From Parasitella parasitica (taxonomy: Eukaryota; Mucoromycota; Mucoromycetes; Mucorales; Mucoraceae), in contig MU619242.1 in assembly GCA_025201805.1 (NCBI GenBank), positions 64,236 to 125,751 of the forward strand: a DNA stretch of 61,516 bases, given 5' to 3'. Below the pieces are notes generated by a model that was not told the origin of the DNA, ran no database searches, and saw nothing but the letters and a program-made list of their open reading frames with translations. A program made the translations under genes and the position numbers. Shown here in pieces: positions 1 to 61,516 of this stretch. The stretch's first letter is position 1, and every line of letters begins with the position of its first letter.

Positions 1-1234
1 TCCCTGCGACAGCCACTCTTTGCTTGAAGGACTATTGATAGAGCAAACCATGATACAAGCAAGTTATACACTTGAACCTTCTCTTCATCTAAACTTTAAT
101 TGTACTTTATTTAAAAAATATTAGAAAATCGTCATAACTTGAAGTAGAAGTTACAGCAATTTCCTCATAATTTTGATGACTGACTTCTTTATCCTCGTGT
201 TACATCTTTTTACATGCATGCACCAGAACAAAGAAAGCTTCGATGGCTGGTTTTCAATACTGTTTCCCAATCTTTAATGACAAAAACAAGGAAAGAGTGA
301 AGACTGTAATTATACCAAAATTATATTAGTTACATCATAAATATATGCACAGATTACAGAGAAAACGGCGTCTTATCAATATGACTGAATATAACAATAA
401 CATGATGCGAGCAATTGGATTTAGGTCTGCCACTTCAATAGAACTGAAAATCTAATTCGCATTGAACATCATTACTGACATTGTTCTGGCAGCTAAACCC
501 AATATCCAGGCAATGTCTGTGCTTCTATGCATTTAAAACGGTGAGACGTCTAACTATAGTGCTGCACTGCACCATGAATAAAACATTTGATCATTCTACT
601 AAATGAAAATAAAGAACCGTCTTCTTCTCTCCAAGCAGGCTAATCTGAACAAGTGATTACCCAAATTTATTTCCTCCTACAGAAGAATTGCTCGAAACTC
701 AAATGATACTCTACGATTTGAATAATAATGATTTAAATTAAAGTTTTCCAATTTGGAATTACTGGAAGCCCGTCAGATGAAGTGAAGCATATTTTAAGGA
801 GTAAAGACATTTGAAATGCAAACAAAACGATCCAAAGTTTAGTTAACCTCGAAAATCAATAAGATACATAGTATATAGACAATATATACCTATACTGGAT
901 TAAAGCATTATTTGAAGTCTGCAAATCGATGGCATTTTGAAAACAAGGAAATCAAATAGCAGTGAAACGTCAAAATCTCATTTGAGCCTTGGCGCAACGT
1001 GACGTTACAGTGTATCAAAAGGCAGCGCACACACATCGAGCTTGCTTTCCTGAGGCTATTCAAACCGAGCCATCTTTAAAAATAGATTACATGTATCTAG
1101 AGGAGTCCTCCTTTTCTTTACAAAACACATCACATTGACTAAAAAATAAGGTAGGCTACACACTCTTTATCATTACGCTCTGCATTGTTATTTACTCGTC
1201 ATCAACATTTCAAATTTATACAATCCTTTAGATA
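1..1234. other. Intergenic, upstream of rhomboid gene
   Basis: AT-rich sequence with no supported gene on either strand. There is no long ORF, no tRNA-like A/B box pair and no conspicuous repeat. The last few hundred bases presumably carry the promoter and leader of the rhomboid gene. Confidence 0.5.
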
Positions 1235-2678
1235 ATGTCGAGTTCGCCACCTCCACCTCCACATCATAGCTATAATAGCAACAATAACAGCGCTTGGGAA
1301 TCGTTAGAACTTCACCAGCGCCGCTCTGTTGGTTTTCAAAAGTTAAACTCAAACGATCCTTCGCCTTCAGGAACACCTCTGGAGAATGGAAGATATTATT
1401 CACCACCAACTGGACAACAACCATATCAAAATGGACCTCCGCCCGGCCAGCAACCTTACTATAATGCGACGCCTCCACCGCATGGACAGTATTACGGCGG
1501 ACCACCACCAATGAATCAACCATATCCATTAATCCAAGTACAAGAATCTTTGCCACACGGATATGATAGAAATCCGTTCATTAGATTTTTCATCGGTCCA
1601 GTTGAAACACCCTATTTCAGCTACATTTCAGCGTTAGGGATGACAGCAATGCTGATATACGAATTTGTTAAAATGCATAATCTGACAGGCGATGTAATTG
1701 AAACCAATCCTTTCAATCCTATGATTGGACCTAGTTTCCAGGTCAGTATAACTTCTCTATATGATACGTGCACATTGATGACTGATATTTCTAGACAGGT
1801 ACTAGTCAATACCGGCGCTCGTTTCACACCATGTATTCGCACAGTCCCTAGTTTGCCTTCATCTACGATTATCGGAGATTGTTATAGAAACACAACAGAT
1901 ACATGTTCCATTGAAGAGCTTTGCGGATTTGGTGGGTTCAAAAATGGAGTTGCAGATCAAGCGTTTAGATTGGCCCTACCTGTCATTATGCACGCAGGTG
2001 TTGTTCATTTTCTTTTGAATATGCTTACCCACCTGAGATTGGGCGTCGACTTGGAAAAGGCACTGGGCACTGTACGCTATGTTATATTGTATGCTGCTGC
2101 TGGCGTTTACGGATTTATACTCTCTGCAATGTTATCACAAAATCTGACAGCCTCGACTGGATGTTCTGGTGCTTTGTTTGGTTTGATCGGATACATGTTT
2201 ATCGATGTACTAGTGAATTGGAAAGTCCTACCGCATCCGATAAGAGATTTGATGAGTTTATTGGTTTCTACCATCATTTCCCTGGTGTTAGGTCTATTAC
2301 CAGGTCTTGATAATTTTGCTCATATCGGTAAGATTGTTAAAAGGAGAGAGAGACTTGATAAAGCTAAATCGCTTTAAATATACATATTAGGAGGATTCGC
2401 TGTTGGCATCTTTATGGGTATGATGATTTGCCCTATGCGTCCAATGGCGTCGAAAAAAGTGATTGTGTTTACATGGATTGTAAGATGCATAGCTTTGGCC
2501 ATCCTAGTTGTATTATTTGCAGTCTCTATTAAAGAGTTTTACTCGGCTGCGGATCCAAGCAAAGTAAGTCGCTTCTTTTAGTCATGGAGATTGTCTAACA
2601 TAGAAAAATGTTTAGATTTGTCCTAATTGTAAATACCTTTCATGCCTACCAGTGAACAATTGGTGTGATCCAGTTTAA
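1235..2678 (+). CDS. Rhomboid-family intramembrane serine protease
   Basis: Predicted polytopic membrane protease that would cleave transmembrane substrates within the bilayer. Exons are 1235-2327, 2391-2563 and 2616-2678, giving 442 aa. The first ~105 residues are a Pro/Gln/Asn-rich cytosolic tail, followed by a first membrane segment near residues 128-148. The catalytic serine lies in GCSGALFG and the catalytic histidine in NFAHIGGF; the His-containing helix is completed only after intron 1 is removed. A downstream membrane helix follows, then a Cys-rich C-terminus (ICPNCKYLSCLP) encoded by exon 3. The layout matches fungal and animal secretase-type (Golgi/plasma membrane) rhomboids rather than mitochondrial PARL. 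The start is the first ATG in frame after upstream stops. Substrate is unknown. Confidence 0.9.
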
Positions 2679-3067
2679 ACGTAGCAATACGTTTCTTTTA
2701 TATCAGCATGTACTTTATAGAAATACCATTTACCCTCCGTAACTCAATAAACCGATGTGGATTTGATGAAAATAATCACGGTCTTCTTTTCTGATTTACT
2801 TTAGTAATCCCCAAAGAAAAAGTGCTGATACAACACATAACTTGGTTTTCTAGGCGCCTCGATTAAAAATCCTACTATTCTGATGCTGTTGGCTCAATAG
2901 CTTGAACATGAAATGCTATTGACATATCACGGTACGGTGCAATAAGTTTTGTGACTAATGCAGCCCGTATTTCCAACTAGATACCAAGTCGATGGCTCGG
3001 GTAATAAAACTTTTGATATAGGGTATCTGGACTTGAGTTTTTTCATCTTTTGCACCCAACATCAAGC
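2679..3067. other. Intergenic between rhomboid and eEF1B-gamma
   Basis: Short AT-rich spacer holding the rhomboid 3' end (AATAAA-like sequence near 2747) and the eEF1B-gamma promoter. No further gene is visible. Confidence 0.5.
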
Positions 3068-4381
3068 ATGAGCCCCATTGGTGTAAGTAATTCATCCATT
3101 CATTCATCTCATCCATCTATCTATCCATCTATCTGTCCATCCATGATTTACTGAGTTATCGTTTAGACCATCAAAACTTACCCTAACAACCCTCGTGTTG
3201 CCAAGGCCCAAATTGCTGCCGCTTACAATGGTTTAGAATTCAAGGTTGAAAACTTTGATCTTGCCAAGGACAGAACTCCTGACTTCATGGACAAGTTCCC
3301 TATGGGCAAAGTTCCTGTCTTCGAGTCCGCTGAAGTCAACCTTGCTGAGTCTTCTGCTATCGGTTACTATGCTGCTTCTCTCAAAGAAGATTCTCCTCTC
3401 TTAGGTAAAAACGCAGTTGATCAAGCTTTGATTTTTCAATGGGTTCTCTTCTCAGAGACTGAAATCTCTTCCAACACCTCTGGCTGGCTCTCTCCACTCC
3501 GTGGATTTACCCCTTACTTGAAGCCTGCTGTTGATTCTTCTGCCGATAGGCTCAAGCGTGCATTAAGTGCCTTGAACACAGTTTTGCTGACCAAAACTTA
3601 CCTTGTTGGAAATGAAATCACTTATGCTGATATCGCCGTTGTCACTGCTCTTATCCCCTCTTTCACCTTGGTTCTTGACAAAGCTGCTCGTGCTCAATTC
3701 AAGAATGTCACCCGTTATCTTACTACTGTCGTTGCCAAACCCACATTCAAAAAGTTCCTGGGCGATGTTACTCTCTGTGAAACTCCCTTGAAGTTCACTC
3801 CTCCCAAGAAGGAAGAGAAAAAGAAGGCTGCTGCTCCCAAGGAAGCACCTAAAAAGAAGGAAGCTGCCCCCAAGGCTGAAGCCGATGCCGAAGAGGAAGC
3901 TAAGCCAGCCCCCAAGCCCAAGTCCAAACTGGATTTATTGCCTCCTTCCAAGTTCATCATGGATGCCTGGAAGCGTGAGTACTCCAATAACGATACTAAG
4001 GATGCCATCAAGTGGTTCTGGGAAAACTTTGACCAAGAGGGTTACTCTATCTGGAAGGTTGATTATAAATATAACGACGAGTTGACCCTGACTTTCATGT
4101 CCAACAACCTGATCGGTGGTTTCTATGCTCGTCTTGAACGTGCCCACAAGTACGCTTTTGGCTCAATGATTGTTCGTGGTGAAAACAACAAGAACACCAT
4201 CTCAGGTTACTTTGTTATCCGTGGCCAAGAAATTCCTTTCGAGATCAATGATGCTGCTGATTTTACATCTTATGATTTCCAAAAGATTGAGCCTGCTCAG
4301 TATGAAGAAAAGAAGGATGAATTTTACAAGTACCTCGCTTGGGACTTTGAGGATTGTGTTGACGGTAAGGTTTTCAAGTAA
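3068..4381 (+). CDS. TEF3/CAM1-like: Translation elongation factor 1B gamma (eEF1B-gamma)
   Basis: Subunit of the eEF1B complex that recycles eEF1A-GDP during translation elongation. Exon 1 is only 15 nt (3068-3082, MSPIG); an 84 nt intron full of ATCC/ATCT microsatellite follows, then one exon 3167-4381, giving 409 aa. The N-terminal ~200 residues are a glutathione-S-transferase-like fold (MGKVPVFE, ESSAIGYYAA). A Lys/Ala/Glu-rich linker follows (residues ~215-255). The conserved C-terminal EF1G domain ends in YLAWDFEDCVDGKVFK. Codon use favours C-ending codons and AAG, as expected for a highly expressed gene. The intron after five codons is needed to recover the conserved N-terminus. The gene stands alone on the plus strand. 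Confidence 0.97.
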
Positions 4382-4691
4382 ATACATGTGTGGTATAACA
4401 AAATCAATAAAGCACGCACTTCTATATAAAAAACCGATTATACATGTGTTTTGGTATCCCGGCCAAGGATGATTGCTCATAGTTGCAATTGTCTTGCCTG
4501 CCGAGAGGTGAAAACGAGATGTTTGGAACCTAGATTAAATAGATCTCATATAGACTCGGTGTGTTTTAGTCAATAGCACTCGAGACAGATACGTGATATA
4601 CATCTACTGATTTAAAGCCAGTGCTTTTGTATAAAAGCTCATGCTTACTGAGTCAACCCTGGTTCATTTCTTTTTCAAAATAAAAATAAAA
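4382..4691. other. Spacer and TPS2 promoter
   Basis: Contains the 3' end of eEF1B-gamma and the core promoter of the trehalose gene; no other gene is seen. Confidence 0.5.
4630..4637 (+). promoter_or_regulatory. TATA box of the TPS2-like gene
   Basis: The motif TATAAAAG lies 62 nt upstream of the ATG at 4692. An in-frame ATG at 4641 is only a few bases after the box, so it should lie upstream of the transcript start. This is the main reason for choosing 4692 as the start codon. Confidence 0.6.
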
Positions 4692-7282
4692 ATGAATATT
4701 GAGAAAAACACTGATAATTGCCATTTCTTGCCATTGTTGGCACCTGATAAATACCAAGGTCGAATTATTCATGTCACTCATCAGATCCCTTACCAAGCAA
4801 GTCATGACATCAAGGAAGACGAAAGACTTCACTGGAGCTTTACTTCTCGGCATGGACATAAAGCCATGTACGCCGGCATGCACTCATTGGCAGATGAATG
4901 GGAGACACTATGTATCGGTTGGACTGGGAAAATGTATGAAAAATCAACAAGTTCATGTCAAGATGTCAATCAACTAGAGATCGATCAATCAACGCTTTCA
5001 ATGAAGGAAAAGGTTGCCATGGCAACACAGCTTCAGCAAGAATACAACTGCATACCCTTATTTTTAGATGGGGAGAGTATTGCTGGTCATTATCATGGTT
5101 ACTGCAAAACCTGTATGTATGAGTACATGCCGATATGCTATTGCTTGCTCAGTCTACTTTTTTTTTTACTAGTACTATGGCCATTATTCAATTACATCAT
5201 TTGGAACGATGCTACTGACGGCCGTATCGAGAAGACCCAATGGAATTTTTATGAAGCAGTGAATCAAAAGTACGCAGATCTGGTTGTAGAGCAATATCAG
5301 ACAGGAGACACAATCTGGATTCATGATTATCACCTACTTCTTGTGCCAAATATGGTCCGAAACAAACTTCCCAAAGCACAGATTGGGTTGTTTGTGCACT
5401 CGCCATTCCCTAGTTCAGAAGTTTTTCGATGTTTACCAAGTAAAGTAGTACAGCGATTGAGTTTTATTCAAACTAACTATCCGATCGGCAATAGAACGAC
5501 AAGAGATCCTCAAAGGGATGTTGGGTTCCAACCTAGTTGGATTCCAAACATATGCTAATGCAAGACATTTCATTTCGACATCCACCCGAGTTTTGGGATA
5601 CGAAAGTTCGCCGGAAGGGGTTGAAAATGACGGGCATTTTTGTCATGTTGGCACATTTCCAATTGGCATCGACGTGGATACTGTAGACGCGGCTCGCAAA
5701 AGCTCAGATGTTGTGCCAAAGATCAAGGCTATCACGGAAATGTATGCCGACAAAAAGATTCTTGTCGGTAGAGACAAGATTGATTTAGTGCAAGGTGTGT
5801 TGCAGAAATTGGCTGCTTTTGAAAAGTTTCTCTTGGACTATCCAGAATGGCAGAACAGAGTGGTGCTGATTCAGGTAACAGACGCCAATTCAACAGACAG
5901 CCTGAAGAATGAAAACAAAGTATCAGAAATGGTAGCACACATCAATGGCAATATCGGCAGCTTGGAGTGGAGCCCAGTGTATCATTATCACCATCAAATC
6001 CATACAGATGATTACTACGCGCTTCTGTCGACAGCAGATGCTGCATTGATCACAGCTGTGAGAGATGGTATGAATACGACATGTTCCGAATACGTCATGT
6101 GTCAACAAGAGAAGCACGGGTCTCTGATTGTTTCCGAATTAACGGGAACTGCAGGCTCAATGGGATCTGCTCTGCTTGTTAATCCTTGGGACTATTCAGC
6201 CGTTGCTAAAGCTATCAACGACGCACTGCTCATGTCTGAAGAAGAAAAAATGGCTAGACATATGGTAAGTGGATTGTTATACATTTAGTATAGTTTTTCA
6301 TTAACCTGAGAGCGATATGTCAGCAACTATTAGCGCATGTCAAATCAAACACAACTTCCTTTTGGGCACATTCGTTTGTCAGGATGTTAGTTCACACCTG
6401 CCTCTTATCAGAACAAAGCAAGAACACACCTACGTTAAAACTGGAATATCTTTGTGAGCAATACCGTCATTCAAAAAAGCGATTGATTTGCTTTGATTAC
6501 GATGTAAATAGCAATCCTTGGAGTAGTAACAAAAGTAGCTAATCATCTGATTTTAGGGCACTTTAACTCCAATCAAAAAGACACCTATGGCTGCGGTTCC
6601 TCCCAAAGATATGCTCCAGTATTTAACAGCTCTATGTCAAGATCCGCAAAACGAAGTATGGATAATCTCTGGTAGAGATGAAAATGCTTTGAATAACTGG
6701 CTAGGACACATTGACAATCTAGGCATGAGTGCAGAGCATGGCTCATTTATGAGATATCCCCATAATAAGAAATGGATTAATCTTACCGAGCATCTTGACA
6801 TGAGCTGGAAGAATGACGTGTTAGAGATCTTTACATATTACACTGAGCGCACGACTGGCAGTTTTATTGAGCACAAACGCTGTGCTCTTACATGGCATTA
6901 TCGCCTTGCAGATCCAGAATACGGTCCCTTCCAAGCCAAAGAGTGCCAAAACCATCTAGAGCAAGCCATTCTAAGTAAATTACCCGTTGAAGTACTAGTA
7001 GGCAAGAAAAACTTAGAGGTACGACCTACGTCTGTCAATAAGGGCGAGATCCTAAAGAGGTTGCTTGCGTCGTCAAATATACCTTTTGATTTTGTCATGT
7101 GCTGTGGAGACGACCGTACGGACGAAGACATGTTTAAGACGCTGAAGAAATCCGACCTGCACGAGCATCAAAAGTTTGCAGTGTTGATTGGCAATGAGGA
7201 TCAGAAAACACAAGCAAATTGGCTGTTGCCAAACGTACAGCAAGTCATCGAGAGCATGCGCATCATGGCTGAAAGCGTCTAA
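4692..7282 (+). CDS. TPS2: Trehalose-6-phosphate phosphatase, Tps2 type
   Basis: Dephosphorylates trehalose-6-phosphate to trehalose, as part of the cytosolic trehalose synthase complex. Five exons (4692-5112, 5173-5439, 5495-6264, 6324-6503, 6557-7282) give 787 aa. The first ~480 residues are a GT20 synthase-like domain (IWIHDYHLLLVPNM, HSPFPSSE). In the usual catalytic GVDRLDYIKG segment this protein reads GRDKIDLVQG, so the active Arg and Lys are replaced and the domain is probably non-catalytic. The C-terminal HAD phosphatase domain has the nucleophile motif DYDGTLTP, SGRDE and CGDDRTDEDMF. The first motif is split by an intron between DYD and GT, and removing that intron restores it exactly. 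Its sequence around DGMNTT and SELTGTAGSM is Tps2-like rather than Tps1-like. Confidence 0.95.
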
Positions 7283-7503
7283 GAAGCATTTTTGGGAACT
7301 GGAGGAAATGAAAACCTGTTTATTTGGTATTACCCCTAGATCTGATGGATCAAGCCAAAAACTACAAACAACATGTGTGCAAGAAAAATGCGCTTTCTTC
7401 CTTTTGCTTTTTACTTTTAGAGCCTTATTATAAATACTTTTGACACTGTACATACTAACTGTATTTTTAATTAAATCTTGTCAATAAATACCCTTACCTC
7501 ATT

Positions 7504-8123
7504 ATGCATTTCGAGCATTACTTTATCTTTTTATGGTGCGTATTGCTGAATCTTGTTGAATCAAGCTTATTTTCCACTTCCCAGATATCAATTACTCAGG
7601 GCAAGTATATCATACGTATATTTCCATACTTTGCATGCAAATTAACATCAAGTAATTTTCTTCGTCGCAGATGTGATTTGGGTATACTCCAATTCGTCGA
7701 CCTTAGCGCACATAGATAACGAATACACTCCTATATTCTACAACATCAATGTGAAAGCAGCTACCAATTTGACGCAACCTAACGAGGATGGCCTCAAGGG
7801 TGTTTTATACTATTATCAACATGCCGCTGATTGTAATGGCCCTCAGGCACTCGATTCGTCATTGCCTAAGGAGTTACCAAAAATCGCTCTAATTGACCAA
7901 AGAAACAATGGACGCTGCAATGCTTCGATAATTGACAACATTTTAAAAGCCCAATCCCAAGGTGCTGTCGGCGTTGTCATGTATGGCCCTCAAATTCTCC
8001 AAGAGAATAGTAATATAGACCAATCTCCTGTGGTTAGTATTCATTTATGATTGGTATTGGTTCATGGCTCCTTGAATACCGTGTGACACAGCGCACTGCC
8101 ATGCTTGGCTTTACAGGAGAGAC

Positions 8124-8162
<39 letters not shown>

Positions 8163-8994
8163 AGAAATTTAACCTGATTTGTATACATTTAGATACCTTC
8201 CGACACCAATATTACTATTATAGTATACTTTGTGGGCGTCCATTTGGGGGAGGAGCTATTCAACAAGGTGATGCTATACAAAAATATCGCACCTTCTGCT
8301 CTTGGCGCAAATCTAAGTGTGAAACCTTATATACGATTGTTGCTATTACCATCCACTGCGGGTGAGATCAATCCTTGGGAAATCACGCTCCTGATTATAT
8401 CGATACTGCTAGTAACAAGCTTTTTAGCTTCAGGTAGATATTGCCACAATAGAGAATATATAGTGTGGCCTTGTTCTAATGTTGTAATAGTGGTAATGCA
8501 CTGGCACATATGGAGAAAGAGAAAAAGACAGCAGCATCTAATCGAGCAGGGCTTGATACCTGTTCCTGTCGAAATGCTGCCTATGGGTAAGCACATATTT
8601 GAAGCATCTCAACTTGAAAAACTGTTTCCCAAGCAAACAAAGATTGATGACAACTATGGAGCTTTAAACGACGATCAACCAGTATGCGTAATATGTCTGG
8701 ATACTCTGCTAATAGGATCGACTATTCGACGTCTTCCATGTGAGCATGAGTATCATTGTAAATGCATAGGTTTGTATCTGTAATGTGGCTTGTCTGGAAT
8801 GTGCAATTTGCTAATACGAATATGTGTTATATATAGATCCCTGGCTTACAACCAAATGTGCGGAATGCCCTCTTTGTAAATACGATTGTAGCCAAATACC
8901 CAAGGAAACCGCAGAAATCGAGCCACAAAATACTGTTCAAGACAGTACGTCCACCACTAGTCGATGGAAGCAATTGCTATTTTTTATTAAATAA
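7504..8994 (+). CDS. PA-TM-RING E3 ubiquitin ligase
   Basis: Predicted endomembrane ubiquitin ligase of the RNF13/GRAIL-like type. Five exons (7504-7600, 7671-8032, 8193-8433, 8491-8769, 8837-8994) give 378 aa. Order: signal peptide (residues 1-20), lumenal protease-associated (PA) domain, one membrane segment (ITLLIISILLVTSFLAS), a basic stop-transfer (WRKRKR), then a RING-H2 finger starting CVICLD and ending CPLCKYDC. The RING is split by intron 4. Intron 1 uses a GC-AG boundary (GCAAGT donor). Intron 3 is 57 nt and free of stops; splicing it gives one clean membrane helix. Intron 2 carries a GA repeat. The last 8 nt of coding sequence overlap the end of the opposite-strand ZNG1-like gene. 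Confidence 0.9.
8117..8160 (+). repeat. GA microsatellite in RING-ligase intron 2
   Basis: About 15 GA units interrupted by short A runs, inside the 160 nt intron 8033-8192. The intron is longer than its neighbours because of the repeat. Confidence 0.85.
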
Positions 8995-10484
8995 TCTTGT
9001 GCTTGATTCCTAATGTGTTTTTAAAAGATGTTGAGATTCTGTCCCTGTGCAAGTTTTTTCCAATCAACACAATCTTGCTTGACGTATCGTCTTGAGAGAT
9101 ATCTTTGCCTGCAATCCCTTCTTGAATATCATACAAATCTTGAACGCCTTGAATGACCATTCTCTTTCGTTGGCCATTCTCTTCTAATTTATCTTTGGGA
9201 GGGTACAGAATGCCCTTCAGTCTAAGAACAGTAACAGGTTCTTGAGTGTCATCTGTGCCTGAGAACTTCTTTTCCCATAAAAGCTCTTGAATCCAGTTTT
9301 CAAGACTCTCAATGCTATCGAGTTGCTGATCAAATTGAATGCATATTGTTTGAATGTCCTATTCGAATATGGCATTTAATTATATATCAAACACTCTGAT
9401 TTACTGCAAACTTACGTGGCTGATTTGATGAGCATGACTATTACTGTGGTCTTGAATCTTTTCCGTTTGATATACAAGCGCATCGGCATCTTTAACATCG
9501 TAGGCATTGATATCAAGCACATAATCTAAAGGAATCCTGCAATGCAATGTTAGCACAAGGTCTTTTTTTGCCGTGAATTCTCTGCACACTTTGATCTTTC
9601 GGTAACAATCATATCAGCGACACTGTTGATAGATGCCAAGTCTTGCTTTAATTGATCCAATTCGCTTTCATTCAATAAATCTTTTTTGTTAATGACTATA
9701 CGATCAGCGATGGCTACTTGCCTATAATTAATATGAGTAAGAAATCACAGAAGTCGGCAAAATTGCTTACTTTAAAGCCTCGTTGATCATGACATTTTCT
9801 TTCTTTTCATTCATGTAATCTCTAATATGTTTAGCATCGACCAGAGTGACAATGCCATCCAGGTAGATTTCGCTGCCTAAACCATCATCCAGCCAAAACA
9901 TGGAGGCGATGGGCCCAGGATCGGCCAAACCACTGGTTTCCAACAAGATGTAATCAAACTTTCCTCTTTTTTCCATTAAGTTTTCAATAGCTTTTACTCC
10001 AACGTCCCTAGAAAGAAAACAAAAATAAGCATTATGATGTATACGACATGTCAGTAGCATACTTTGTGGAACAACATAAGCATCCGTTTCGAAGTTCTAG
10101 CCATTCTTCATAGAGATTACCATCTTGGTTCACAGACAAACTTTTTTCGATATCGCTACCTAAGGATTGATTGAGTATAGAGGCTATACTCCATTCTTGC
10201 ATTATTTTTGTATTTACTGTCGCCAAACTCGTTCAGAATAACTGCAATTTTTTTGTCGTGTTTCTCCGTCAAAATGTAATTCAATAGTGTAGTTTTTCCG
10301 CTTCCCAAGAATCCTGTATTGTGCATCATCAACGTCAATACTCTGCTCAGTTGATGCGATATATCAGATTTTCTTTTTCTTACCAGTAACAATAGTAACT
10401 GGGATCTTTTTGTGCTGTTCTTCTTCACCAGACGACACTGGTGCTTGACTAATATAAACGATAAATGAATAGTCAATTCTGTTT

Positions 10485-10562
<78 letters not shown>

Positions 10563-10624
10563 CTATCTTACGTTAGTGTGTCTGTTGGCACAAGGTCCGG
10601 AATCTCTTCAAAATCTTCAGACAT
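8987..10624 (-). CDS. ZNG1: COBW/ZNG1-type zinc metallochaperone GTPase
   Basis: G3E-family P-loop GTPase of the CBWD/ZNG1 group, known to deliver zinc to methionine aminopeptidase. Eight exons (10624-10572, 10448-10384, 10313-10218, 10159-10063, 10007-9771, 9721-9590, 9536-9416, 9358-8987) give 390 aa. Near the N-terminus, PDLVP matches the ZNG1 segment used to bind its client. The Walker [10 protein letters not shown] is reassembled across intron 2. The metal motif CLCC (GCLCCSTK) and [11 protein letters not shown] follow, then the NKKDL guanine-specificity motif and the C-terminal COBW domain. Intron 1 contains long alternating T and A runs. The 3' coding end overlaps the RING-ligase gene by 8 nt. 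Probably cytosolic; client choice is inferred from the family. Confidence 0.94.
10482..10562. repeat. Alternating T/A homopolymer block in intron 1 of ZNG1-like gene
   Basis: Runs of about 10 T, 30 A, 14 T and 27 A follow one another inside the intron 10449-10571. The block is self-complementary and could form a hairpin. It could also be an assembly or polymerase-slippage product, so run lengths should not be trusted. Confidence 0.7.
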
Positions 10625-13600
10625 GCTACTTTGTTTTTATACTAGCAAAAGAAGAAAGACGTAAAGTAAACCATGCTTACCATTTTCAATGTGAAAAGTA
10701 CACTAGTCTGTCCCGGACCGGGAGAATTTGCAGTACACATTTGATTCTGCCTATAGTGTCTAATGCTAAGGTACATGTATCCAGTTGATGAAATTCTAGA
10801 GGTTTTTCCTCTGTATTAAATTGCATCGTTATTAACTAAAGAGATCCTAGAACTAGTTTTATTACATTTTTTGAGTTTATTGACAAATTATAAGATTCTT
10901 ACTGAACAACATGTTTGCATTTCTCATTCAACTGTGAAACGACGTATATGAATGTATGTATAAAGTGAAATTGATAGCTTTTCGGCAAGAGAAAGCAAAA
11001 ACTTAGTGTTAAAATGGCAATTTGTTCAGGATTAAAATAAAATAGCCATTTCAAAACACTTTGGCAAAGCTACAAAATTATAACAATTGCTGCTTTTGAC
11101 CTTGAAACAAACAATTGATGTAATTTTTAAGATCTGTAGATGGCCAATACCTTGAAAAATTGGGTCATTTGTAGCATCTTAATAATAATGCAAAATATAG
11201 ACTTTCTGTCGAAAAATGCAACTACCTTCAGCTACAGATTATGGGAGGTTCTCAATAAGACTTTTGTTTGTAATATACATACTCACTTAGAATCATATAT
11301 CAGATTTTAGAGTTATTGATAAACAAAAATTCAATCAATTCAGGGTAGTGATCGTGATAGCAAATGTTCTTGAAATATACTTGTGTGCAGACATTACTCG
11401 TGAAGCAAGACGAACTTTTAGTGTATGTTTCATATCAAGATATAGTTTATAAATTCCTCCTGTGTATAGTGAGTGGTTCATTTCTCGGCTGCTAAATGGC
11501 CATATAGATGCTGTATTGGTATAAAACGCTCGGATCGCATATAGTATTTTGATTAGCGTCAAGTCCATATACTGCAGATCAGAAAACTCAAGATTTCTAA
11601 CAAATTCCCGACGAAGCAGTAAAAACTGAGACAAGAGGAAAGCAAGCTCATTTCTAAATGAATATCTGAATGATTGCTCTGAGTTACTGAGGAAAATCTG
11701 GCTAATCAACAAGTTTTGAGCGATTGTAGATTATTCGTTTGTCAGTATTAAAATGGCTCGGTCAACATTGCTGTATCTGTTTTCCTGTTCTTCTATTTTG
11801 CAAACTATTTTCAAGATTTGTGATATGATTCCCATTCCTGGCGAGTGATGAGGAAAGTTCCAAAGGTCAACGAATGCACATACATAGATATTCCAAGTGT
11901 TGAAAAATAGCTTCCTTCTTCTGCATTAGTTACTGCTTCAGATTGTCTATGTTAACTTTGTCTGCTGCTCCATTGTAGATTTCGCCAGCTTTATGGACTC
12001 TACACCCAGAAACCAGCGGGAAAGAAAGAGGAAGATCAGCTTATGCCAAAGATACCTTCTAGGCAAAGCGTTTAACTCCCTCATGATAAATTCAAGTAGC
12101 TTAGTGTCTCACACATGAAAGCGAAGGAGGTATTGTGGTCTGTATAGATCCTTTTGCAACCGGCTATTCATTATTCATAGATCATGCAGTGGGAACAAGG
12201 CATACATCAACATGGTTCCAGGGTAGTGTGATATACAAATCTGATCTTGGATAGGTGGTGCCTTTATTAGAGGCTATGGAGACCAAACACCACTATTAAT
12301 ATCCATCGTAACGATGTGAAGCTTCAAAAGCTAAGTAATAGAGCAAACACATCATTAAAGAATAACTTTTTGATAAAGCGGTCGCCATCATCCATCGTGG
12401 CGGCACGATGATGGGATTGATTTGAGCGGACCAGCTCGTATATTCCTATGATGGTATAACATATATTGATTATTGATTGCAAAAACCTTAAATGATGTTT
12501 AGAATATGTTTATGGAGTATTACACTTAAGGATATATGTGTAATTTATCTTGTGGAGATCAATGGTGGTCAATTACACGAGTGTATCAAATTAAGGTTTA
12601 ATTGGTCAATGTTGGGCTATCTGTGTTGTACCCAAAATCCAACTCTGAGTATTGTAATGCTCTTAATTATGTAAAACTAATAGAATATTTTCTTTAACAA
12701 TCAGACTCTCAACCAGGGGTTTTATTTTATTCTTCTTCACTCTCTCATCTTTACTGGTTTATTATTTCATTTTGGCATTACATTCTAATCAAATGGTTCT
12801 GTTTGCCATAAGCTTTATAAATTCACCTCACGGCCATGTTGTGCTCTTGTTCAGTATAAATATAGCTGATTGAAGCAGATAGAACGATATGTTATTGATT
12901 ACAACCGAGAAAATGGAAGAGTAAACGGTGTGAACTATTGAGTTGCATTATCACATTTTAGGATTGCAATACTGAAATTCAATGCTGCTTTTTTCAATAA
13001 TTGACACAACTCAATACAAAAAAGGCATCTAAGATTGAAGGTAGTTTTGCAGATAACCGTGGTTCAAATCCTTTCGATCGAAAATGATACAAATGTCACA
13101 AAATTTTAGTATCATCATTTCAATCAGATTATACGTTATATCATAGTGTCCAGCGTCAGCATATTGCCGCTTCTTTTGGATTTCTAAATAAGGCTGCATG
13201 GCAATCAAGATGTTCTGTATGTAGTCCATGTAATCCAGAGAAATCTCATTCAAAATGACATGATCTAAAAAAAAAGGGGGGGGGGCGCACTCTACGGATG
13301 CCATAGCAAAAGCAAGGACAACTGTATTTACACTTTATGCAGGGAAATGGTGATACATACCACACGATTTGTTTGAAACTGTTGTCCACAATTCCTGCTG
13401 AGATAACACGTTGTGAAACTATTTGCATGGAATGTTGTGCGAAAAAACCGTCCGTATACATCTCAATGTAAATAAAGGATGATTCCAGTTCTTATTATCT
13501 CTTTTTACCTAAAAAACGTTCTTTAAAAAACAAATGATGTCGGATACAGCAATGGAAAGTACTCAAAAAATACCCTCGCCAGTAAGCTGAAATAGTAACC

Positions 13601-13641
13601 TACTACAACTTTTTTTAAAAAAAATTAACGGCGGATTCTAG
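10625..13641. other. 3 kb gene-poor region with decayed coding fragments
   Basis: The first ~150 bases are the ZNG1-like promoter. The rest contains only short ORFs that I cannot assign: minus-strand 11712-11335, 13461-13246 and 13304-13029, and plus-strand 12492-12674. A stretch at 12115-12260 reads in one plus frame as a plausible protein fragment (GIVVCIDPFATGYS) ending at a stop. A run of C/G bases lies at 13262-13288. The pattern suggests an old, decayed gene or mobile element rather than a working gene. Confidence 0.4.
11335..11712 (-). pseudogene. Unrecognised ORF, possible gene fragment
   Basis: A 125-codon open frame with no family I recognise. It is Leu/Phe/Arg-rich, has no splice sites that extend it convincingly, and sits among other broken fragments. 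It may be part of a decayed gene or a chance ORF. Confidence 0.2.
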
Positions 13642-15842
13642 ATGGTGGATATAGAACAAAGCGTCTCTAAGCTGCTCATGACAACCAAAAAGTTACTAGA
13701 GACGCTCACTGCGTGGTCGTCTGGGACAGCCAAGGATACACAAGTGTATGACGAATACAATGCGCTTGAAGTTCATTTTGCCGGTGCTACACACGCATTT
13801 GAATCCATGTCGTTACCAATAGAGTGAGTAGAGAGTGTTTTATCAGTTGAGGAATGTTTGTGTTCTAAATCCATATTTAAAATAGGGATATGCTATATCT
13901 ACCAGATGATCTGTATGGATGCTTGAAAACCACACTATCAAAAGAGGCGTCTTCGGCCACATTAGAACAGCATTTACCAGCCATTCGAGACACTATTATC
14001 AAATTACTTGGGGCTTTAAAGAAAAAGCAATCTTTATTACGAGAAAGATATGACCCGAGTAATAGCACGACACCTACTTCTACGAGTACTGCAGCAAACT
14101 CAAAGTTGTCATCCCGCGCAGCACCTCGATTATCACCACTACATACAACGCCTCTTTCCTCCAATCTGATGCCGTTGCCTTCCCCCTCTTCGTCAACAGA
14201 ACCATTGAGAATACAGCAGCGACATTCCTTGCCACGATCACCAATATCACCTTCTATTAGAGAAGAGTTTGATATGAATGATTTCAAAACACAAGACGCA
14301 GTAAATGCGTTGACTAGACAGGAAAACTTGGCAAGAAGATCCTCTGTTCGCCGTACGTCCCATCATTTGTCATTCAATACCGTTGACAAGCCCCATGTAC
14401 CTGGTTAGTTATATATATGCATGTAAGATAGAGATATTCAACTTACGTGTATCACTCTAGACACTATTGACATTTATATACGGAAAGGAGATCAAGTCAA
14501 GAAATCTAGTGTCCATGCAGAAATTAAACTGGAGGAGATTCGACAGCTCTTCCGCCATCAGTTTTCCTTCATCAATGAACAGGCATTTGACATCTACATT
14601 TTAGACCCTGCGTCGAATATCGAGTACGAACTGGAAAAATTAAATGACATTAAGCCATACTCTGTTTTATCCTTCAAAGGTATAGAAAAGTGTAGTCATG
14701 ATAAATCTATGTCCAAATTCACTAAGCCTGATTTAGAAAAGCTAACGGAAACACAAAGATATGTTGCGACAGACGTTGTTAATGACATGAAAAGCTTATT
14801 TGATGATACCATGCAGCAAGTTTTGAAGCAGCTCGAAAAAAGAAAATATGCAAGTATACCTCAAGAAAAGATCAAGGAGCAGCAAAAGGAACTCGAGTCT
14901 TTGCGTCGAGATCTAACCAGTATTCACCAATTCCACAACGATTACAAAAAGGAAACAGAGCAGGTCATTGCAGAGTTAAGAGAGAAGAGCAGTAAAATGA
15001 CTGCATCTAGTACTGTCGTCATTTTGGACGAAAAGGCACATGCTGAGATGACGGAAAGCAGAGAAGTGACACAAAAAGCTGCTACACTCATTACAAGTCG
15101 ACTCGAAGCTCTTCAGGATACTATCGATCAACTCAAATTGGACGTAACACAGAGAAGATGTCGGCCATCAAAAAACCAATTAGATCAATGTAAAGAGGAA
15201 TCCGATCGATTGAAACTGGACATGGACGATCTCCAAGCTCGCATCAAGAAATTTAAACCCATATGGAAAAAGACATGGGAGGTTGAGTTACAACAGATTG
15301 TCAAGGAGCAGCAGTTTTTAAAGGAACAAGAAGCTTTAGTAGTAGATCTGGCTGACGATTATAAAGCTGTCATAGATTTTTTGGATCAATTAGTTAAGAT
15401 ATCGCAAATTCAAGAACGTAAAAAGCAACTGGGGGTTGAATTTCGTGTTGCACCTCTGCCGGACGAAGGATTTGAAGGAATGGCCAGTGTTATAAAGGAA
15501 GTCTCAAACATCCATGTTGATCACTCGCGAAGAGTAAAAGCACTAGCGCTAGCAGAATCAAAAAGGTCCAAAGAACTGTCTCAACGAATTGATGCATTCG
15601 AGAGAGAATTAACTGATTTTGTGGGCCTACGAAAGCTTAAAAAGACTGGAGGTGCTCAAGCCATTGACAAACAACGACAGGAAAAGGATTATGCCATCAT
15701 GAAGCAGACCTTCATCAACAGCTGCAATAATGTTCATGATAAACCGTATCCAGAGGGAGAATCAACGGATCAGGACAATGCTCCTACGTCTCCAATAGGA
15801 GAAGCTAAAGAGGAAGCCCCTTCAAAGTGTATCGAAACATAG
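13642..15842 (+). CDS. BUD6: Bud6/Aip3-family actin and formin regulator
   Basis: Polarity protein that helps formins nucleate actin cables at growth sites. Three exons (13642-13823, 13886-14403, 14461-15842) give 693 aa. The N-terminal ~120 residues form a helical region (SKLLMTTKKLLETLTAW). A Ser/Pro/Thr-rich disordered linker follows at about residues 135-215. Next is the Aip3/Bud6 core (IYIRKGDQVKK through YELEKLNDIKPYSVLSF), which resembles the ubiquitin-like segment of Bud6. A long coiled coil covers roughly residues 325-640, the part that binds formin and actin in yeast. The C-terminus is acidic and Pro-rich. Reading frame is continuous across the former ORF boundary at 14709. Confidence 0.9.
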
Positions 15843-15949
15843 AACTATTTGGATTAAATTAGAAGAAATCGACGTAGCACAAACGTGATGGCATCTCGAT
15901 TTTCATCGCCATGACGTTATGGGTGCTCAAAGCTTAAAAATCTGAAAAA

Positions 15950-15958
15950 TATAAAAAG
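15950..15958 (+). promoter_or_regulatory. TATA box of possible small peptide gene
   Basis: TATAAAAAG is followed by a C/T-rich tract, a CA-rich leader and an ATG 69 nt downstream. That spacing is typical for a fungal core promoter. No long ORF follows, so the box must serve either the small ORF at 16019 or a non-coding transcript. Confidence 0.5.
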
Positions 15959-16018
15959 TGGGGAAACATTGTAACTGCATTCCCTTTTCACCACATCACA
16001 ATACAAAATAAAGTAATA

Positions 16019-16213
16019 ATGAAGCTTGCCGCTATTTTCAAGTTAAAGGAAGAGAACCTTTTCATCATCTCGACAACAAGCAGCTTCTGTTCCTGCTGTG
16101 GAGTTGATGTTGCTCAATTCAGGTAAGAGAAAACAAGGGTTTTATACATGGAATTCTCTTGATATTCACTATTAATTAGTCATGAGTACTGGTGTCGCTT
16201 CTCATTGAGTTAA
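16019..16213 (+). CDS. Possible 45-residue Cys-containing peptide (unrecognised)
   Basis: Starting MKLAAIFKLKEEN, exon 1 (16019-16122) can be joined to 16180-16213 by removing a 57 nt GT-AG intron (GTAAGA donor, TTAATTAG acceptor). This gives 45 residues with four cysteines, including the cluster FCSCC. The case rests on the TATA box, a leader of normal length and an intron of typical size. Against it, the protein has no clear signal cleavage site and matches no family I know. Another frame in the middle reads QQAASVPAVELMLLNS, so this could be a frameshifted relic of a secreted-protein gene. Confidence 0.3.
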
Positions 16214-17150
16214 ACTAGACTATTCGTCAGGCCTACTTGTACTCTGTAACAGAAAGAGTTGATCTCTGACACTACCGCATAACAATTTTATAACATACTC
16301 ATCATTTAGTATATACTCCATCAATCTCTCTTTACATACATGCATACCCATTAAATTTTATTAGTTTTATTTTAACTTATTTTTATGTTCTATTTAAGAA
16401 ATATGCAATATATGCAATATCCTCTGTTAAAGTTTTCATATGAGCACACTGTTTTTTTTTCTTGTGATCAATCATTATCGAAACTTATATCGTTGCCAGA
16501 ATGATTACCTTTTATGCTATTCATAAGAAAAGATATTTCTATCCCGATTCCGATTCTAAAGCGAGTGTTAACTTGACAATTATCGTCACAACTAGAAGAT
16601 AAAAGAATAAAATTTGGAATATGGAAACTATTCTTCTGCTAGCTAACATGTTTTGGATAGATGTGCCTAGCGGAATTCCTGGATCTGAATTTTTGTTTAC
16701 GTTTAACTCAAGCAGATGGAAGCCCTGAAATGGAAATAATACCTAGCAAAGTACACAGGCTATCCTATCGTATGAACAATATGTTGAAAAACGCTGTGTG
16801 ATCATTTGTCTGCTAACATCTTTGTTTACAAAAAAAGACAGCATGATTCATTAATTATATCATAACAAAAAATTCCTCATATCTAAATCGATGCTTTAAT
16901 GAAAGCTTTGAGACAATAGAGGCTACGTTTGCGGAATAATCTGTTTTATCAAAGTCCTTCAAGCTAAACACGTTGTCTATCTTAACGCCACATGTACAAA
17001 AAGCAGTGTCTGATGAAAGCTCTGTTATTGCTTAGATGGAAAAAGTGTTTGAAGTGCTAAACCAGCTATTATTTTGCTCTTTTTTGGAAATTCCAAGACA
17101 ATGGAACGTTTTACCCGTATAAACGGTTGTATTTCTTTCTCGTAACGCAA

Positions 17151-17231
17151 ATTACCATATATACTCTTTTTTCACCGTACCCGCAATGCATATATTCGGT
17201 TTTCCGGGCAAAAAAAGGAGTTTATGGTAAT
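17151..17231. repeat. Imperfect inverted repeat (hairpin) upstream of carotenoid oxygenase
   Basis: Arms at 17151-17172 and 17211-17231 share ATTACCATA, ACTC and TTTTTT blocks in inverted order, with small indels and a loop of about 38 nt. It lies ~90 nt before the oxygenase start codon, so it sits in the promoter or leader. Confidence 0.5.
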
Positions 17232-17319
17232 AGTGCAACAACGAATATCAAACAAGTATTTTAGTTGTGATTTCTTATCCTTGCCTTTGTTTTTAATAAG
17301 AAAAAAATAAAGAAGATCG

Positions 17320-19192
17320 ATGATGTCTGTAATATTTGCGCTGTTTTCTGTGCCAATTGGTGGTCTGGTGCTCTTCTTGTATCGTTATTACTATAGTGAT
17401 ATATACAAAAGGTTTCAAGTCATTCTCAAATCTCATAAATTGAAAAATACGCCTGAAGTGCAGGATCCAATTGTGCTTCAAATTGAAAGTGGTCAGATCC
17501 CTTCGTGGCTTAATGGCATCATGTATCGTATTGGTATATAATACTCTGTGTTCTCATTTCCTCACTGCTCAAATCACGTTACATATATGTATAGGCCCTG
17601 GTAGATTCAATATTCAGCAAAATGATGGCTCCACGTTCAATATTCGCCATGCTTTTGATGGCTTGCCATTTATGCATCGATTTGAAATCAACGGCTCGAA
17701 TCAAACTCTAAAGTATAACTCGCGAATGCTGGCAAAGTCTTTGGAGAGCAAATTGAAGGATAAATCATACAGGGGACTTATTTTCTTTGGTCATATCCCT
17801 GAAACGAGCTTTACACAATGGCTCTACCATTTCTGCATGCGCGTCAATAACATGGTTCTTTTCCCTAAAGCAAGACAGCGCGGTGCTCCTGATGGTCAAT
17901 CAGTAGGCGTTACTGCTACCCCTAACTTTCCGTTGCCTACAGGCATCAAAAAGACGGACAACGAGAACGTGTTGGTCTCTAAGACAGATGCCAATGTGCT
18001 TCAGAAAATTCACGCAGAAACCTTGAGTAAATATTAAACTAACTTGTCTGTTGTGTGTACTTAAATTTTTCTTATCACTGCAGAGCCGCAACGTATTTTC
18101 AATTATTCATCTTATGACCCTCGTATTCAAGGTCAATTGTCTGCTGCTCATCATCAATGGGACCCTATTACTAAAGAAGTGTTTAACTTTGCTCTGACAA
18201 CTGGGCCTGTGCCTAGACTTGTGATATTTAGCATCTGTGAAGCTGGCAAAGTAACCATTTTGGCTGATTTCGCTCATCGGTTTGACAAGTCTCCTATCCA
18301 AGCACCTTACATCCACTCTATGTGGTTGACTGAAAACTACGTTATCATTCCTGAATCGCCCATGGTGCTCAATGATCGAGGCGCTAATATGATGCTCAAT
18401 GGATCTTTCTTGTCTAGCATATCTTGGGATCACAATGCACCTACATACTGTCACATCATTGAGCGCCGTCCCAAGCAAGAGAAGGAGGGCCTTGTTGCTT
18501 CAATTCCTGTAAATCCCGGCTTTTTCACATTTCATGTCGGTAATGCATTCGAAACCAAGAATGCTGCTGGCGAAACGCTTCTGATCTTGGACTGTGCATC
18601 TTTCTCTGACGGTGATATTATGCATCAGTTGCATAGCTTTGGTACACCCCACCGCAAAGGGCCTGCTGCAGATGGCGTTTATCAAACTAAATTGAACGGT
18701 ATCCCGTACCCTCCTCGTCATCAGATGGGATTTGGTGATTTAGTTCGCTACAAACTCAATCTGGCTCAGTCTTGTACGGTTTCTATTGATAAATTGGCCC
18801 AGAACGTCGAGTTTCCTCGCTTTAATCAAGAATATTGCATGAAAAAAGAAAACCGTTATATCTATGGTTGTCAGTTGCAAGGATTTACTGAAAAGAGGGA
18901 TGAGAGTGGCGCTCTCATTAAAGTGGATCTGACTGGCGAGACTAGCCCATTAACTTTTGGTGAGGAAGGATTCAATTGCTCAGAGCCAATTTTTGTGCCT
19001 AGCCCTTCAGCAAAAGAAGAAGATGATGGCATATTGTTGAGCCTGGTAAACAATTTTGATTGCTGCTACCTTGTTGTTGTTGATGCATCGAATATGAAAG
19101 AATTAGCTCGAGTCAAGATTGGGCAGTTTATTGCCGTTACTTTTCATGGCTCATATGTCGATCATGAATTTCAATCTATCAACGTGAATTAG
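17320..19192 (+). CDS. Carotenoid cleavage oxygenase
   Basis: Fe(II)-dependent enzyme of the RPE65/carotenoid oxygenase family, expected to cleave beta-carotene or an apocarotenal. Three exons (17320-17533, 17595-18026, 18084-19192) give 584 aa. Residues ~4-24 form a hydrophobic N-terminal anchor. The family start PSWLNGIMYRIGPGRF is restored across intron 1. Candidate iron-binding histidines lie in SAAHHQWDP, APYIHSMWL, FFTFHVGNAFE and the C-terminal TFHGSYVDHE. In Mucorales, relatives (Tsp3, AcaA) make trisporoid sex pheromones from beta-carotene, so that is the likely pathway. Which bond is cut cannot be read from the sequence. No other carotenoid gene is in the window. Confidence 0.9.
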
Positions 19193-19728
19193 CTTTTTTT
19201 TTTGAACTAAAATTTGACTCCTTAGTGTATTCATTTTCAATTCACAAACTACAGGAAGTTGTTGATATCGTATAGACACGATTAAGTCTATGATACGTAT
19301 GAATTTAAAATATGAAAAAAAACAGAGGGTTTCAAAGTCTAGAAGTAGTGGTCTGGTTAGAATATTTATCGCTTAAATGCATTCTGAATAGATGGATGCC
19401 ATATACATATAAATCATTGCAGATGGTGTATAGAAGCAACCAAGGGGCATTTGTATGCAGATAAACTAAATGAAGGCAGCAAAAATGAAGTTCAGTCTTA
19501 AAATCTGAATTTTCAGCAAGTCATTCTTGCACTACGGCGAAAAAATCCTAATATAGAGCTAACAATCTACAGCCTATTTTTTTTTCGCTGTAAATGAGTG
19601 CAGCATCTATTTACAATTGAAGAGCAAAGCGTATGTCTCTATATGAATCGATAACTGAGATACTTTATAATACGGGATCAAGAACAACTATGTGTATCTT
19701 TATTTTTGGATGATATAAATACCAATTG

Positions 19729-20884
19729 TGAAATACATTCACTATGATGATCTGCATTCCACTTCTAGATTCACCCAATTCTAATATTTTTACAAACTAT
19801 TAGGCAATGGACATACAAACTTGGGCCAAAATCTTTTTCTTTTGCACCATTCTACAACATAGCCGAGTCTCATGTGTACCACTGACCATTTTTCAGATTT
19901 TGCTATGTTTCGACCCCAAAACTCCTATTCAATTTTCAGTTTTCGACTTTGGGTCAACAACCTTCAAGTTCATTTTTAAGTATGGATTTGGGGTCTCAGC
20001 CAAGAATACACCCTAGTTGTTATAGATCAGTATAAACTAATCATCACAAAAAAGAATATCCGTAAATATTATGAATATGAACAAATTACCCCAGAATATT
20101 CCACAAAGATCACAATCATCAAGACCAGGCTAGCATGGATTTAAGAAGAGGTGATTCAATATCAAGAACAAATAAAAGCAACTCCAACACTCGTCAAATC
20201 TGCCATTGCTTATCTCTTTATCAATCCTTGCTTCCAAGACGTCCTGAATGAATAATCCAATATAATTTAGGTTCATATCCATAATCATTTACCCTTGGAA
20301 AACTAGTATAAAAGATAGTTTTTCAATGACATTTTGATGATCTTCATCAAAAAATAAATAACAGATTTAAAAAGTATTTTTTATGTATTTTTTACTAGTA
20401 ATTTCACACTAGTATTAGTACAAAAATTTTACCTCACCACGCTTCTTGAATTTCAATATTCAACTTAGCATATATCTGTATACGTAGCACGTCTATAGCA
20501 TGTCAGACATGAGTATATTTATGGCGTCGCACATCTTCCACAAATCTGTGGTGCATAATGTATCTGTAGCTAGTATCATAGATATAAGTTTATGCTTATA
20601 GTATGTATCTGGAAACTGAGATTACACATCTGAAGCATAGACCTTATATAGCATAAGCTCGTAGCATACACAAAATCTAGTAAATGTCTAAAGCTCGTGT
20701 TGAGATATAAGTATACGTCTATAGCACCATCCATCCTAATGGTGCCATCTCTAGCCTATATATTATATAGTATAAATCTGTGTTATACGTCTTATTAACT
20801 GTGCTTATATTTAGTCTGTATCAATATAAGGTAACTGGATGAATCTAGAAGTGGAATGCGGATCATCATAATGAATGTATTTCA
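19729..20884. mobile_element. Non-autonomous element with 49 bp terminal inverted repeats
   Basis: The left end (19729-19777) and right end (20836-20884) are inverted copies identical at 46 of 49 positions, and all three differences are C/T transitions. The interior (~1.06 kb) has no transposase; its longest ORF (19807-20016) is unrecognised. The right third is a degenerate repetitive tract. This fits a MITE-like or deleted DNA transposon. I could not find an obvious target-site duplication, so the exact outer limits are uncertain. Confidence 0.65.
20460..20830. repeat. Degenerate short-period repeats inside the TIR element
   Basis: Variants of GTCTATAGCAT, ATATAAGT and GTATCTG recur many times with irregular spacing. 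The tract looks like a decayed satellite or subterminal repeat array of the element. Confidence 0.4.
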
Positions 20885-21244
20885 CACAAGTGTTGAGAGA
20901 ATTTCTAAACGAGTTGACATTTAATGTAAATTATGCTATGATCTCTTGGATCATACATTTCAATTCTTTAGTTGAGATTGCCAAAAGCACAAGGTGTAAG
21001 ATGAAAAATAATTGATAAAGCGTGGTTGAGCCGTTAAAACCCGTGTCTTACTTTGTGTTTTTTCTCAAAGAAAATAATCTTTGTAATATGGTCATTGAAA
21101 AGTTCACGAAAAAGCATACGGTTTATTATATTAAAAAATATGAAAAAAAACAAAAGTGTAATGTAGCATGGTAAAAGTAGGTTAGTCGGGTGCATTAGGT
21201 ATGGTAGATCGAGAGGAGTCGGTAATCTAGGTGACAGAAGGATA

Positions 21245-21475
21245 TTAATTCGTATATGAAATAGAGCTGATGAGCTCATCTGATGGTACATATACTGCTT
21301 CAAGATTGAATAGGAATTGCCTTAAAACTATCCAACGAGTCGCATTGTAGAACTTGTCAGCGGCGAATTTGGGAAGTGAACTCAAGAAGGCATAGACGTC
21401 CACACCAAGATTCCATAGATCTGGAGGCATAATGTTATGTAATGCTGAGTAGTAAGAGAGCTGGTTTGGCTGCAA
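21245..21475 (-). pseudogene. Unrecognised coding fragment, possible terminal exon
   Basis: A 76-codon frame (contains MPPDLWNLGVDVYAF and ending SSISYTN) whose base composition looks more coding-like than its surroundings. I could not extend it upstream with consistent splice sites. It may be the last exon of a broken gene. Confidence 0.25.
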
Positions 21476-23520
21476 TCATGGCATGCTTGTGGTTTTCCTG
21501 TTAGTTAACCCATCCAATAACAAAATGGTCGACTCATTTCGTGAACTGTCATTGGCAAGTACAGTGTTTAATAGGATCTATGCCGAGAGTAGGAGGATAA
21601 TGGCTAGTATAGATAAGTTTTGCCTGAGTGGCGTGCTATTGATCTAAAAGATATTGGCTGATTTGTTGTTTAAAACCAGTGATTTGAATAAATATTTGAC
21701 ATCCAGTGCTCTTACTTGCAAGAGGTGCAGTCAATTGCTGCCAGATATGAGTATCATGTTGTAGCTCTCTGAGATGACATGTTCGTAAAATGAGAATTTT
21801 TTAATAAAAGGACCTAAATGATGCGTTTCCAGGCAATTGATAGAGCTGTACAAAGCTTTTCCGATGTAAATCAACCATGCGATCACTCATATTAGCCAAA
21901 CTGTTCATACGTTTAATTATCTGGATCGAAAAAGTCGGTATAGCAACGATTTTCGGGCGTTTTAACTTGGGATTGTGCGATAATGTTATTGCATGAAAGA
22001 CTTGACAAAACGTGAAATAAATAATAATATTTTTTTATTAGAAATGCAAGCCCTTAACAGAGAAACCATGTCGAAAGTCGAGCGAAATAGCTTGAATTTC
22101 TCGAAATTGGACATGGTCTAACTGAAAATGGGATTGTTAAGCTGTGCACCTTGTTCTATTTAAATATATGTTTAAAGGCTTAATTTACCAGATAGAAGAC
22201 TATTGATATATTGGTTGATAACAGGCTGTCCATTTTTATAGAATAAATCTCCATGAGTCAATTTATGATCATGTTTAACATGTAACTGTCAAATAATATT
22301 GTACTACAGGATTAGTCAGAGCAAGATTTGGTTATATTTAATCATTAAAACTTTATGGATGTAAATCATATATTGAAAGGTTTAGCTTCCTAATTTAGAA
22401 CAAGTAGAACCCAAATAGGTGGTTTCTTTTGCAAGACAGTTCATGATTAAATCTATCTATTGTAAAATTATTAGCGACATCTTACAATAGATCCGATCAG
22501 GAATGGTTGCCAGGGTATGACAAATGTTACTGAAGATTGGCTAGCTATTAGGAATTGTGTCATGATTTTCCATACAGAATGTAAGGTCATTTGAGAAGAA
22601 CTTCAAAGGATTGCGATATGAATTCCAACCGAGCCATCCGATTCTTATTAAATTCAAGTATTCAATGACTAACAGTGTCTTCAAAAAAAAAAAAAAAAGA
22701 CTTTTTCATTAACATTTCAATAACATTATACTTCTGGTGAGGGAGGGGGAGAGATAGCTCGTTAATATATAAAAAATTGTTCTTTTCTGCTCCAACTATG
22801 TGGCTACGTTTGCTCCTCTTGCTTGTTCATACCGTTATATGATCTATGGAATCCAATAGTATTCGCATAGTTACATAAAAACATCAAGTCTGAAAGTATA
22901 TTTGACATATATTAGTGTTAATTTGCCAAGAATAGCTGATGCACCAACACGATGTAAATAAAGACAGTAAGTCTGGAGCTTCTTGGGAATCTTCAATATT
23001 TCATTGTAGTTCTCTAGTTTTCTTGCAATGCACTCGTTTCTCAATTGCACTTGTATTTTTTTCATGACAATTTTTAGACTTTCCAACCAGTAATTGGTTC
23101 ATCGGCTGTACACCAATGCACAAAATATGATACACAAACATTACAAGTATAAAAATAGATCTAGGGAGAAGACCTTTGTACTTTTATTATGAGCTGTTTC
23201 GCGAATTATGGATTACTTCAGTAGAAAATTTCAGTAAGATATATAAATAGAGTTGAATTCCCTTTTAATGTTTAAAGTTGGCAAAAGCTTTACAGTAACC
23301 AAATCAAATAAATTTCAAACGCTAATCACAAGAGAACAATGGTTTTCACGTTTCAATCGAAATAAACAGACCATTCTAGCACATCTAAATCACAAATACC
23401 ACATTACAAATAGGAGATTATAGTACCATATCGTAAATACAGCATAAATCTTGCGTTTACTTTACTTTTAGATAAAATTGTCGTAGAAAATGATATTTTA
23501 GTTTTAAAATGCAATCATCT

Positions 23521-24598
23521 TTACCAAGTAGCTTGATTATCATGACTATCACGATGGGCAAACAACCATTCCAAGTCTTCTTTACTGCTTGTATGGGTGG
23601 TAGATGAAGCAGAATCAATAGATGATGTTGCTTGAAGTTGAATGATTTTCTCCTTTACAAGGTTAAAGAAAGTATTCCAGTGTTCCAAGGTGCTTATATC
23701 AGAGGCAATGCTATTTAATTGAGTGATTTGTTCGGACACTACAGGATATTCAGTAGCCAAGGTTTCGGTAAAAGAGGCCCATTGATTCTTGACTTGCTCA
23801 ACCGTATCATAATGAGCGTCCGAGAGTTTTTGGACTTCAGCGAGAATAGCATCGTTAGCAGTTGCTGGTGGTAAAGAAGCAACAGTTGATGCTTTATCCA
23901 CATTTGTATTAGGAAGTGCTTCCAAATCGAAGAGAACACTGTTCATATCAGAGTTAAGGTGAGACGTTGCTGCATTCGAGGTGCTGTTATTAACGTAATT
24001 ATTGTCATTGTCGTAATCGCCTTCGATGATACGAAGGCAGCCGTAACCTGATCTCCCAGTAATACAGTCAGCCTATACAAACGTGCGGACATGACAATGA
24101 GACCGAATGTTTACAAAATGTAGTATGTGAAATTACCTCATTTTGGCAACAGCGAATACAGAATCTATTAATATCGGGTTCAATCATACTGACAAAGTAC
24201 TTATAATCTTGACATTGTGCTCCAATAGGTTTTCCTTTGATATGGTTATCATATTGGCCACCACCATCAGTTTCTCCTAAGTCGTATTTAGATCTATCAA
24301 AGAAGCCAGTAACTTGGACATAAGTACTGTTTCTTAAATAATGAGCAGTTGTAATAAAGCCTTCAGGGAATTCCGTTGCGTTTGGTACAGTATCAGGCTT
24401 TGTACAGAATGGGATACCGTTGTTTTCATTTACGGCAACGACGAGACCAGGATGAGGAGGTAAAAAGAGACAAAAATCATTTTGGCTATGAATCGCTGTC
24501 AAAGGAGTAGATGAATTTACAGATGCAGCATTAACAGCAAAAGAGGAAGCAACAGTAAAAAGGCTTGCTACAATAATATTATTGATGGAAATATACAT
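23521..24598 (-). CDS. Secreted Cys-rich protein, macrophage-activating-glycoprotein-like family
   Basis: Two exons (24598-24137, 24072-23521) give 337 aa. Residues 1-24 are a signal peptide, so the protein should be secreted or wall-bound. The conserved core runs from DFCLFLPPHPG through YVQVTG, GGQYDNH, YFVSMIEPD and CIRCCQNEADC to YGCLRIIEG. The pattern recalls fungal proteins annotated as macrophage activating glycoprotein, whose biochemical role is unknown. The second half (~residues 185-337) is Ser/Thr/Ala-rich and helical without cysteines. Intron 24136-24073 splits the CCQNE-ADC motif. I chose the ATG at 24598 because upstream in-frame ATGs would put a second hydrophobic stretch ahead of the signal peptide. 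Confidence 0.8.
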
Positions 24599-27290
24599 TT
24601 TTTTTTTTACAATGAACAAAGAAAAAAGAGACACACAAATAAAATCAAAAGAGCTAATTAATAAATATAATATGTAGTACAGTGCTTCTATTCTCATTTT
24701 GCAGATGTTTTGAAAACTGTAAGTAGTGTTTGATTCGTGACGTAGACTGCTCTGTTGTAACGAAAGATGATCATCATTGCATGCCTGTCTAGGCACAGAA
24801 ACTAGTTTTGTGTAAAACGATTGTTGGATAGTACTTGTGGTTCTCCTCTATGGGTCCCTTTGAATAGATTGCATAGTCTAGAAGCTGTAACATGAAATAG
24901 GTACTAACTTCTAGGCCAACGCTGACATAGGCATGGTGACCATTATGATCGTTGATGGTCAGATTCTATTTCTATAAGGAAGCAATGTATTGAAACTCAA
25001 CTGCTTTATAAAGTTACTTGACAATTAAAAAAGTTACACCAAACGTATAACAAATTGCACATCTACTATTTATAAGTCAAAAGTCGACTGCATTTGTATT
25101 ACAGCAAGTGAATTGCATATCTTATTCGTAAAGGGCCTATTGTATGTCGACAATATAAATATCAACATATAAAGTGTTGTTGATCTTTCAATATGAAGGT
25201 TTGTTTATGTCAAATAAATCATATTCGAATGCCAAGAGCTACTTTTTTTGTATTCACTAGAGCCCGTAAAAAAAGAGTTACACAATAATGATAATTAAGT
25301 GAATGCTTATTTAATCCTTTAGATGCTAAATGGACATGGTGAAATGCAGAGTTGACAAAATAAAGTCATGGATGGTACCTACAGCTATGCGGATGGCACC
25401 ATTATTGAATTATTTAGCAAGTAATCATTGCAAAAATTGCTAAACGCAGTAGAGCTCCAAATTTATAAAAACCAGATCTTGAATAAGGATGCTCTCGTGC
25501 AAAGAGTGAGAAGGTAGCTTAGGACATTTTAAACAAAAAAAAATGTTAACATACTTCCTTGAAAAAAACTAGCCTCGTCTTGTATGCGAGAAAGATAAAT
25601 GACTAGTTTTGAGAGGTTTATAGTTAATAAAACCTAATCAAATCGAGAGATAGGCAGGCTTCCTTTGTTGTGTCCCCGTGATTATTATACCCGTAATAAC
25701 AGAATACCAAAACAGCTCCTGCACGTTTACAATGTTTTTTGAGATACACTATCAATGGCTTTAATATTACTTGACTGAAGCAAGTGATTACCACTATCTT
25801 TAAATTTCACTTTTTTGAAGCTTTCACAACTTTAAAAGCAAGATATTTTATAACATCTGAAGATGAGGATGGTGGATGGTGTTTTGCTGATAAAATATAT
25901 GTCTACTTATAAAGAGTAATATAACATAACTGCTCAAGTATCAAATATCATGGCATCGACCATGCATATATGATATAATAGGAAATAGCAGTTATCTTTA
26001 CAAATACTACAATTTTGACATTTATTGCACACAATCATGGAACTAAACAAGGCACAGTGCAAGGGTTATTCAAAAAATTTAAAGTGAGTTTACTTTACAT
26101 TACGATCAGCGTCTTTTTTGCCAAGATACTTGTCCATATATTTACAGAACCTCTCAATTATCATAATATTAAAAATCTTTTTAGATTATCGAAAACAGAA
26201 GTATCCCTCTTTCGTAGTGAGATAAAACAGCAACTTTTATCTTTGTAAATATCCTTCTCATTCCAAAAAAACGACATTGACAAAACAGGCAACAATATGC
26301 GAAAAATTAAAGGCAGAGAATACTTTAGCTAGATCATTGGCCTTATTGGAAATAATTCAAGTGTCAAATCCTGCTGGCATTTCAAAACTATAATAATTCT
26401 AGTAAACAACGAAAAAGGTTGCATAAGATCAACATACATGCAAACATGCGGTTTTTGTCAAGATAGCACAGGTTAAAAACATGATACCCTTTGATCTCCC
26501 ACCCCCCTCCCCCCCCCCTTTTTTTTTTGTCATTGTCGATGATTAAATACATTATTGATTTATTTCAATAACGAAATCAGAAGCTGGGTACGGACAAAAG
26601 GCATTAAATGGAAAAGACAGAGACGTAGAACCAACTTTCTTTTACTTCTCCAAGGAAACCACTTTTTACCAGGATTTAATTTATGCAAAATTTCTTGTAC
26701 AATAAAACCTGTATTCTATGCATGTAAATCGCTCCACGTATCTACGTATAGCATCAAGTAGATTGTATTTGGGTGCTTCAGTAAAAATGGAGCACAATAA
26801 ATAAATAAAACATGTTGGAAATCTAACATTTGTCGCCATGCCGATTGATTAATACTTTTATTTAGGATAAAAGGACGTCATAATGTTCGATCTTGTGGAT
26901 CAACAGATCGATGGTGATGGTGGTGGTGGTGGTGGTGGTGGTGTGGTGGTGGTGGCAATTGCATGACTAACAGAACAAACATGCAAACAAACTTTGGGCA
27001 TGCAGGTATTCGGTAATCATAAAAGAGAAAATGAGGATGATATAAGATTACTATTACAGATCCCTCCAACAGCTACAAGTGTAATAACAACAAATCAAAC
27101 TGTACTGGTAAATCTTCTCTATAAAACGAATCCAGTGAGCATGAGCGTTTTTGGCCATGAGGCTTCTTTCGCTTTATGAACGAAAAAAAAATAATCGGAC
27201 ATCTTGTAATAAATTACTTTTTCCTTTTATTACTTCCTTTTCCTTTTATCTCTTTTTATTTCCCAAACTTTTTTTTTTCAGCATCAAACA
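24599..27290. other. 2.7 kb intergenic region
   Basis: AT-rich, with only short unassigned ORFs (the longest plus-strand one, 26015-26248, matches nothing I know). It contains a C/T homopolymer stretch at about 26500-26530 and a GGT repeat at 26911-26956. The last part is a T-rich leader of the methyltransferase gene. Confidence 0.45.
26911..26956 (+). repeat. GGT/GTG trinucleotide microsatellite
   Basis: About 14 GGT-like units with one interruption. It is not inside any supported coding region. Confidence 0.85.
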
Positions 27291-29053
27291 ATGGGTACAA
27301 CGACAAGTAGAGAAGGCTCTACTCGTCAAAAATATCGACGGAAACTAGCCTCATTGAAATCACAGAAAAGTCGAGAGACGATAACCACAGACAACAATAA
27401 AGCGACTGAATCCACAAAGCCTATTTCAGCACCTGCCTCTTTTCGAGTCTATCAGCTTACGCCAGTAAATCTCGTCAAACATCAAGTTGTACTTTCTGAC
27501 CATGTATCACCCATGTCTTCACTTTCCGCTGTCATTTCCATACCGATGAGACGATCGTCATGGAGAAAAAGTGTCAATACATTTACCACACGAACCACAA
27601 ATGATAATGGAAGCATCACATCAAATTCGTTCTTTGAAGACGATATCAATGACGATGCAGACTCTGAAGTGATCTCGTCTCCTCGAACGTCTGTTGGGTC
27701 AGAAGAAAACAACTTTTTAAAAGTGGAAGATAAAAAGAAGATTAAACCAAAATTTACTACGTTGCCGTTACATTCGTTCAAGAGTAGCTATAAAAAGGAA
27801 GGGAATGATATAGTGTTTGAATCTAAATATAACACTTCTGCATCACCTACAGCATCTACATCGCTGCAAGAGGAGAAACCGAAAGGTCCACCGAGACCTT
27901 TTTGGTCTTACAATAACGGAGACGAAAGAGAATATGAGAGGTAGGGTTTTTGTTTTTCTGCCGCAGGAATGATTGATATTAATTTGATTTGTTTGTTTAT
28001 AAAAATAGACAATTACGACAGGTATTATTATTATTTTTTTTGGCACGTGGAGGTGATATTATCATACTGAACATGCATACTAAATCATTTTATATAGCAC
28101 TATGTGCTGAAGCATGTATTGGATGGGAATATTCATGTCCCAATACCGACAGATAAAAGTGTCACTATACTCGATTCAGCTTGCGGAGCAGGGTTTTGGA
28201 CTTTAGATATGGCGCAAGCTTACCCCAATGCCAGAGTGATCGGGTTAGATACTTTTCCAAACGACGATAAAAGAATGAAGGGGTACTCCAGCGCAACAAT
28301 GAGTGCCCCTAATATAGTTTACAAATACGGAGATCTTACAGCCCAATTGACATTACCAGACAATTACATAGATGTGCTGTATCAGCGTGACACTGCATCG
28401 ATTATACCACATGAACGCTGGCCGTTTCTTCTCAAGGAGTTGATGCGAGTTACCAAGCCTGGTGGCTATGTGGAATTTGTGGAATATGGTAAAATATTTA
28501 AATAACTGTATCAAGTCATTTTACTTATTTTTGATACAGATTTTGACATTCGAGACCCTGGACCTGTGCTTGCTCTAGTAAACGAGTGGTACAAAATTGC
28601 ATCCACATCAGTCGGTATTGATCCAAAGGAGGCAAAGCATTTAGAGAGCAAGCTCGTTTCTGCTGGGTTCCAACATGTTGAAAAGAAGGTTGTGTCCATC
28701 CCTATCGGTGAATGGCCTGTAGAAAAAGGTAAAGGTATCGAAGGCTGATTTTGCCCATTATGAGTTCTAATATTTCTATTCTAGATCAACAAGAAAAAGG
28801 CTTTTTATATAAGCAAGTGATGAAAACACTTTTCAAATCAATGAAGCCATGGTGGATAACTGAGCTTGGTGTGACAGAACATGAATATGATAAGGTTGTC
28901 ATTGCAGCAATGGATGAATTCGATGACCAGCGGTGCTATCTTGATTGGATTATTTATACAGCAAGAAAACCTCTTGAAAGTACTGCCACTACCTCCTCTA
29001 CTACTACCACTACTACTACCACTACTACTACTACTGCTACTATTGCAAATTAA
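27291..29053 (+). CDS. SAM-dependent methyltransferase with N-myristoylation signal
   Basis: Class I methyltransferase of the fungal UMTA/LaeA-like group. Five exons (27291-27940, 28009-28021, 28098-28488, 28540-28728, 28785-29053) give 503 aa. Exon 2 is a 13 nt microexon, required to keep the frame into QQHYVLKHVL. The SAM-binding motif is ILDSACGAGFWTLDMA (about residues 240-255); motifs IGLDTF and VTKPGGYVEFVEY follow. The first ~215 residues are disordered and Ser/Thr/Lys-rich. The start MGTTTSRE fits the N-myristoylation pattern (Gly2, Ser6), so membrane attachment is plausible. The C-terminus is a poly-Thr tail made by an ACT microsatellite. Substrate unknown. The gene converges on PEX7, with 121 nt between stop codons. 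Confidence 0.88.
28989..29041 (+). repeat. ACT/ACC trinucleotide repeat in coding sequence
   Basis: In-frame repeat that adds a Thr-rich tail to the methyltransferase. Copy number is likely to vary between strains. Confidence 0.8.
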
Positions 29054-29174
29054 TACGAACATATGCACATATATACATACAATCTATCGCTGGATCGAAT
29101 CTAATATTATCGTAAATACAAAATACCCTTCGCCCTGGACATCAATAAATTTTTATTTTATATCGTTAAACAAC

Positions 29175-30349
29175 CTATCGTCGTAAAAGTGGAGGGGGCA
29201 TAAAAACATTCACTTTTTCATCCCAGGCACAAGTTGCCACTTGACCTTCTACGTACAGATTGAAATCAAGACCAAGAACAAACTCGGTATGAGCATCGTG
29301 CACATGAATCAGGTTTTGTCCAGGGGGTGCTGCTGTGTCCCAGAATCTTACACTCATATCATAAGCAGCACTTGCTAAAATGTTGGGTCGATGTGGGGAC
29401 CAACGCACTCTGCGCACGGCAAATTCATGGCCAGGAAGACAAATTACTTCCCTGTCAGAACGTCGCAAATCCCACACTTTGATTGTTTTATCAACAGATC
29501 CAGTTACCAGCATATGATCTTGATACTTGTTCCAATCGAGAGATAAGATTTCGTTATTATGGGCACGCAATGTTTGAATGGATCGAGGACTATTAGTATC
29601 CCATATCTTGACAGTTTGGTCTCCCGAAGCTGAGGCAAGACGGGTAGGGCTATAAGGAGACCATGCTGTACTATAAACACAGTGGGTATGCTCGGTATAT
29701 GTTTGTATAGACCTTGGGATTTGTGGGTTCCACTTTGTTGATACATGAGTTCCCATATCAAGCTTGGTTGCTATTCACTTACAATTTTAACAGTATGATC
29801 CCACGAACCACTAGAAAACACATCCTTTGTAACCAAATTCCAATCCACTGAGAATACCTCGCGTTGATGTTCTTGCCAATTTTGAATTGGGAAATCCTAA
29901 ATAACAAAAACGTCAATCCCGGTAGGCCTGGCTTTCGTTTTACTTTATATCTTACTGCCAATGTAGTATCCCACATCTTGATTGAACCATCACCGCTTGA
30001 AACTACAAGCTGGTTCTCATTCACTTCACTCCAAGCAACATCATACAAACCATCTTGTGTGTCGTAACTAAAATTGCGCAGGAATCAATAACCATTTTAT
30101 CAACTAATTTGTTTTATTACGTACGCTCTTTCAACAGCTACACTATCTCCTTGAACACCCATGATAAAAAGTCTACCGTTGCCAACAAGCCCGAAATTTG
30201 AGGAACTTGCTACAGCAAGCTTATTTTCAAAGAATGGACTCCATTTTGTCTATTGATTTTCCACATGAATGAGGTTTTCCGAGTAGATTTCAATAGCTTA
30301 TTCTTACCGAGTAGCCGTTAAATCCTTCTGTACGAAATTGAGAAAACAT
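29175..30349 (-). CDS. PEX7: Peroxin 7, PTS2 import receptor
   Basis: WD40 receptor that carries PTS2-tagged proteins into peroxisomes. Five exons (30349-30308, 30249-30125, 30067-29956, 29896-29783, 29732-29175) give 316 aa. The N-terminus [19 protein letters not shown] is the family signature. WD repeats follow ([25 protein letters not shown]), and the C-terminus ends near [10 protein letters not shown] as in other Pex7 proteins. Length matches the usual ~320 aa. It is divergently arranged with ARL1, 592 nt between start codons. Confidence 0.96.
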
Positions 30350-30941
30350 TGTATGTATGTAAAAGAAAGTTGGAGTCCGTGGAAATGAATGGGAGGAAAA
30401 GGTTCTGAGGGTATGTATGAGAATTAAGCTGACACAAGTATTAGCGCTATTTTAATCTTTTTCATTGCCCTGTGGGTGGATCATGATGAAATCAGTTTTC
30501 CATGACTAATGCCTGTTCAGTTTTTGTTTAGCTACTGATCTCAACTTTTTGAAGTTTCAAAATTTTAAATCTACCATTGTTCATTTTTATCAAATATTTG
30601 CATGCAATTACTAATATTTGATGAAACTTTGAATGGAGATACAGCAACAGATATTGACATGTAAAGAGACATCAACGAAACAATACTCTGGCCATGCCAA
30701 CCCAATCTGTTGCTATGGTAGCAAGGTAGCTGAAAATAAATTTTAGATGCTCTTGCAGCCGTCAAAAATCAAACATGCGTTGCCATGGTAATATAATATT
30801 TGCATTTAAAAAAAGAAGTGAAGTATGACCCTCATTTAAGGCTCCTCACGTGCATGGTTCGCATGTTTTATTGAGCCGCTTCCATAATTTTTTTCTCGTT
30901 AGCTCTTTTCTTTCTTGTTTAATATATATCACAATTATAAA
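30350..30941. other. Divergent promoter region PEX7/ARL1
   Basis: 592 nt between two start codons, serving both genes. No ORF or RNA gene is seen. Confidence 0.5.
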
Positions 30942-31776
<835 letters not shown>

Positions 31777-33142
31777 ATGATTTTCTCCTAATCCACATGT
31801 ATCACACATATCCGCACAGACACCTACACTACAATCCCCACGTTTTTCTCGTATACAGACATCAAAATCAATATCAGCAAAAACTACAGCAGCACATTTA
31901 TAGTCAAACGAAAATAAACCATTATTTACATAGAATTGTAACTACATATATTTAGCATCATCATTGGAATTTTCGATAAAAAAATTGAGTTTATTATACT
32001 GTTATTAGTAGTCAAGGACCAAGGAACATTGTTCCTAATACCCCTCTTAAAGTTAAGTTAGAGTGGAATATAGGTGCAATATTTTGGATATTCTCCCAAG
32101 GCAGTTTGTGTAATTTTTGTCAACATTCCGCCCCCCCTTTAAACTTTGCTTGATATGATGTTTAGGTTAAGGGAAAGATTTCCCAGTATCCGTCACAAGT
32201 AGCTACCCATGACCAGTAACCCGTTTTCGTTGGTTCAACGAGATGTATGATAATCCTTGTCAGCATAGCCGCCCCCCATTGTAAATCGTCCACAGAAAGA
32301 CAGACAAATTTATTCCGTAAAGCAAAATACGGGCGAATCTTAAGCCACCGATCTGTGTGCAAGTCAAGACCCCAAGAGCTACATTCACCATAGCCATCGA
32401 AATCAACCCGAGAACCTGGGTGAATATCACTATTTTAAAAAATCCTTCCTTTTAGCCTATACTTCGTCCTCATCTCCTTGAAAAATACGGCTTCAACCCT
32501 CCTGGTCATATAATTCAATCTTATAGTGGACGTCTATACCACCAAAGTGACTAACCATGTTCCTGATTTCTTGATGTCCCAAAGGAATTTCCATGGGTTG
32601 TTCCTTTTTGTGCGTATATAATAGTGATGGCATGGTTCATCGCGTACTTGAAATGTATATGGATGATTTTTTGTTTGCAAATGAACCCCAAAATAAGGAA
32701 GCAGCATATGTAAATGGATAGTATATGGTAGGGGATCAGGCATTGACCAGCTAAAAAATTATTACGCCGAAACGAATAGTTTATACTTGTATAAAAGAAA
32801 GACGAGGGAAAAAAGAAAAGTAAAAGTTTGATGTTATGAGCATACAATCAGACGTGGTGTTTAAATTGCAGTTTTCCATGTCAAAACATTCGGTTGCCAT
32901 CAATTCGATCGATCGCCATTAAATATATGTCGGCTTGGTCTCGTAGATATGTCCTAAAATAAAGTTTGCATTGATCTTAATGAACCAAACTCACAATTAT
33001 CATTATAAAAATCCAAGAGGCACATTGCCCACACGTCGACATGGAATTATATCTGGTCTTCGGCAAGGGTTTCAGTTAAAGATGCTTTTAATAGTTAGGG
33101 ATGAACGAGAAATAACTTTTTTTTGTTTGTCTTCTTAAACAA
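31777..33142. other. Intergenic between ARL1 and aldo-keto reductase
   Basis: Holds the ARL1 3' end, a pair of similar 30 nt C-rich blocks (32111-32140 and 32251-32280), and the AKR promoter with a TATA box and short upstream ORF. No other gene is supported. Confidence 0.45.
33004..33011 (+). promoter_or_regulatory. TATA box of the aldo-keto reductase gene
   Basis: TATAAAAA is 139 nt upstream of the first AKR ATG (33143). A 12-codon upstream ORF (33041-33079) lies between, beginning ~30 nt after the box, so it is likely at or near the 5' end of the transcript. Confidence 0.5.
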
Positions 33143-34298
33143 ATGAGTCAACAATACCTCAACTTGAATCGCACCAGTGACTAAATGCCGATTATCGGCT
33201 ATGGGTGTTGGAAAGTTGAAGAGAATACAGAGCAAGTCATATACACGGCTATTAAAAATGGTTATCGTCTCATCGATGGAGCAGCAGTTTATAATAACGA
33301 AGTTGGCGTTGGTCGTGGTGTCAAGAGGGCCATCAAAGAGGGCATTGTGAAACGTCAAGATCTGTTTGGTAAATGCAATAAGCATCTCCATGTTTACCAG
33401 ATTAAGTATTTTAAATAATGAAAATATATATAGTTGTCTCAAAGTTATGGAATAATTACCATAACAAAGCCCATGTCCGAGCTGCTATTGATAGAACTCT
33501 TAAAGACCTGGAACTAGATTATGTTGACTTGTATATCATTCACTGTGAGTTTCAATACTACGCGTAAGAGTTTACATGTAATACGAGAAATCTAATGATA
33601 TCCTACAAAACATATTCATAGTTCCTGTTCCTCTCAAGTACGTTGACCCTGCAATAGAGTATCCTGGCCCATGGTTTATCGATGGCAAGGTAGAGCTCGA
33701 AAAATCTCCTATGCATGAGCTTTGGGCAGAAATGGAGAATCTCGTCGATCTTGGTTTAACTCGTAATATTGGTATCTCCAACTTCAATGCCCAACTGATT
33801 ATGGACTTGCTAACCTACGCTAAATACAAGCCTGCAACATTGCAGAGTAAGCTAGTCCTGTTTTGTTGTAAATGTTTAAATTCTAACGTGTCCACGCAAA
33901 TAGTCGAGCTTCATCCATACTTGCAACAAACACCACTTGTTCAATGGGTTCAAGCGCAAGGTATCCAAGTCACTGCCTATTCATCGTTTGGCCCTAGCTC
34001 ATACACTGTCTTTTCTGAGTCTGCAAAGACTGCCACTCCTTTACTGGAACATGGGGTGATCAAGGGGATTGCCTCCAAATATAAAAAGACACCTGCTCAA
34101 GTGCTTTTGCGCTGGAGCATTGAAAAGAACATTGCCGTAATCCCAAAGAGTATGAGCGAGGAGCGTATCAGATCGAATCTGGAAGTATTTTCTTTCAGTT
34201 TGGACGATAATGATCACCAAGAAATCAAAAAACTTGATGAAAACCTTCGCTTCAATTCTCTCTTTGCATATAATATTAGCATTCCTCTTTTCAACTAA
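33143..34298 (+). CDS. Aldo-keto reductase, D-xylose reductase-like, with in-frame stop at codon 14
   Basis: NAD(P)H-dependent aldose reductase family. Exons are 33143-33368, 33434-33544, 33622-33846 and 33904-34298. Read from 33143 the protein starts [13 protein letters not shown], then meets TAA (33182-33184) where relatives have Lys, then ATG (33185). From 33185 the frame is open for 304 aa; full length would be 318. Catalytic residues are intact: Asp in [11 protein letters not shown] with Tyr four residues on, Lys in VVSKLWN and His in [18 protein letters not shown] is the cofactor-binding segment. The lost residues form the N-terminal hairpin that caps the barrel, so an enzyme initiated at 33185 might still fold. 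Options are re-initiation, readthrough, an early pseudogene or a sequencing error. Confidence 0.85.
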
Positions 34299-34606
34299 AT
34301 AAATCATGAACGGTAGTATGATCCACGCATCAAACAGGTAAAATTTTAACAAAGGCTATTGTTTTGGTCTCCAAGATATCATCTAGAGTATTAAGAAATA
34401 TAAAATCATCTTGTTGCCTTTATAAACAATAGCAATCACTATAGAAAGCTAGGTGCAATATGGTTTTAATTTCCACTTGCAGTGCCTATGAGTATTTATG
34501 CTTCAAGAAATGGTGAAATGCAAAACCACAAAGTGTTGTAACACGTGCGTAGTATATGACATAAGTAATAGTTGAACAATGGGACGAAAAATGAAAACTA
34601 AAAAAT
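34299..34606. other. Convergent 3' spacer AKR/aminopeptidase
   Basis: 308 nt between the stop codons of two convergent genes; only 3' untranslated sequence is expected. Confidence 0.5.
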
Positions 34607-36325
34607 CTACAAGAGGAAAGCACCAGTAAGGGCAACGACAGGAGAGCCAGTGACACGAGGTAAACTCCAGGCAACAGCACCAGTAGTCTCAGCAGAACCA
34701 GCAACATCCAGATGAGTATAACCGATAGATAACTCCTTGTTATCCAAGCCATATTTATCCAATTCAGAGGCCTGTAACATGAAACCAGCAGGATATTGAT
34801 GGCCACGATTAGTCATAGTAGAAGGTTGGTCGTTTGCAGACACAAGATCTTCACTCGATCGACCAGGGCGCACACATGTCACATCTTCACGACGCAATGT
34901 AGAGATCTCAAAAGGATCAGCCAGGAGATGACCAGCATCATGAACACGCTTACTGACATGATTCTTGCGAGCAAAGCCATTGTCCAATGTGATACCATAG
35001 CCGTCATAGGCACGAATAGCATGGCCTGTCAAAGTTGCGCAGGTAAACAAAAGAGACGGTGCACCGGAAGCAAGAGTGTTTTCTTTCTTGTTAGCAAGCA
35101 CCTTTTCCTTGAATTCACACAAGAGATCGGTCATAACCATACGGCCTTCGGCATCAGTATTGCCTACCAATACACGCTTGCCACTACGAGCAGAAATAAC
35201 CTCGTCACTGACGTACATGTCAGGACCAACGGAGTTGCGAACAAGAGCAAGACCACCAGACACATTGACCTTTTCAGGCGCCATCATGGAAACAGTCTTG
35301 AAGAAGCCAGCGACAGCAGCAGCGCCACACTTGTCACGAGACATGTCTCTCATGTGGCCACTGCACTTGATATCTGCCCCACCTGTATCATAGGTGACAC
35401 CCTTACCAACAAAGAATAAGCTATAAAAAAAAAAACAAAAAAAAAAAAACCTCAAGTTAAACTAGGATTCAACTGTCAATAAAGATACTTACTTTTCCTT
35501 AACCTTGGATTGATCAGGAGAAACATATTCAAACTTGACGAAGCGAGGATGATGGCGCGCAACAGCCAAGGAAGCACGGGTAACAGCATGAGCCAATGGG
35601 TAATTCTTCTTGATATACTCGATATCCTCAATAACAGAGACCTTTACATTGGATACGTCCTTGAATTGCTCTTGGATGTAATTTGCAATATTGATGGGAG
35701 ACATGATCTCAGGATCAGGGTTACCAATGTCCTTGCAAACACGACGACCTGCCTCGACTGCGCTGACAAGCTTAATCAAATCATCATGCTGATCTTGAGG
35801 CATGGTGCTGACAACGCCAACACGCTCAAAAGCCTTGATTTTAACAGAAGCGCTCTGACGTACATCAAAGGGTTCAAAGCTAGATTCCAGCAGACCCAAC
35901 ATGGTGACACCCAAAAAGTGGCTATAATCGCTGCTGGCGTCAAACGTCCAGTGGGACTCGGCGGCGACAGGCTCATCAGCAAAGCAAACGAGGGGAGAGG
36001 TCATACCAACCTTGAGGGCCTGAACACCGGCAGAGTAGGCAATGTCCTTGAAGCGACGGACATCATCAAAGTCGTTGTAAAGAGAGCCAGTGGGAGCCAG
36101 TAAGATGCGCTTGTGGGGCTGGGCACCGTCGGGGAGGATCAGCTGCAAAGATTCGCCAAAGGTAGCGTCCAGCTCCATGTGCTTTTGAATCGAAGGCACA
36201 ATGCTCTTTAACGCTTGTTTGTCAGTGAACACAACAATAAGGCCATCGTAGTTGCTTTGGGATTGCTGCAGAGTCTCCGCCAATTTGTTCTGGTGGGATA
36301 ATAATTCAAGCTTGGGCAACTCCAT
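34607..36325 (-). CDS. Leucine aminopeptidase, peptidase family M17
   Basis: Di-zinc exopeptidase that releases N-terminal residues. Two exons (36325-35493, 35420-34607) give 548 aa. The N-terminal ~190 residues are the M17 N-domain. The catalytic domain has GKGVTYDTGGADIK (Lys and Asp ligands), a further Asp in MSRDKCGAAA, and NTDAEGR (Asp and Glu ligands plus the catalytic Arg). The GADIKCSGHMRDM stretch resembles the NPEPL1-like branch more than bovine LAP. There is no signal peptide, so it is probably cytosolic. The intron (35492-35421) is A/T-rich and splits KEN-LFFVGKG. It is divergent from the GTPBP1-like gene. Confidence 0.93.
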
Positions 36326-37060
36326 TTTCGTAAGTTTGTATATAAAAAGGGAAAAGAAAAAAAAAGAAATTTTTTGGGATGATAATAGATATTATATCAA
36401 TATACAGCGGCATCGAGCCTGGGTTTCTTGCTTCCGGCAAAACGCTGCTGCCTTTGCACAACTCCGCATACATGACATCTTGCTTGATGCCTCCCAGATT
36501 CGCCAATGTAGCCCCCCCCCCGTAGACAGCAAAAAAGTTGGCACACTGGATATAGTGTTTTTCAACAGCATATCGCAAGCAATGGCTGCCAACAAAAAAA
36601 AAATAGACGTGTGGGGGCCATGGCATTAGCCGTAATCAAACAGATGCGGAAAATTAGACTCATGCTGCTGCTACTACTGCGTCTCTTTTGTTTTTTGCAT
36701 TGAATGAATCTTGCCGTATCAATTATTCTCACGGGGTCTCACTGAATAGTTACACACTACAGATACGCAACGACATTCAGGCGCAGCATCATATTGAGTC
36801 ATCATTTGCAACCGAGAATAGCGACAAGCAAAAAGGGATTACAGACATAACCAAGTTTGTTGCTTGTCAATATTTCCAATGTTTTCACTCCCTGCTGCTG
36901 CTGCGGTGGTGGGCAAATCCTCAGCGTGGCGCTTGTTCCTATTCCCATTAAAACCCAGGATGTGGCCAGTATGATTGCATAAATACATATAAAAACGCTG
37001 CTTTTTTCCCTCTTCTTGAGTTCTTTTCTCTCTCTCTCTCTTAAAACAACTTATTTTAAA
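36326..37060. other. Divergent promoter region, aminopeptidase/GTPBP1
   Basis: 735 nt between start codons. It includes a run of C at about 36512-36522, a CTG/CTA-rich tract near 36661 and a CT-rich leader directly before the GTPBP1 start. Reverse-strand ORFs here match nothing I know. Confidence 0.45.
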
Positions 37061-39050
37061 ATGACCGTAAAGGACAAAAATTTGATCGAGGAAGCCAACC
37101 TTTTGGCAGACGCCTTGCGCAAGGCCTCTATATCTGATCAGAAGCAGCAGCAAACACTAGTAGATAGCATGCTCGATAGTCTGATTGATGGCACCACAAA
37201 TAAGCATGACGCAGCAAAGTCGATAAAAGTATAACGCAAATGTATTGCGCTGTATGGTGCTCCAGGAATACTCAATTGTTGCTAATAGGAAATATTATTA
37301 AACCCCACACAGCAAGATATTGACTATTTAACAGACCTAATATCGACCCGGATAGATCAAGGCAGAGGAGAGACGTTATTTGAAATTGGGTTGGAAGGTA
37401 GTATGTAAAATGTTGTCAAGACGCACCATCTTACGTGTCTGGAACACCCCATAGACGACGGCTCATCTATGAACTTGTCGCAAGCCGACTACAGCAAATG
37501 CATCGAAACCATCCGCATTGTCGCTGATAAACTGCACGCAGACTTTGCAAACATCGACGAATTAAACACACTGGACCCCACTGCAAAGCCTTCGAATTCG
37601 ACAGACATCTATCACTTGATGATCCGAAAGCGCCCTCAATCAGTGCAAGATTTGCTGGAAATCAGAGTGGCCGTTGTGGGAAATGTCGATGCAGGCAAAT
37701 CCACCATGCTCGGCGTTTTGACTAAAGGTGTGCTGGACGACGGCCGAGGCAAAGCGCGGGCCAACTTGTTTCGCCACAAGCACGAAGTTATATCAGGTCG
37801 AACATCCAGTGTTGGTGGCGAAATACTGGGCTTTGATGCTGCGTCGAGACCCATTCTTCACTCGGGGAAAAAGATCACTTGGGAAGAAATCACTGCCAAG
37901 GCTGCCAAAGTCTTGAGTTTTGTCGATCTGGCTGGACATGAAAAATATCTCAAGACAACCGTATTCGGCATGACAGGCAGTGCACCTGAATTTGCCATGC
38001 TGATGGTTGGCGCTAATTCCGGCATGATTGGCATGTCCAAGGAGCATCTGGGCTTGGCGTTGTCTCTAGGAATCCCTGTTCTGGTGGTCATCACCAAGAT
38101 TGATCGATGCCCTGCCCATGTGCTGGACGAGACCATCAAGGAACTAACTTCCATTCTCAAGTCAAAGTCCTGTCGTAAGATTCCTTTGTTTGTAGAAAAC
38201 AATCACGATGTTGTGATGACAGCAGTAAGTTGCGCTTGGTTCGCATCTGCCGTATACAAAACCTAATAGGTGCATATATGCCTTTACTTTTTCCCTGTGT
38301 AGCAAAACTTTGTCAGTGAACGGTTATGCCCTATATTCCAGGTTTCCAATGTGACAGGTCAGGGCCTTGATTTGGTGCGCAACTTTCTAAACACTCTGCC
38401 CTCTCTGACCAAGTACGAAAGCGACCAGCCCTTCCATTATGAGATCAACGAGACATATTCCGTACCTTTCGTGGGAACAGTTGTCAGCGGCGTCATGAAG
38501 AGCGGCATGGTTCATATTGGAGACAAGGTATTGCTGGGCCCTGATCACGCAGGCCAGTTTATCACATCAACCATCAAGGGCATCCATCGCAAAAGAGTCT
38601 CAATACCCGTCGCAAGAGCTGGACAGAGTGTGACATTTGCATTGAAGAATGTGCGGCGCAATGCAATACGAAAAGGACAGGTTTTGTTGGCGTACGAAAA
38701 GGACAAGCCTACCCCTCCCTCGTCAAGAAGATTCGAAGCTGAAGTCTTGGTCTTGTACCATTCCACCACCATCAAATCCAAATATCAGGCAATGGTTCAC
38801 TGCGGTGCAGTTAGGCAAACAGCCAGCATTCTGACCACAGACAAAACTGTGCTTCGAACCGGTGACCGTGCCAAAGTTGTAAGTACATAGACAAACAAAT
38901 TACAAGAGACTGGGCGCATGTATACTGATGTATTCTACTCAGGAATTCGAGTTTGTCAAGAATCCTGAATATTTGACAATTGGAACACGGTTAATCTTCA
39001 GAGAAGGAAGAACAAAAGGCGTCGGTAAAATCACCCAATTACTTGCATGA
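37061..39050 (+). CDS. GTPBP1: GTPBP1/2-type translational GTPase
   Basis: eEF1A-related GTPase that in animals helps resolve stalled ribosomes and supports mRNA decay. Five exons (37061-37228, 37313-37397, 37455-38224, 38303-38878, 38943-39050) give 568 aa. The first ~150 residues are a helical N-terminal region specific to this family ([18 protein letters not shown]). G motifs are [18 protein letters not shown] and TKID. Beta-barrel domains II and III follow ([29 protein letters not shown]). The C-terminus ends at the usual place. It converges on the C2H2 gene, with 42 nt between stop codons. Confidence 0.94.
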
Positions 39051-39092
39051 ATTAATAAAATAAAAAAAGATATGTACAACGGGCAGGTTTAT

Positions 39093-40028
39093 TTAGTTTA
39101 AATCATTGTCTACAAACGAGATTGTTGGCTTTTTTGGGTCGTGAATGCGTAAATGACGGCGCAAGTTGCTCTGTACACTGAACTTTTTGCCGCAGCTTGG
39201 CTCTGGGCATTCAAATGGCTTTTCTCCGGTATGAGAGAAAACGTGGGTTCTTAAGCTAGATGGCCTCGTAAAGCATTTTTTACAGTAAGGGCACACATAT
39301 CTACCAGTTGAATTCGATTGAGTGACAGTAAGTTCTGTCTCTTCATCTCTTTTATGTGAGGCTGTCTCGGCTTTTTCGTGCTCTTTTCGAAGAGTGGTTG
39401 GGTATGTAAAATCGGAATAGGATCTTGAATGGGTTCTTTTTCTAATGTGATTTTTGTCTAATGATAAGGATTGCATGGCTACTGCTAATGATGCACTGGA
39501 TGATTTTAACATTGAAGGAGCTGAATGGAGATAAGCAGGGCGATGATGAAGACGGTGATGTTGATGGGCATGCTGAGGAGGAGGGGGAGGAAGTAAAATT
39601 CTATTCTTGTTGTTTGTGACATGATCAGAGGCACAGCGTCTATTGTATTTGATGTGCTCAATGGCATGTCGTCTATTGTCATTGTGGGCGGCGTGATCAA
39701 AGGCATGTCGTCTATTTTTTGATGTGACAAGCTGCAAGGGATGTCGTCTATTATTTGTGAATGTGGCATGCTCAGAGGCATATCGTCTATTATTTGTGAA
39801 TGTGGCATGCTCAGAGGCATATCGTCTATGGGTGTGTAGAGTTGATCTGTAAAGTTGTCTATGAATCTGCTTTTGATTTTCTAATCTCATGGGTGATTTA
39901 TCATAATCTAGATATGGCAAGTCAATTTGGCTGTCCAGTCTATTCTACATACATGTATACTTACCGATCAAACCGGGACCTCCTTGCAAGAGATCCCTGA
40001 TCGAAGGTAATGTAGGCTTTTGATTCAT
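39093..40028 (-). CDS. Two-finger C2H2 zinc finger protein with internal repeats
   Basis: Probable transcription factor. Two exons (40028-39965, 39907-39093) give 292 aa. The start [19 protein letters not shown] resembles the N-terminal motif of several fungal C2H2 regulators. Residues ~45-120 are six degenerate copies of a 12-13 residue unit typified by [13 protein letters not shown]; two adjacent copies are identical. A His/Pro-rich stretch follows. Two adjacent C2H2 fingers lie near the C-terminus ([10 protein letters not shown] and [12 protein letters not shown], joined by HTGEKP). Targets are unknown. The 57 nt intron is required for the frame to reach the upstream ATG. Confidence 0.88.
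39609..39830. repeat. 39 bp tandem repeat array in C2H2 coding sequence
   Basis: About six units of ~39 bp. The two copies at 39742-39780 and 39781-39819 are nearly identical, and the others are diverged. All keep the reading frame. Confidence 0.8.
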
Positions 40029-40759
40029 TCTATTTAGTAATAATCACACTACTAACACCAAAAGAGTTCTATATATTATGTGAAAAAAAAAGTGGTTGAG
40101 TGAGAGAGAGAGATCTACAAAAAAAAAGAGGTTTTTATATGCGAATGGGAGGTATGATTTACATGCACCCTTAATGCTTAAAGGAAAAAGTAGAATGGAA
40201 CAAACTTGTCTCATTGTGTTTAAACTTTATTTTGTTATTATTTCCAGGAAACAATGATGGCAACTGGGATCATATAAAGTCAATAACAATGGTACAACCA
40301 GGCCAATGTATTCAAGATGAATGGTGTCGGCCACTTTTAACTTTGATTGTAGAGGCATGTTTACGTCGGATTTTGACTATATTTGATCAAGTTAATAATG
40401 TAGCTTAAAAGTATCCATCCAATATTAGCTGCATGAGCACTTAGGCCCTATCTGCTGTACCTTGGATCAAGATGGGTCCCCCCTTTTTTTTATTTTTATT
40501 TTACAGTTTTCAACAGAGCATAATGTATGCATGTAATAAAAAAAAAATCAAGGGGAACAAGTTATTTGAACAGAATAAATAAAACAAATTGATATTTATT
40601 ACATTTATGCAATATCTCATTGGCGAATGCAGTTATAATTTACAGGTACCAACTGTCTGGGAAATAAATAAGAGAAGTGCTAATACCTGTATTAATATTA
40701 CTATTCTATTATTCTATTTTTTTTTTAATATTTTCCTTTTATACAAAACATAAATAACA
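40029..40759. other. Divergent promoter region, C2H2/CoA-binding protein
   Basis: Contains a GA repeat near 40101 and poly-T/A tracts. A 64-codon plus-strand ORF (40214-40408) has no recognisable homology and no promoter or intron support. No gene is called. Confidence 0.45.
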
Positions 40760-41308
40760 ATGGCAAGCAGTTTACACAAGCAGTTTTTCCAAAAGCCCTA
40801 CTTTGCTGTTGTAGGTGCAAGCACTACACGTTCAAAATATGGTAATAAAGTTTTACGCTGGTAAACATTCACTATATGTTGCAATATAATCCATATCGTC
40901 CTTACTATGTTGAATTCAATGTAAAAGGTATCAGTCAAATGATCTCAATGTCACACCTATTCATCACGTAAAGTATTACACTTGTACATGTTTGAAAGAG
41001 TTCGAGCCTATTCACATATTTTTATATAGAAAGAAGTTGAGATAGAGAAACTAGCTACTCAACCTTCCATCAAGGAATTACCTTCTCCTAAGGATACCTC
41101 CATTTCCATTATCACACCACCTCAAGTCACTCTTAGCGTCTTGAAAGACGCCCAAGTTTTAGGCATAAACAATGTCTGGATTCAACCAGGAGCAGAGGAT
41201 CAAAAGGTCATTGATTTTGCCAAGGATAATAAGGATATGAATATTATTTTGGGCGGATCTTGCATTTTGGTAGAAGGATCAGCGTTTTTACACGAAGCAC
41301 GGCTTTAA
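40760..41308 (+). CDS. CoA-binding domain protein (YccU-like)
   Basis: Small Rossmann-fold protein of the CoA_binding_2 group. Three exons (40760-40860, 40928-40967, 41030-41308) give 139 aa. YFAVVGASTTRSKYGNKVL is the nucleotide-binding start. VWIQPGAED is the conserved middle motif and IILGGSCILVE the end of the fold. The biochemical role is unknown in this family; bacterial relatives bind CoA. Its stop codon is only 19 nt from that of the opposite-strand mannosidase. Confidence 0.88.
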
Positions 41309-41327
41309 GTTTTTATTTTTGTTTTAA

Positions 41328-43204
41328 TCACAGAGATAATGATAATTTCAGGGTGATCACCTGGAAAGGTTTGACTTTGATTAATAAACCTTTGTTTAAT
41401 TGTCTTTCGTGTTCCTGCTGTTGTAGTTCCAACACGTCTTCGTCCAAAACTCGCAAATTTGTGCTGAATGTTCGATCCAGTGTAGAAGAGCTGTTGATGG
41501 GTATTTCTTCCAGCTCGTCCTCGAGAAGATTGCAAATAACGGCCCGTGTAATGATTTGAGAGCTACATTGAATGTATTTATCAGTACAACATCCACTGGC
41601 ATTCCTCTGTTTACTGCTTACCTTACTAGTCTTGCTCTGACATGTCCGCCATACGCTTCAAAAATTCTGATGATAACATCATTTGAATCCTCTGCTTTCT
41701 TGATAGTATCCAGTACCACGTTTGAAGCATTATCTATTCTAAATTGAGGGAAAGCATGATTGACGCTGCTGATCCTGCTTTTCGGTATTATTCTGTATAT
41801 AGGGAATGGAAAAAATAAGTAACAAGATAAAAGTATGGATACACATGCATACCTTGCCAGCAGGGGCGAATTAAAATTGTAACCTTCACGAACCACGTCA
41901 GATTGCAAGAAATGATTTTCGTGTGGGTAGATGGCATACTTGAACGAATGGTGCCCCACATCACAATTGGAATCTGGTGCTTTTGGAGATCTCAACAATG
42001 ACAATCTCAAAACGTTTTGATACGCTGAATAGCCATACTTGCAATCATTCAATAAAGCCACCCCATAGCCGAATTCAGACATGTCTGCAAACTTTTGAGC
42101 TACCACTTCGAATTTCGCGCTCTCCCAGCTAGTGTTGTAATGTGTAGGTCTTTGCACATGGCCATACTGGCATTCATAATTGACGTTATCAGTCAAGATA
42201 TCCCAGGCAAACTCGACCTTGAGAAACTGCCTGTTTTCGTTCCAATCCACTTCTGTTTCAAAATCCAAGCGACGTGAAACTGCAGACAAAACTACAATCT
42301 GTCGTAATCTGCTTGTTTTTGATAGCTTTTTTTCGATCAGTAGGGACGCCCTCAGAGGCCCTTGCTCCAATATCTGCACGGATCCCTCTTCAATCGTTTT
42401 GAACTTTTCCAAATGATAAATCTCGACATCCCACGCGTCCCAGAAAAGAGGAATATCCTCGTACATGCGAAAGACATTGCCTCGTTCTTGCGATTTGACC
42501 AACTCTCGCTCGACAGCCTTGTCAAACAGGTGTATTAAATGACCAGACTTGTCAAAGGTAACCGTAATGTACTGATTTTCCATTACCACGTTGTTCATAT
42601 GATCAGTGTGGACTTTGACTGGGTTTATTTGCACCATGGGATCATCAAACGCAGTGCCTGTCGCACTACCAGGCGCCACGTTGGCAACAACATAGCCAGT
42701 ACTGCCAAAAGCCGAGTACTGTTTAAACGTTACGTTGTCTTCTAAAGGCACTTCTAGAATAGCACGTCTCTCCCATGACAGCGTGTTAATCACAGCCAGT
42801 GCGTTTCCGCCCGTAATATGTCCTTTTTCTTCAGAACCGAATAAAGTTGATATCAGGTCAGAGCGCATCTGTTTGCCCAGGACATCTACTTTGGTATACA
42901 TCTGCAAGCAATCGTCATACACCATCTCTATGGCAGAACCAGACATTACATCGTGGAATTGCGGTAGACAGATCAGCTTCCAGAATTCATCAAGTTCATT
43001 TTTGGGGTATCGGAAATCAGGGACCTTGATCATGGCAAAAGTAGCCAGCATTTCAATATCGCGCAGCAAGAATTCGCATGTGCGGTTAAGTTTCTTGCAG
43101 AAGGATTGGGTCGTGTAAATACCTCTATGCAATTCGAAATACTAATAAATAAAAGGGTCGTTAATGCATCGACTGCTACAGACTCTGAACCTCTCTAGTC
43201 TTTC

Positions 43205-43266
<62 letters not shown>

Positions 43267-44517
43267 AGTTCACCTTTCCAGGAGGGAAGTTCTGTTGCAG
43301 TTTGTTCAACTTTCTGGTAAAAGTCAGTGGGCAGAGCCATCTCCGTCTTGGGCAGACCATCTACGTTTTTCATTCTTCTCAGTCGCTCCAGCATGCCTGC
43401 CAATGGTCCTCCTCCTCCATCGCCATTTCCATAGACTAGCAGGCTTGCATTGGAATAAACTTTATCTCGATGATTCTTGACGCTCCTCACTAGTTCCTCT
43501 GGCGTGCATTGCGCATTGTAAGTTTCTGATGGTGCCATGTGCGTCAGCGATTTCGAGCCATCCAATCCAATCCACCAAAACGTTGTTAGTGGAAATTTAT
43601 TCACATTATTCCAAGATAGCTTTTGCGTAAAAAAATATTTCATGTCTGCCAGCTGCATCAGCTGCGGTAGTTGCGAAGAGTATCCAAACGAATCAGGCAG
43701 CCAAAATACACTGCATCTTTTCCCGAAATTCTGCTCAAAGAAGCGCTGGCCCAGCAGGAACTGTCTGCACAGAGATTCGCCTGATGGCATGCTTGTATCC
43801 ATCTCGACCCAAGTGCCGCCAGTCGGCAAAAACTGCCCTACATTCACCTTTTCCATGATTCTCTCCCACAAGCGCGGATAACGGTCTTTGACCCAGTGAA
43901 ACTGCTGAGCCTGTGAGCATATAAACTTGTATTCTGGGTATCTGTCCATTAGATTGATTTGAGAGGACCAGCTGCGGGCTGATTTACGGATTGTCTCATC
44001 GAAAGGCCATAGCCACGCTGTGTCGATATGGCAATGGCCGATCGCATAAATCTCGTGCTGTGCATCCCCGTTTTTGGACTTTAAGAATACATCTGCGATT
44101 TCAAGCCCTTGAATAATGGACTCATTATCGCCTGGACTGAATGCATTAATGATGCGATTGGCAGTGTAAAGCGCTTGTGATCCTCGCAGCGAGTCTTCTG
44201 GTAAGTCCTTTGCCATGCCCATGATGATCTGGAAGGCGTATAATAGATCCCAGGCGTGTTTATTGGGCACAGCTAAATCCTGTCATCAAACGCTGTCAGT
44301 CAGATATTCATCGTAGCGTTCGCAACATGTCACTTACAACTTGGGTTAGGTTGAAGAATCGATTTGGATCAGGCGCACCGATAAGTCCGCTCCCTGCACC
44401 AAACATGCCATTGCACGCCATTTCAATGTAAAACTGAATAATCTCCCCACCGTTTGCGCTGTTTGTCAATATGTATTCGAGTCGAGCATCGCTACCAGCT
44501 GTGCAAANNNNNNNNNN

Positions 44518-44548
<31 letters not shown>

Positions 44549-45263
44549 CTGTGAGAGCTGATCATTGCTTTTTTCGTGCGGTATTGTTATTTTACCTCCT
44601 CCTGTCAAACCTTGCAACGGCGCTCCGTCCATGCTCCATATCATAGCCTCGTTGTCTGCGTTCCATATAAACTGCACCTGCTCCCCAACAAATTCATTTG
44701 GAATCCTCAATTGGACGTGAAACCAGTGTGTGGACTACAGATAAATGGGATTCACATGTGCAACGTTAAATTATTATGGAAAAAGCAAAACTTTAATTCT
44801 ATATACCCATGAAGGACCAAACCATTCTCCCAGCCGTGTTGGTCTGTACTCTTGCTGTATTGCTTCTTCAAACGAGATTCTTTTGAGATCGGGCACACTG
44901 TGAACCAGCAGTGAGATGTATTCCTCTGCAAACATGTGTTAATGTGCGGCATCCCCTCGACGTCAAAAAGTAGGACATGTACATACCTGAATTGGTTTTA
45001 GCTTTGTATAGTTGAGAGAGCAGATTGACATCGCTGCCGTTAGCGCCGCCACTGGTAAAGTTGGAACATCGGTCAATGGTGATGCTTCTAATAAGCTTTG
45101 GGTGGTCTAATACGTGTGGCTGCTGCTGCAGTGGCCTTTGATTCGAGTGGTAGTCGGCAGCCATGTACGATCCTCCTGCGTTTGCAGTCAATGAGCCTAC
45201 TGCTCCCACTCCTCGACCTTCTCCATTGCCTGAGCTAAATTGAAATTGACCAAGTAAGTCCAT
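41328..45263 (-). CDS. AMS1: Alpha-mannosidase, GH38, vacuolar Ams1 type
   Basis: Removes mannose from free oligosaccharides. In yeast the homologue reaches the vacuole by selective autophagy. Eight exons (45263-44987, 44925-44807, 44734-44596, 44498-44338, 44279-43266, 43141-41853, 41792-41622, 41562-41328) give 1134 aa. The N-terminal domain carries FTSGGANGSDVNLL and LQGLTGG. The catalytic domain has GHCHIDTAWLWPFDET (zinc ligands) and LPDSFGYSSQLPQL (nucleophile Asp). There is no signal peptide, as in Ams1. Intron 3 contains a run of Ns (44508-44517) and a long A tract, and intron 5 a 57-nt T tract (plus strand), so lengths there are unreliable but the exons are unaffected. Confidence 0.94.
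43207..43263. repeat. 57 nt T homopolymer in mannosidase intron 5
   Basis: An uninterrupted T run on the plus strand, immediately after the donor GT of the minus-strand intron (43265-43142). It may be partly an assembly artefact. Confidence 0.85.
44508..44517. other. Assembly gap (Ns) beside an A tract
   Basis: Ten undefined bases followed by ~28 A, inside mannosidase intron 3 (44595-44499). The gap was probably caused by the homopolymer; its true size is unknown. Confidence 0.9.
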
Positions 45264-45350
45264 TGTTCTCAAGAAAGATGGAAAGAGAAAAAGAGGCAAA
45301 ATTGGATGTTGCAACTCAGTTTTCAAATGAAATTTCCAGGGATTTTACGC

Positions 45351-45410
45351 ACAAGCACACGCACACGCACACGCACAAGCACACACCCACACACCCACAC
45401 ACAAACTCAA
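45351..45410. repeat. CA-rich microsatellite in mannosidase leader
   Basis: Imperfect ACGCACA/ACACCC repeat about 90 nt upstream of the mannosidase start codon. Confidence 0.75.
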
Positions 45411-45554
45411 GCACAAGCCAACCAGCATCTGCATTTCTTTAGACATTATAACAGTGCAACAAGATACTTGATAAAAATATAAAAGAAGACAATCATTTAT
45501 TTCAAATCAAAAAAAAAAAAAAAAAAAAAAAAATCAGTGGTTATACCATTGAAG

Positions 45555-46098
45555 TTAGGCCTTCTACAATAAAAATCAAGCAATTATATAAGCATATTGA
45601 ACTTTTGACAGGAAATCTAATTTTAGTCGTACCTTCTGGAATCTGAATCTAGGAGGAGGAAGACGGTTGCGACGATCGGTGGCGGAACGAACACGAACAA
45701 CACGAGCGTGAATAGCGCAAGAGATACAGTAGTGGAGCTTTACGTACAACTTGGGAATAGCATATTCTACAACGTCCACATTAACACCCACGTTCTGCAC
45801 ACTTTCCCGCTTACTCAACACAACTTACCCTCGTAGATGGAGGCTTCTTGGAGATCACGGACGGCAGCAGCTTCTACCATGTTACGGATTGTGAAACGCT
45901 TGATAGCCTTATCCTATACAACCCACTTCAAATCAATAACTCTGCTCTTTCCCTTCCCATGCATTTCGGTTTTGTTTGCCCTACCTTGGGGACACAACGG
46001 AAACAGTTGATGCAACGGACATACTTGTTGTGGCCACGTCCGTGCTTGTTACGTCCATTGTTTCTTCTCTTACAAGTCTACACGGCAAAGGAAAAAAA

Positions 46099-46167
<69 letters not shown>

Positions 46168-46237
46168 AATGGGAGGCCACTTTCATCAATGTCGCAAAAG
46201 CCCTTGATGGACCTTGGATGAATGGATGCATTACCAT
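45555..46237 (-). CDS. RPS26: 40S ribosomal protein eS26
   Basis: Component of the small ribosomal subunit near the mRNA exit channel. Five exons (46237-46235, 46077-45985, 45913-45829, 45766-45633, 45563-45555) give 107 aa. Exon 1 is the ATG alone, followed at once by the donor GTAATG. Exon 5 is only AAG GCC TAA. Conserved blocks are [38 protein letters not shown] and [20 protein letters not shown]; the zinc-binding cysteines are in the last two. Intron 1 (157 nt) contains a 64 nt A tract on the plus strand. An ATG-only first exon was chosen because no other nearby ATG joins in frame. Confidence 0.92.
46101..46164. repeat. 64 nt A homopolymer in eS26 intron 1
   Basis: Poly-T in the sense of the gene, ending 23 nt before the 3' splice site, so it extends the polypyrimidine tract. 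Length is uncertain. Confidence 0.85.
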
Positions 46238-47591
46238 GATGGATGGGTGTCCCGCTTATATTGAAGGGTTTTTGAAAGGAAGTTCTAATCGCTTGCGGGC
46301 CCTCCATAGTCTTTTGACCCCTTCCAACCTAAACGGAATCCCTCAATGATCCTGGATTGCGGTCCGGCGTGGCTTATCAGTGTTTACACAGCACGCTTTT
46401 GAACGAGCTATCATATAATGGTATTAAGTCTCAGCATGCTGTATTCAATGCTATGAACAGCATGCAAATACACTGATTCAGATAAATTTAGCATCGACGG
46501 AAAATTGTCCCCATTGACTAATGTTGCTTTTACTGCTTGCAAGGTCTGGAATCATTGCTTAAAACGAGGTTTTGCATGCTATATGCAACACTTTCTGATC
46601 GGATGCTTCAATCACCGCAGCTTTGAAGAGTTCTCTCGTCAATCGTACAGGAGCTAACAGACACCAACTCCACTGAAGACCAGCTTTTCCAAGAGCTAAT
46701 GTATACGTTCATGTACCTTATTCTTTAGATAATAGCTTACTTGTCGCCATATAAAAGCGGTAGGATCTTTGGGATTTGTAATAAATGTATGCAATGATTT
46801 CAAAGCGTTAAAATGCGCTGTACCAACCACGAACAGAGTCTGTAACACATATCTGAAGCCATCAAACCCCTCTTGTAGTAGGATTAACCTATAATCCAGT
46901 CCATGATGGATGAGAATACTGCAGAATACAGGACGGGTGCAGCCAAATCGCGCCAAATAGCCCAAATTCACCACTTTTATGTCTTGTTATGGCAGTTACA
47001 GGTCGTTTCAGAGGCTCAAACGCACACCAAACAAATTCTGTCGTCCAGTGGATTTGTTTTGATGCATTTACAGGATATTTTTTTTCTCTTCATTTCAGCT
47101 CGATTTTGGCCTTGTGAACCCTCGTGGTTTTGAGGAAGTTTCACAAATTTCAGTTTTTCATGCCAAAAACGAGGCAATTTATTATGGTACATATGAAAAG
47201 TATAAGCATTAAATAAAGTCATCTATGCAGTGGGAACATTTATTTTGAGCTAGCCAGCCAGTTTTTCAGACTTTTGGTCCATAACTTAAAAACGCACATT
47301 CTCGCAGATCGCACAACATTCTGCCAATTGTTTTGTAGAATAAAAAACATTAATGAATAGAGTGCGTTTTATCGCATATGTTTGCTTGAAACGCATTTTA
47401 GATCAAATCAGTACAAAGATGCGTAAAATTCTTTAAAGCCTTTTTTTTTTAATTTTTTTTGGAAATGCCCATTTTTCAATCAAAGAGATGAATCAGCCTC
47501 CACATGAATTCAAACGCCGATGATCACTGCGAAAGTTTTTGTGCCGAAGCATGGAAATCAAGTACTAGGCACTGTATAAAGTGTATATCAT
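46238..47591. other. Intergenic between eS26 and CREG-like gene
   Basis: The first ~200 bases are the eS26 promoter. The rest holds overlapping short ORFs on both strands (for example minus 46974-46696, ending KDPTAFIWRQVSYYL...) that match nothing I recognise and may be relics of a gene. No intact gene is called. Confidence 0.4.
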
Positions 47592-48414
47592 TCACTGCTC
47601 AACTAATCTTGGGAGACCAGCAGCAGTCTGGTAAAGATCTACAGGAATCCACCCAATATAGTTCAAGCCGCCAAAGCCACCAACATAATATACACCCTTT
47701 ACATGGAATTCGTAAAAATGGAAATCATGGAACGATCTCCAAGGCCTTGCCTCCTCGTGCGTTTTTGCAAAGCAGCTCATTGCCAATTCCGTCTAGAAAC
47801 ATAAAGGTAGGCTTTTATAAATATAATTAACATATAATCTAATTATATATGCAATACCTTGGTTTCGGAAACTCTTTCAATGTTGCCAAACAATGTAAAA
47901 CGTGGTTGTTGGACAGGAGTGGATCGATTATGCCAACCAGGATTGTAATCTTGAAGAGAGGTAACCGTGAATGCGACTTTGTCCATACTTCTATGCATAT
48001 TTCTAGCGCTCATCTGTTTGCGTGTAAAAAAAAAAAAAGAAATACAAAAGTCGATATAAAAACTGCTTTAGAGAACACTGGTATGTCTGCTTACTTGTAA
48101 ATCAGACATGAACAGCAGCAGGTTGCCATTGCGAGTGCATTTGTCACTGTAATATTCCATGATACCAAAGGGAAATCCACTAAACTCATTGGATACAGAT
48201 TCATCCATTATCGTAAGGATATGTCCACGACCTGGCTCACTTTTCATTAACAAACATCTATGACACCCTTTCTAGATAACCTACCTGCGTCGGATACGAC
48301 CTTTCTGGCTAATTTAGCTGCTGCCTCAATGGATTGCTGTGTGTCCACTCGGTTTTCTTGACTCAAGACATTAACAACAAGGTAGTAAAAAATATAAAGT
48401 ATTGTAAACTTCAT
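47592..48414 (-). CDS. CREG-like secreted FMN-binding split-barrel protein
   Basis: Four exons (48414-48285, 48231-48095, 48013-47858, 47792-47592) give 207 aa. The first 18 residues are a signal peptide. The fold then matches CREG1 and related pyridoxamine-oxidase-like barrels: GHILTIMDESVSNEFSGFPF, NLLLFMSDLQ, a loop ending VTSLQDYN, then FTLFGNIERV and the C-terminal FYEFHVKGVYYVGGFGGLNY. Animal CREG1 is a lysosomal/secreted glycoprotein without known enzymatic activity, and its FMN pocket is blocked; the fungal role is unknown. It is tandem with the Lst7 gene, starting 103 nt after that stop. Confidence 0.85.
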
Positions 48415-48517
48415 TTATAAGAGTTTAGTGCGTATGTGTGTGTGTATTTGTGTGCGAGTGCGTGTGTAAAAATATTAAGAGTAAAAGGCAAGGATCTGAT
48501 AAGAGTAAGGTGGTTGT

Positions 48518-48826
48518 CTATAACGTTTGGTCATATGACGGTGGTGATGCTTTTTGTGACGCCTGTTCGTTTGATGTTGATGGTGGTTCTTGATGATTCT
48601 TCTTGGCTTCGTAGTCTGCTTTCTAAATCTAAATGTGTCAACAAAGCGAGAGAAGACACCAATCTATATGCAGCATCCACACAACTCACCAGTTGTTTAT
48701 ACAGCGCACTTTCCCGCCTTCCCAGCGTCAATTTTTCCATTCTTTTCCTCGAAGCTAGCTTCAATGTGTAACTAAACTGTGCTTGGATCTGCGCATAAAT
48801 GTCCTAGGAATATGCATGAATCAACC

Positions 48827-48864
<38 letters not shown>

Positions 48865-49742
48865 ATTTTAAAAAAAACACATACTTTGATTCCTAATAAA
48901 TCCACCAAAGACCTTAACGCTGTATGGCTCCGTCTTCTATAAAACTGATCTTGTGATGTGATGGGTGCTCTTCTATGCGTGATCTGACGCATGCTTTCCT
49001 TCTCCCGCTGGAACACCACGTTTGCTCTCTCTTGCAAATTCAATGACATGGATCGAAAAGCGCCCAGCAGCAATGGCCAGCAACTCACTAGATAGACACG
49101 ATCTGTCATCAGCATCATGAGCGCATAGAAACGAGCTTCTCCTCTGGCTTGAGCATCACGGAGCTTGAACATGTAGCTCATGACATGGCCATTCTCATCA
49201 TCACCAAACAAGACTGGTCCATCACGGCCTTGGCAAAACTCTGCCGTCAGGCTGCGGACACATGCCAGCCGCACAGCCTTATACAGATGAGGCTGCTGTG
49301 GACATTTGCTGGTGCCAATGTACTGGATGGTAGGATCATCGTCGTCTATGGTAACCAGTCGTTTTGCTTCTGTGATACTTGTGCCGTTATTGATAAGGGG
49401 TAATTGAGCGGTGCAAGCGGCGCATGTTGTGCTTGGGGCTGCTGCTAGTGTCGATGCTGACGCCGATGCTGACCCTGTGTGCGTGAGGGCAGCGTTGCTT
49501 GGCGAAGAAGACGGGTTTCTGCGAAGCGACGCTGAAGAATGCGTAGTGGATGTGGACGAGGCTTGCTGTTGTGTGGGTGCGGCAGGATGTTTCGATTGGA
49601 GAATTGAAATGGGAGGAGATGCGTTGTTGCAGTTTTCATTTTCGATGATTGATGGGGAATTTGAATGAATTGCTTGGGTGCAATAAACCACGCAAGGCCC
49701 GTGGACCTCGCAGAAATGTAGTAGAGCTACCAGAGCATTCAT
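48518..49742 (-). CDS. LST7: Lst7/folliculin-like longin protein
   Basis: Subunit of the Lst4-Lst7 (FNIP-folliculin) GAP complex that activates TORC1 through Rag GTPases at the vacuole. Three exons (49742-48885, 48803-48690, 48622-48518) give 358 aa. MNALVALLHFCEVHGPCVVYCTQ is the folliculin start. A Ser/Thr/Ala-rich insert covers residues ~35-125. The longin core contains RLACVRSLTAEFCQGRDGPVLFGDD and ARFYALMMLMTDRVYLVSCWPLLL. The animal DENN domain is absent, as in yeast Lst7. The CT/GA repeat at 48832-48860 lies in intron 1. The third exon begins after the second of two adjacent ATTTAG acceptors, since the first would give a stop at once. It is divergent from AHA1. Confidence 0.88.
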
Positions 49743-49998
49743 TTTTTGTAAGTTTATTTACAGGAAAAGAGCCATTAGAACTTTTTTTTTGATTATTATT
49801 ATTATTTATATTTGTTTGTTTGTGTGATGACTCTCTTTTTAATGTACCGTACCACTGCCATCAATCACATAGAGGATGGAATCATTCGGACGCAAAAGAA
49901 CCCAATGCAATGTAACAATAGCACAAATCAGCTTGAATTAAAAGCAGGCAAGGGATGCGAGGTGCCCTCTTGTCATGTATATGCGTACACATTTATGC

Positions 49999-50030
<32 letters not shown>

Positions 50031-50100
50031 CTCCAGCTCTCCTCAAAACAGCCAACATGGCAACTTCCATTACACCGGTACACTTTGTCGTGACTACTGC

Positions 50101-50119
50101 AGAAATTCCATGAATTTCT
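50101..50119 (+). promoter_or_regulatory. Palindromic GAA/TTC element, possible heat-shock element of AHA1
   Basis: Perfect 8 bp inverted arms (AGAAATTC and GAATTTCT) separated by CAT, 12 nt before the TATA box (TATATAAA, 50131-50138). The GAA/TTC content recalls Hsf1 sites and AHA1 is a known heat-shock gene in yeast. The spacing of the triplets departs from the canonical nGAAnnTTCn, so the call is tentative. Confidence 0.45.
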
Positions 50120-50130
50120 ACTTGGGATGC

Positions 50131-50138
50131 TATATAAA
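50131..50138 (+). promoter_or_regulatory. TATA box of AHA1
   Basis: TATATAAA lies 77 nt upstream of the ATG at 50208, with a C/T-rich leader between. Confidence 0.65.
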
Positions 50139-50207
50139 TCCCCTCTCGCGTTTTCCATCTCTTTCCATTTCTTCCATCAATCGTCATCATCATCATTAGA
50201 ACAAGAC

Positions 50208-51439
50208 ATGTCCAACTGGAAGAACGTAAATAACTGGTGAGAGTTTTTTTTTTTTTTTTTTTTGTTACCGTGGAAACGCAATCTCCTCAAGTGTGGTGAA
50301 AGAAAGCTAACATTTAACATGTAGGCATTGGTAAATCAAGTTTTTCATTGTTCCCCTCCCCGCATCCACAGCATGTGTTGATTTGATTTCTTCTCTTTTT
50401 TTTTCTTCTTCTTCTTCTTTCTAGGGTGAATAAGAATTGTGCCAAGTGGGCTGAAAAATGGTTTGAGGAACAGTTGGTTGGTCTTGAGGCCGAGAAAGAT
50501 GGCAACAAAGCTCGAATCTCCAAAATGGTTGAATGTTCTGGTGATGTTGATTTGAACCAAAGAAAGGGAAAAATTATCACCATTTACGACGTTAGTTTGA
50601 AGCTGAACTGGGAAGGTAATTTGGGTTTGACAAGCATGCGTATGGGTTGGGGCTTACTGAAGGCATGTTTGTATGTAGGCACTCTTGCTGATGGCACGGA
50701 AGTCAAAGGAACGCTCAATATCCCCGAAGTCGCTCATGACACAGATCCCGATGACTATGTGTTTGAGATCTCGATCAACGACGATAACAACGACAAATCA
50801 GCCATTAAGCCTTGTATTCGCAAGTGCATTACACCTCTTTTGACTGAAAAGTTTGGCAGATTCTCTGCTGCCATGATCAAGGAAAACTGTGATGATGTCT
50901 ATATTGAATCTGCAAAGATGGGACAGGCCACGCCTCCTCGTTTATCTAGCCCTGCCGTCGCTCATGCCACCACCTCTGCCTCTGCCACGACTACCAGCAC
51001 ATCCGCTTCTGCAGTCAGCGCAACTCCCAAGAAAGTGAACACTACCAGCTTGGACAAGACAGAGGAATTCCAGACATCAGCACACGAATTGTACGAAACA
51101 TTGACAGACGCCCGTCGTGCTTCTATTTGGACTCGTGGTCATGTTAAATTGACAAATGAAGCTGGATCTACATATGAATTTTTCAACGGTAATGTCACTG
51201 GCAAAATGCTGGAATTAGTCCCTGACAAGAAAATTGTGCAAACCTGGCGTTTGAAATCTTGGCCTGCTGGGCACTACTCAACGGTAACTTTGGAGTTGGA
51301 GGAAGGCAGCAACTTTGTCACGCTCAAAATGTCGCAGACTGACGTCCCTGTGGGTGAAGAAGAGAATGTAGAAAAGAATTGGTCCGGATACTATTGGATG
51401 GCCATCAAGAGCTCTTTCGGATACGGTGCTAATTTCTAA
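50208..51439 (+). CDS. AHA1: Hsp90 co-chaperone Aha1
   Basis: Stimulates the Hsp90 ATPase. Four exons (50208-50236, 50325-50330, 50425-50615, 50679-51439) give 328 aa. Exon 2 is a 6 nt microexon (GCATTG) that completes NVNNWHWVNKNC, the conserved NxNNWHW motif; without it His and Trp are lost but the frame continues. The N-terminal domain (to ~residue 160) includes NQRKGKIITIYD. A Thr/Ser/Ala-rich linker follows (about 170-200). The C-terminal AHSA1 domain has HELYETLTDARRASIWTRG and ends SGYYWMAIKSSFGYGANF. It converges on the unknown minus-strand gene, with 76 nt between stops. Confidence 0.95.
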
Positions 51440-51452
51440 CAATTTGAATTAA

Positions 51453-51500
51453 AGAAAAAAAAAAAAAAAAAAATTAATTAAAAAAAAAAAAAAAAAAAAA
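51453..51500. repeat. A-rich homopolymer tract after AHA1
   Basis: Two A runs interrupted by TTAATT in the short spacer between convergent genes, probably within both 3' UTRs. Confidence 0.7.
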
Positions 51501-51515
51501 GAAATAAATTTTTTA

Positions 51516-52579
51516 TTATTGTGGTAATTGATGGTTGTATACAATGTAGAGTTTATGTCCATCACGAAATATGTGTTTTGCATGTACAAGTAGAGGTAGC
51601 AGTGGTTGGTATTTTATCCACTGCATGAGGTATAAGACGAGCAAAGTGTCGTTGATGGTATAGTTGTTGGTATGTGGATGCTTGCTGTAGGGAGGAAATG
51701 TGATCTGGAGTTCATGTCGTGGTGAGCACATTACTATTAATTTTAATACGGCTTTTTGCTCTCCTGTGATCATGTCGCGTGATGCATACAAATAAGGCGA
51801 CAGTAATGTTCTCGAAACTACGATCGTGTGTAAGGTGTAGGTTCTAGTTAAAAATCCCAAAAATCCATTGTAACTTTTTTGTACGTGTTGAATCGTCGGT
51901 AAGCGATCCTTTTTCGTAGGTGTGGGCAGTGGTGATGACGATGGTGGTGGTGGTGGTGTTAATGGAGGACCAGGAGACGACTCTGAGCAAGGGGAGAATG
52001 TCAAAGGAGAGGCGATAGGAGGAAGAGATTTGTTGGTATATGCAAAGGTGGATAGCTCGACTGCTGAATCGAAACCAGTGTGGATGTAAAGCGGTGGAAG
52101 TGGTTTTTTGGACAGTGTGAAAGACGCATGCTTTTGGATCAAAGGTAATGGTTTATCTACGATAGTTTCGCGAAATTAGGTCAGTGAATATTGCAATAAA
52201 AAAAGCATCACAGCACATACCACGATCACCTGCGCTGTGATTGTCATCGCAGTATGCAATTATCGTTTCTGTAGGTGATAGTATGTTGTCTTGATCATCA
52301 CCAACATCGTCTTTTACGGTTTTAACTGCAACTGCTAATGCGACAAAAAAAAATTTTTTTTTTTAAATATCATGTTGTTATTAAAATTGAATGGCAAATA
52401 CTACAGTTATTTTGCAATGCTTGAACCTTACATTGTTTGTACCTTGTACGATCATCGTTCAGCTTTTTGATTTTGGACTGAATTCGCTGCGATATCGAAA
52501 TGGCTCTTTTGTATTGGTCTTTATTTTTCATGTCTTCAACGTCTAGCGCCTCAATTAGCGATGCGAACGGACAGCTCAT
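51516..52579 (-). CDS. Protein of unknown function
   Basis: I do not recognise a family. Three exons (52579-52432, 52334-52221, 52156-51516) give 300 aa. The first ~50 residues are helical and charged (SISQRIQSKIKKLNDDR). The middle (about 125-165) is Ser/Pro-rich with PPPPPSSSP. The C-terminal ~130 residues look folded (MITGEQKAVLKLIVM, LLVLYLMQWIKYQPLLPLL). No signal peptide is seen and no membrane span is certain. The first intron uses the donor at CAAT-GTAAGG; the more upstream GTACAA site would put the next exon out of frame. The splice-consistent frame over three exons supports a real gene. Confidence 0.65.
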
Positions 52580-53243
52580 TTTGTGTCTCTAGAAAGAACA
52601 AGAAGAAGAAAAAGATGGATATGTCTTCTAGAAATACACCAATTTATCTAGGAGATGCAGGATTTCCTCTTGAAAAAAAGGAGACGTGATAAATGTTTAC
52701 ATTTGAGCCTGATTTGATCTGATTTACCTACCATTCCTCTAGACTATATGTATGTATACGAAATCTCCTGATCGCATTTTACATGCTGATTGTTGAAAGA
52801 TGATGAAATCCTCCTTAATTTACACTCGTATCGAGAAAACTTGGATATTTACATTGGACTTTTGCAGCGTAAAAAAAAAAAAAAAAAAAGGAGACATGGT
52901 AACTTAGCGCTTTATCCTTGGCAATTAATTCGCCAAAACTAGGACATGAAGATCGATGGTAATTTTTTTTTTTGAATTTTTTTTGATTTTATTTACATGA
53001 TGATTGATGGCCGATTTTTTGGTTTGTTTTATGTAAAGGGGTGGAATGGGGTGGTGGGCATAAATGTATGGTAATAAAAAAAAAAAGAAAGCTGTAAATG
53101 ACATATTTGTGTGGTCGAAGAGCATATGGGACATAAAAAGAAAAATGCATAAAAAAAAAGTATGGAAATCATATGGAAACAAAAAGAATAATTAAAGGGA
53201 TCGTGATGGGTGTTTTTTTTAAAAGAGAAAAAAAAAGGCCTGC
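52580..53243. other. Spacer between two minus-strand genes
   Basis: AT-rich, with many A/T tracts. Minus-strand ORF 53182-52925 is low-complexity and not supported. It should hold the 3' end of the C2H2 gene and the promoter of the unknown gene. Confidence 0.45.
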
Positions 53244-54048
53244 TTAAATGGAGAAAAAGAAGGAAGGTAGTTCACTGGGCAGTTCTTTAAATGTGTATTC
53301 CATGCCATACAGTCGTGGTAAGGTGGTGCTTTGCTTTTGCTGGTAATGTTGAGGCATAAAATAGTCATTGTGATATGACGGTGGAGACGTTGGAGAAGGA
53401 GAAGGAGATTGAGATGAAATTGAACACGTCGATGTTGTGGTTGCGGCAGGAGAGGGAGGAGGCATCTCTTCCTGCTGTTGGCTACTAACGGATGAAATGC
53501 TGTTTTGACGCTTCTGCTTCTTCATCAATTCCGGAATTTCGTTAAAAGGTCTCCATTGAAGCATAGTGCGCTTTGTAGTAGATCCATGCGCTGCTTTTTG
53601 ATGTGTGGTGAGAATGGTCTTTCTTGCAAAGCTCTTGTTGCAACCATCGTGGCGACATTTGTAAGGTCTTTTACCAGTGTGAATGCGTCTGTGGAATATG
53701 TCAGTACTTTTCTTTTTTGTATAAATGTTCCATGTTAAATGCAACTAACCGATGGCGAGCTAACGAAGAGCTGTCGCTGAAATTCTTTTTGCAATCTTCA
53801 AATTCGCAAACATGAGGTCTTTCGCCAGAGTGAGTTCTCATGTGAACTTTGAGAGCCGATCGTTGAATGAAGCTCTTTCCGCAACCGATTTCCTGGCAAA
53901 CGTAAGGTCTTTCATTGGTATGAATTCGCAAATGTCTAGCGAGATCAGATCGACGGCCGAAGGCTTTTGAGCAATTGAGCATGTTGCATTTGTAAGGTTT
54001 GCATTGGGTTTGTTGTGTTTCAATATGAATTAGTTCGAGAATATCCAT
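53244..54048 (-). CDS. Four-finger C2H2 zinc finger protein
   Basis: Probable DNA-binding regulator. Two exons (54048-53750, 53688-53244) give 247 aa. Four tandem fingers occupy residues ~19-140: [33 protein letters not shown] and [11 protein letters not shown], each followed by an H-x3-5-H pair and joined by TGKRP/GERP-type linkers. This C-x4-C, TFIIIA/Zap1-like pattern recognises GC-containing sites. The intron cuts the third finger between its two histidines (ARHR-RIH). The C-terminal ~100 residues are Ser/Pro/Gln-rich and probably disordered. Targets unknown. Confidence 0.9.
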
Positions 54049-55735
54049 TTTTGGTGTTGTTGATATGGAATAAAAAAAAAGGGAAAAAAAAAAAAGACAA
54101 GAAGAAAACTGATTGTATTTATATTGGATTGAATAAAGTTTTCTTTCTATAACAGACATATTTCTAATATCATAGGAGCAATTGGGGTTTGACACTTTTT
54201 TAAGGAGGAAAGATGAGTGATTGAGCCAGTTATCAAGACAGCAAAGGGTTCTATTTTGTCAATGTGCGTGTGGCATAGTGTGGTTTGTGTTTTGCTAATT
54301 GATTGCCTTAAAAAGGATAGAGAGGAGCAACTGAGTACACCATGTTGGATCGACATGCATTTTATAATTTCATATTACCACAGCCGCTGTTGTATACACA
54401 ATAAACCAACTGAAATGTGTGGCTGAACATTATCCTTTTCTGTCCATCTGATTGATATTATTGCAAGAAATATTTTTAAGGAGAGACCTTGAGGGGTGGT
54501 GGAGGATGGAAGAAAAGAAGCGTCAGTCCACTCAACCACCAGACTTAAAACTGTTTAAAATACCCCAATCACGCTCCTTTCCATGTGTTTCCAAGTCGCT
54601 GTGATCTGGAAGTAGCTTACAAAAGATCGATTGATAGATCGATGGTTATTTATTTTTGTTGGAATAAAGCAGGCCAACCCCCACTCCTTTTTTCTTAATA
54701 ATATTCTTTATTAGTACAAAGGATGGCCATTCAATTGTATTTCTCCATGTAAATCGCTCTTTGGCTATCGTTGTCAAGTTTCTGCCTTTATCGTATAATC
54801 ACTACCAAAACTCTGATCTGTAAAGTTGTTGGTAATGATACTTGGATATATATAATACGCCATCCCCCCTCTATTTTTTTTTTTTTGATCTCTTTTTGAA
54901 TTATCAAATGGCCCAAACCATCACACTCAAATGTACAATAATGTGATTTCACATACAACAAATTGCTTGTTGATCGTTAAATTTTTCTGGCTTTTTAAAA
55001 ATGACGATATAATATGTACGATAATTCGGCAAATGATCCGTAAAAAGAGTTTTAACAAAATTGGATCTATGCAAATGCGCACAAACAGTTCAATTCAAAT
55101 TTAGAAACTCGGTTGGATCAATAACAAGGAGCATCATCATACCGTTTCCATCTTGATGCAAAAAAAAAAAAAAAAGAAAAAGAAACTGGTTTGATAAGGT
55201 GTGTTCTCTTGTCAATTCCAACATTCTTTTTTTCCCTACATCTTCCACGGTACACTGAAAACCTCGATTGTTGGGTCATTGTCCCCCAAATCCGGAGCTC
55301 AATGGCTCCCCCATCATTCTTCTATAAACAACACATTTCTCATGTGCTGAAGATGTATTTACCTATTCTTATAAATAAATCAAAGCATGTTGCCCTTTTT
55401 GGATATTTAAATCCATCACATATTACTTGATTAATTGCGAACTTTATGGATTGACAGGGTAATGATACAATAGTCGCGTCTCGTGGTGAAAATACGTGCC
55501 ACGAAACCTATGGCATACTCCCCCCCCCGAGTATTTTTATCCGGCCATTCAAGCCGTTTCTATCCAAAATAAAAAAAATCATCATATAGTCCAAATCACA
55601 GGGTTCAACATAATGCAGTTGCTTGTGGGCGTATAATTGGGTAATAAACACAACAAAAATTCCAGACAGCAAATGTAATAAAAAAAAAAGAAAGAACAGC
55701 TAGAGTTACATAACTGTAATTTTATTGGTCAATGT
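54049..55735. other. 1.7 kb intergenic region
   Basis: Upstream of the C2H2 gene and downstream of the carbonic anhydrase. No ORF resembles a protein and no tRNA-like structure is seen. A C run lies at 55520-55527. The length suggests an extended regulatory region or an unseen non-coding RNA. Confidence 0.4.
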
Positions 55736-56533
55736 CTAATCTTTCCTTTTGGTTACATAAATGGATTGAAGGGTTTTGTCATTAGAAGCGTTAAATTCTA
55801 ATTTCTTAGCAACGCCAGTCTCAATATCAAAAGCCCAAGAGTGCACAGTGAGTGTTTGCCCTCTGGCCCATGCGTTTTGTACAATTGTCGAATGGCAGAC
55901 GTTTTTAGCAGAGTTGATTGCGTTCAGTTCAATCAGTCTGTGGAGACGGTCAGTTTCGCCCTTGGTGGCTTCCAGCTCAGCTTCATGAAGTCTGTAGACA
56001 TCCTTAATATTTCTCAGCCAATTGTCAATCAAACCAAACTGGTCGTGGCCCATGGCAGCCGTTACACCACCACAGTTGTAATGTCCTATCAAGGAATTAT
56101 TAATAATAGGCCCAAATAAGAAGCAATAATGATTTTTTTTTTTTTTACCACAGACAATGATATGCTCAACCTTGAGCACGTCGACTGCATATTGTAAAAC
56201 GGAAAGACAGCTAAAGTCAGAATGAGTTACAACATTGGCAATGTTTCGATGAACAAAAACCTCCCCGGGAGGCAAGGCAGTGACAACATTGGCGGGAACT
56301 CTTGAATCAGAGCAGCCAATCCACAAGATCTTGGGAGTCTGTTGCTTGGCAATGTTGCTGAGGAATTCGGAATCTTCTTTCATGACCTGGGCAGCCCATT
56401 TCTTGTTGTTTTCCAGCACGCCGTCAAGATTTATATCAGCAGGATCAAAGCGATTCATTGTGTGCGTAGCAAAAGAGGGAGTAGCAAAGGCTTGTCGCTC
56501 AGGCTTTTGCGCATTTTCTTGGTTTTGTGCCAT
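55736..56533 (-). CDS. NCE103: Beta-class carbonic anhydrase
   Basis: Interconverts CO2 and bicarbonate. Two exons (56533-56149, 56085-55736) give 244 aa. Zinc ligands are in CSDSR (Cys, Asp) and GHYNCGG (His, Cys). RNIANVV and SVLQYAVDVLKVEHIIVCG are typical. Intron 56148-56086 is 63 nt without a stop. If retained it would insert 21 residues between IIVCG and HYNCGG, directly at the second zinc site. There is no obvious targeting peptide, so it is probably cytosolic. Confidence 0.95.
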   Translation of the reverse strand: MAQNQENAQKPERQAFATPSFATHTMNRFDPADINLDGVLENNKKWAAQVMKEDSEFLSNIAKQQTPKILWIGCSDSRVPANVVTALPPGEVFVHRNIANVVTHSDFSCLSVLQYAVDVLKVEHIIVCGKKKKNHYCFLFGPIINNSLIGHYNCGGVTAAMGHDQFGLIDNWLRNIKDVYRLHEAELEATKGETDRLHRLIELNAINSAKNVCHSTIVQNAWARGQTLTVHSWAFDIETGVAKKLEFNASNDKTLQSIYVTKRKD

Positions 56534-56756
56534 TTGATGTTCTTTTTTGCTTTTTTTTTCTTGTATGAAAAGAGTGCAAGAAGAAAGAAGAAAGAGAGAT
56601 TTTTAATTTTAAAAAGTTTAAATAGATTTGGTGGGGCAGAAAAGGAAAAATTGGGCCCCTGTGCTCCAAATCTGTGCCCACTGGTGTTACAAACAAAGAT
56701 CTGAAAAAAGGCCCAATAAATTGACACACGCTTGTGTTCAGCAGGAATGAGGGATT

Positions 56757-57930
56757 TCAAGATAGCTCATCAAAAAACGATTCACGTGTTCGTTTCGTAT
56801 CATGCCGTTTTATGTCATTGTTATCATCATGGTCGTCGTCATCATCATCAATTTGAATAACTTTGCGTTTCATGGTAGCGCCGTCTTGCTGCTCTTGTTC
56901 AAACAAAAACTGCACACTCCAAAACTTAAGCTGCAAATCATGGCCGCAGCTCGCAAGATATGACTGATGATGGTCTACTTTTATGGATTCGATAGGAAAG
57001 TCTTGGCCATGATCGCCTAAAACACCCTCAAACTTGTATGGTTGCATGGAAACCAACCTTAGTAGACCATCACTACCACCAGTGCAGACAACTTGTTCGT
57101 CTAATTTGCATATGGCATCGATTGAATTGGGATGCCCCAGCCATTTTCTATTCGTATCCCATTGATTCCAATCCCAGGTATATAGTGCTCCACTCTGCGA
57201 TCCCGCAATAATCTTATTTCCATTCTCTATAACCGTCATGGATAATAGTTCATCATCGACTGCTTGAGAGAGCTTAATTTTATCCGTTGATTTTCGTGTG
57301 TCAAAGATAGACAGTAGCCCATCGCCCCTATGAAGGCCCTGGTGAGTATAACATGTCCTGTATCTCTTTGCAGTGTAAGAAGCTACCCTGCCGCTAGTAA
57401 TGCTGATTTATCTTGACAGTACTCCATGTCTGCAATAAAGTCTTCATGCACCTTGTATTCTTGTGTCGCTTTACATGTCCTCATATCCCATATCTTTACG
57501 ACTCCTTCATCATCGCCCGTTGCCGTTAGGTGGGTGTCTAAGTTACAGATTTTATTGATTGCATATTTGTGTGCTTTGGGGAGCTTATATAGTAGTCTTC
57601 CTGTTGCTACGTCTAATGCTTGAATCGATTTATCTCGAGATATGCATAGTAAATGGGCTCCATCTGGCGTAAACTCAACCCCTCGGCATGATTTTTTAGA
57701 TATTTGCGTTGACCAACTTAATGCATTTTTGCTGTCTGCTGCATATCTCCAGCTTTTTTTTGGGGGGGGGGGAGAGGGAGTCGTGAGTGCTACAATGGAT
57801 ATGCTACCACGTTCACATATACATACCACTGAACTTGGCCATTAATGAGGCCTGCCACAACTATATTCTCGACTGGGTGAAATGAAAAGTCAAAAATATG
57901 ATCTTTGAATTCAATAGGTTGTGGTTCCAT
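56757..57930 (-). CDS. JIP5: WD40 protein JIP5/WDR55
   Basis: Nucleolar WD-repeat protein needed for ribosome biogenesis. Three exons (57930-57827, 57752-57387, 57327-56757) give 346 aa. The N-terminus DHIFDFSFHPVENIVVAGLINGQV and SKKSCRGVEFTPDGAHL are family hallmarks. Repeats include GDDEGVVKIWDMR, GGDGLLSIFDTRK and GSQSGALYTWDW. The C-terminus is acidic then basic (IDDDDDDHDD). It starts 63 nt after the stop of the DUF4112 gene, same strand. Intron 1 has C8-10 and A8 runs next to its 3' splice site. Confidence 0.92.
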
Positions 57931-57993
57931 TGTTTTTATTTATTAAGAGGTAGTATGGTATAGTGGCTTTTTGAGAAACGAAAAGAAAAATGG

Positions 57994-58669
57994 CTATTTG
58001 AAGAACGTAGTATACTTGCCCTTTTGAGCACCCGATAGATCTGGTTTGAAGGGACTAGGTATAGGGGAAATCTGCTTTATCGAGGCCGCTAGCTTTGGCA
58101 TAGACAGTTCAGGGTTGAATAGCCCAGCCTTCTCTTCACCCCTTTCAAGTCTTGCTTCGTCCATTCTTCTTTGAACCAAGAATTCTTCCAACAGCTTTGC
58201 ATTACGAGTGTTGCATTTGAACCATACATCCAGGATATCACCGAGAAGAGGTGTAAGACCCGCCTATATTATATCAAATTAGATGATCGTTACTTTTTTT
58301 TTTCCATCAATTCTTTACCCAAAAATCAATTGCCACATTGATTATCATTTTGCTAATAAGAGACTTGGGCAAATTAGCTTTACAAGCTATTCTGATCAGA
58401 TCCAAAGCGACGAGTGTAGTGATAAAATCACCAATTATTGGTACAAGACCAATAAAAGCATCAATTCCGAATCTAAAACAACAACACTTGAAACCTGAAT
58501 CGAAACGTCGAGCTCTGCGCTTCACTCTTTTCAGGATTTCTCGTTCTCCCTGAGTCAGTACATCTGGAATTACTTTAGGATTTGGGTTGAAGTCATAGTG
58601 CTTGAGGTTGAATCTGTTGGAGGCTTCATTGATCAATCTTTTCTTGGCGTAATTAGTGGCCACTTGCAT
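57994..58669 (-). CDS. DUF4112 membrane protein
   Basis: Two exons (58669-58319, 58263-57994) give 206 aa. The DUF4112 core runs from RRARRFDSGFKCCCFRFG through DAFIGLVPIIGDFITTL and ISKMIINVAIDFWAGLTPLL to DVWFKCNTRNAKLLEEFL. It has two short hydrophobic segments, likely membrane-associated. Function is unknown. The intron removes GTAAAG...TATAG exactly between FW and AGL. The gene is followed closely by JIP5. Confidence 0.88.
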
Positions 58670-58775
58670 TTTATTGACAAAAAATAATGAGAATTATATC
58701 GAAAAATAAAAAAAAAAACGTTTGTTTACAGATCTCCAACATCTTATATAAAGTGTAATTAATTACTATGGTCTC

Positions 58776-59394
58776 TTACTCATAGTACTCTGGTTTTGCA
58801 ACATTGAGCCCATATTCAGTCAATGCAGATGACAAGTCGTCCATTGTTAGCACCACTTTCTTCTCCTGTAAGCACGAAAAAAAAAAAAAATACATCAATA
58901 ATGAACGCCAGTACTTTAGCGTGCTTTACCTTGTTTGACTTGCTAGCAGCACGGGATGGTTGTTTAACTTGATTGATTTGAAATGCATCTGTGGCTATAT
59001 CTGCAACGAACTTTTGTGCGGCTAGAGCAAACAGCTTTTTACTTTTGAAATGTGTGGTTAAAAACGAGTCTTTGCAATGTAAATCACTGCTATCCAACAA
59101 CATACATGCGAGCGTCATCACAGTCGAATCCAGTTTTATCTAGATAGTAGTCGATCACAGCATCGGGTATCTAGATACGTAATTAGTTGCTATGGAACTC
59201 TGTAGCTATAAACGTCGCCTTACAATAGGTGTATAGCTATCCATTGTCATTAACAATTCTGCCATGTCTTTTTCTTTGTCGATTTTTTCAGTAGGCGTAG
59301 AAAATATTTGCTCATTGTCATTCATTGTTACATCTAAATTATCTGTCGACTGCTGCTGTATGAATTGTTCATTATTAGGTGCAGAAGGATTCAT
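58776..59394 (-). CDS. TAF10: TFIID/SAGA subunit TAF10
   Basis: Histone-fold subunit of TFIID and SAGA. Four exons (59394-59224, 59170-59106, 59041-58930, 58865-58776) give 145 aa. The first ~40 residues are Gln/Asn-rich. The conserved fold comprises DMAELLMTMDSYTPIIPDAV, DYYLDKTGF, KLFALAAQKFVADIATDAF and VVLTMDDLSSALTEYGLNV. Its length matches fungal TAF10 cores. It is divergent from GCN3 with 181 nt between start codons. Confidence 0.94.
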
Positions 59395-59575
59395 GGTTTA
59401 AACTAAAGAACCTCATTAACACGGCTGCTAAACAATCGATGGGCACTGTTGCTAACGCAAAACTGTCACAATGAACCCCTCTACATTCGAGAGAGAGAGA
59501 GAGAAAAAAAAAATTTGTCTTCCAAAGAATCACTCATCAAATCCGTTGACAAACTTTTACTTGTAGTCAACAAAC
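59395..59575. promoter_or_regulatory. Short bidirectional promoter TAF10/GCN3
   Basis: 181 nt between opposite start codons. It includes a GA repeat followed by an A run (about 59489-59513). Both genes must share this region for initiation. Confidence 0.6.
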
Positions 59576-60916
59576 ATGTCTCCTACAAATAAGAATTATG
59601 ATGTGGTTTCTGCATACAAGACTTCCTTGAATGATACCGTAAAAACAGTGGGATTGATACAAGAAAACATCGTCTCACTCACCTTTCTTTGATTAGGAAT
59701 TGTCAACACCCGTTGCCATCTTCAAAGCCTTGACCGATTTTGTTCAACACAGCACAGGTAAAAGAGCAAGAAAGAAAAGAAAAGAAAAAAAAAAAAAAGG
59801 GAAACCCCACTGCAGCCATTGATTAACACGATAACTGTACTTAGCTCCTACAATGTCTGAATTCATGCAAACATTGGAAAGAGCAGCACAAGCTATCCGC
59901 CAAGAACCTCAAGTCATTGCCACTGCTGATAAACCCAAAAATCAACATAAAGCTGCTATTGCCATTTTAGCAGGCGTCGACTTATTTATGCGTTTTGTTA
60001 CAAGAAACTCTCATGATTTCTCGGTAAAAAAAAAAAAAAAAAAAAATGCATCCGAATCCTCGATTGATATGAAAATTAAAAAATAGCTTTCTGAGGAAGC
60101 AGGGAGCTTTGAAGATTTCAAGGGGAACCTACTGTCTAGGGCTGCACTGATTCTGAATAAAGCCTCTTCTGCCCGCGAGAAAGCTGCAGAGATTGGCGCG
60201 CAATTTGTACATGATAATGCTGTCGTGTTAGTTCAAGGTTACTCTCGAGTTATTATGGGCGTCTTGTATCATGCTGCAAACGTTCAAAATAAACGATTCA
60301 AGGTCTATGTTACCGAAGGAAGGCCTAACAGTGATGGGTAAGTAGGGATCAGGCGTAGAAAATTATGGATAAAATGATTTACTGTAAGATAGTATCCAAG
60401 CTGTATCCGCCCTGAGAAAGAATGGTATTCCATGTAGAGCAGTTCTAGATTCTGCCGTTGGCTATATTATGGATAAGGTAGATATGGTTTTCGTTGGCGC
60501 AGAGGGTGTTGTCGAAAATGGTGGTATTGTAAACAAAATTGGCACATATCAGATTGCCTTGGTGGCCAATGCTCTAAGCAAACCAGTGTATGCGGTTGCT
60601 GAGAGGTAAACACCATTCAAAGATGCGAGATTCATGCGTAGAATAACCCTCTTCCTTTTATTATAGTTACAAATTTGTTCGTGTTTATCCTTTAAATCAA
60701 TACGATATCCCATCCGAGACACCAGAGATCGTTACCTTTACTACAAGAAGAAAATCTTTTAGCACAACGGGCGATGCTGAGACAATCGATGAATTAGCCC
60801 TGTCCAACCCTTCCGTAGACTATACACCTCCTCAATATATCACCTTGCTTTTGACTGATTTGGGTGTGTTGACTCCTTCTGGCGTGTCTGATGAATTAAT
60901 CAAGCTCTACGTTTAG
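59576..60916 (+). CDS. GCN3: Translation initiation factor eIF2B subunit alpha
   Basis: Regulatory subunit of the eIF2 guanine exchange factor, sensing phosphorylated eIF2. Six exons (59576-59638, 59697-59757, 59845-60023, 60087-60337, 60393-60605, 60667-60916) give 338 aa. Conserved parts are the N-terminal helical domain ([13 protein letters not shown]), [45 protein letters not shown], and the C-terminal [31 protein letters not shown]. Length is close to the usual ~305-340 aa. It is divergent from TAF10. Confidence 0.95.
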
Positions 60917-61516
60917 TTTAGTCGAATAAATATTGTAAATTAATGGTAATATAACACAAAACCATATTCAATGCTACTATTTTGCTACCGTAGAGCATAC
61001 AGTATTACAGCATTTTTCAGAATTAGGGCTACTACTCTATACGTACTTCCTTTGAGTGGGATAAAAATACAGATATATGCAAAATGCAATTTTTTTTTTT
61101 TACTGCAAAATGGCTGTTTTTGACAATGCCTTCTGCGAAATCAATATAATGCAGTACGACTATATAGTCGTAGTGTACAAAGATATAATACTAGATGGAT
61201 GTAATAATCAAAATTTAGGTAGTGGATGTTTTCTGTAGTGGATTCAAAATACAAGTTTTATGCATCTGTTCCTGCATGAGTTTTTCTAATCAAATACAGA
61301 AATGTTGGCCGAGTCGCTATGCCAAAATGAAGTGAAAAATGAATTTACCAAAGAAGTACGCTTTATCAGGGATACGTCCATAAAGATGTATTTACGTAAA
61401 ATGTCATTAAGCTAGGGTTAACAGAATGCAACGAATATCAAAGAGTATCTGCAAAAAGAAGATGTTTATTCTAACGCTTGGCTAATGTCGTTATTCCCTT
61501 TTTTTTTTTTTTTTTT
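60917..61516. other. Downstream region to window end
   Basis: AT-rich, no gene seen. The window ends in a T run of at least 16, which may be a contig end or another homopolymer. Confidence 0.4.

What the first reader, a model, noticed from the sequence alone, without database searches (positions are those of the whole stretch)
50325..50330. 6 nt microexon in AHA1 encodes the His-Trp of the NxNNWHW motif
Sequence: exon 1 ends TG, then come a GT-AG intron, GCATTG, a second GT-AG intron, and GGTGAAT. Joining all three gives NVNNWHWVNKNC. Skipping the microexon leaves the frame intact but deletes exactly His-Trp. Knowledge: the N-terminal NxNNWHW segment of Aha1 is conserved and tunes Hsp90 ATPase stimulation. 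Inference: alternative inclusion could act as a built-in switch of Aha1 activity; I have not seen this described.
Basis: partly seen in the sequence, partly recalled or inferred. Interest (0 to 1): 0.75.

Follow-up and report, generated by a model that had tools for sequence, protein, structure and literature searches.

The report
Conserved 6-base exon in fungal AHA1
A fungal gene for an Hsp90 helper protein encodes two residues of its most conserved motif in an exon only six bases long; the tiny exon is probably old, shared by many related fungi and normally included, so it looks more like an annotation trap than a proven on/off switch.

Summary
Observation confirmed. AHA1 (50208-51439, +) has a 6-nt exon, GCATTG, at 50325-50330 between GT-AG introns of 88 and 94 nt. 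Joining restores NVNNWHWVNKNC; skipping keeps frame and loses His-Trp. 2 of 20,000 shuffles of the 188-nt stretch offer such an exon. Public Parasitella parasitica protein P0001 is 100% identical over 328 aa to the included form.

The exon is not peculiar to this genome. Of 181 related proteins, 10 lack exactly these two residues (Mucorales, Umbelopsidales, Endogonales, Glomeromycota; long and short paralogues) and 19 show an intron end directly before exon 3. Two intron-unaware ORFs fit AG|GCACTG|GTAA between exons 1 and 3; an intron-free ORF identical to one of them over 64 residues of exon 3 contains His-Trp.

Best reading: an old, normally included microexon, made by two phase-2 introns in the two Trp codons of WHW; the ten skip forms are most likely gene-model errors. 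The proposed switch has no support here, but only two RNA-like sequences from such lineages were informative and no condition could be tested. New member of a known kind.

The parts
50208..50236 (+). AHA1 coding exon 1 (MSNWKNVNN + TG)
   Evidence: matches start of P0001
50237..50324 (+). intron 1, 88 nt, phase 2, donor GTGAGA, acceptor TGTAG
50307..50311 (+). branch-point-like CTAAC in intron 1, 14 nt follow its branch A
   Evidence: motif listing only
50325..50330 (+). 6-nt microexon GCATTG: completes Trp10, encodes His11 and the first two bases of Trp12
   Evidence: P0001
50331..50424 (+). intron 2, 94 nt, phase 2, donor GTAAAT, acceptor TCTAG
50387..50422 (+). 36-nt pyrimidine tract at the 3' end of intron 2
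   Evidence: read directly
50425..50615 (+). AHA1 exon 3 (begins G|GTG AAT AAG AAT TGT)
50616..50678 (+). intron 3, 63 nt
   Evidence: protein continuity with P0001
50679..51439 (+). AHA1 exon 4 to stop TAA

Best explanation
The six bases are a genuine, normally included microexon. Two phase-2 introns sit in the two Trp codons of the WHW tripeptide (TG|G CAY TG|G), leaving GCAYTG as an exon of its own. Shown here: anatomy, frame, improbability by chance, His-Trp in the identical public protein, an intron end directly before exon 3 in many relatives, and a genomic-type / intron-free pair from a relative. Inferred: constitutive inclusion; presence throughout much of Mucoromycota and in short Aha1_N-only paralogues, with traces in Glomeromycota (shared origin or parallel gain is open); the first-Trp intron being the older and the second gained. 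It works simply by splicing of each short intron in turn, so that the mRNA encodes an intact NxNNWHW motif, whose WHW part is reported to face Hsp90. Skip forms in databases are most likely gene-model errors; a real skipped product would be a weakened Aha1.
For: Sequence and joins. Chance 2 of 20,000. P0001 identical over 328 aa with HW. The model of another Parasitella, P0002, appears to read the end of intron 1 into HW and then joins exon 3 (...CRHW|VNKNC). Of 181 proteins returned by three searches: 129 have His-Trp (Tyr-Trp in one, P0123), 10 lack exactly the two residues, 4 have NNCHW/NNCHS, 2 read an apparent intron-1 end into HW, 19 have Arg (as AG|G would give) directly before exon 3 without HW, 17 are truncated or other. 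P0158 contains exon 1 in another frame, then exactly one placement of AG|GCAYTG|GT, implying introns of 61 and 94 nt; P0167 (Lichtheimia-like) likewise, 59 and 61 nt; shuffled residues allow a placement in 14 of 3000 and 71 of 3000. P0006 is identical to P0158 over 64 residues of exon 3, has no intron, and has HW. P0037, intron-free and 86% identical to the Endogone protein P0042, starts VNNWHWVNKNC. Skip forms are scattered on the tree, with HW-bearing neighbours in Umbelopsis, Absidia and Rhizophagus.
Against: No RNA reads for this genome; only two placed RNA-like sequences. DNA of relatives was not seen; their structure is inferred from translated ORFs, and P0180 gave no placement. Some annotation pipelines may have used RNA, so a skip model could be real. 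P0168 (jgi), whose nearest protein among 37 compared is Paraglomus P0087 at 66%, reads HW contiguous with exon 1 and exon 3, so at least one possibly glomeromycotan gene lacks both introns there. Intron 2 has no CTRAY branch point, only TTGAT twice, 43 and 38 nt from its end, and donor GTAAAT lacks G at +5. My de novo splice-site models scored the acceptors of both introns at or near the bottom, but also that of intron 3; they are not usable, so site strength is not established. 'Intron 1 older' rests on one protein, P0159.
Confidence: 0.87

Rival explanations
1. Regulated switch: the microexon is skipped under some condition, giving NVNNWVNKNC-Aha1, which keeps NxNN but loses the Hsp90-facing WHW and so binds Hsp90 more weakly and stimulates its ATPase less.
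For: Skipping keeps the frame. Long pyrimidine tract only at the distal acceptor. In human Ahsa1 lacking its first 20 residues, replacing WHW by AAA reduced stimulation, lowered apparent affinity for Hsp90 and lowered the apparent Km for ATP (PMC11316058, passages). A condition-dependent fungal microexon exists (Trichoderma Xlr2, PMC11121469, abstract and section 2.4). Ten skip-form models.
Against: P0006 and P0037 include HW. The ten skip forms all carry NCBI source tags and are phylogenetically scattered. Frame-neutrality follows from the intron positions.
Confidence: 0.07
2. The microexon is included but not perfectly; a low, unregulated level of skipping or intron retention occurs as splicing noise. 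This is compatible with the best explanation.
For: Microexons are said to be spliced less efficiently because both splice sites cannot be occupied at once (PMC8831610, passage); Trichoderma reesei retains an intron beside the Xlr2 microexon in some transcripts (PMC11121469, section 2.4).
Against: No read data here.
Confidence: 0.45
3. Chance: a single 188-nt intron with no microexon, so the protein truly lacks His-Trp.
For: Ten relatives are annotated that way; the pattern AGGCAYTGGT by itself is not rare in a window of this size.
Against: 2 of 20,000 shuffles; P0001; P0006/P0158 pair; HW in 129 of 181 proteins.
Confidence: 0.02

Closest known systems
Conserved small microexons of plants (PMC8831610; abstract and passages)
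   Different: plants, found with RNA-seq; AHA1 was not mentioned in the passages seen; no RNA-seq here
One-nucleotide exon of Fusarium CYP621A (PMC12940212; passages)
   Same: fungal micro-exon inside a conserved motif (PKG) that upsets gene assembly; an intron over twice the median length was taken as a hint
   Different: 1 nt, so omission breaks the phase; confirmed by SRA reads; P450 gene
Phanerochaete P450 microexons (PMC1184071; passages)
   Same: fungal, shortest exon 6 bp
   Different: P450 genes of a basidiomycete; alternative splicing suggested there
Trichoderma Xlr2 20-nt microexon switch (PMC11121469; abstract and section 2.4)
   Same: fungal microexon missing from gene models, conserved in its genus
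   Different: 20 nt, glucose-dependent inclusion seen in RNA-seq; nothing of the kind shown here
Aha1/AHSA1 and Hch1 co-chaperones (PMC6426937, PMC11316058; passages)
   Same: NxNNWHW and RKxK motifs, Aha1_N plus C-terminal domain, no N-terminal 20-residue peptide, as in yeast
   Different: His-Trp comes from a separate 6-nt exon; no passage seen mentions this

Membership tests
Aha1/AHSA1 co-chaperone | Aha1_N domain (PF09229) and C-terminal AHSA1 domain (PF08327) | tested here: met
   PF09229 E 3e-40; identical protein P0001 carries PF08327 and PF09229; yeast Aha1 chain 6xlb E 3.2e-57 over residues 6-326
Aha1/AHSA1 co-chaperone | NxNNWHW motif | tested here: met
   NVNNWHW, only with the microexon included
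Aha1/AHSA1 co-chaperone | RKxK motif | tested here: met
   NQRKGK in the translation, aligned with yeast Aha1 and relatives
Aha1/AHSA1 co-chaperone | stimulates Hsp90 ATPase | not testable with these tools
   needs purified protein
Microexon | internal exon of at most 15-30 nt with canonical splice sites | tested here: met
   6 nt, AG|GCATTG|GT
Microexon | present in mature mRNA | tested here: inconclusive
   no reads of this genome; intron-free relative P0006 contains HW and matches genomic-type ORF P0158
Conserved microexon | same exon at the same site in related species | tested here: met
   P0158 and P0167 back-inferred AG|GCACTG|GTAA; 10 skip models and 19 exon-3-border reads. Relatives' DNA itself was not seen; P0168 lacks the introns
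Regulated microexon switch | condition-dependent inclusion | not testable with these tools
   no RNA-seq available
Regulated microexon switch | skipped transcripts exist | tested here: inconclusive
   none among the two placed RNA-like sequences; ten skip forms are annotated models

The most novel reading that the evidence does not exclude
Across Mucoromycota, Aha-type genes carry a six-base cassette that toggles Aha1 between a WHW-competent form and a shorter NxNNW form with weakened Hsp90 engagement, so that splicing, for example under heat, tunes the Hsp90 ATPase cycle in fungi that lack the N-terminal autoinhibitory peptide of metazoan Ahsa1.
Probability: 0.07. Interest if true: 0.78.

Novelty: new member of a known kind. 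Interest (0 to 1): 0.45.

Why it matters
The most conserved motif of a central Hsp90 activator hangs on a six-base exon in a large fungal group, and at least ten public protein models there lack part of its functional core; anyone aligning, expressing or modelling those proteins may use a motif-deficient version. The site also gives a clean test of how fungal spliceosomes handle an exon too small for exon definition, and a possible marker of intron gain in Aha-type genes. If skipping were real and regulated it would be a direct splice control of Hsp90 cycling.

Tried and rejected
Splice-site models trained de novo on 261 kb of this genome (window plus 20 stretches of 10 kb) failed: 9 candidate groups (8 confident), 12 and 45 groups (12 and 33 confident), by eye mostly false introns. 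They put the acceptors of introns 1, 2 and 3 at 0% (strict) or 0-6% (lax); donors of introns 1, 2, 3 at 0, 0, 25%, 100, 25, 0% (strict) and 79, 58, 61% (lax). As the well-supported intron 3 fared no better I draw nothing from them. A consensus listing was noisy; the introns that look real to my eye are about 53-78 nt, so a single 188-nt intron would be long, but that is a hand-picked impression.

A scan of viral contigs for AHA1 gave no relative. Searches of the genome for a second paralogue (P0094; P0138) matched only this gene. The region search with a skip-form query listed 26 proteins, all already.

Rejected: another exon supplying His-Trp (none). Left open: whether NNCHW (P0021, P0025, P0131) and NNCHS (P0017) are real or model errors.

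Literature, open-licence PMC only: NxNNWHW + Aha1, 11 papers; microexon + Aha1, 1 paper, on Arabidopsis root hairs by its title, not opened; microexon + early-diverging fungi, 0; microexons + Mucor, 5, listing only; wider searches (20 of 51 listed; 15 of 6,178; 25 of 47; 12 of 20; 15 of 238). No listed title or abstract start, and no passage I opened, describes this exon.

Full report
WHAT IS THERE. The stretch holds the only Aha1-type gene that a PF09229 search found in this 30.7-Mb genome. Its four coding exons are 50208-50236, 50325-50330, 50425-50615 and 50679-51439, with introns of 88, 94 and 63 nt. The second exon is GCATTG. Joined, the product is MSNWKNVNNWHWVNKNC...; without it, MSNWKNVNNWVNKNC..., same frame. 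Of the internal GT/AG combinations tried, four keep an open frame and only this one gives His-Trp. In 20,000 dinucleotide shuffles of the 188 nt between exons 1 and 3, with GT and AG fixed at the ends, 2 offered any 3-30 nt exon restoring NNWHWV. The ten-base pattern AGGCAYTGGT alone is not rare: one in the window, 0.32 expected, and 29 of 100 shuffles have at least one.

THE PUBLIC PROTEIN. P0001, activator of Hsp90 ATPase [Parasitella parasitica] (Mucorales), is identical to the included form over all 328 residues. Its contig is 439,322 bases; contigs C5 and C7 of this genome are 453,783 and 413,772 bases, so it is probably the annotation of this very gene on C6. I could not see whether that model rests on RNA.

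RELATIVES. I sorted all 181 proteins returned by the searches (120 of 619 listed; 26, all among those 120; 65, 61 of them new) by what stands at the motif: 129 have His-Trp (Tyr-Trp in P0123); 10 lack exactly these two residues; 4 read NNCHW or NNCHS; 2 read an apparent intron-1 end into HW; 19 have Arg immediately before V/T-N/S-K-N/D-C without HW; 17 are truncated or otherwise altered. The 129 include many fungi without sign of the microexon, such as Mortierella relatives and chytrids. The ten skip forms are Mucor bainieri, Apophysomyces, Umbelopsis PMI_123, Absidia glauca, Jimgerdemannia (marked low quality), Glomus cerebriforme, Ambispora leptoticha, and short one-domain paralogues of Radiomyces, Circinella minor and Cunninghamella echinulata; all ten carry NCBI source tags. 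Umbelopsis and Jimgerdemannia are Mucoromycota, Ambispora is Glomeromycota in the NCBI taxonomy; the other placements are from recall. On a tree of 44 N-domain pieces the skip forms are scattered, and Umbelopsis ramanniana, Absidia repens and Rhizophagus, with HW, sit beside Umbelopsis PMI_123, Absidia glauca and Glomus without it (15 of 41 inner branches are drawn open). The simplest cause is gene callers that cannot place a 6-nt exon.

The Arg in the 19 is what AG|G gives when an intron end is read into exon 3. Fifteen of the 19 come from lgn, jgi or ena sources and four (P0029, P0032, P0038, P0040) are NCBI models, which may instead have been joined to a wrong first exon. They include NKNC Aha1 genes, the NKDC paralogue of Mucor and relatives, and Umbelopsis and Lichtheimia types. 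In these genes HW is not contiguous with exon 3.

TWO GENOMIC READ-THROUGHS AND ONE INTRON-FREE PARTNER. P0158 (source tag lgn, which I take from recall to mean Logan assemblies) contains VQLEERQQL, which is exon 1 (MSNWKNVNN + TG|GT) in another frame, then 54 residues up to exon 3. Only one placement of AG|GCAYTG|GT fits them: ATAG|GCACTG|GTAA, giving introns of 61 and 94 nt; shuffled residues allow any placement in 14 of 3000. P0167, like the Lichtheimia ramosa short paralogue P0125 in exons 1 and 3, fits TCAG|GCACTG|GTAA with introns of 59 and 61 nt; shuffles 71 of 3000. P0180 gave no placement. P0006, also lgn, is identical to P0158 over 64 residues of exon 3 and then goes on as exon 4 does in relatives, where P0158 departs, as expected of intron 3; it has MSNWKNVNNWHWVNKNC with no intron. 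Since lgn ORFs such as P0158 and P0167 read through introns, P0006 is best explained as spliced RNA. The leader parts of P0006 and P0158 look alike but not identical, so they may be sister species or strains.

Of 22 proteins with lgn, jgi or ena sources only that have HW, I compared each with 37 named ones. Two fall with microexon-bearing lineages: P0006, and P0037 (86% identical to Endogone P0042, intron-free, starts VNNWHWVNKNC). P0072 is Mortierella-like. Most others are nearest to chytrid or Basidiobolus proteins at 40-69%, or cannot be placed (for example P0134, P0164, P0165). P0168 is nearest to Paraglomus P0087 at 66% over 79 residues and has HW contiguous with both sides, with a tail that looks like read-through after exon 3; if it is a glomeromycotan gene, the two introns are not universal there. 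So the exon is well supported in Mucoromycota, while its traces in Glomus and Ambispora may mean shared origin with losses or parallel gain.

MECHANISM. Both introns lie in phase 2 of a Trp codon (TG|G), the two Trp codons of WHW; the exon is the interval between two like sites, hence six bases and frame-neutral. P0159, nearest to chytrid proteins, reads what looks like an intron end directly into HWVEKNC, so an intron at the first Trp may exist without the second; on this one case I infer that gain of the second intron made the microexon. In this gene intron 1 has CTAAC near its end and no long pyrimidine tract; intron 2 has a 36-nt pyrimidine tract and only TTGAT as branch-point candidate. 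Stepwise removal of two short introns suffices; definition across a six-base exon is not expected (inference).

WHAT THE RESIDUES DO. Removing the first 11 residues of yeast Aha1, which hold the motif, lowered maximal ATPase stimulation about 2.8-fold, and the truncated protein no longer rescued Hsc82-S25P yeast; against this, the isolated Aha1 N domain was not impaired, and earlier work with N-terminally tagged protein had seen no effect (PMC6426937, passages). In human Ahsa1 without its first 20 residues all motif mutations cut stimulation; changes in WHW, tested as AAA, lowered apparent affinity for Hsp90 and the Km for ATP, changes in NxNN did not; that paper cites structures in which WHW faces Hsp90 and NxNN contacts Aha1 itself, and says fungal Aha1 lacks the 20 residues (PMC11316058, passages). 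A two-residue deletion was not among the mutants seen. A skipped product should be a weakened Aha1 (inference).

SWITCH OR NOT. Nothing examined shows skipping in RNA, but only two RNA-like sequences are informative and no condition could be tested. I give a regulated switch 7%.

KNOWN KINDS. Conserved, often mis-annotated microexons are established in plants (PMC8831610, passages) and known in fungi: a 1-nt exon in Fusarium CYP621A (PMC12940212, passages), exons down to 6 bp in Phanerochaete P450 genes (PMC1184071, passages) and a glucose-dependent 20-nt exon in Trichoderma (PMC11121469, abstract and section 2.4). This is a new member of that kind. The searches listed no report of it.

Noticed in passing
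50101-50119: Perfect 8-bp inverted repeat AGAAATTC-CAT-GAATTTCT about 90 bases upstream of the AHA1 start and just upstream of a TATATAA; it resembles GAA/TTC heat-shock-element units (recalled) but with unusual spacing.
   Followed up: no
P0021, P0025, P0131, P0017: Four relatives read NNCHW or NNCHS in place of NNWHW; Trp-to-Cys could come from a change of the first base of the microexon. Real variants or model errors could not be told apart.
   Followed up: partly
P0121-P0131, P0133, P0136, P0137: Several Mucorales have short Aha1_N-only proteins (about 154-175 aa), one named Hch1; on the tree those included fall in more than one place, and three of the short proteins show the skip signature.
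   Followed up: partly
genome G000: A second Aha1 paralogue (NKDC type, P0138) is recorded for a Parasitella elsewhere but gave no match of its own here; P0002, also labelled Parasitella parasitica, is only about 87% identical to this protein, so two species may share the name.
   Followed up: partly
50244-50263 and 50002-50030: Long T runs (20 and 29) just after the intron 1 donor and upstream of the gene.
   Followed up: no
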